A DNA stretch of 38,129 bases from Asaia bogorensis (GTDB taxonomy: Bacteria; Pseudomonadota; Alphaproteobacteria; Reyranellales; Reyranellaceae), in NCBI GenBank assembly GCA_945905835.1, contig CAMDQJ010000031.1, positions 1-38,129 on the forward strand. Direction: 5' to 3'. The translations under genes and the position numbers were made by a program. The notes beneath the pieces were generated by a model, which was not told the DNA's origin, searched no databases, and saw only the letters and a list, made by a program, of their open reading frames with translations. Shown one piece after another: positions 1 to 38,129 of this stretch. Numbering within the stretch: position 1 is the stretch's first letter; each line of letters starts with the position of its first letter.

Positions 1-241
1 GGGTGATGCGGGCCAGCGTGTAGGCGATTTCCGGTTCGCCCCATTCGTAGGCGCGGGTCGTCCGCGCGACGCACTGCTCGTAGGCCGTCGAGTTGGGCAG
101 CACGCCGAAGTTCAGGCAGGTTCGCTCGGCGCGCGTCTCGGCGGCGACCGGCATGACCGGCACGAACAATCTGATGGCGGTGCCGGCAATGCTGCCAAGC
201 ACGACAGCTGCGATTACATCCGGCAGATGGTACCGACTCAT
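1..241 (-). CDS. Small secreted or membrane-anchored protein, partial (runs off left edge)
   Basis: An open frame runs leftward from ATG at 241 to the window edge without a stop, so only the first 80 residues are visible. A strong ribosome-binding site (GGAGGAA, about 5 bases before the ATG) supports the start. Residues 8-36 are hydrophobic (IAAVVLGSIAG...LFVPVMPVAA) and look like a signal peptide or a single membrane anchor. They are followed by a segment with two cysteines, C-L-N-F-G...Y-E-Q-C, near residues 42 and 58. That spacing resembles small cysteine-containing periplasmic proteins often seen in alphaproteobacteria, but I do not recognise the family and assign no function. The gene points away from everything else in the window. 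Confidence 0.6.
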   Translation of the reverse strand, partial: MSRYHLPDVIAAVVLGSIAGTAIRLFVPVMPVAAETRAERTCLNFGVLPNSTAYEQCVARTTRAYEWGEPEIAYTLARIT

Positions 242-430
242 GACTTCCTCCGGCAGGGGACCCCTCACTGAAGGAACGCCTCACCGATGGAAGGAGTTGC
301 CGGGTGCGAAGGATGATTCGGAAGGGTGCCCATAGGAATAGGCCACGAAGACATCCGATTTCCTACCGGAAGAGGGGTCCGACGGGAAATCGGGAAAACG
401 CCATAAAACCCTTACCCTGCAACGTTAAAC

Positions 431-452
431 GTTTCCCGACCGGTCGGGAAAC
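431..452. repeat. Perfect 22-bp palindrome downstream of the first acyl-CoA dehydrogenase
   Basis: The two 11-base arms GTTTCCCGACC and GGTCGGGAAAC are exact reverse complements and abut without a spacer. The palindrome lies 21 bases past the stop codon of the minus-strand operon ending at 474, and about 190 bases upstream of the small gene starting at 241. As RNA it would form a 9-bp stem with a CCGG loop, followed on the minus strand by GTTTAACGTT, which could be a weak intrinsic terminator. As DNA it is the size and shape of a dimeric repressor operator (TetR type, for example). The rest of the 242-473 gap shows nothing else I can name. Confidence 0.5.
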
Positions 453-473
453 CGCAGGAAAAGATTAAGGTCT

Positions 474-1640
474 CTAGTAGCTCTTGGGCAGCCCCAGGAC
501 CCGCTCCGCCACGTAGCACAGGATCAGCTGCTCGCTGACCGGTGCGATGCGCGCGATCATGACCTCGCGCAGGAAGCGCTCGACGTGGAACTCCTTGGCG
601 TAGCCGTAGCCGCCATGGGTAAGGATGGCGCGCTCGCAGGCCTCGTAGGCCCAGCGCGCGCCGAGATACTTGGCCGAGTTGGCCTCAGCGCCGCATTCCT
701 TGCCGTTGTCGTAGAGCCAGGCCGCCTTGAAGGTCAGCAGATTGGCGGCCTCGAGCTGCATCCAGCTCTCGGCAAGCGGGTGCTGGATCGCCTGGTTCTT
801 GCCGATCGGTCGGCCGAACACGACGCGCTCCTTGGCGTATTGCGTCGCTTTGGCCAGCGCGCACTTGCCGATGCCGATGGCTTCGGCGGCGATCAGGATG
901 CGCTCGGGGTTGAGCCCATGCAGCAGATAGTGGAAGCCCTTGCCCTCTTCGCCGATGCGGTCCTCGAGCGGCACCTTGAGGCCATCGATGAAGATCTGGT
1001 TGGTGTCGATCGCCTTGCGGCCCATCTTCTCGATCTCGCGGACCTCGATCTTGGAGCGGTCGAAGTCGGTGTAGAACAGCGACAGGCCATCGGTCGCGCG
1101 CTTGCACTTGTCCTTGGGCGTGGTGCGGGCGATCAGCAGCATCTTGTCGGCGATCTGCGCCGTGGTCGTCCAGGTCTTCTTGCCGTGCACGACATAGCCG
1201 TTGCCGTCGCGCTCGGCCTTGGTCTCGAGCGCCGTGGTGTTGAGGCCGGCGTCCGGTTCGGTGACGGCGAAGCAGCCCTTGACCTTGCCGGCGATGATGT
1301 TGGGCAGGATGCGCTTCTTCTGCTCCTCGGTACCGAACACCACGATCGGGTTGGGTCCGAAGACGTTGAGATGAATGGCCGAGGCGCCCTGCAATGCGGC
1401 ACCCGATTCGGCCACGGCCTGCATCATGATCGCGGCTTCGGCGACGCCGAGGCCCGCGCCGCCGTATTCCTCCGGCATGGCGATGCCGAGCCAGCCGGCG
1501 TCGGCCATCGCCCGGTAGAAATCCTCGGGAAATCCGCCGTCCTTGTCCTTCTTCAGCCAGTACTTGTCGTCGAAGCCGGAGCAGAGCTTGGCGACGCTGT
1601 CCTTGATCGACAGTTGCTGCTCAGAGAAGGTGAAATCCAT
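474..1640 (-). CDS. Acyl-CoA dehydrogenase (FadE/CaiA type)
   Basis: This 388-residue flavoprotein has the normal length of the acyl-CoA dehydrogenase family, which oxidises acyl-CoA to 2-enoyl-CoA with FAD. The N-terminal helical domain begins MDFTFSEQQLSIKDSV. The FAD/substrate segment FAVTEPDAGLNT lies near residue 125, and the C-terminal signature HGGYGYAKEFHVERFLRE near 345. The position that carries the MCAD-type catalytic Glu (Y-E-G-T in many members) reads A-P-V-S-E-Q here. The base may instead be the Glu in GLNPERILIA, as in isovaleryl-CoA dehydrogenase; this is inference. It is the last gene of an operon with the hydrolase upstream (9-base gap). The true acyl substrate is unknown. 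Confidence 0.88.
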   Translation of the reverse strand: MDFTFSEQQLSIKDSVAKLCSGFDDKYWLKKDKDGGFPEDFYRAMADAGWLGIAMPEEYGGAGLGVAEAAIMMQAVAESGAALQGASAIHLNVFGPNPIVVFGTEEQKKRILPNIIAGKVKGCFAVTEPDAGLNTTALETKAERDGNGYVVHGKKTWTTTAQIADKMLLIARTTPKDKCKRATDGLSLFYTDFDRSKIEVREIEKMGRKAIDTNQIFIDGLKVPLEDRIGEEGKGFHYLLHGLNPERILIAAEAIGIGKCALAKATQYAKERVVFGRPIGKNQAIQHPLAESWMQLEAANLLTFKAAWLYDNGKECGAEANSAKYLGARWAYEACERAILTHGGYGYAKEFHVERFLREVMIARIAPVSEQLILCYVAERVLGLPKSY

Positions 1641-1649
1641 TTCGGTGTC

Positions 1650-2444
1650 CTACCTGTTGAGTTCGAGCCAGCTCATCATGATGCGGTTGAACTGCTCGGG
1701 CCGCTCGACGTTGGGCAGATGCCGCGCCTTGGCGATCTCCTCGTAGCGGCCGCCCGGGACCTTGGACGCGATCAGCTTGTTGCGGTCGGGCGGCGTACCC
1801 TCGTCCTGGTCACCGCAGATCACCATCGTCGGCATCTTGATGGTCGGCAGACGGTCGAGATAGTCGAAATGCTGGATCGCCGACATGCAGCCCGCCGATC
1901 CGTCAGGCGTGGTGCCGCTGATCGTGTCGCGGATCTCGCGCCAGCGCACGGGGTTCACCTGCTTGAACTCGTCGGTGAACCAGCGCGTCATGGTGGCGTC
2001 GGCGAGTGCTGCAAGTCCCTTGCTCCGCACAGTGGCCTTGCGCTCTTCCCAGGTCCCGGCCGAGCCGGGCGGCGTCGAGGGCTGGGTGTCGCAGAGGCAG
2101 AGCGAGGCGAGGTAGCCGGGATTGGCCAGCGCAAAGCCCTGGCCGATCATGCCGCCGATCGACAGCCCGATGTAGTGGACCTTCTTGATGCCGAGCACAT
2201 CGAGCGCGCCCTTAACGTCGCCCGCGAGCTGGTCCATCGTGTAGTCGCCCGCGACCGGTGCCGAACCGCCATGGCCGCGCATGTCGAGGCGCAGCACGCG
2301 ATAGCCCGCACCGAGCAGCGGCACCATCTGCTCGACCCACATGCCGCCGTCGGAGTTGAGCGAATGGGTAAAGCACACGGTCGGCGCGTTGGCGGGACCG
2401 GCGAGGTCGAAATATATCTTTTGGCCGTTGAGAGCGAGAAGCAT
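1650..2444 (-). CDS. Alpha/beta-fold hydrolase (3-oxoadipate enol-lactonase-like)
   Basis: This 264-residue alpha/beta hydrolase has the family signatures in order: oxyanion-region F-T-H-S near residue 25, LDMRGHGGS near 53-61, nucleophile elbow G-L-S-I-G with Ser95, an acidic residue in CGDQDEG near 211-216, and the catalytic His242 in ARHLPN. The closest recognisable type is the 3-oxoadipate enol-lactonase (PcaD) group, which also includes many esterases and C-C hydrolases of uncertain substrate. A Shine-Dalgarno AAGGAAA precedes the ATG. The gene sits between an SDR dehydrogenase (21-base gap) and an acyl-CoA dehydrogenase, so it probably hydrolyses an ester, lactone or thioester intermediate of the same pathway. 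No partner genes of the beta-ketoadipate pathway are present, so PcaD function is not claimed. Confidence 0.85.
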   Translation of the reverse strand: MLLALNGQKIYFDLAGPANAPTVCFTHSLNSDGGMWVEQMVPLLGAGYRVLRLDMRGHGGSAPVAGDYTMDQLAGDVKGALDVLGIKKVHYIGLSIGGMIGQGFALANPGYLASLCLCDTQPSTPPGSAGTWEERKATVRSKGLAALADATMTRWFTDEFKQVNPVRWREIRDTISGTTPDGSAGCMSAIQHFDYLDRLPTIKMPTMVICGDQDEGTPPDRNKLIASKVPGGRYEEIAKARHLPNVERPEQFNRIMMSWLELNR

Positions 2445-2465
2445 GGGTCGTTTCCTTTTCCGTCG

Positions 2466-3236
2466 TCACATTGCCGAGATGCCGCCGTCGATGATGACTT
2501 CCGAGCCCGTCATGAAGCTCGATTCATCCGAGGCGAGAAAGACCAGGGCCCAGCCGACTTCCTCGGGCCGGCCGAGGCGGCCGATCGGGACCTGCTTGCC
2601 GAGCTTCTGCTGCATGAGGTCCTGGCCGAAGCGGTCGCGGTACTTGTCGAGGATCGGTGTGTCGATGAAGGTCGGATGCACCGAATTGCAGCGGATGTTG
2701 TAGCCCGACTTGGCGCAGTGCAGCGCCACCGATTTGCTCAAGAGCCGCACGCCGGCCTTGGCGGAGTTATAGGCCGCCATATTGGCGCCGGCGATGATGC
2801 CGGAGATCGACGAGATGTTGATCACCGAGCCGCCGAGCTTGGCCGTGTGTTTCTTGATTTCGCCGACGCCGTGCTTGCAGCCGAGGAAGACGCCGTCGAG
2901 GTCGATGGCGTGGACGCGGCGCCATTCCTCGAGCGTGATGTCCTCGACCGTCTTGCTGAGACCGATGCCGGCCGAGTTGAGCAACACATGGATGGCGCCG
3001 AATTTGGTCACGGTCTCGGCGATGGCAGCCTTCCAGTTGTCCTCGCTGGTGACGTCGAGCTTCACGAAATGCCCGGAGGAGCCCAGCCGGTCGGCCACCG
3101 CCTTGCCACGATCGGCAGCGATGTCGGCCACGACCACGCGCGCGCCTTCCCTGGCCATCAGCTCGGCGGCATTGGCGCCGAGGCCCGAGGCGCCGCCGGT
3201 GATCAGGGCCACCTTGCCGGCCAGACGATCCGTCAT
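2466..3236 (-). CDS. Short-chain dehydrogenase/reductase (SDR)
   Basis: This is a classical NAD(P)-dependent SDR of 256 residues. The glycine-rich cofactor motif TGGASGLG is at 13-20, with an Asp (VVADIA) after strand 2, which favours NAD(H). Catalytic Ser142/143, Tyr156 and Lys160 (YNSAK) are present. The usual NNAG motif reads LNSAG, and the Asn of the N-S-Y-K tetrad appears as Asp in AIDLDGVF. The C-terminus ends in the usual F-M-T-G-S...DGG pattern. I chose the ATG at 3236 because it overlaps the TGA of the upstream permease gene as ATGA and has GGGAGG before it. An in-frame upstream extension would lie entirely inside the permease gene. The substrate, probably a secondary alcohol or 3-hydroxyacyl compound, cannot be told. 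Confidence 0.88.
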   Translation of the reverse strand: MTDRLAGKVALITGGASGLGANAAELMAREGARVVVADIAADRGKAVADRLGSSGHFVKLDVTSEDNWKAAIAETVTKFGAIHVLLNSAGIGLSKTVEDITLEEWRRVHAIDLDGVFLGCKHGVGEIKKHTAKLGGSVINISSISGIIAGANMAAYNSAKAGVRLLSKSVALHCAKSGYNIRCNSVHPTFIDTPILDKYRDRFGQDLMQQKLGKQVPIGRLGRPEEVGWALVFLASDESSFMTGSEVIIDGGISAM

Positions 3237-4159
3237 GCCTTCTTTCCTCCCGCGACCGCCCCAACCGTTGCTTCCCGATGGGCGATGTATGTCGTCGACG
3301 CCACGATGATCGCAGCACCAACGAACGTCCAGACGTCGGAGGTCTTGCCCCAGACTGCCACGTCCATCAAGGCGGCCCACACGATGGCGAGAAAGGTGAT
3401 GAATTGCAGGGCGGAAATATCGAGCAACCGGTAGGCCCAGGTGATGAAGAAGTATCCCATGGTGCCGAAGAAGCCGGCCGACAGGAACAAAGCGAGCTGC
3501 GGCAGCGTCGGTGTCTGCCAGCACCACAGGCCGAGCGGCGTGAAGCAGACGGCACCGACCACGCTCTGCCAGAAGACCACGACCGCCGGCTTGTCGCGGC
3601 CCGACACGACCTTAGCCACGAGGTTGGAGCCCGCCATTAGCGGTACCGCCAGCAGCATCATCCAGATTCCGGGGTTCATCGGCAGGAGACCGGGGCGGAC
3701 GATCACCACCATGCCGGCAAAGCCCACCGCGACGCCGGCCCAGCGGCGCCAGTGCACCGTCTCGCGCAGGAAGACCACGGCGCCCACGGTGACGAAGATT
3801 GGCCCGGTGAAGCCCAGCGCCGCCAAGGTGGCGAGCGGCAGCCACACCGCCGCCTCGTACCACAGCGCGTAGCCGGGCGTGTGGAAGAGGCCGCGGATCC
3901 AGTGGAGCTTCATGTCCCGCGTGCGCACGCCGTCGAGCCCGACGCGCCAGAAGAGGTACGGCGCGATCAGCACGACGCCCGCGATCCAGCGGCCCCACGA
4001 GACGAACAGCGGCGGCATCTCGCCGACCAGCTCCTTCACCGAGGCGTTGAGGAAGGTGAAGAAGACACCCGAGATGACGGCGAGCGTGAAGCCGCGCGCC
4101 ACCCGCGAGGGGATCAGTCGGGACAGCGTGTCGGGCGGGTCGAGTGCGGGCGCGGACAT
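3233..4159 (-). CDS. EamA-family drug/metabolite (DMT) permease
   Basis: This is a 308-residue inner-membrane protein with about ten hydrophobic segments arranged as two EamA repeats, the standard DMT layout. The first repeat starts near residue 22 (GFTLAVISGVFFTFLNASVK) and the second near 165. The motif FTGPIFVTVGAVVFLRE with a conserved Glu near residue 133 is typical at the end of the first repeat. Members export or import amino acids, nucleotides and other small metabolites; the substrate here is unknown. It is the first gene of the SDR-hydrolase-dehydrogenase operon, and its stop overlaps the SDR start. A second, related EamA protein is encoded at 6942-7844 with a similar FTAPIFLAIGAMLFFGE motif, so the two may be distant paralogues. 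Confidence 0.88.
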   Translation of the reverse strand: MSAPALDPPDTLSRLIPSRVARGFTLAVISGVFFTFLNASVKELVGEMPPLFVSWGRWIAGVVLIAPYLFWRVGLDGVRTRDMKLHWIRGLFHTPGYALWYEAAVWLPLATLAALGFTGPIFVTVGAVVFLRETVHWRRWAGVAVGFAGMVVIVRPGLLPMNPGIWMMLLAVPLMAGSNLVAKVVSGRDKPAVVVFWQSVVGAVCFTPLGLWCWQTPTLPQLALFLSAGFFGTMGYFFITWAYRLLDISALQFITFLAIVWAALMDVAVWGKTSDVWTFVGAAIIVASTTYIAHREATVGAVAGGKKA

Positions 4160-4231
4160 AGGCTGCGGGCTTGCCCCTGCCGCGCACGGGGGTCAAGGCA
4201 CGCCTTCCGCAGGTCAGTCGAGCCCTCTAAG

Positions 4232-4260
4232 GTTCCTCCCGACGTCGATTCCGGAGGAAC
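4232..4260 (+). promoter_or_regulatory. Inverted repeat covering the Bug-gene ribosome-binding site
   Basis: The sequence GTTCCTCC (4232-4239) is the exact reverse complement of GGAGGAAC (4253-4260), with a 13-base loop between. The right arm is the Shine-Dalgarno sequence of the gene starting at 4266, so the mRNA could fold into an 8-bp stem that hides it. This is seen directly in the sequence. That it controls translation, or alternatively is a protein-binding site in the divergent promoter region 4160-4265, is inference. Confidence 0.4.
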
Positions 4261-4265
4261 GTTCA

Positions 4266-5237
4266 ATGCAGCATCGCGTGTTCGGGTCTTGGATGGTCGC
4301 GCTCCTGGCGTTCGCGGCGCCGGCGCTGGCACAGGACACCTATCCGACCCGGCCCATTCGCTGGATTGTGCCTTTCCCGGCGGGCGGTCCGACCGACACG
4401 CTGTCGCGCATTCTGGCGGCCAAGCTCGGGGATGTGTGGAAGCCCGGCATCGTCATCGAGAACAAGGGTGGTGCTGCCGGCGCCATCGGCACCGACTTCG
4501 CGGCCAAGAGTGCGCCCGATGGCTACACCATCATGCTGGGCACGCAGAGCACCAACGCCTCCAACAAGATTTTCTATCCCAACCTGCCGTACGACCCGAT
4601 CACCGACTTCGAGCCGCTGACCCTGCTCGGCACCGCCTGCATGGCGCTGGTGATTCCCAACAGCGTGCCGGCCAACACGCCCAAGGAACTGGTCGAGTGG
4701 ATCAAGAAGCAGGATGGCGGCGTCGCCTATGCCTCGGCGGCGACCGGCTCGAGCCAGCACATCGGCGCCGAGCTGCTGGTCAAGCGCGCTGGCATAAAGG
4801 CGACGCACGTGCCTTATCGCGGCAGCTCGGCGGCGCAGCCCGACCTGATCGCCGGCCGCGTCGCCTTCATGTTCGACAATCTCCCATCGGCGCTGCCACA
4901 GGCGCGCGCCGGCCGGGTCAAGGCGTTGGCCCAGACCTGCAAGACGCGCTCGCCCTCTGCACCCGACGTGCCGACCATGGTCGAGGCGGGCTTTCCCGAT
5001 TTCGTGGTCGACGGATGGTACGGCATGTTTGCGCCGGCAAAAACGCCCAAGGCGATCGTCGACAAGCTGTCGGCCGACCTCAACAAAGCGCTGAAGGATC
5101 CCGACTCGCTCGAGAAGTGGAAGACGCTGGGCTTCGATCCCATCGGCAGCACGCCGGCAGAGTTCGCCAAGGTGCAGAAGGACGATCTCGCCTATTGGAA
5201 ACAGATGATCGAGTACACCGGCGTGAAAGTGGAATAG
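4266..5237 (+). CDS. Bug/TctC-family periplasmic solute-binding protein
   Basis: This 323-residue protein has a signal peptide ending around residue 22 (ALA-QD) and the hallmarks of the Bug (TctC-like) family: the start YPTRPIRWIVPFPAGGPTD, then NKGGAAGAIGTDFAAKSAPDGYT, then HVPYRGSSAAQPDLIAGRV in the ligand cleft, and a C-terminal WYGMFAPAKTPK region. These receptors bind carboxylates or amides in the periplasm, usually for a tripartite TctAB permease, though many are encoded alone as here. The ATG at 4266 is chosen because it has GGAGGAA just upstream and gives a perfect signal peptide. Longer in-frame starts would run back over the divergent permease gene. It lies 4 bases before the amidohydrolase gene, suggesting it captures that enzyme's substrate or a related acylated amino acid. 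Confidence 0.93.
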   Translation: MQHRVFGSWMVALLAFAAPALAQDTYPTRPIRWIVPFPAGGPTDTLSRILAAKLGDVWKPGIVIENKGGAAGAIGTDFAAKSAPDGYTIMLGTQSTNASNKIFYPNLPYDPITDFEPLTLLGTACMALVIPNSVPANTPKELVEWIKKQDGGVAYASAATGSSQHIGAELLVKRAGIKATHVPYRGSSAAQPDLIAGRVAFMFDNLPSALPQARAGRVKALAQTCKTRSPSAPDVPTMVEAGFPDFVVDGWYGMFAPAKTPKAIVDKLSADLNKALKDPDSLEKWKTLGFDPIGSTPAEFAKVQKDDLAYWKQMIEYTGVKVE

Positions 5238-5241
5238 GCGT

Positions 5242-6945
5242 ATGGAATACGATATCAAGATCACGGGCGGCGAGATCGTCGACGGCTCGGGTGCGCCGCG
5301 CCGCAAGGGTGATGTCGGCATCAAGGACGGCAAGGTCGTCGCGCTGGGCGAGGCGCCGGGCAGCGCTAAGCAGACGATCGATGCCAAGGGCATGATCGTG
5401 TCGCCGGGCTTCGTCGACGTGCACACGCACTACGATGCCCAGGTGCTGTGGGATCCCATGCTCACCATCTCGCCGTGGCATGGCGTCACCTCGGTGGTGG
5501 TCGGCAATTGCGGTTTCGGTGTCGCGCCGACCAAGCCCGAGCATCGCGAGCTGATCCTGCGGACGCTGGAGCGCGTCGAGGGCATGAGCATCGCGGCATT
5601 GAAGGCCGGCATCGGCGCGGAGTGGCCGTTCCAGACCTTCCCCGAATACATGGACGCGCTCGATCGCCAGCCGCTCGGCATCAATGTCGCCGTCATGGTC
5701 GGCCACACGCCGGTCCGCCTCTCGGTGATGGGCGACGAGGCGACGACGCGCGCCGCGACGCCAGCCGAAGTGGCCGAGATGAAGGGGATCGTCGCCGAAG
5801 CCATGGCCGTCGGCGCGGTGGGCTTCGCCACGTCGGTGTCGAAGGTCCATATCGGCTATTCCGGTCGCCCGGTGCCGAGCCGTTTGGCCGAGTTCGGCGA
5901 GATGCTGGAAATTGCCGATGCCGTCGGCAAGTCGGGCCACGGCATCATCCATTACAACGTCGGCCGCGACCCGCGCTGGGACGAGTACGAGCAGCTGCAC
6001 AGGAAGAGCGGCCGGCCGATCATCTGGACCGCTCTGCTGGCGGGCTCGCTGGGCCCGAACTCTCACCGCCCGCAACTCAAGAAATCGGGCGAGCAGATCG
6101 CGCGCGGCCTGCCGATCTACCCGCAGGGCGCCTGCCGGCCGATCCAGATCGAGTTCGATTTCCGCTCGCCCGTGGTGTTCGACACTTTTGCCTCGTTCGA
6201 GCGCCTGCGCGCTGCCGGGACCGACGACGAGCGCCGAGTCGTCTACGCCGACAAGGCCTTCCGCGATCGCGTGAAGACGCAGCTGGCGGGGCGCGGCTCC
6301 GACGACCAGTGGTTCATGGGCAAGGAAGTCGAGGGCGACACGCGCCGCGAGATGTTCCGCAACCTCGTGATCTCGTCGACCCAGGACACCAAGCTGATCG
6401 AGCGCAAGCTGGTCGATGTCGCGAAGGAGCGCGGCGTCGACCCGGTCGACCTGATGTTCGATTTCGCCGGTCAGGATCTCCGCATCAAGCTGCGCGCCAA
6501 TGTGCTGAACTTCGTCGAGGAGGAAGTACGCGAGATCATCCAGGACCCCAATGTGCTGATAGCACTTGGCGACGGCGGCGCGCATATGAGCCAGCTTTGC
6601 GACGCCTGCTATGCCACGCACTTGCTCGGGCATTGGGTACGCGACGACAAGGCGCTCACGCTGGAGCAGGCGGTGCACCAGCTGACGCAGCGCCCGGCCG
6701 ATATCTTCGGACTGAAGGATCGCGGCTGTCTGGCCGTCGGACTGCCGGCCGACATCGTCGTCTTCGATCCCGCAACGATCGGCGCCAGCAAGCTCGAACG
6801 CGTCAACGACCTGCCGGCCGGCGAAGACCGCCTGATCAGCAGGCCGCGCGGCGTCAAGGCCGTGATCGTGAACGGCGTCGCGTTGCCGGAACCCGGCACG
6901 GTGCCGAAACATCCGTCCGGCAAGCTCTTGCGCCAGCGCGCCTAG
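5242..6945 (+). CDS. D-aminoacylase / N-acyl-D-amino-acid deacylase-like amidohydrolase
   Basis: This is a 567-residue amidohydrolase-superfamily enzyme. The metal motif H-T-H-Y-D is at 61-65. GNCGFG at 88-93 carries the Cys that ligates zinc in N-acyl-D-amino-acid deacylases. The late motif GDGGAHMSQLCD, near 450, holds the catalytic Asp region, and the C-terminal cap domain reads GLPADIVVFDPATI. Family members hydrolyse N-acyl-D-amino acids or related amides to the amino acid and carboxylate. At 567 residues it belongs to the longer D-aminoacylase-like branch rather than the roughly 480-residue classical enzymes, so the exact substrate is open. The gene is translationally close to the Bug receptor (4-base gap). 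Its TAG stop lies within the same CTAG as the stop of the convergent permease gene. Confidence 0.88.
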   Translation: MEYDIKITGGEIVDGSGAPRRKGDVGIKDGKVVALGEAPGSAKQTIDAKGMIVSPGFVDVHTHYDAQVLWDPMLTISPWHGVTSVVVGNCGFGVAPTKPEHRELILRTLERVEGMSIAALKAGIGAEWPFQTFPEYMDALDRQPLGINVAVMVGHTPVRLSVMGDEATTRAATPAEVAEMKGIVAEAMAVGAVGFATSVSKVHIGYSGRPVPSRLAEFGEMLEIADAVGKSGHGIIHYNVGRDPRWDEYEQLHRKSGRPIIWTALLAGSLGPNSHRPQLKKSGEQIARGLPIYPQGACRPIQIEFDFRSPVVFDTFASFERLRAAGTDDERRVVYADKAFRDRVKTQLAGRGSDDQWFMGKEVEGDTRREMFRNLVISSTQDTKLIERKLVDVAKERGVDPVDLMFDFAGQDLRIKLRANVLNFVEEEVREIIQDPNVLIALGDGGAHMSQLCDACYATHLLGHWVRDDKALTLEQAVHQLTQRPADIFGLKDRGCLAVGLPADIVVFDPATIGASKLERVNDLPAGEDRLISRPRGVKAVIVNGVALPEPGTVPKHPSGKLLRQRA

Positions 6946-7844
6946 CGGGAAGCGCGCGCCGCCATCGCCTCGCGGCGGGCGATCCAGGTGGTGGCGCCGA
7001 AGATCACCATGGCGCCGACGAAAGTCCAGACCGGCGGCACGTCGGCCCAGATCAGGAAACCGAGTGCCGCCGCCCACACCAGCTCGAGGAAGCGCGCCGG
7101 CTGGGTCGCGGCCACATCGGCCGCCTTGAGCGAGCGATTGAGCGCGTAGTGGCCGAGCGAGCCCAGCGCCCCCACGAAGACGAAGATCGCAAGATGCGTG
7201 GGCGTCACCTCCCGCCAGAAGAACAGCGCCACCGGCAGGGTGAACAGCGACACCAGGATCGACTGCCACAGCACGATGGTTTCCGGCGTGTCGTACTGCA
7301 TCAGGCGCTTGGCCAGGAGATAGGAGCCGGCCGAGACAGGTGCGGCGGCAATCAAGATCAGGCTTGCCCAGTTGGCGACGATGCCGTGCTCGAGCTTGGG
7401 TGTGAGCACGATCAGGACGCCGGCGAAGCCGATGGCGATGGCGATCCAGCGGTCTGCCCGGGCCTTCTCGCCGAAGAACAGCATGGCGCCGATCGCCAGG
7501 AAGATCGGAGCGGTGAAGGAGATGGCGGTGATCTCGGCGAGCGGCACATAAGCCAGGGTGATGAACCACATGCCGCTCCCCACCGTATGCACGAAGCAGC
7601 GCGCAATCTGGAGCTTGAGGTTCTTGGTGCGCAGCACGACGGGGCCGCCGGCCCGCAGCATCAGCGGCAGGATGACCATCCCGCCGAAGAAATAGCGCAG
7701 GCACTGGATCTGCCAGGCATGGAGATCGGCGGTCATGACGCGCGTCGTGGCGTTCATCGCCGCGAAGCAGAGGCCGCACAACGCCATCCACAACATGCCG
7801 CGCAGCGCCGGGCCAAGTGCTTCTGTGCGTTCCGCGAGCGTCAT
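6942..7844 (-). CDS. EamA-family drug/metabolite (DMT) permease
   Basis: This 300-residue permease has about ten hydrophobic segments in two EamA repeats, beginning ALRGMLWMALCGLCFAAMNATTR. The FTAPIFLAIGAMLFFGE segment near residues 128-144 has the conserved Glu at the end of repeat one. It resembles the protein at 3233-4159 in layout. No clear Shine-Dalgarno precedes the ATG at 7844, so a slightly later start (Met17) is possible. It lies between convergent neighbours and is separated from the upstream acyl-CoA dehydrogenase by a terminator-like hairpin, so it is probably transcribed on its own. The substrate is unknown. Confidence 0.86.
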   Translation of the reverse strand: MTLAERTEALGPALRGMLWMALCGLCFAAMNATTRVMTADLHAWQIQCLRYFFGGMVILPLMLRAGGPVVLRTKNLKLQIARCFVHTVGSGMWFITLAYVPLAEITAISFTAPIFLAIGAMLFFGEKARADRWIAIAIGFAGVLIVLTPKLEHGIVANWASLILIAAAPVSAGSYLLAKRLMQYDTPETIVLWQSILVSLFTLPVALFFWREVTPTHLAIFVFVGALGSLGHYALNRSLKAADVAATQPARFLELVWAAALGFLIWADVPPVWTFVGAMVIFGATTWIARREAMAARASR

Positions 7845-7880
7845 CGGGTGGGAGGCATGTCGACGGGGACCCTAACGAAA

Positions 7881-7909
7881 CGGGGCGCGACCCGGCAGGT
7901 CGCGCCCCG
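7881..7909 (-). terminator. Terminator-like hairpin after the ACAD10/11-like gene
   Basis: A perfect 12-bp stem (CGGGGCGCGACC at 7881-7892, GGTCGCGCCCCG at 7898-7909) closes a 5-base loop, 23 bases past the stop codon at 7932. On the minus strand the stem is followed by TTTCGTT, a short T-rich run. Both features fit an intrinsic terminator for the minus-strand gene 7932-9155, lying just before the next minus-strand start at 7844. Confidence 0.7.
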
Positions 7910-7931
7910 CAGTGCTGGTATGTAACCGGCG

Positions 7932-9155
<1,224 letters not shown>

Positions 9156-9310
9156 CGTCTCCTGCCTCTCTCTTACTTCTCTCTTTTGGATCCGGCGGAC
9201 TCTGGCCGAAAACCGTGGCAATGTGAACGGACATTCAGGCCGCCCCTCCGCCGGTTGCCGGTTTCGGATTGCGGACGGCCGCTTCCGGGAGAATGCCGTT
9301 GGACAGCGTG

Positions 9311-11161
9311 ATGCAGGCGCCTTTCAAGCCGATCGACTTTTTGAGCCGCGACGTCGAGATCGAGCGGCGGGCCGACGGCACGATTGTGCTGCAGTCGAAC
9401 CACAAGCTGCGGCCCTACGAGAAGCACGTGCCGGCCTTTCTTGCCAAATGGGCGGCCGAGGCGCCGGACCGGCTATGGTTGGCGCAGCGCCGCGGGCCGG
9501 ACCGCGAATGGCTGAAGCTCACTTATGTGGAGGCCAAGAAGCAGGTCGATTCGGTGACGCAGGCGCTTATCGACCGCGGCTTCGGGCCCGACAAGCCGGT
9601 CATGATCCTGTCATCGAATTCCATCGAGTTCGCGTTGCTTTCGATGGCGGCGATGCAGGCTCGCGCGCCACTTGCGCCGGTGTCGCCGGCCTATTCGGTG
9701 ATGAGCCAGGACCATTCCAAGCTCCGCTACGTCTTCGACCTCATCAAGCCCGGCCTGATCTTCGTGCAGAATGGCGAGATCTACGCGCGCGCGTTGGCAG
9801 CACTCGATCTTGAGGGCGTGTTGCTGGTTCATGCCGACAAGGTGCCGCCCAAGATGCAGTCGCTGCCCTGGAGCGAGCTGGTGGCCACCAAGGCGACCGG
9901 CGCGGTGGCGAAGTCGATCGAGCTGATCGAACCCAAAACTGTCGGCAAGTTTCTCTTCACCTCGGGCAGCACCGGTATGCCCAAGGCGGTGATCAACACG
10001 CAGGAAATGATGTGCGCCAACCTGGCGATGGGAAAGATGGCGCGCGTGCGCAAGCCGGACGACCCCGTCGCCGTCATGCTCGACTGGCTGCCGTGGAACC
10101 ACACGATGGGCGGCAACGCCACCTTCCAGGGCAACCTCTCGGAGGGTGGTACGACCTGGATCGATGACGGCAAGCCGCTGCCCGGCCTGTTCGACGAGAC
10201 GCTGCGCAATTTACGTGAAATCTCGCCGACCTACTTCGCCAACGTGCCGGCAGGCTACGCCATGCTGGCCACCGCGCTGGAGAAGGACGAGTCGCTCGCC
10301 AGGAACTTCTTCAAGAACCTGAACTCGCTCGCCTATGGTGGCGCCACGCTGCCGTCCGACCTCTATGAGCGTATGGAAGTCTTGGCGGTGAAGCACACCG
10401 GCTACCGGCTGCCCTTCGTCACCGGCTGGGGCTCGACAGAGACGGCGCCGACCGCGACCACGGTGCACTGGGCGTCCGAGCGAGTCGGCCTGATCGGCCT
10501 GCCGTTTCCCGGTGTACAGCTCAAGATGGTGCCGACCGGCGAGGAGGGACGTTACGAGCTTCGGCTCAAGAGCGTGATCGTCACACCTGGCTACTACAAG
10601 CGGCCGGACCTCACGTCGCAGATGTTCGACGAGGAGGGTTTTTACAAGATCGGCGACGCTGGGCGTTTCGTCGATCCAAACGATCCGAGCTGGGGCCTGA
10701 TTTTCGACGGCCGCGTGGTCGAGGATTTCAAGCTGATGAGCGGCACCTTCGTGCTGGTCGGCACCTTACGCACCACGGCCATCGCGGCGGCGAGCCCGGT
10801 GCTGCAGGACGCCGTGGTCTGCGGCGAGGGGCGCGAGCAGGTCGGCCTGCTGGGCTTTCCCAATCTCGCTGCCTGCCGGCAAGTCGCTGGCGACAAGGAC
10901 GCGGCGCTTTCGACCGACGAGCTTTTGGCGCATCCCGCTGTCGTCGCGGCCGTGCGCGATGGGCTGGCGAAGATGAATGCCGAGTGCAAGGGTTCGTCGA
11001 TGCAGGTGCGGCGCGTACTGCTGATGGCCGAGGCGCCGTCGGTCGACGGCCACGAGATGACCGACAAGGGCTACATCAACCAGCGCTCGACGTTGGAGCG
11101 ACGCAAGGCACTGGTCGAAAAGCTTTATGCCGGCGGCGAGAGTGTGATCGAGATCGCCTAG
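9311..11161 (+). CDS. Feruloyl-CoA synthase-like AMP-dependent acyl-CoA ligase
   Basis: This is an ANL-superfamily adenylate-forming enzyme of about 616 residues. The P-loop [11 protein letters not shown] is near 216-226, the adenine-site motif GWGSTETAP follows, and [10 protein letters not shown] near 583-592 contains the C-terminal-domain lysine (Lys586). The N-terminus (APFKPIDFL...[13 protein letters not shown]) and the TDKGYINQR tail are characteristic of the feruloyl-CoA synthase branch, which activates hydroxycinnamates with ATP and CoA. The usual partners, an enoyl-CoA hydratase/aldolase and vanillin dehydrogenase, are not nearby, so the substrate may be another aromatic or fatty acid. 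I place the start at 9311. ATG 9293 is an alternative, but its GGGAG is only one base from the codon. The gene ends 3 bases from the convergent decarboxylase-like gene. Confidence 0.85.
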
Positions 11162-11164
11162 CGG

Positions 11165-11935
11165 TTATTCGTCCGCCCTCGACTCACGGATGCGGCGCGT
11201 CCCCTGAAACACCGGCTTCAGCGGATCCATGACGAAGCGGATACGCGGCAGGTCGGTGTCGACGGTACAGCAGGTGCCGACGATGGCGCTGGCGAGCTTC
11301 AGCCCTGAAGCATTCCATGCGGCCGCATCGAATTCGTTGACCTGCGGCTTGCCGCGCTCTGATTTGAGGAAAGTGTATTTCGGATCGACCTGGATCAGCA
11401 TCGGCGCGGTCTGGCCGTCGAGCGGGGCGTTCGCCGCCGTCACCCAGTTGATGTACTGCACGTCGGTGCCCGACACCGGCTGCGGATCGACCAGCGCGCA
11501 GTCGAGGATCGTCTTGCCGCCCTTCTTCACCGTGCCCATGACGCGATCGTGCCGTCGGACGAATTTCACCTCGCCAGCCTCAACCGGGAACCCCCAGCGC
11601 GCGCGCAGCTCCTTTGCTGCTGTCTCCGTGCTCGTCACGGCGCCCAGCATGAAGCCGCGCGGATGCGCGCCGGCGCGGCTGCCTAAACGCAGCATGGCGA
11701 GATTGAACGGTCCGACCGGGCTCTCCGAATAGCGCGTCACGGCCAGGATCACATAGGACGGCAATGCCGGGTGCATCGCCTTGGGCAAGAGCCCATCGGT
11801 CGAACTGCGCGGCACCTCGATCAGGAGCTGCATCATCTCGGCCTTGGGCAGCGTCCAGGCTTCGGTATCGAGATTGGGCAACGTCGGCAGGCGCGCGGGC
11901 GACTGCGTGATGTCGAGGGTTCCGTAGAGAGGCAT
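11165..11935 (-). CDS. Acetoacetate decarboxylase-like protein
   Basis: This 256-residue protein resembles the acetoacetate decarboxylase superfamily. It has LLPKAMHPALPSYVILAV near the N-terminus. The core GPFNLAMLRLGSRAG...RGFMLGAVTSTETAAKELRARWGFP matches the family's pattern of a conserved Gly-Pro-Phe/Tyr, a substrate-pocket strand and a W-G-x-P turn. E-V-K-F-V-R follows, where a Schiff-base lysine could lie, but I cannot confirm it is the catalytic one. Many relatives are not true decarboxylases but enolate-type aldolase-dehydratases. The gene follows the luciferase-like monooxygenase by 4 bases (GGAG within the end of that gene), so the two are almost certainly co-transcribed and probably act on the same compound. 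Confidence 0.65.
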   Translation of the reverse strand: MPLYGTLDITQSPARLPTLPNLDTEAWTLPKAEMMQLLIEVPRSSTDGLLPKAMHPALPSYVILAVTRYSESPVGPFNLAMLRLGSRAGAHPRGFMLGAVTSTETAAKELRARWGFPVEAGEVKFVRRHDRVMGTVKKGGKTILDCALVDPQPVSGTDVQYINWVTAANAPLDGQTAPMLIQVDPKYTFLKSERGKPQVNEFDAAAWNASGLKLASAIVGTCCTVDTDLPRIRFVMDPLKPVFQGTRRIRESRADE

Positions 11936-11939
11936 GGTG

Positions 11940-13043
11940 CTACTCCGCAGCCGCTGCGTTCAGCGGCTTCTTGGCGAACACCGGCATCACTTCCTTGGCG
12001 AAGAGACGCAGGCTCGCCATCACCTGCTCCTGCGGCACGACCTCGTTGGCATTAAGGATGAAGTTGATGCAGTCCACTCCCAGCGATTCCCATTTCTTGA
12101 TGGCACGGATGATGCGCGCGGGATCGCCATAGGCCATGCCCTCGGTCTGCTGCTCCGACGCGTCGGGACCGGTGGCGGCGCGGCGCAGCGCTGGCAGCAG
12201 TCCCAGCGACTGGTACGACGGCGAGGAATAGACTTCGCGCGTGGAGATGAGCTGGGTGGCGAGGTAGTTGAACGTGTTGCCGAGCTTCTTGCCCATCTCG
12301 ACGCCGGTCTTCTCGTCTTCGTGGCAGAACAGAAAGTTGGTCGTGGCGACCTGTTCGTTGACGAAGGCGCCGACCGGCTCGCAAAGCTGGATGCGCCGGC
12401 GATAGTCGCTGATTTTCTTCTCCTGCTCGCCGAATCCCGCGAAAGAGAGGCCGAGGCTGCCCAACCCGCGGTCGGCGGCGTCGAGCTCGGTGCCGGGGCT
12501 GGTCACCGCCACCCACATCGGCGGGTGCGGCTTCTGATAGGGCTTGGGCAGGATGGTGCGCTCCGGCATCGACCAGAACTCACCCTGGTACGAGAACGTC
12601 TCCTGCATCCACATCTTAGGCAGGCAGCGCACGAACTCGTCCCAGCTCTTTTTGGTCGTGTCGGGATTGGCGCCGAAGCCGCCGAGCTCGGTCCAGGTGG
12701 CGGAGCGGCCGGTGCCGACTTCGAGGCGGCCGCCCGACAGGAGGTCGAGCGTAGCGGTGCGTTCGGCGATCTTGATGGGGTGGTTGAACTCCGGCACGCA
12801 GACCACGATGCCATGGCCGACGCGGATGTTCTTGGTCAGCACGGCGCAGGCCGTGAGGAACAGCTCGGGCGCCGAGCAGTGGGAATATTCCTCGAGGAAA
12901 TGGTGCTCGACCGCCCAGACATGCTCGAAGCCCAGCTCGTCGGCGAGCTTCACCTGTTCGAGGCAGTTGTTGTAGACGGAGCGCTCGGTCTCGCGTGTCC
13001 AGGGACGTGGAATGGAAATTTCGTAGAACAGGCCGAACTTCAT
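11940..13043 (-). CDS. Luciferase-like (LLM) flavin-dependent oxidoreductase
   Basis: This 367-residue TIM-barrel enzyme of the bacterial-luciferase family starts MKFGLFYEISIPRPW. It has the typical ADELGFEHVWAVEHHF (near 36-51) and VGHGIVVCVPEFNHPIKIAERTATLDLLSGGRLEVGTGR (near 77-115) segments that line the FMN site. Members use reduced FMN or F420 to oxygenate or oxidise small molecules. The start at 13043 has GGGAGGAC upstream and matches the family; a longer frame back to 13274 would overlap the divergent SDR. It leads a two-gene unit with the acetoacetate-decarboxylase-like gene. No flavin reductase is encoded nearby. The substrate is unknown. Confidence 0.9.
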   Translation of the reverse strand: MKFGLFYEISIPRPWTRETERSVYNNCLEQVKLADELGFEHVWAVEHHFLEEYSHCSAPELFLTACAVLTKNIRVGHGIVVCVPEFNHPIKIAERTATLDLLSGGRLEVGTGRSATWTELGGFGANPDTTKKSWDEFVRCLPKMWMQETFSYQGEFWSMPERTILPKPYQKPHPPMWVAVTSPGTELDAADRGLGSLGLSFAGFGEQEKKISDYRRRIQLCEPVGAFVNEQVATTNFLFCHEDEKTGVEMGKKLGNTFNYLATQLISTREVYSSPSYQSLGLLPALRRAATGPDASEQQTEGMAYGDPARIIRAIKKWESLGVDCINFILNANEVVPQEQVMASLRLFAKEVMPVFAKKPLNAAAAE

Positions 13044-13122
13044 TGGGTCCTCCCGGCGCTTTTGCGGAACGCTAGGCTTGCTCCCGGCACGACGCAACAG
13101 CACGATGGGACCGGAGGGCGAA

Positions 13123-13992
13123 ATGATGAAACTTTCAGGCAGGGTTGCGATCGTGACCGGCGGAGCGAGCGGCATGGGCCGCGCCACCGTCATGCGCTTT
13201 CTCGCCGAGGGTGCGAAGGTGGTCGTGGCCGATCTCAACGAAGCCAATGGCGCGGAGACGGTGGCGGTCGCCAAGGCGAACGGCTACGGCGCCGACATCG
13301 CCTTTCTGCGCTGCGACGTCGCCAGCGAAGCCGACGTGATGGCGCTCGTGGCCGATGCCGTGAGGCGCTTCGGCCGGCTCGACATCGCCTATCTCAACGC
13401 CGGTGTCGGCGGCGCCTTCGGGCCGATCGCGGAGACCAGCGTCGAGGACTGGGACTACACCTTCGCGGTGCTGACGCGCTCGGTGTTCCTCGGTATGAAG
13501 CACGCCTCGGGGGCGATGAAGAAGTTCGGCAACGGCGGGGTCATCCTGGCGACAGCGTCAATCGCCGGCATGGTAGGCGGCGGCGGCAGCCACGCCTATT
13601 CTGCCGCCAAGGCCGCCGTCATCAGCCTGATCGAGAATGTCGCGGCGGAACTCGGGCCGCACCGCATCCGCGTCGTCGGCATCGCGCCGGGCGTGATCTC
13701 GACGCCGTTGCTCCATCGCGGCAAGCCGGAACGCTTCGCCGAGCAGTTCAAGCGCCAGCCGTGGCCCGACCGCGGCGCGCCCGAGCACATCGCCGACGTC
13801 GCGACCTTCCTTTGCTCCGACGAGGCGCGCTTCATTACCGGCGAGACGCTCAAGGTCGACGGCGGCCTGCTCGCCCAGGGTGTGGCATTGTGGGGCACCG
13901 GCAAGGATTCGACGTTCCTCAAGAGTGCCGGCGTCAATCGCGGCACGACCGGCGAGGCCATGGTCGTTCGTCATCTCGAACCGAAAGATTAG
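13123..13992 (+). CDS. Short-chain dehydrogenase/reductase (SDR)
   Basis: This 289-residue SDR has the cofactor motif TGGASGMG at 12-19, an Asp after strand 2 (VVVADLN) favouring NAD(H), LNAG at 91-94, and catalytic Ser146, Tyr159 and Lys163 (YSAAK). The tetrad Asn expected in V-N-L is replaced in AVLTRSVFLGMK. The tail after the usual DGG is about 35 residues longer than a typical SDR (to HLEPKD). ATG 13123 is preferred because GGAGG lies 5-6 bases upstream; an adjacent ATG at 13126 is equally usable. The gene is divergent from the luciferase-like gene and followed 6 bases later by a D-threonine-aldolase-type gene. This suggests the pair works on a hydroxy-amino acid or derived keto compound, which is inference. 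Confidence 0.87.
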   Translation: MMKLSGRVAIVTGGASGMGRATVMRFLAEGAKVVVADLNEANGAETVAVAKANGYGADIAFLRCDVASEADVMALVADAVRRFGRLDIAYLNAGVGGAFGPIAETSVEDWDYTFAVLTRSVFLGMKHASGAMKKFGNGGVILATASIAGMVGGGGSHAYSAAKAAVISLIENVAAELGPHRIRVVGIAPGVISTPLLHRGKPERFAEQFKRQPWPDRGAPEHIADVATFLCSDEARFITGETLKVDGGLLAQGVALWGTGKDSTFLKSAGVNRGTTGEAMVVRHLEPKD

Positions 13993-13998
13993 AGTCAC

Positions 13999-15147
13999 AT
14001 GAGCATGGAAGCCGAGCGTCTCCACCGTCACCTGATCGGCCAGCAGGGCTCGCGCCGTTCGCTCAACACGCCCGCCCTGGTGCTCGACCTCGAGATGCTG
14101 GACCGCAACATCGCCGAGATGTCGAATTTCGCGAAGGCGCACAACGTTAAGCTGCGCCCGCACTCCAAGACGCACAAATCGGCCGATATTGCCAAGCGCC
14201 AGATCGCGGCCGGTGCGCTCGGTGTCTGCTGCGCCAAGCTGGGTGAGGCCGAAGCGCTGGGCGAGGAGGGCGTCGAGGGACTGCACATCACCTCGCCGGT
14301 GGTGACGCCGCAGGCCATCGCGCGGCTGATGGAGCTCAACGGCAAGATGAAGGATCTGATGGTCGTGGTCGATCATCCGGCAAATGTCGATGGGCTCGCG
14401 GCGGCCGCCGCCAAGGCGGGCAAGCCGATGACGGTGATCGTCGACATCGATCCCGGCATGCATCGCACCGGCGTGGCCAACCCGGACGCCGTGGTCGAAC
14501 TGGTGCAGCAGATTGCGAAGCTGAAGTCGCTGAAATATGCCGGCGTGCAGTTCTATTGCGGCCGGCACCAGCACATCGTGAGCTTCGCCGAGCGTAAGGC
14601 CGAGATCGAGGAGCGCACGGAATACCTCAAGGGTATCCTGGCCAAGCTCGGGGCGGCGGGGCTGAAGCCCGGCATCGTCACCGGCTCGGGCACGGGCACG
14701 CACTTCATCGACGCTCCGCTCGGCGCCTTCACCGAGCTGCAGGTTGGCTCCTATGTCTTCATGGATCACGACTACAACGTCTGCGACCTGCGCGGCCTCG
14801 ATAAGCCGACCTTCGAGCAGGCGCTGCAGATCGATGCCCGGGTGGTGAGCGCCAACACGCCGGGCATGGTGACGGTCGATGCCGGGCTGAAGGCGATGGC
14901 GACCGAGAAGGGGCCGCCGATGATCCTGAAGGGCGCCGTCGAGGGCGCCACCACGCGCTTCATGGGCGACGAGCATCTGGCGGTGGTCGCGCCCGAGGGC
15001 AAGGCGGCGCCAGCGCTCGGCGAGCAGGTGATCCTGGTACCGCCGCATTGCGACCCGACGGTCAATCTCTATGAGGCCTACCATATCGTGAAGGGCGACA
15101 CGCTGGTCGAAATCTGGCCGGTGACGGGGCGCGGCCGCTCGCGCTAG
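13999..15147 (+). CDS. PLP-dependent D-threonine aldolase / DSD1-family enzyme
   Basis: This 382-residue protein has an alanine-racemase-like N-terminal TIM barrel binding PLP and a C-terminal beta domain. The PLP lysine is Lys57 in RPHSKTHK. The metal site is H-C-D at 350-352 in VPPHCDPTVNLY, matching the His-x-Asp metal ligands of D-threonine aldolases, D-serine dehydratases and 3-hydroxy-D-aspartate aldolases. These cleave or dehydrate D-beta-hydroxy amino acids. Which of the three activities applies cannot be told from sequence alone. Start alternatives are 13999 and 14005. The gene follows the SDR closely. Its TAG stop shares one CTAG with the stop of the convergent MFS gene, 15144-15147. 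Confidence 0.88.
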   Translation: MSMEAERLHRHLIGQQGSRRSLNTPALVLDLEMLDRNIAEMSNFAKAHNVKLRPHSKTHKSADIAKRQIAAGALGVCCAKLGEAEALGEEGVEGLHITSPVVTPQAIARLMELNGKMKDLMVVVDHPANVDGLAAAAAKAGKPMTVIVDIDPGMHRTGVANPDAVVELVQQIAKLKSLKYAGVQFYCGRHQHIVSFAERKAEIEERTEYLKGILAKLGAAGLKPGIVTGSGTGTHFIDAPLGAFTELQVGSYVFMDHDYNVCDLRGLDKPTFEQALQIDARVVSANTPGMVTVDAGLKAMATEKGPPMILKGAVEGATTRFMGDEHLAVVAPEGKAAPALGEQVILVPPHCDPTVNLYEAYHIVKGDTLVEIWPVTGRGRSR

Positions 15148-16319
15148 TGCGCCTCGACTAAAAGCCCGCCGTGCCAGCGGCGTGACAACAGGATCAGTGC
15201 CAGCATGCCGACGCAGCTGACGCCCAGCATGCCCAGGAACGCGCGCTGGCCAAACGCGGAATAGAGCTGGCCGGAGAACTGGAACACCAGCGCCTGCATG
15301 GCGCCGGTGCCGAGCGCGTAATAGAGGCTCTGGCCGATGGCCGCGCCGGTCGGCGGCAGGGCGCGCTGCAGGAAGGCCATGGCGCCGAGATGGCAGGCGG
15401 CGAAGGTGCAGGAATGCAGCGCCTGCAGGAAAACCAGGGCCGTCACGTCGGTGGTGAAGGCCATGGCTGTCCAGCGCACCATGCCGGCAGAGAGCCCGAG
15501 TGCGAGCAAGCCGCAGGGACCGAGGCGCGCCAGCAGCCAGCCGCCGAACAACATCAGCACGATCTCGACGGCGACGCTTTCGGACCACAGCAGGCTGATG
15601 GTGACATCGTCGATGCCGGCGGCGCGCCAGGTGAGCGTGCCGAAGCTGTAGAGCACGGAGTGACTGGCCTGGCAGAGGCCGGCGGTGACGAGGAACAACA
15701 GGAACGGCGGCGAGCGCAGCAGCGTGGCGACGCGGAACGGCCCCTTTGGACGGTCGGCGCCCGGGGCACGGGCCTCGGCCGTCGGCAGCCACAACGCGAA
15801 GGGGGCAAGCAGGACAAGTCCGCCCAGCGCGACGTAGAGCACCCATGACGGACCGTGGCTGTCGACCGAGACGCCGCAGACGAAGGCGCCGAGGATGAAG
15901 GCGACCGAACTCCACATGCGCACGCGCGCATAGTCGAGACCGTGGCGCTTGGTCTCGGTCACCAGTACACCGTCGTAGAGCGGCATCGGCGGCGACCAAA
16001 CGAACCCCCACAGCATGGTGACGACGAAGATCGCGAGGAAGGTATGGGAGAACTCGTAGGCGCCGATCAGCACCAGCGCGGCGATGCCCAGCGTCACGAT
16101 CACACCCTTCGGTCCGCCCAGCCGATGGGCGATCCAGCCGACGGAGAGCGTGGCGATGACGCCGACGATCTGGCGGCTCATGAACAGCGTGCCGAGTTCG
16201 GTGTCGCTGACACCGCGATCCTTCAGCCACACCGGCCAGTAGCTCATGAAGGCGCCGGCCGCGAAGAAATAGGCGGCGCCATAGCCGGCGAGCCGCAACG
16301 CCGTCAGCCAACGATCCAT
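15144..16319 (-). CDS. MFS transporter (HcaT/LacY-like subgroup)
   Basis: This 391-residue carrier has about twelve hydrophobic segments. The start RLAGYGAAYFFAAGAFMSYWPVWLKDRGVSDTELGTLF resembles the phenylpropionate permease HcaT and nucleoside/sugar proton-symporter branch, in which the first helix is followed by a Y-W-P...L-x-x-x-G turn. R-V-R-M-W-S-S-V-A-F-I-L-G near residue 130 is the conserved helix-5 segment. It probably imports a carboxylate or aromatic acid by proton symport. Its ATG overlaps the TGA of the CoA transferase gene as TGATG, so import and CoA activation are likely coupled: the acid brought in may be the acceptor of that transferase. Confidence 0.87.
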   Translation of the reverse strand: MDRWLTALRLAGYGAAYFFAAGAFMSYWPVWLKDRGVSDTELGTLFMSRQIVGVIATLSVGWIAHRLGGPKGVIVTLGIAALVLIGAYEFSHTFLAIFVVTMLWGFVWSPPMPLYDGVLVTETKRHGLDYARVRMWSSVAFILGAFVCGVSVDSHGPSWVLYVALGGLVLLAPFALWLPTAEARAPGADRPKGPFRVATLLRSPPFLLFLVTAGLCQASHSVLYSFGTLTWRAAGIDDVTISLLWSESVAVEIVLMLFGGWLLARLGPCGLLALGLSAGMVRWTAMAFTTDVTALVFLQALHSCTFAACHLGAMAFLQRALPPTGAAIGQSLYYALGTGAMQALVFQFSGQLYSAFGQRAFLGMLGVSCVGMLALILLSRRWHGGLLVEAH

Positions 16320-17443
16320 CAGGCGGCGAACTCGCGGCGCACGGCGTCGGTGTGCTGGCCGAGGCCGGGCACGTCGCCCAGCCGTGCCGGTTCACCGGTG
16401 TATGAGGCGGCGAGAGCGGGAACGCTGACCTCGCCGTTCGGGGTCTTGAAGCCCGTGCGCCTGAGCTGCGGGTGCGTCGAGAGATCGGCCACGGAACTCA
16501 CGCGCGCCCAAGCGATCTGCGCCGCGTCCAGGCGCGCGGACAGGGTTTCGAAGCCTTGGGCGCCAAAGCTCTTCTGCACGATCGCGTTGGTGTCGTCGCG
16601 CCGGGCGTTGCGCGCCTTGTTGGTGGCGTAGAGAGGATCCTTCTCGAGGCCTGGCTTGTCGAGGACGCCTTCGCACAGCCGCGCGAACTCGCGGTCGTTC
16701 TGGATCGAGATCAACACTGGCACCTTGTCGGCCGTGCTGTAGACGCCGTAAGGCGCGATGGTTGGATGCGTGAGGCCGAGCCGTGGCCAGTCGTAGGCGC
16801 CGTAATCTTTGGCGAGCAGAGGGACGCTCATCCATTCGGCCATCGAGGAGAACAGCGACACGGAGATGCTGCGGCCTTCGCCGATTTTGCCGCGCGCAAT
16901 CAGTGCTTCGAGGATGGCGGCGTGAGCGTACATGCCAGTGCCGATGTCGGTCGCCGACACGCCAATGCGGCCCGGCGCATGCTCGGTGCCGGTGATCGAC
17001 GCCATGCCGCTCTCGGCCTGCACCAGCAGGTCGTAGGCGCGGCGGTCCTTGTAGGGGCCATGTTCGCCGTAGCCCGAGATGTCGACGGCGATCAAGCGTT
17101 TGTCCTTCGCCCGCATGGCGGCAGAACCGAAGCCCGCACGCTCGGCGGCGCCCGGCGCCAGGTTCTGGATCAGCACATCGGCCTTGCCGATCATGCGGTG
17201 CAACAGGGCGAGGTCGTCCTTTTTCTTGAAGTCGAGTGTGACGGACTGCTTACCGCGATTGAGCCAGACGAAATAGCTGGCGAGGCCATACACATAGCCG
17301 TCATAGCCGCGCGCGAAATCGCCCTCGGGGCGCTCGATCTTGATGACGCGCGCGCCGGCATCGGCCAAGCGCGCCGAGCAATAGGGGGCCGCGACCGCCT
17401 GCTCGACGCTCACCACCAGCAGGCCTTCCAGCGCTCCGGGCAT
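16319..17443 (-). CDS. CaiB/BaiF (family III) CoA transferase
   Basis: This 374-residue family III CoA transferase has the standard features: LVVSVEQAVAAPYCSARLADAGARVIKIERPEGD at the N-terminus, LNRGKQSVTLDFK near 61-73, and the catalytic Asp138 in YDLLVQAESG, which forms the acyl-aspartyl intermediate in this family. At 374 residues it is slightly shorter than the typical 390-430. These enzymes move CoA between carboxylic acids. The gene is translationally coupled to the MFS gene (TGATG) and divergent from the aconitase X locus, with 69 bases between start codons. Another family member lies at 19129-20334, so two CoA transferases flank aconitase X. Confidence 0.9.
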   Translation of the reverse strand: MPGALEGLLVVSVEQAVAAPYCSARLADAGARVIKIERPEGDFARGYDGYVYGLASYFVWLNRGKQSVTLDFKKKDDLALLHRMIGKADVLIQNLAPGAAERAGFGSAAMRAKDKRLIAVDISGYGEHGPYKDRRAYDLLVQAESGMASITGTEHAPGRIGVSATDIGTGMYAHAAILEALIARGKIGEGRSISVSLFSSMAEWMSVPLLAKDYGAYDWPRLGLTHPTIAPYGVYSTADKVPVLISIQNDREFARLCEGVLDKPGLEKDPLYATNKARNARRDDTNAIVQKSFGAQGFETLSARLDAAQIAWARVSSVADLSTHPQLRRTGFKTPNGEVSVPALAASYTGEPARLGDVPGLGQHTDAVRREFAA

Positions 17444-17512
17444 CTTTTACGCTTCACTCCGTTGAAGGCCGGCACCATGCCCCAACACGCTTCGCTATGC
17501 CATAGTGTCGGC

Positions 17513-18751
17513 ATGGTGCAACTCGCATCCGAGGAGCGCGACATCATCGCCGGCCGCGACGGTGCGGCTAAGGCCATGGCGCTGCGCATCGTCGCCGACA
17601 CCGCGCGCATGGTGGGCGCGGCGAAGCTGGTGCCGATCGCCTCGGCGCATATCGACGGCTGCCTCTATCACGGCGATTCCGGTACGCACTTCGCCGAGAA
17701 GCTTTTGGCCGGCGGCGGCGCGGTCGCGGTACCAACGACGCTCAATGTCGGCGCGCTCGATCTTCTGCACGCCGGCCGTGTGCGCTTGACGCCGGAACGC
17801 GCGGCAATGGCCAGGCGCATGATGGATGCCTACCGGGCGCTGGGCTGTCAGCCGACCTGGACTTGCGCGCCCTACCAGGCGGGACACCGTCCGGCGGTCG
17901 GCTAGCATGTCGCCTGGGGCGAAAGCAACGCCGTTGCCTTCTGCAATTCCGTGCTCGGCGCGCGCACCGAGCGCTACGGCGATTTTCTGGACATCTGCGC
18001 GGCGCTGTCCGGTCGCGCGCCGGAGACCGGCTTGCATCTCAGCGACAATCGTCGCCCGACGGTGCATGTCGATGCAAGCGCGCTCGACCGGCGTCTGGTC
18101 GACGAGGACACTTTTTGGCCGGTGCTTGGCGCCTGGCTGGGAGAAATCGCCGGCGGCCGCATCGTCGCCTTTACGGGACTGCCGCAGCAAATCGACGAGG
18201 ATCGCCTCAAGGCAATGGGCGCCGCGGCGGCATCGACCGGCGCGGTCGGTCTCTTTCATGTCGCAGGTGTCACGCCTGAGCCGGTGGATATCGCCGATGT
18301 GCACCGAACCATCGTGCTCACGGGGGCGATGCTGCATGCGGCACGCGATCGATTGTCGACGACGCGCGCAATGAGTGGCGATCGCGTCGATGCCGTCGCG
18401 GTCGGCTCGCCGCATTTCTCCTTTGGCGAGTTCGAGCGGCTGCTCGTGGCGCTGAAAGGCAGAAAGCTTGCCATTCCATTCTATGTCTGCACGGGGCGGC
18501 ACACGCTCGATGAGTTGGCGAAAGCCGGAATTGACCTGTAATCGAGCGGCCTCACGGTCGTGGCCGACACCTGCATCGTGGTGACGCCGATCCTGCCGGA
18601 CAACACCGGCCTGCTGCTGACCAACTCCGGCAAGTTCGCGCATTACACGCGGCCTAACACCGGCGCCGACGTCTTATACGGCTCGCTGGCCGACTGCGCC
18701 GAGACGGCGGTCGCGGGACGCCTCGTGCGCGATGAAGGCCTGTGGCGATGA
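17513..18751 (+). pseudogene. Aconitase X large (catalytic) subunit interrupted by two in-frame stop codons
   Basis: Read straight through, this frame gives 412 codons, the full expected length of the aconitase X large subunit. Recognisable blocks are ASAHIDGCLYHGDSG, TTLNVGALD, TWTCAPYQ, HVAWGESNAVAFCNSVLGART, VGSPHFSFGEF and VADTCIVVTPILPDNTG. Two stops interrupt it in the same frame with no indel: TAG at 17903-17905 (codon 131, just before HVAWGESNAV, where family members usually have Glu) and TAA at 18539-18541 (codon 343). The family dehydrates substrates such as cis-3-hydroxy-L-proline (bacteria) or mevalonate-5-phosphate (archaea) with an iron-sulfur cluster; the likely Cys ligands remain. 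TAG and TAA are normal stops elsewhere in the window, so readthrough is unlikely. The choice lies between a recent pseudogene and sequence errors. No Shine-Dalgarno is seen at 17513. Confidence 0.82.
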
Positions 18752-19119
18752 AGCTGATGCTGCCTGGCACGGCCGAGGACCGTGTCCTGAAGATGCCCAA
18801 GTTGTCGCTGTGGGGCGGCGTCGATCCGTTCAGCGGAAAGCTCACTGATCCGGCGCTGCCGCATTGCGGCGAGAGCGTGCGGGGCCGCGTACTGATGATC
18901 GCCGAGCCGGTCGGCTCCTCCTCGTCGAGCGCGGTGCTGCTCGAGTTGCTGCACGGCAGCAACGCGCCTGTCGGAATTGTCCTGGGATGCGAGGACGCGA
19001 TCGTCGGCCTCGGAGTCCTCGTGGCGCGCGAGATGGGATGGGCTACCATTCCGATCGCCGTGATGGCGCCGTCGGAGCAGGACAAGATCGCCGACGGCGA
19101 GACAATGAAGATTGGGTAG
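18748..19119 (+). CDS. Aconitase X small (swivel-domain) subunit
   Basis: This 123-residue protein of the aconitase X swivel-domain family (DUF126) has LSLWGGVDPFSGKLTDP near 20-36 and the serine cluster GSSSSSAVLLE near 56-66, followed by NAPVGIVLGCEDAIVGLGVLVARE. In relatives the serine cluster is usually preceded by Arg-Gly; here it reads Val-Gly. The subunit closes over the active site of the large subunit. The ATG overlaps the large subunit's TGA (ATGA), the arrangement expected of a heterodimeric enzyme, and a GTG at 18742 is a less likely start. This gene is fully open although the large subunit carries two stop codons. The CoA transferase gene follows 9 bases later. Confidence 0.88.
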   Translation: MKLMLPGTAEDRVLKMPKLSLWGGVDPFSGKLTDPALPHCGESVRGRVLMIAEPVGSSSSSAVLLELLHGSNAPVGIVLGCEDAIVGLGVLVAREMGWATIPIAVMAPSEQDKIADGETMKIG

Positions 19120-19128
19120 GGGACGGAA

Positions 19129-20334
19129 ATGCCGGGACCGCTTGCGGGCGTAAAGGTGATCGATCTGACGGCGGTGCTGCTGGGGCCGTTCGCGACACAG
19201 CATCTGGCCGACATGGGCGCCGATGTTATCAAGGTCGAGCCGCCGGAGGGCGACCTTTTGCGCGTGTCGGGCGGCGTCATGGGCCGCGACAAGTCGATGG
19301 GCCCGATCTACATGGCGGCCAACCGCAACAAGCGCTCGATCTGCCTCGACCTGAAGAAGCCCGCCGCCTGCGCCGTGCTGAAGGACATGATCAAGACGGC
19401 CGATCTCTTCATTCACAACAGCCGGCCCGCCGCGATCGAGCGCCTAGGCCTGGGCTACGAAGACCTCAAGAAAATAAATCCTTCGATCGTCTATGCCTAT
19501 TCGCTGGGCTACGCGCGCAAAGGTCCCTACGGCCACAAGCCCGCCTTCGACGATCTCGTGCAGGGCGTGAGCGGCGCCGCCTCGCTGCAGAGCCGCGTCG
19601 ACGGCGAGGCGCCGCGCTTCATGCCGAGCCTGATCGCCGACAAGACCACCGGGCTCCATCTCTGCATCGCCGTGCTGGGTGCGCTCTATCATCGCAAATG
19701 CACCGGCGAGGGCCAGATGATCGAGGTGCCGATGCTGGAAACGCTGGCCTCGTTCTGGCTGACCGAGCATCTGTTCGGCAGGACGTGGCGGCCCGAGCGC
19801 GGGTCGATGGGCTACGACCGCATCATCAACAAGTTCCGCCATCCGTTCGCGACCAAGAACGGCTATGTCTGCGCGCTGCCCTATACCGACGCGCACTGGC
19901 TCACCTTTTTCGAGATCGTCGATCGGCCCGACCTCGCCAAGGATCCGCGCTTCTGCGACCGCATCGAGCGGCCCAAGCATTTCAGCGAGCTCTACCAAGT
20001 GCTCGGTTCGCTCCTGAAGCATCGCACGACAGAGGAATGGCTGGAGGCCTTCGACAAGGCCGACATCCCGGCCATGCCAGTGCGCACCCTGGAGGAGCTG
20101 TTCGACGACCCGCACCTCAAGGCCACCGGCTTCTTTACCGACCGCGAACATCCGACCGAGGGGCCGATCACGACTTTTGCCAGCCCCCTCGATTTCGAGA
20201 AGACCAAAACCGAGTTCCGCCGCCACGCCCCGCGTATCGGCGAAGATGGCGAGGAAGTGCTGCGCGAGGCGGGTCTGAGTGATACCGCGATCGAAAAACT
20301 GAAGGCCAACAAGGCGCTGATCGTACCGTCGTGA
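19129..20334 (+). CDS. CaiB/BaiF (family III) CoA transferase
   Basis: This 401-residue family III CoA transferase starts MPGPLAGVKVIDLTAVLLGPFATQHLADMGADVIKVEPPEGD. It carries the nucleotide/CoA-contact segment NRNKRSICLDLK near 66-77 and the catalytic Asp141 in FDDLVQGVSG (the family usually shows YD). The C-terminal half has the small-domain motifs FFTDREHPTEGP and HAPRIGEDGEEVL. AGGGGA precedes the ATG. It is spaced like an operon partner of the aconitase X subunits, so it may activate the acid that aconitase X makes, or make aconitase X's substrate available; this is inference. The downstream PLD-like gene overlaps its stop codon (GTGA). Confidence 0.92.
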   Translation: MPGPLAGVKVIDLTAVLLGPFATQHLADMGADVIKVEPPEGDLLRVSGGVMGRDKSMGPIYMAANRNKRSICLDLKKPAACAVLKDMIKTADLFIHNSRPAAIERLGLGYEDLKKINPSIVYAYSLGYARKGPYGHKPAFDDLVQGVSGAASLQSRVDGEAPRFMPSLIADKTTGLHLCIAVLGALYHRKCTGEGQMIEVPMLETLASFWLTEHLFGRTWRPERGSMGYDRIINKFRHPFATKNGYVCALPYTDAHWLTFFEIVDRPDLAKDPRFCDRIERPKHFSELYQVLGSLLKHRTTEEWLEAFDKADIPAMPVRTLEELFDDPHLKATGFFTDREHPTEGPITTFASPLDFEKTKTEFRRHAPRIGEDGEEVLREAGLSDTAIEKLKANKALIVPS

Positions 20335-21673
20335 AGTCAACGCCGTACATTCCGTTCGCGACGTCTGGATCCTATCCGGCACGTCCCGACAACAAGGTGC
20401 GGATGTTGATTGGAGGTGGGCCGATTTTTCAGCGGATCGGTGAAGCCGTCGACGCTGCCCGGCATAGCATATGGCTGACCATCGCCTTTTATACCGACAA
20501 TTTCTGCTTTCCAGACGGGCGCGGTTCGCTGTTCGACGCCTTGGATCGCGCCGTTGCGCGGGGAGTCGATGTGCGCGTTGTCGTGTGGCGTCCCAATCCC
20601 GAGGTTGCCCGTCGTCCCAACATGTTCATCGGCTCGTCGGCGGATCGCGACCTTCTTGGCAAGCGCGGATCGCGCATCAAGTTCGCTGGGACCGAACCGT
20701 CGGTGTCTTTTGCCAACACCAGAAGAGCTGGGTGATCGATGCCGGCCAGCCGTTGCAGTCGGCGTTCGTCGGCGGTGCCAATCTAGGCGCTCCTTCCTTC
20801 GAATTTCACAACGTCTATCTCGAGGTGGAAGGCCCCGCCGTCACCGACGTCCATCACAATTTTGTCCAGCGTTGGAATGAGGCGAGCGAAAGGGAGAAAG
20901 AAGACGGAAGCTGGAACTGCGATGCGGCAGAAGTCCTTCCTTTTCCTGTGCAGGCCTCCGGGCGGCGCGGTTCGAGCATCGTGCAGATCCAGCGGATGAT
21001 CCAGGGCGGGCTCTATCGCGATGGTCGCCCGACGCCCGGCGGTAACGCCTTCGATGTCGCGCAAGGAGAGCGCTCCGTTCTGGAGCAGTACGAGCGTGCG
21101 ATCGATGCGGCCAAACGCACGATCTATCTGGAAAACCAGGCCATCCCGGTGATGAGCGTGGCAGGTCCCCTCGTGCGGGCGCTGGAACGCGGTGTCGACG
21201 TGGTCCTGCTGGCTCCGGCGAAACCCGAAGACTACGTCTATGCCGCCCGTCATGACCCCAATCAGCGGCCGCGATTCGAGGGTATCGACGCGCTCGGACG
21301 CTATCCCAACTTTCTATTTGCCGGCATTGCGAAGCAGGATGGGGAAAGCCGTCATCCTGTCTATGTGCACTCCAAGCACATGGTGGTCGACAATGCTTGG
21401 GCCACTATCGGCTCGTGCAACCTGCACGCCTTCTCGCTCGCCGGGCATTCCGAGATGAACGCGTCGATCTGGGACGAGGAGGTCGTGCGCGACTTCCGGC
21501 GCCGGCTGTTCGCGCTGCATCTTGGACTGGACGTGGCGCATCTCGACGATCGGGCGGCCGTGCAACTCTATTGCCGCGTCGCGCAGGAAAACCGCGCCAA
21601 AATGGAAGCCGGCGATACAAATTGGCAGGGCAATGTCTTTGCCTTGCCGCCGGAGCGATATGGCCTGACGTAA
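20331..21673 (+). pseudogene. Phospholipase D-like (HKD) protein with a one-base frameshift
   Basis: Two overlapping frames together encode one PLD-superfamily protein of about 447 residues. The first (GTG at 20331, overlapping the upstream TGA) gives SYPARPDNKVRMLIGGG...VDVRVVVWRPN...GSSADRDLLGKRGSRIK and then stops at 20735. The second continues RWDR...H-Q-K-S-W-V-I-D, the first HKD motif, near 20714, and later H-S-K-H-M-V-V-D near 21373-21396, the second. The switch needs one missing base, most likely around 20681 where IK runs into RWDR. An alternative is a slip on TTTT at 20708-20711. Intact members hydrolyse or transfer phosphodiesters such as phospholipids. Apart from the frameshift, both catalytic motifs are intact, so it is either a young pseudogene or a sequencing error. 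Confidence 0.83.
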
Positions 21674-21801
21674 CCGATTCCTTACGTAAACTTGTTCCGC
21701 TTCGCGGCGGGTTGAGCCGCATTCCGGTACGGCCGTGCTTGTCCCGACCAGCCTCGTCGCTAATATCCGGCAACTCGAAAATGCCCGCCCGGGAGGGTTT
21801 C

Positions 21802-22998
21802 ATGGACCTCGCTTTCACTCCGGAAGAACGCAAATTCGCGGACGACGTGCGCGCCTTCGTCCGCGCCAATTTGCCGATCGACGTGCGCGACAAGGTGAAG
21901 AACGGCAAGCACCTCGGCCGCGACGATTACATGCGCTGGCAGCAGGCGCTCGGGAAGCACGGCTGGCTGGTCTACACGTGGCCGAAGAAGCATGGCGGCC
22001 CGGGTTTCACACCGGCGCAGCGCTACATTTTCGAGAACATCTGCGCCGAGGAATACGCGCCCGGCATCATCCCGTTCGGCACCAAGATGGTCGGACCGGT
22101 GATCTACACCTTCGGCAACGACGAGCAGAAGCAGAAGTACCTCGATCCGATCCGCAAGAGCACGGTGTGGTGGTGCCAAGGCTATTCCGAGCCCGGCTCT
22201 GGCTCGGACCTCGCGTCGCTGCGCACCAAGGCGGAGAAAGAGAGCGACCACTACGTCGTGAATGGCTCGAAGACCTGGAACACGATGGGCCACTGGGCCG
22301 ACTGGATCTTCTGCTTGGTACGGACCGATGCCGCGGCCAAGCCGCAGGAAGGCATCTCCTTCCTGCTGATCGACATGAAGACGCCGGGCATCACCGTGAA
22401 GCCGATCATCATGGCCGACGGTGGCCACGAGGTTAACGAGATCTTCTTCGACAACGTGAAGGTCCCCCTCGCCAATCTGATCGGCAAGGAAGGTGAGGGC
22501 TGGACCTACGCCAAGTTCCTGCTGGCCAACGAGCGGCTCGGTATCGCTGCCGTGCCGCAGTCCAAGCGCGGCGTCGAGGCGCTGAAGGATATCGCGCGTG
22601 TCGAACAGGACAACGGCCGCCCGCTGATCGAGAACCAGACCTTTGCCGAGAAGATCGCCGATCTCGAGATCCAGGTGACGGCGCTCGAATACACCGAGTT
22701 GCGCGCGCTGTCGTCGATGGCGCAGGGCGGCCAACCGGGACCGGAAGTGTCCGGCCTCAAAATCCGCGGTTCGGAGATCCAGCAGCGCATCACCGAGCTC
22801 ACCATGGAAGCCGTCGGCGAGTACGCTGCCCCGTATCTGCCGGGCCTGCTGTGGCAAGGTACCAACGAGGCGCCGGTCGGACCGGAATATGCGCATCTCG
22901 CAGCGCCGCGCTACTTCAACACGCGCAAGACCACGATCTATGGCGGCTCCAACGAGATTCAGAAGGGCATCATCAGCAAGATGGTACTGGGGCTGTAG
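21802..22998 (+). CDS. Acyl-CoA dehydrogenase, first of a tandem pair
   Basis: This 398-residue acyl-CoA dehydrogenase has the flavin/substrate segment WCQGYSEPGSGSDLASLRTKA at 124-144, NGSKTWNTMGHWADWIF around 154-170, and the C-terminal IYGGSNEIQKGIISK. In this branch the YEG glutamate is Gly, and Glu244 in LLANERLG probably serves as catalytic base, as in isovaleryl-CoA dehydrogenase (inference). The ATG at 21802 is preceded by GGGAGGG. Its TAG stop is immediately followed by the ATG of a close paralogue. The pairing, plus a third dehydrogenase downstream, recalls heteromeric dehydrogenases used for steroid side chains and other bulky acyl-CoAs. Confidence 0.93.
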   Translation: MDLAFTPEERKFADDVRAFVRANLPIDVRDKVKNGKHLGRDDYMRWQQALGKHGWLVYTWPKKHGGPGFTPAQRYIFENICAEEYAPGIIPFGTKMVGPVIYTFGNDEQKQKYLDPIRKSTVWWCQGYSEPGSGSDLASLRTKAEKESDHYVVNGSKTWNTMGHWADWIFCLVRTDAAAKPQEGISFLLIDMKTPGITVKPIIMADGGHEVNEIFFDNVKVPLANLIGKEGEGWTYAKFLLANERLGIAAVPQSKRGVEALKDIARVEQDNGRPLIENQTFAEKIADLEIQVTALEYTELRALSSMAQGGQPGPEVSGLKIRGSEIQQRITELTMEAVGEYAAPYLPGLLWQGTNEAPVGPEYAHLAAPRYFNTRKTTIYGGSNEIQKGIISKMVLGL

Positions 22999-24162
22999 AT
23001 GGATCTGGCACTCAAGCCCGAACACAAGGCATTCGCCGACGAGGTCCGCGCCTTCGTGCGCGAGAACCTCTCGCCCGCAACCCGAGAGAAGACCTTTTCC
23101 GGTAGGCATTACGACCGCGACGATCATATGGTGTGGCAGAAGGTGCTCGGCCGCAAAGGCTGGCTCGCCTACACTTGGCCGAAGAAATTCGGCGGCCCGG
23201 GCTGGGATGTCACGCAACGCTTCCTGTTCGAGAACGTGCTCGCCGAAGAAGGCGCGCCGCGCATCATACCGTTTGGCGTCAAGATGGTCGGGCCGGTGAT
23301 CTACACCTTCGCCACCGACGAGCAGAAGGAGCGCTTTCTGCCGGGCATACGCTCCTCCGATGTGGCGTGGTGCCAGGGCTATTCCGAGCCTGGTGCCGGC
23401 TCCGATCTCGCCAATCTCCGCACCAAGGCCGAGAAGCAGGGCGACTACTACATCGTGAACGGCCAGAAGACCTGGACCTCCTACGCCCACTGGGGCGACT
23501 GGATTTTCTGCCTGGTGCGCACTGATCCAGCGGCCAAGCCGCAGGAAGGGATCTCCTTCCTGCTGATCGACATGAAGACGCCCGGCATCACCGTGCGTCC
23601 CATCATCATGCTCGACGGCTCCCATTCGGTGAACGACGTGTTCTTCGACAATGTGAAGGTCCCGACCGCCAACCGTATCGGCAAGGAGAACGAGGGCTGG
23701 ACCTGCGCCAAGTTCCTGCTGGCCAACGAGCGGCTCGGCATCGCCGAAGTACCGTCCTCCAAGCGCGGCGTCGGCATGCTGCGATCGATCAGCGACGATC
23801 CGGCGATGGCCGAGAGGATCGCCGACGTCGATTTGCAGGTGCAGGCGCTGGAAATGAGCGAGCTGCGTGCGCTTTCGACCATGGCGCTGGGCGGCGCGCC
23901 CGGCCCCGAGGTTTCGATCCTCAAGGTTCGCGGTTCGGAGATCCAGCAGCGCATCGCGGAACTCGCCATGGAGGCGGTCGGTGAATACGCCGCTCCTTAT
24001 CAGCCCGGCATGCTGTTCCAGGACACCAACGAGACGCCGGTCGGTCCCGATCATGCGCCGCCCGCCGCGCCGCGCTATTTCAACATGCGCAAGACCAGCA
24101 TCTACGGCGGTAGCACCGAAATTCAGAAGAACATCGTGTCCAAGATGGTGCTTGGCCTCTAG
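22999..24162 (+). CDS. Acyl-CoA dehydrogenase, second of a tandem pair
   Basis: This 387-residue paralogue of the preceding protein has long shared blocks: the WCQGYSEPGAGSDLANLRTKAEK flavin segment, PQEGISFLLIDMKTPGITV, KFLLANERLGIA with the putative base Glu, and IYGGSTEIQKNIVSKMVLGL. It lacks about 11 residues present in the first copy between the putative base and the C-terminal helices. The ATG directly abuts the previous TAG with no intergenic base, so translation must be coupled; the Shine-Dalgarno would lie inside the upstream gene's end. Both copies keep their catalytic residues, pointing to two active enzymes or a heteromer rather than a decayed duplicate. Confidence 0.93.
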   Translation: MDLALKPEHKAFADEVRAFVRENLSPATREKTFSGRHYDRDDHMVWQKVLGRKGWLAYTWPKKFGGPGWDVTQRFLFENVLAEEGAPRIIPFGVKMVGPVIYTFATDEQKERFLPGIRSSDVAWCQGYSEPGAGSDLANLRTKAEKQGDYYIVNGQKTWTSYAHWGDWIFCLVRTDPAAKPQEGISFLLIDMKTPGITVRPIIMLDGSHSVNDVFFDNVKVPTANRIGKENEGWTCAKFLLANERLGIAEVPSSKRGVGMLRSISDDPAMAERIADVDLQVQALEMSELRALSTMALGGAPGPEVSILKVRGSEIQQRIAELAMEAVGEYAAPYQPGMLFQDTNETPVGPDHAPPAAPRYFNMRKTSIYGGSTEIQKNIVSKMVLGL

Positions 24163-24200
24163 CGGAGGCTATAAGGCACAAAGGTTTCCGGAGGAGAAAA

Positions 24201-25343
24201 ATGGATCTGTCCCTTTCCGATGAGCAGAAGCAGCTGCAGGAGCAGGCCGAGCGCTTCGTTCGCGACAAGTACGCGTTCGAGAACCGCCGCAAGATCGCCG
24301 CGACCGAACGCGGCTGGTCGCCGGAGAACTGGGCGCAGTTCGCCGAGCTCGGTTGGCTCGCCATTCCGTTCTCGGAAGAAGATGGCGGCATCGGCTTCGG
24401 CCCGATCGGAACCATGATCGTCCTGGAGCAGTTCGGCAAAGGCCTGGTGCTGGAGCCGTTCCTGCCGACGGTGGTTCTTGGTGGCGGCATGATCGCGGCG
24501 GCCGGGACGGCGGCGCAGAAGGAGGCGCTGCTGGCGCCGATGATCGAGGGCAAGAAGCAGTTCGCCTTCGCCTGGCTGGAGCGCCAGAGCCGCTACAATC
24601 TGGCCGACGTGTCGCTCAAGGCGACCAAGGAAGGCGCCGGCTGGTCGCTCTCCGGCCAGAAGGGTGTCGTCTATAATGCGCCCGCCGCCGACCATATCAT
24701 CGTGCTCGCCCGCACCGCTGGTGCTGCGCGCGAGGACAAGGGCCTGACGCTGTTCGTCGTCGACGCCAAGGCCAAGGGTCTCACGCGTCGCGACTATCCG
24801 ACCCAGGATTCGCTGCGCGCTTCGGAACTCACTTTCGACAAGGTCTCGGTCGGCGCCGATGCGGTGCTGGGCAAGGTCGACGGCGCCTTTCCGGTGGTCG
24901 AGGATTCGGTCGACCGCGCCATCGTCGCCCTCTGTGCCGAAGCCACGGGCTGCATGGATGCGATCAACGCCGCGACGCTGGAATACATCAAGACGCGCAA
25001 GCAGTTCGGCGTGCCGATCGGCAAGTTCCAGGTGCTGCAGCACCGCATGGTCGACTGCTTCACCAACGCCCAGGAAGCGCGCTCGATGACCCTGATGGCG
25101 AGCCTCAAGATCGACGATTCAGATTCGACAGTGCGCCGCAAGGCGGCGTCGGGCGCCAAGGTGCAGATCGGCAAGTCGGGCAAGTTCTGCGGCCAGAGCG
25201 CGGTGCAGATGCATGGCGGCATGGGCGTCACCGACGAGCTTTCGGTCAGCCACTATTTCAAGCGGCTGACCATGATCGACCTGATGTTCGGCAATCAGCA
25301 GCATCACCTGACGCGCTACAGCAACCTCTCGATGGCGGCCTAA
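24201..25343 (+). CDS. Acyl-CoA dehydrogenase-like subunit, divergent, without an obvious catalytic base
   Basis: This 380-residue member of the family starts MDLSLSDEQKQLQEQAERFV, with GGAGG before the ATG. The flavin region is poorly kept: FAWLERQSRYNL stands where the active paralogues have GYSEPGSGSD. C-terminal signatures QMHGGMGVTDELSVSHYFKR are clear. The YEG position reads L-M-F-G-N, and the helix-G Glu-Arg pair reads Asp-Arg (SVDRAIVALCAEATG), so neither usual catalytic Glu is evident. In heteromeric acyl-CoA dehydrogenases one subunit lacks the base and helps shape the active site, so this protein may partner one of the tandem pair 38 bases upstream. That is inference from context. 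Confidence 0.88.
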   Translation: MDLSLSDEQKQLQEQAERFVRDKYAFENRRKIAATERGWSPENWAQFAELGWLAIPFSEEDGGIGFGPIGTMIVLEQFGKGLVLEPFLPTVVLGGGMIAAAGTAAQKEALLAPMIEGKKQFAFAWLERQSRYNLADVSLKATKEGAGWSLSGQKGVVYNAPAADHIIVLARTAGAAREDKGLTLFVVDAKAKGLTRRDYPTQDSLRASELTFDKVSVGADAVLGKVDGAFPVVEDSVDRAIVALCAEATGCMDAINAATLEYIKTRKQFGVPIGKFQVLQHRMVDCFTNAQEARSMTLMASLKIDDSDSTVRRKAASGAKVQIGKSGKFCGQSAVQMHGGMGVTDELSVSHYFKRLTMIDLMFGNQQHHLTRYSNLSMAA

Positions 25344-25371
25344 GCGCGCCGCCGCGAAGGCGGAGCGGCAC

Positions 25372-26328
25372 GTGAACGCCATCATCGACATCATCGTGCC
25401 GGTATTCGGCATGGTGGCGGTGGGCTACGTCCTCGGCCAGAAGCTGCTGTCGGTCGAGGGCCTGCGCGGGCTGGTCAACGTCACCTTCTTCGTGCTGTTC
25501 CCCGCGCTGCTCTTCCGCTCGACGGCGACGGTACGGCTCGACGCGCTGGAGCCCGCCATCCTTCTGGTGTTCTTCGGCGCGGTCCTGCTGCTCTATTTCC
25601 TGCTGATGCTGCTTGGCCGGGCGATGGACATGAAGCTCGGCGACCAGACGGTCTTCGCGCTGTCCGGCACCTTCTCCAACGGCGTCGGCATCGGCATTCC
25701 CTTCGTCAGCTACGCCTTCGGGCCGGCGGGGCTGGTGCCGCTGCTGATGATCATCAGCATCCACTCGCTGGTCATGCTGACTTTGTCGTCGTTCATCCTC
25801 GAAGTGGCGGCGGCGCAGGGCGCGCGCGGACGCCTGCTCGCCAAGCTGGGTGCAGCCGCCTTCACCATGCTGAAGCATCCCATCATCCCGCCGATTATCC
25901 TGGGGCTTGGCTGGGCAGAGCTTGCCGTGCACGTGCCGGGTCTCGCCATCCCACGCGTGATCGATCGCATTCTCGAGGCGTTCTCCATCGCAGCGCCGCC
26001 ATGTGGGCTCATCATGGCCGGCGCCTCGCTCGCCCATGTCGGGTTGAAGGAGCATTGGCAGCCCGCGGCCCTGGCGACCTTCTTCAAGCTTTTGGTCCTG
26101 CCGGTCATGGTCTGGCTGACCGGCCGCTACGTCTTCCCGCTCGATCCGCTGTGGCTCACGGTCGCGACGCTCAACTCGGCGTTGCCGGTCGGCGCCAACG
26201 TCTACCTGATCGCCCAGCTCTACGGTGTCGGCGTTGGCCGCGCCACCAACGCCGTGGTGATCTCGACGGCGCTGAGCGCCTTCACCCTGTCGATCGTGCT
26301 GTTGTTGCTGGGCGTGCAGGCGCGCTAG
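25372..26328 (+). CDS. AEC (auxin efflux carrier) family transporter
   Basis: This is a 318-residue inner-membrane protein with about ten hydrophobic segments split by a more polar centre, the layout of the AEC/BASS-like fold. It starts NAIIDIIVPVFGMVAVGYVLGQK and ends with SALPVGANVYLIAQLYGVG, where Pro-Val-Gly-Ala-Asn is a recurrent AEC motif in the last third. Family members in bacteria move malate, malonate and other organic acids. The start is GTG at 25372 with GGAG 7 bases before. It follows the three dehydrogenase genes by 28 bases and precedes the dioxygenase by 25, so all may be one transcript. Confidence 0.9.
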   Translation: MNAIIDIIVPVFGMVAVGYVLGQKLLSVEGLRGLVNVTFFVLFPALLFRSTATVRLDALEPAILLVFFGAVLLLYFLLMLLGRAMDMKLGDQTVFALSGTFSNGVGIGIPFVSYAFGPAGLVPLLMIISIHSLVMLTLSSFILEVAAAQGARGRLLAKLGAAAFTMLKHPIIPPIILGLGWAELAVHVPGLAIPRVIDRILEAFSIAAPPCGLIMAGASLAHVGLKEHWQPAALATFFKLLVLPVMVWLTGRYVFPLDPLWLTVATLNSALPVGANVYLIAQLYGVGVGRATNAVVISTALSAFTLSIVLLLLGVQAR

Positions 26329-26353
26329 GCTGGGGCCGACCGGAGGAAACGAC

Positions 26354-27199
26354 ATGGCTTACGAAACCGTGGAAGTCCGCAAACTGACCGGCGGCTGTGG
26401 CGCCGAGGTGCTGGGCATCGACGTGACGTCGATGAGCAATCGGCAATGGGGCGAGGTCCAGCAGGCCTTCGTCGAGCACGGCGTCATCTTTTTCCGCGAC
26501 CAGAGCCTAACGCCCGAGCAGCATATCGCGTTCGCGCGGCGCTGGGGGTCGATCGACGTCAACCGCTACTTCACGCCCGTCGCCGGCTATCCGGAGATCG
26601 CCGAGGTCCGCAAGGAGCCGGAGCAGAAGAAGAACATCGGCGAAGGCTGGCATACCGATCACACCTACGACGCCATACCGGCCATGGGGTCGATCCTGGT
26701 GGCGCGCGAGCTGCCGTCGAAGGGCGGCGACACGTCGTTCGCCAACATCTACCGAGCGTTCGAGACATTGTCGGAAGGGCTGAAGCGGACGTTGCGCGGC
26801 CTCAATGCGGTGCATTCGTCGGCGCATGTGTTCGGCACCAAGGCGCGCCAGGGCAAGGGCGACGATCTCACCTTCCACAATGGCGACCAGGTGGGCGACG
26901 TCGTCCATCCGGCCGTGATCCGACATCCGCTGAGCGGCCGGGAAGCGCTTTACGTCAACGCGGACTTCACCATCCATTTTGAGGGCTGGAGCGCGGAAGA
27001 CAGCAAGCCGCTCCTGCAGCATCTCTATGCCCATGTGACGCGACCCGAATTCACCAGCCGCTTCCAGTGGCGGCCAGGCTCGATCGCTTTCTGGGACAAT
27101 CGTGCGACCTGGCACAGTGCAGCCAACGACTATCACGGTGAGCGCCGGCTGATGCATCGCATCACCGTCGGTGGCTGCAAGCTGGAAGCCGCCAGCTAG
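26354..27199 (+). CDS. TauD/TfdA-family 2-oxoglutarate-dependent dioxygenase
   Basis: This 281-residue non-haem iron dioxygenase has the iron facial triad as His100 and Asp102 in GWHTDHTY and distal His254 in FWDNRATWHSA. The 2-oxoglutarate-binding arginine lies in the RRLMHRITV segment near 264-272. N-terminal GAEVLGIDV and HGVIFFRDQSLTPEQHIAFARRWG are classic TauD features. Members hydroxylate taurine, alkyl sulfates, 2,4-D and similar compounds, releasing sulfite or an aldehyde; the substrate here is not evident. GGAGGAAACGAC precedes the ATG. The stop shares one CTAG with the stop of the convergent TSUP permease gene, a family sometimes linked to sulfur-compound transport. Confidence 0.93.
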   Translation: MAYETVEVRKLTGGCGAEVLGIDVTSMSNRQWGEVQQAFVEHGVIFFRDQSLTPEQHIAFARRWGSIDVNRYFTPVAGYPEIAEVRKEPEQKKNIGEGWHTDHTYDAIPAMGSILVARELPSKGGDTSFANIYRAFETLSEGLKRTLRGLNAVHSSAHVFGTKARQGKGDDLTFHNGDQVGDVVHPAVIRHPLSGREALYVNADFTIHFEGWSAEDSKPLLQHLYAHVTRPEFTSRFQWRPGSIAFWDNRATWHSAANDYHGERRLMHRITVGGCKLEAAS

Positions 27200-27921
27200 C
27201 GAATAGCGGCCCACAACAGCGAGAGGCCAGAGACCAGCATCACGACTTCCAGCAGGCGCTGGAAGGTGGCGACGCTCAGCCGTTCGACAATGAGGCGCGC
27301 GGTGTAGGTGCCGGCCATGACCGAGGAGCCCGCGATCAGGCCCTTCAGCACGATATCGGTCGGCAGCGCGCCGAAGGTGCGGAAGGTGATGGCCTTGCTG
27401 ATGTAGAGGGCGAGCGAGCTTGCCGCCTCGGTGGCGATGAAGGCGCCCTTGACCAGCCCATGGGCGGTGAAGATGGGCACGCTGATGGGGCCGGTCGACA
27501 CCACGATGCCGGTCAGGAAACCGATGACGGCGCCGGCCAGAACGAGCAGCCAAAGGCCGATCTTGAAGTTGCGCGCGGCGAGCCAGCGCCGGCCGGGGAT
27601 CATGGCAAGGAAGAAGAGGCCGAGCGCTATGTCGACCGCCCGCTCCGGCAGGATCAGCAGGGTGCGCGCGCCGAGGGCGGCGCCGGGAATGCCGCCGGCG
27701 GCATAGGCGGCGGTGGCTCGCCAGTCGATCTCCTTCCACCATGAGGTGATTTTGGCGAAGTTCGACATCAGGGCGACGATCGCCATGATCGGAATGGCTT
27801 CGCGCGGGCCAAATGCGAAGACCAGTACCGGCAGCAGGATGATGGTGACGCCGGTGCCGACGATGCCGCTCAAAACGCCGGCGATGTAGCCGACGACAAG
27901 GACGAGGGCATAGGTCAGCAC
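27196..27921 (-). CDS. TSUP-family (TauE/SafE) membrane permease
   Basis: This is a membrane protein of about 241 residues with seven to eight hydrophobic segments and the TSUP repeat motif near its start (VVGYIAGVLSGIVGTGVTIILLPVLV), echoed at FLTGIVVSTGPISVPIF. The family exports or imports sulfur oxyanions and sulfonates, and other organic anions. I prefer GTG at 27921, four bases past the metH stop, because it starts just before the first membrane helix. An ATG at 27993 would extend it 24 residues into metH with a low-complexity Ser/Arg stretch. Its position as fifth gene after arsR-metF-metH-metH suggests co-regulation with methionine synthesis. Confidence 0.82.
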   Translation of the reverse strand: MLTYALVLVVGYIAGVLSGIVGTGVTIILLPVLVFAFGPREAIPIMAIVALMSNFAKITSWWKEIDWRATAAYAAGGIPGAALGARTLLILPERAVDIALGLFFLAMIPGRRWLAARNFKIGLWLLVLAGAVIGFLTGIVVSTGPISVPIFTAHGLVKGAFIATEAASSLALYISKAITFRTFGALPTDIVLKGLIAGSSVMAGTYTARLIVERLSVATFQRLLEVVMLVSGLSLLWAAIR

Positions 27922-27925
27922 AGGA

Positions 27926-30564
<2,639 letters not shown>

Positions 30565-30565
<1 letters not shown>

Positions 30566-31635
30566 CAGAAGAAGCTCGCTGCTTCCATGCCCGACAGCCG
30601 CAGCGCCGGGATCACCGACGGCTTCTGTCGTGGCTTGATGCCCCGCACGGCTTCGGCGACGGCGCGGATGTGCTCGGGCGTCGTGCCGCAGCAGCCGCCG
30701 ACGACGTTCAGCCAGCCGTTCTCGGCCCAGCCCTTGACCAGCTTGGCCGTCATGTGCGGCGGCTCGTCATATTCGCCCAGCTCGTTGGGCAGGCCGGCGT
30801 TGGGATAGACGCAGACCAGGCCGTCGACCTGCGGATTGAGCGCATTGACGTAGGGATGCAGCTCGGTGGCGCCGAAGCTGCAGTTCAGCCCCATGGTCAG
30901 CGGCTTGGCGTGGCGAACCGAGTGCCAGAAGGCCTCGACGGTTTGGCCGGAGAGATTGCGGCCGGCGAGATCGGTCAGCGTCATCGACACCATGACCGGC
31001 AGCTCTTCGCCGCGCGCTTCGGCGGCTTCGTCGGCGGCGACGATGGCGGCCTTGGCATTCAGCGTGTCGAACACCGTCTCGATCATGATGAAGTCGACGC
31101 CGCCATCGAGTAGCCCCTCGATCTGCTCGCGGTAGATGCCCTTCATCTCGTCGAACGAGACGGCGCGGTAGCCGGGATCGTTGACGTTGGGAGAGACCGA
31201 CAAGGTCTTGTTGGTCGGGCCGACCGCACCCACGACGAAGCGTGGCTTGGCCGGATCGCGGGCGGTGAATTCATCGGCGCAGGCGCGCGTGATCTTGGCG
31301 GCGGCGAGGTTGATCTCGCGCGCCATGCCGCTGATGCCGTAGTCGGCCTGGCTGATGGCATTGGCGTTGAAGGTATTGGTCGCCACCAGGTCGGCGCCGG
31401 CCTCGAGATATTTCGTGCAGATCTCGGTGATGATCTCCGGCCGCGTGATGTTCAGAAGGTCGTTGTTGCCTTTCTGGTCGTGGTTGCCAAGTTTACCTTC
31501 GAAGAGGCGGCCGGCGCGAAAGCCGTCCTCGTCGAGCTTGTAGCTCTGGATCATCGAACCGTAGGGGCCGTCCTTCACCAGGATGCGTTCCTCGGCAGCC
31601 TCGCGCAGCTGCCGGGCTTTTTCGGCGCGGGTCAT
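30565..31635 (-). CDS. metH: Methionine synthase MetH, N-terminal part (homocysteine-binding domain)
   Basis: This 356-residue homocysteine S-methyltransferase domain has zinc ligands Cys252 (LNCSFGA) and Cys315-Cys316 ([11 protein letters not shown]). N-terminal [18 protein letters not shown] and ATNTFNAN are the usual MetH N-terminal motifs. It activates homocysteine as a zinc thiolate for methylation by the cobalamin protein encoded next. The ATG at 31635 is chosen because it overlaps the metF stop as ATGA; a longer open frame to 31983 is only metF in another frame. Alone it could resemble a BHMT/MmuM-type methyltransferase, but the abutting C-terminal half of MetH makes the split-enzyme reading very likely. 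Confidence 0.95.
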
Positions 31636-32546
31636 TGCGGCCGCACTCCGAGCAGGTGGCAGATCGCGAACGTCAGGTCGGCGCGGTTCAAGGTGTAGAA
31701 ATGGAACTGGTCCACGCCCTCGCTCTGCAGGCGGCGGCAGAGGTCGCCGGCAACGGTGGCGGCGATCATGCGGCGGGTTTCGAGGTCGTCGTCGAGGCCG
31801 TCGAACAGGTCGGCCAGCCACGCCGGCACCTTGGCGCCGCACAGGCCGGCAATGCGCGTCACCGCCTGGAAGTTCGAGACCGGCATGACGCCCGGTACGA
31901 TCGGCGTGTTGACGCCGGCTGCCACGGCGCGGTCGCGAAAGCGCAGAAAATCGTCGGACTCGAAGAAGAACTGCGTGATGCAACGGTCGGCGCCGGCATC
32001 GACCTTGCGCTTAAGGTTCTCGAGGTCGGCCTTGGCGTCGGGCGAGTCGGGATGCTTCTCGGGATAGCCCGCGACGCTGATCTGGAAGTCGCCGATCTTC
32101 TTGAGGCCGGCCACCAGCTCGGCGGCATTGGCGTAGCCTCCCGGATGGGCGGTGTACTTGCCGCCCATGCCAGATGGCGGATCGCCGCGCAGCGCCACGA
32201 CATGGCGGATGCCGGCGTCCCAGTAGGCGCGCGCCACGTCGTCGATCTCGCCCTTTGTCGCGGCGACGCAGGTGAGATGGGCGGCCGGGTCGATGCCCGT
32301 CTTCTTCTTCAGGCTCACCACGGTGTCGTGGGTGCGCTGGCGCGTCGAGCCGCCGGCGCCATAGGTCACCGAGAAGAACGTTGGCCGAAGCGGCGCCAGA
32401 CGGGTCACGGCATCCCACAGGTTCTTTTCCATCGCCTCTGATTTGGGCGGAAAGAACTCGAACGACGCGCGCAGCCGCTGCGGCGCGCGGGCCGGGAACT
32501 CTGTTGCGGATGAACTGACGCTCAGCGGGCCAGTGTCGGGACTCAT
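31632..32546 (-). CDS. metF: Methylenetetrahydrofolate reductase MetF
   Basis: This 304-residue FAD-dependent TIM-barrel enzyme reduces 5,10-methylene- to 5-methyl-tetrahydrofolate, the methyl donor of MetH. Motifs are FEFFPPKSE with catalytic Glu30, FFSVTYGAGGSTR, HLTCVAATK, ALRGDPP, KVDAGADRCITQFFF, and the C-terminal FHFYTLNRADLT. An N-terminal extension of about 25 Ser/Ala/Arg-rich residues precedes the core. Its ATG overlaps the stop of the regulator gene (ATGA), and its own stop overlaps the metH start, so regulator, reductase and both synthase halves form one tightly coupled operon. Confidence 0.97.
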   Translation of the reverse strand: MSPDTGPLSVSSSATEFPARAPQRLRASFEFFPPKSEAMEKNLWDAVTRLAPLRPTFFSVTYGAGGSTRQRTHDTVVSLKKKTGIDPAAHLTCVAATKGEIDDVARAYWDAGIRHVVALRGDPPSGMGGKYTAHPGGYANAAELVAGLKKIGDFQISVAGYPEKHPDSPDAKADLENLKRKVDAGADRCITQFFFESDDFLRFRDRAVAAGVNTPIVPGVMPVSNFQAVTRIAGLCGAKVPAWLADLFDGLDDDLETRRMIAATVAGDLCRRLQSEGVDQFHFYTLNRADLTFAICHLLGVRPQ

Positions 32547-33592
32547 CGTAAGGCTCCGTGCGACAGGGAGGTGGTACGGCCGGGGCGGACGCCGAGCTCG
32601 CGCTCGCCGCGCCAGATGCCGGTCATGATGCGGCGGCCGGGGAAGTGGATGGGCTCCAGCGGATTGAGGCCGGCGCTGCGCAGCCAGCCCTGGACCTGGT
32701 TGTCGGCGAAGCCGAGATGGACGTGCGCGTGCTCGCGCTTCAGCTCGACGAGATCGTGCGGCGAGAAATCGACCACCAGCACGATGCCGCCGGGACGCAC
32801 GACGCGGGCGGCCTCGGCCAGTGCAGCCGCCGGATCGTCGGCGTAATGCAGGACGTGGTGGATGGTGACGACGTCGAAGGCGCCGGCCTCGAAGGGCAGG
32901 GCATACATGTCGGCCTGGCGGACGTCGGCATTGTCGATGCCGGCTCGGGCGAGGTTGGCGCGGGCCAGCGCCAGCATCTCGCGGCTCTGGTCGACGCCTA
33001 CCGCCTCTTCGACCTTGGGCGCCAGCACTTCGAGCAGGCGGCCGGTGCCGGTGCCGATGTCCAGAAGTCTGCGGGCGCCCACGGGGAGGTAATGGGCAAG
33101 CGCGCGTTCGATCTCGCGGTCGGCGACGTGCAGTGCCCGCAGTTCATCCCAGCGCTGGGCATTGTCGCGGAAGAAGCGGACGGCGGCGGTCTGGCGGCGC
33201 TGCTGCAGGGCCTCGAGGCGGGCGCGGTCGGCGGCGACGCGGCTATGCTTGGGATCGATGCGGCGGATGAACTCGCGCACCAGGGTGGCACCATCGCCCG
33301 CCGTTACCAGGCGGAAGCGGGTGAATTGCGCCTCGCGGAAGCGTTCGAGCAGTCCCGCCTCGACCAGGAGCTTGAGATGGCGCGATACCCGCGGCTGGCT
33401 CTGGCCCAGCACATGGACATAGTCGCTAACGGTCAAATCCTCGCGCGCCGCCAGCGCCAGGACGCGCAAACGGGTGTCTTCGGCGGCGGCCCGCAGGAGG
33501 GTCAGAAGCTGATCGATGGATGTTGTATATAAGCATATCGTTATATTAGCAAGTGCCTTAATCCCATGGGCCAGATGTGGCTGCTGCGCCAC
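32543..33592 (-). CDS. ArsR-family regulator fused to a SAM-dependent methyltransferase
   Basis: This protein has an N-terminal ArsR winged helix (SIDQLLTLLRAAAEDTRLR to about residue 105, recognition helix QSQPRVSRHLKLLVEAGLL) and a C-terminal class I methyltransferase domain (LLDIGTGTGRLLEVLAP near 173-190, then HHVLHYADD and VVRPGGIVLVVDF). Fusions of this kind next to methionine-cycle genes are known regulators responding to S-adenosyl-methionine or -homocysteine (SahR/SamR-type). It heads the metF-metH operon. The start is unsettled. GTG 33592 is the only canonical codon upstream of the winged helix, but it lies upstream of a promoter-like sequence and an operator-like palindrome that fall inside the frame. 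The homology start is near 33517, where the codon is ATC. Confidence 0.88.
   Translation of the reverse strand: MAQQPHLAHGIKALANITICLYTTSIDQLLTLLRAAAEDTRLRVLALAAREDLTVSDYVHVLGQSQPRVSRHLKLLVEAGLLERFREAQFTRFRLVTAGDGATLVREFIRRIDPKHSRVAADRARLEALQQRRQTAAVRFFRDNAQRWDELRALHVADREIERALAHYLPVGARRLLDIGTGTGRLLEVLAPKVEEAVGVDQSREMLALARANLARAGIDNADVRQADMYALPFEAGAFDVVTIHHVLHYADDPAAALAEAARVVRPGGIVLVVDFSPHDLVELKREHAHVHLGFADNQVQGWLRSAGLNPLEPIHFPGRRIMTGIWRGERELGVRPGRTTSLSHGALR
33524..33552 (-). promoter_or_regulatory. Candidate promoter of the arsR-metF-metH operon
   Basis: On the minus strand TTGCTA (33552-33547) and TATACA (33529-33524) are separated by exactly 17 bases, a standard sigma-70 layout with four of six matches in each box. 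The predicted transcription start would be near 33517, at or beside the first codons of the winged-helix domain, implying a leaderless or nearly leaderless message. There is no Shine-Dalgarno sequence here. The box positions are seen; their use is inference. Confidence 0.5.
33527..33546. promoter_or_regulatory. Operator-like palindrome for the methionine operon
   Basis: ATATAAGCATATCGTTATAT is a 20-bp inverted repeat with 8 of 10 base pairs symmetric (outer ATATAA/TTATAT, inner AT/AT; the GC/CG positions break symmetry). It fills the spacer between the -35 and -10 boxes and overlaps the -10, the classic place for a repressor. Its AT-rich sequence stands out sharply from the GC-rich surroundings. 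The ArsR-methyltransferase protein encoded here is the natural candidate to bind it and repress its own operon. Confidence 0.65.
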
Positions 33593-33733
33593 AGGCGGAA
33601 CAGGTTTAGCCTATGCACTTCAAACTGCAGTGTTCCTGTGCAACACTCCCTCCAAGCGCGGTGAAACAAGCCCGTTCAAGCATTTGGCCCCCGTGTTCAG
33701 GGAGGCCGGTCGCCCGCTCGAGGTTGGACGTCA

Positions 33734-34540
33734 ATGGCCGCAGGTATGTTTAAGTCGATGGCGGGCATGGTTCGCCACTCCGTCATTCTGGTCATGGTGG
33801 CTGGCGCCATGATGGCGGGATGCGCATCGACCGATACCGGGGCCTCCGAGCCCTGGGACCCGATCGAGACTCCCAACCGATTCATCTTCTCGCTCAACCG
33901 CGCCGTCGACGTCCTGTTGCTGCGCCCGATCGCCGTCACCTATCGCGACTGGGTGCCGCCGGGTGGCCAGCGCGGCGTGCGCAACGTGCTCGACAATCTC
34001 GGCGAGCCGGTCAACGCCATTAACGAAGTGTTCCAGGGCGAGCCGGGCCGCGCCATCACCTCGCTGGCGCGCTTTGTCGTCAACACCACCATCGGCATCG
34101 TCGGCATCTTCGACGCGGCGAGCGCAATGGGCATGCCGAAGTACAAGGAAGACGCCGGCAAGACCATCGGCATGTGGGCGGGCGTCCAGCCGGAGAATGG
34201 TGGACCCTATCTCATGCTGCCGCTGGTCGGTCCCTCGAATGCGCGCGACGCGGTCGGCCTGATGGCCGACTACGCCGTCGATCCGTTCCGCATCCTGACC
34301 TACGCGCTCAACATCGATGCGCTCTATTTCCAGGTGCCGCGCTCCGCCGCCACCGTCATCGACACGCGTTCGCGCACGCTGTTCGCCCTCGACGATCTCG
34401 AAAAGAACAGCGTCGACTACTACGCCGCCCTGCGCAGCGCCTACACCCAGCGGCGTGCCGACCTGATCCGCCAGAAGCACGAAAAGACCGACACCAAGGG
34501 CGAACTGGATCGTCGCGACAATCTCGCGTTGGTGCGCTAG
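33734..34540 (+). CDS. mlaA: MlaA/VacJ-type outer-membrane lipoprotein
   Basis: This is a 268-residue lipoprotein. A signal peptide ends in the lipobox M-A-G-C with the lipidated Cys30. The mature part has the MlaA signature: WDPIETPNRFIFSLNRAVD, then VPPGGQRGVRNVLDNLGEPVNAINEVFQGE, then NGGPYLMLPLVGPSNARDAVG. In the Mla pathway it sits in the outer membrane with a porin, removes mislocalised phospholipids from the outer leaflet and passes them to MlaC. The start at 33734 is followed by other possible Met codons (33746, 33758), all before the signal core. mlaC follows 34 bases later. The ABC components mlaFED are not in this window. Confidence 0.95.
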   Translation: MAAGMFKSMAGMVRHSVILVMVAGAMMAGCASTDTGASEPWDPIETPNRFIFSLNRAVDVLLLRPIAVTYRDWVPPGGQRGVRNVLDNLGEPVNAINEVFQGEPGRAITSLARFVVNTTIGIVGIFDAASAMGMPKYKEDAGKTIGMWAGVQPENGGPYLMLPLVGPSNARDAVGLMADYAVDPFRILTYALNIDALYFQVPRSAATVIDTRSRTLFALDDLEKNSVDYYAALRSAYTQRRADLIRQKHEKTDTKGELDRRDNLALVR

Positions 34541-34574
34541 AACTCCACTCCCTGAAGCCTCGAAGGAACGAACA

Positions 34575-35171
34575 GTGCTGCAGCTGACCCGTTGTCTTGC
34601 CCTGTTCCTTGCCGGCGTTGCCGCGGCGGGTTTCGCCCTGCCGGCGCTGGCCGCCGATCCGGCCCAGACCATCGCCACAGTGGCCACCGAGGCCGTCGAG
34701 ATCGTCAAGACCAAGACCGGCGCCGACCGTCAGGCGGCGTTTGCGGCCATGCTGCTGACCAGCTTCGACCTGCCCTACATGAGCCAGTCGGCGCTCGGTA
34801 CCTACTGGGCCAAGGCCAACGAGGAGCAGCGTACGCGCTTCCTCAAGGCCGCCGCGACCTCCGAGGCGCGGGCCTACAGCGAGCGCTTCGGTCAGTATGG
34901 CGGCCAGACGGTCGATGTCGGCCGGGTCGTTACCCGTCCCAACGGCATCTTCCTGGTCGACAGCAAGCTCAACCAGTCGAGCGGCAACCCGCCGATCAAG
35001 ATCGAATGGGAGCTGCAGGACCGCGGTGCGGGCCTGCGCATCACCGACGTCAAGGTCGAGGGCGTCAGCATGATCATGACCCGCCGCTCAGACTTCAGCT
35101 CCTTCATCGGCCGCAATGGCAGCGATGTCGAAGCCCTCATCAAGGAACTGGAATCCCGCGCCGGCCGTTGA
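34575..35171 (+). CDS. mlaC: MlaC-type periplasmic phospholipid-binding protein
   Basis: This 198-residue secreted protein has a cleavable signal peptide (ALPALA-AD, about residue 26) and the MlaC/Ttg2D fold features: FDLPYMSQSALGTYWAKANEEQRTRFLKA near 64-92, RVVTRPNGIFLVDSKL, KIEWELQDRGAGLRITDVKVEGVSM, and RSDFSSFIGRNGSDVEALIKEL at the end. MlaC ferries phospholipids between MlaA at the outer membrane and the MlaFEDB transporter. The start is GTG at 34575 with AAGGA upstream. The closely spaced mlaA-mlaC pair without the ABC genes is common in alphaproteobacteria, where mlaFED often lies elsewhere. Confidence 0.93.
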   Translation: MLQLTRCLALFLAGVAAAGFALPALAADPAQTIATVATEAVEIVKTKTGADRQAAFAAMLLTSFDLPYMSQSALGTYWAKANEEQRTRFLKAAATSEARAYSERFGQYGGQTVDVGRVVTRPNGIFLVDSKLNQSSGNPPIKIEWELQDRGAGLRITDVKVEGVSMIMTRRSDFSSFIGRNGSDVEALIKELESRAGR

Positions 35172-35269
35172 TTTGCCGGCCGGGCGTTCCCAGTTTAGAA
35201 TCGCGTCCAGGGAGGCGCGTCGTATCGAAACCGGCGGTTCAGGGACCGCTAGGCCGAAGGAGAAGCGCC

Positions 35270-36085
35270 ATGGATAGCGCAGCCAATAGGAACCAGGCCG
35301 AACCGCGTCAGGCTTCTGTCGACCCGGTCTGGAGCAAGATCCGCGAGGCCGCCCAGGCCGCCGCCGCAGCCGAGCCGGCTTTGGCCGGCCTGCTGCACGC
35401 CACCATCCTGAGCCAGCCTCGCTTCGAATCGGCGCTGAGCTACCACCTCGCCCGCCTCGCCGGCACGACCGAGGTGCCCGCCGCCCTGATCTGCCAGACC
35501 TTCGACGAGGCGCTGACCGCCGATCCGGCGATCGGGCTTGCCGCCCGAGCCGATATCGTGGCGGTGGCCGACCGCGATCCGGCCTGCACCTCGCATCTCG
35601 ACCCGCTGCTCTGGTTCAAGGGTTACCACGCGCTGCAGACCTACCGCGTGGCGCACTGGCTGTGGCTGAAGGGCCGCCAGCCGCTCGCACACTTCCTGCA
35701 GAGCCGGGCAAGCGCCCTGTTCGGCCTCGACATCCATCCCGGCGCCGTGATCGGCAAGGGCATCTTCATCGATCACGGCACCGGCGTGGTGATCGGCGAG
35801 ACCGCCGTGGTCGAAGACGGCGTCTCCATGCTGCACGGCGTGACTCTGGGCGGCACCGGCAAGGAACGCGGCGACCGCCATCCCAAGGTACGGCGCGGCG
35901 TGCTTCTGGGCGCCGGCGCCAAGGTGCTGGGCAATATCGAGATCGGCGCCTGCGCCAAGATCGCGGCCGGCAGCGTGGTGCTGGAATCCGTTCCGGCCGG
36001 CTGCACGGCGGCCGGCGTGCCGGCGCGCATCATCGGCTGCGTCGACGTGCCGGAGCCGGCGCTGGAGATGGACCAGCGGATTTAA
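35270..36085 (+). CDS. cysE: Serine O-acetyltransferase CysE
   Basis: This 271-residue serine acetyltransferase makes O-acetylserine from serine and acetyl-CoA, the first step of cysteine synthesis. The N-terminal helical domain contains LDPLLWFKGYHALQTYRVAHWLW. The left-handed beta-helix follows (GLDIHPGAVIGKGIFIDHGTGVVIGE). Catalytic Asp154 and His169 have the same 15-residue spacing as in the E. coli enzyme, and His204 (DRHPK) lies 35 residues on. The C-terminus lacks the long tail ending in Ile that binds cysteine synthase in enterics, though it does end in Ile271. AAGGAG precedes the ATG at 35270. The 98 bases upstream probably hold its own promoter. Confidence 0.95.
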   Translation: MDSAANRNQAEPRQASVDPVWSKIREAAQAAAAAEPALAGLLHATILSQPRFESALSYHLARLAGTTEVPAALICQTFDEALTADPAIGLAARADIVAVADRDPACTSHLDPLLWFKGYHALQTYRVAHWLWLKGRQPLAHFLQSRASALFGLDIHPGAVIGKGIFIDHGTGVVIGETAVVEDGVSMLHGVTLGGTGKERGDRHPKVRRGVLLGAGAKVLGNIEIGACAKIAAGSVVLESVPAGCTAAGVPARIIGCVDVPEPALEMDQRI

Positions 36086-36091
36086 TCGGCC

Positions 36092-36916
36092 GTGCAGCAC
36101 AAGTTCCGCGGCCTGGCTCTCCACACCTGGACGGTCGACACCACTCCGCTCGAAGGGGCTCTCGCAGCCGCCAAGGCCGGCGGCTTCGATGCGGTCGAGT
36201 TGCGGCGTGTCGACTTCACGCGCTGTCACGAGCGCGGCCTGTCCAACGCAGCGGTCCTCGATCTGGTGCGAACGAGCGGCTTGCCGGCGAGCGCCGTCGG
36301 CGTCGAATACGGCTGGATCTTCGCCACTCCCGACGACAAGGAACGCCTGTTCGCCTCATTCCGCGAGGCTTGCGTGAATGCCGTGGCGCTTGGCTGCGGC
36401 ATGACGATGAGCGCCATCGGACCGGGCGCGGCGAGCCTGGACGAAGCCGTCGCCAACATCCGGCGGGCGGGTGAGATCGCAGCGGGCTTCGGCCTGCGGC
36501 TGGCGCTCGAGTACCAGTTCCAGCATCCGATCGTGAGCAGCCTCGACATCCTGCGCGACCTGATCGCGCGCGCCGGGCGCAAGAACGTCGGCCTGTTGCT
36601 CGACGCCTATCACCTGCAGCGCGGCGGGCGGCCCGGCGGCAGCTTCGCCGAGGTGCCGGGCGCGGAGATCTTCTACGTCCAGTTCAGCGACGTGCCGGAT
36701 GCGCCGCCCAACGGGCCGCCGCCGACCGACCGTCTGCCGCCCGGCAAGGGCGTCGTGCGCTGGACCGATCTCTTCCGCATGCTCGCCGAGAAGAACTACG
36801 GCGGCTACATCAGCTACGAGGCGCCCAACGCGACGCAATGGCAGCGTCCCCCGACCGAGGTCGCGGTCGAGGGCGCGCAAGCCACCCGTCGCGCCCTGGC
36901 ACAGGCCTTCCCGTAG
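36092..36916 (+). CDS. Sugar phosphate isomerase/epimerase-like TIM-barrel protein
   Basis: This 274-residue xylose-isomerase-like TIM barrel (AP endonuclease family 2) has putative metal ligands Glu140 (LALEYQ), Asp171 and His174 (LLLDAYH) and Glu243 (YISYEAPN). Where a metal-binding His often stands near position 197, this protein has Gln (YVQFSD). Members include inosose isomerases and dehydratases, hydroxypyruvate isomerases and 3-keto-sugar epimerases; the substrate cannot be assigned. The start is GTG at 36092, six bases after the cysE stop, with only a weak ribosome-binding site, so it may be translated by coupling to cysE. Confidence 0.82.
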   Translation: MQHKFRGLALHTWTVDTTPLEGALAAAKAGGFDAVELRRVDFTRCHERGLSNAAVLDLVRTSGLPASAVGVEYGWIFATPDDKERLFASFREACVNAVALGCGMTMSAIGPGAASLDEAVANIRRAGEIAAGFGLRLALEYQFQHPIVSSLDILRDLIARAGRKNVGLLLDAYHLQRGGRPGGSFAEVPGAEIFYVQFSDVPDAPPNGPPPTDRLPPGKGVVRWTDLFRMLAEKNYGGYISYEAPNATQWQRPPTEVAVEGAQATRRALAQAFP

Positions 36917-36919
36917 CTT

Positions 36920-37246
36920 CTATGGGTGCGGTCCCCACGGCGCGGCGTTGAGCAGCTTCACTTCCTGCGTCATCACCAGCGGCCGGAACTTGGCGGCAAA
37001 GCCGTCGACGAACGCCGAATCGGCCATGACTGCCGCCCAGTGGGCGCGCCGCGCTGCGTCATCGGCGAATTTCCACAGATGGACGAGCTGGTTGATCGTG
37101 CCGGTGTCGCCCTGGAAGTAGCCGACGAGGTTCTTGGCGAAGCCGCCCTTGTCGAGCGCCGGGAAGCCGAACTGCTGATAGAGCTTCACCGCCTCGGCCA
37201 TCTTGCCGACATAGAGCGTGTAGGTCCTGAGTTCGTAGATCGCCAT
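36920..37246 (-). CDS. NIPSNAP-family protein
   Basis: This small 108-residue protein with the NIPSNAP ferredoxin-like fold starts YELRTYTLYVGKMAEAVKLYQQFGFPAL and includes NQLVHLWKFADDAARRAHWAAVM, both typical. GGGGAGG lies just upstream of the ATG at 37246. Bacterial members are often encoded beside catabolic enzymes, but their biochemical role is poorly known. It is convergent with the isomerase-like gene (3-base gap) and divergent from the SMP-30 gene, sharing a 60-base start region with it. Confidence 0.92.
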   Translation of the reverse strand: MAIYELRTYTLYVGKMAEAVKLYQQFGFPALDKGGFAKNLVGYFQGDTGTINQLVHLWKFADDAARRAHWAAVMADSAFVDGFAAKFRPLVMTQEVKLLNAAPWGPHP

Positions 37247-37306
37247 GTTCCGTGTCCTCCCCGTGGGTTGCTTCGGCTATTCTAGTCGAAGCCAAAGGGA
37301 GGTTTC

Positions 37307-38129
37307 ATGCAGAAAGTCGCCACCGGCTACGGCCTGATCGAGGGCCCGGTCTGGGATCCCGCCCGCGGCCTCTTTTTCAGCGATGTCATCGGCGGCGGCG
37401 TCCATCTGCTCGATCGCGCCGGCGCCGTCTCGCTGGTGGTCCCCAAGCGCCGCGGCATCGGCGGCATGGCGCTGCACGAGGCGGGCGGCCTGGTGGTCGG
37501 TGGTCGCGACATCGCCTGCGTCTCGCTGGCCGACGGCACGACGCATCAGCTGCTCTCGCTCGACGCCATCCCCGGCGCCACCGGCTTCAACGACCTCACG
37601 ACCGACCAGGCCGGCCGCATCTATGTCGGTTCGCTCGCCTTCCGCGTCTTCGGCGGCGAGGCGCCCAGGCCCGGCCACCTGCATGTCATCGACCTCGACG
37701 GCACCATGCGCACGCTGTCAGACGGCGTGCTGCTGACCAACGGCCTCGGCTTCTCGCCCGACGGCAAGCGCCTCTACCACTGCGACGCCCGTGCCGCCCT
37801 GGTGCGCGTCCATGACGTGAGGGATGACGGCTCCGTCGCCCCGTGGAGACAGTTCGTGTCACTGGGTGAGGGCAGCGTGCCCGACGGCCTGAAGGTGGCG
37901 GCCGACGGCTCGGTCTGGGTCGCCGACGCCCACGGCAGCCGCGTCGCTGTATTCAACGCGGATGGCACGCACCGCTGCGACATCGCGGTCCCCCTGCCGA
38001 TGGTCACCAGCCTGTGCTTTGCCGGCGACGATCTGCGCGATCTCTACATCGTCACCGGCTCGCGCGGCGGCCCGTCGGACGCGTGCGGCAGCATCTTCCG
38101 CATGCGGGTCGATGTCCCGGGCCTCGCCC
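37307..38129 (+). CDS. SMP-30/gluconolactonase-family protein, partial (runs off right edge)
   Basis: The visible 274 codons encode a six-bladed beta-propeller of the SMP-30/gluconolactonase/LRE family. Metal-site motifs are present in order: GLIEGPVWD with Glu12, GFNDLTTDQAGRIYVGS, LLTNGLGFSPDGKRLY, and SVPDGLKVAADGSVWVAD with the Asp that usually coordinates the calcium or zinc. Members hydrolyse sugar lactones or related lactones. Typical length is about 290-300 residues, so only the end is missing. AAAGGGAGG precedes the ATG. With the TIM-barrel isomerase nearby it could belong to a sugar-acid pathway, which is inference. Confidence 0.92.
   Translation, partial: MQKVATGYGLIEGPVWDPARGLFFSDVIGGGVHLLDRAGAVSLVVPKRRGIGGMALHEAGGLVVGGRDIACVSLADGTTHQLLSLDAIPGATGFNDLTTDQAGRIYVGSLAFRVFGGEAPRPGHLHVIDLDGTMRTLSDGVLLTNGLGFSPDGKRLYHCDARAALVRVHDVRDDGSVAPWRQFVSLGEGSVPDGLKVAADGSVWVADAHGSRVAVFNADGTHRCDIAVPLPMVTSLCFAGDDLRDLYIVTGSRGGPSDACGSIFRMRVDVPGLA

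Follow-up and report, generated by a model that had tools for sequence, protein, structure and literature searches.

A probable very young pseudogene of the aconitase X large subunit in a draft bacterial genome

Has an aconitase X (AcnX) large-subunit gene that is full length in a single frame, and carries two different stop codons within it, been lost, been misassembled, or kept in use through its stops? The question arises from the window, the whole 38,129-nucleotide stretch analysed here, which is contig C31 of a draft assembly (4.07 Mb, 185 contigs, 96.5% complete). The source genome is the smallest among the genomes of its genus that are listed as at least 90% complete. The features that bear on the question are as follows.

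16319..17443, minus strand: CoA-transferase family III (PF02515), divergent neighbour; at the equivalent position beside AcnX in loci L010 to L016, L018 and L019.
17513..18751, plus strand: AcnX large-subunit frame, interrupted, pseudogene candidate; PF04412 match across both stops, 76-83% identity to stop-free copies of the same genus.
17903..17905, plus strand: in-frame TAG at codon 131, a variable column (frame reading and alignment column).
18539..18541, plus strand: in-frame TAA at codon 343, a variable column, adjoining an in-frame shortening of two codons (frame reading and alignment).
18748..19119, plus strand: AcnX small subunit (swivel domain), intact, with an ATGA overlap; PF01989 match, low branch dN/dS.
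19129..20334, plus strand: CoA-transferase family III, intact, downstream of AcnX; PF02515 at 361 bits, 90-92% identity and equivalent position in L010 and L011.
20331..21673, plus strand: phospholipase D-like gene with a frameshift near 20710; not at the equivalent position in L010 and L011.

Direct reading of the frame bore out the first-pass annotation, which had described 412 codons in one frame interrupted by one TAG and one TAA. The frame matched the AcnX family (PF04412) over residues 3-396 with 416 bits (E 1.3e-124), a match that spans both stops, and a whole-genome profile search reported the locus with "1 TAG, 1 TAA". Identity over all 412 codons to three copies from the same genus was 83, 82 and 76%, far above chance. 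These copies, from genomes G070, G089 and G080, were equated with L010, L011 and L012 by identity and position. The small subunit had likewise been described as intact and it is (PF01989, 65 bits), its start overlapping the large subunit's own TGA by ATGA. The window, L010 and L011 have a common gene order: an MFS transporter and a CoA-transferase III that diverge from the pair, the large and small AcnX subunits, a CoA-transferase III and three acyl-CoA dehydrogenases. A second AcnX in the same genome, on contig C73, is remote (33% identity) and uninterrupted. An antisense open reading frame of 382 codons (17495-18643, minus strand) gave no Pfam family and was taken as a shadow of the AcnX sense frame.

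The related loci used for comparison were the best 80 of at least 563 AcnX matches from genome contigs. The initial statement that the frame contains no indel held insofar as no frameshift was found in it, but beside the TAA the window is two codons shorter than most relatives: across the columns of codons 337-346 it has 10 residues and 75 of the best 80 loci (of at least 563) have 12, an in-frame difference of 6 bases, while three of the 80 are equally short or shorter. Similarly, family motifs had been placed around the stops, and the PF04412 match does run through both, but the stops themselves lie outside motifs in variable columns. The commonest residues among the best 80 of at least 563 loci are E (29), T (19), Q (13) and S (13) at column 131, and E (40), T (9) and R (6) at column 343. 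GAG had been named, with other sense codons, as what might stand at the stops; at codon 131 all three same-genus copies have Gln. At codon 343, two or more bases of the TAA are different in each of these three copies. There are 108 near-invariant columns, in which 97% or more of the 80 loci agree, and the window keeps 107 of them. Its sole departure is Pro at 182, where all of the best 80 of at least 563 loci have Ala; over the same 108 columns L010 departs once, L011 twice, and L012 to L014 never.

A comparison with relatives, which the first-pass annotation had called for, placed the stops in the window copy and in no other of those compared. Across the matched region, internal stops are absent from all of the best 80 of at least 563 related loci, among them the three copies from the same genus. 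In a search of 75 family genomes, 12 (the window's own included) had a copy with an identity of at least 68%, and the 11 other copies were without an internal stop. The gene is rare in the genus, where four of 65 genomes have it (the window's, G070, G080 and G089). A TGA in the remote AcnX L004 that at first looked like selenocysteine proved to be the terminal codon. Two further remote AcnX loci (L101 and L102, 32-33% identity, from two genus members) were each reported with one TGA inside, which may be terminal, a lesion or selenocysteine. Nothing on the AcnX gene of this organism appeared among the papers listed in a literature search.

Conservation of sequence downstream of both stops, and the position of both stops in columns that tolerate many residues, would also be expected if the gene were still used and both codons were read through, by near-cognate decoding or by a suppressor tRNA outside the assembly. 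Decoding in this genome argues against it. TAG ends 59 of 136 compared genes, TGA 60 and TAA 17 (in G089, 53, 70 and 13 respectively), so both stop types are normal terminators here. The release factor gene prfA scores 519 bits against a cut-off of 423 and is intact; a second release-factor gene is also uninterrupted. None of 40 tRNAs (Rfam places, ARAGORN) has an anticodon for UAG or UAA, in a set that is incomplete, without a Trp or Ile tRNA, and from which a suppressor could be missing too. Two earlier arguments, that a reassigned amber codon is unlikely and that two different stop types speak against recoding, were thus upheld by terminator usage, the tRNA set and the intact release factor 1. 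Recoding or suppression of the AcnX stops is unlikely, and was rejected on these grounds. The lack of any convincing in-frame TAG in 163 other genes (below), and of any stop in the best 80 of at least 563 relatives, also weighs against readthrough. An organism that tolerates inefficient termination, and so makes a low level of full-length AcnX through both stops, would account for the absence of relaxed selection described below and for several other single in-frame TAGs, two of them opposite Gln; we regard this as very improbable, as we do any continued use of the gene by readthrough. The 40 tRNAs include a tRNA-Sec gene (L186; G000:C153, about 2110-2200).

Selection on the frame was assessed mainly with a codon model of five sequences. 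The dN/dS of the window branch was 0.143 against a background of 0.121, which is no difference (LRT 0.44). Window-branch values of 0.10, 0.20, 0.25, 0.5 and 1.0 cost 2.8, 2.4, 6.3, 24.2 and 37.1 in 2dLL, respectively. Neutrality on the window branch is therefore strongly rejected, and the branch shows ordinary purifying selection. In the same model the small subunit gave a dN/dS of 0.118. When the frame is divided at its stops, the three successive segments have dN/dS values of 0.126, 0.126 and 0.213 to L010, and of 0.212, 0.128 and 0.196 to L011, which indicates no extra drift behind the first stop.

A model with three sequences gave a higher value for AcnX on the window branch (0.110 versus 0.060, LRT 4.37). 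Equivalent rises appeared in two of the downstream dehydrogenases (0.103 versus 0.023 and 0.088 versus 0.033), and the gene at 26354 was also raised (0.212 versus 0.104); the two CoA-transferases, the third dehydrogenase, the MFS gene and the small subunit showed no rise in this model. By parsimony, with L012 as the outgroup, the window branch had 19 amino-acid changes versus 8 on the shorter sister stem, and 48 third-position changes versus 38. The parsimony count hints at mild relaxation, which the five-sequence model does not back. Normal constraint for nearly all of the history of the gene, with no detectable relaxation, suggests that the loss, provided that the stops are real, happened very recently. 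In a rough Poisson calculation, for which we chose the mutation weights and which was not conditioned on a broken gene, the best fit came at about 15 neutral substitutions with a joint probability of 0.010; for neutral drift it is slightly awkward that a frame with two stops should have lost no more than one near-invariant column.

The same resemblance to a living gene in everything except the stops is what an assembly or base-call error in an intact gene would leave, whether from a low-coverage stretch or a mixture of strains. The genome is a draft in 185 contigs, there is a frameshift at a distance of about 2 kb, and PMC11017572 reports that assembly errors account for many pseudogenes with internal stops, metagenome-assembled genomes not being assessed there. 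Genes from 1.43 Mb of this genome, a portion that takes in the window, were compared with 1.2 Mb of G089. After a codon-position filter against spurious open reading frames in G+C-rich DNA, which some of the frames may still be, 164 genes (59,994 codons, AcnX included) were testable. Convincing internal stops were found in AcnX and in none of the other 163. Six queries gave another seven stops, all of which were discounted by eye; in the mirror test, which covered 162 genes of G089, there were eight stops of similar kind, again from six queries and likewise discounted. The stretches around the discounted stops are rich in Arg and Gly, look out of frame or match poorly (local identity 0.35-0.88), and setting these stops aside was a judgement, not a test. 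With similar stops flagged on both sides, the background appears alike in this genome and G089. Frameshifts were flagged as well, one per side in the filtered comparison and, in a less strict one, three frameshift-like splits here versus four in G089.

The absence of another convincing stop in 163 genes indicates that the assembly is not generally error-ridden. By our own arithmetic, the comparison is compatible with up to about 5 error stops per 100,000 codons, at which rate one gene with two stops in about 4,000 would be unsurprising. The TAA that differs at two or more positions from each same-genus copy, together with the adjoining 6-base difference, does not look like a single miscall. 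The first-pass annotation had offered a very recent loss or base-call errors as explanations. The loss is well supported by stop-free relatives, purifying selection and the absence of any sign of recoding machinery. The 164-gene comparison, and the TAA with its surroundings, lower the likelihood of base-call error, and we consider an assembly or base-call error in an intact gene unlikely, though it is the most serious rival.

Other interrupted genes were seen with less strict tests, in which queries also came from other relatives. Single in-frame TAGs that look genuine occur at C18:1646 (L154), C7:13242 (L143) and C7:42449 (L216, about 2449), in genes labelled by eye as outer-membrane-like, small membrane protein and glutathione S-transferase-like, respectively; in two of the three the TAG stands opposite Gln in a relative. 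Among the matches listed of 89 short-chain dehydrogenases, one on C45 (TAG) and one on C49 (TGA) are interrupted, and no internal stop was found among the matches listed for G089 and G016. Of the CoA-transferase III matches, none of 43 here and none of 36 in G016 has an internal stop, against one of 45 in G089; ABC transporters had none among the matches listed. The genome thus seems to hold a modest number of broken genes beside clean conserved ones, which fits ordinary decay.

A second broken gene had been claimed at 20331-21673, and this was borne out. The phospholipase D-like gene, whose start is 1.2 kb beyond the end of the AcnX pair, opens in the frame of 20331 and resumes at about 20710 in the frame of 20471-21673 (breakpoint by eye). 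Compared with L010 and L011, the roughly 1.4 kb that carries it, between the CoA-transferase and the first dehydrogenase, is present in the window only; in L010 and L011, 117 bases separate the matches of these two genes. The second part of the gene has a long match (E below 1e-80) in 24 of 74 other family genomes, at 52-66% identity and with no internal stop in any of the 24, and no match at E 0.001 in G070, G080 or G089.

Taken together, the AcnX large-subunit gene is most likely a very young pseudogene, a case of ordinary gene decay caught early. A very recent mutation would have knocked the gene out in this lineage, leaving it at the earliest stage of a pseudogene. Translation would stop after 130 codons, and the truncated product would keep Cys118; since it would lack Glu137, Cys354, Lys374 and Tyr378, which align with residues of the cluster and of catalysis in the A. 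tumefaciens enzyme, no working AcnX would be expected. Both stops and the 6-base shortening would have arisen as separate hits, those after the first being tolerated because the gene was already dead. The small subunit and flanking CoA-transferases still look constrained. That the stops are present in the organism and not only in its assembly, and the order of events, we infer. An open stretch with a possible GTG start follows the first stop (17951-18541), so three pieces could conceivably be made separately from internal starts and then reassembled; the cluster and catalytic residues are spread across the pieces, however, and none of the best 80 of at least 563 loci is split in this way, which makes this the least credible of the readings.

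A very young pseudogene would resemble other young bacterial nonsense pseudogenes in its stop-free relatives, shared gene order, stops in one genome and low dN/dS. There is no categorical difference from them; decay is unusually slight for a gene with two stops. By itself the locus carries little weight, whether it adds to the known young pseudogenes or is a flaw of the assembly. Annotators may take it as a caution, since annotation would either break the gene into fragments or, by homology alone, call it intact; it would also provide a case of natural loss in an AcnX subfamily with no assigned substrate.

The character of that subfamily was examined by aligning the frame with 7cnp and 7cnr and with residues named in PMC8184944, mapped by eye. 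The PF04412 and PF01989 matches of the two subunits place them in AcnX. The large subunit scores higher against the Type-I 7cnp (267.7 bits) than against the archaeal Type-IIb 7cnr (191.8 bits), and reaches 372.9 bits against the NCBIfam model of fused AcnX, whose cut-off is 700. Like the Type-I fused AtAcnX/LhpI of A. tumefaciens, it has Asp48, Cys118, Glu137, Cys354, Lys374 and Tyr378 at the aligned places (by eye); unlike that enzyme, it is one of two polypeptides and has Val356 for Cys510. Both alternative third cluster cysteines are missing, with Ser299 (alike in 80 of 80) and Val356 (78 of 80) in their places among the best 80 of at least 563 relatives. The third cluster cysteine of Type-IIb mevalonate-5-phosphate dehydratase (Cys283 of TkAcnX) is thus absent, Ser299 standing there in the window and in all of those 80. 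An extra cysteine, Cys326, occurs in 77 of the best 80 of at least 563 relatives and is absent from six remote copies.

In the small subunit, the motif GSSS(S/G)SA(V/I) occurs in the window and in all 13 relatives read, placing Ser where AtAcnX has Cys71. The Ser-Cys of the Type-I/IIa cis-3-hydroxyproline dehydratase (Ser70 and Cys71 of AtAcnX) is therefore Ser-Ser in the window and the 13 relatives (by eye), and Ser-Ser-Ser stands against the Ser-Cys-Thr of the A. tumefaciens enzyme. According to PMC8184944, Type-IIa AcnX has only two of the cluster cysteines, and Types IIc to IIf are uncharacterised. The locus resembles the two-subunit bacterial AcnX described there in its separate large and small subunits, its two known cluster cysteines (Cys118 and Cys354) and Glu137; it differs in the interruption of the window's large subunit, and its clade in the Ser for Cys71 and the extra Cys326. 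Because the third cluster cysteines are missing and Ser replaces the catalytic Cys, we give the clade no substrate, and on its sequence would file it only as two-subunit AcnX.

The divergent intergenic region upstream of the frame contains a perfect 10-base inverted repeat, GCACCATGCC / GGCATGGTGC, at 17472-17481 and 17510-17519. Its second arm overlies the AcnX start codon, and the repeat is possibly an operator, or a product of chance.
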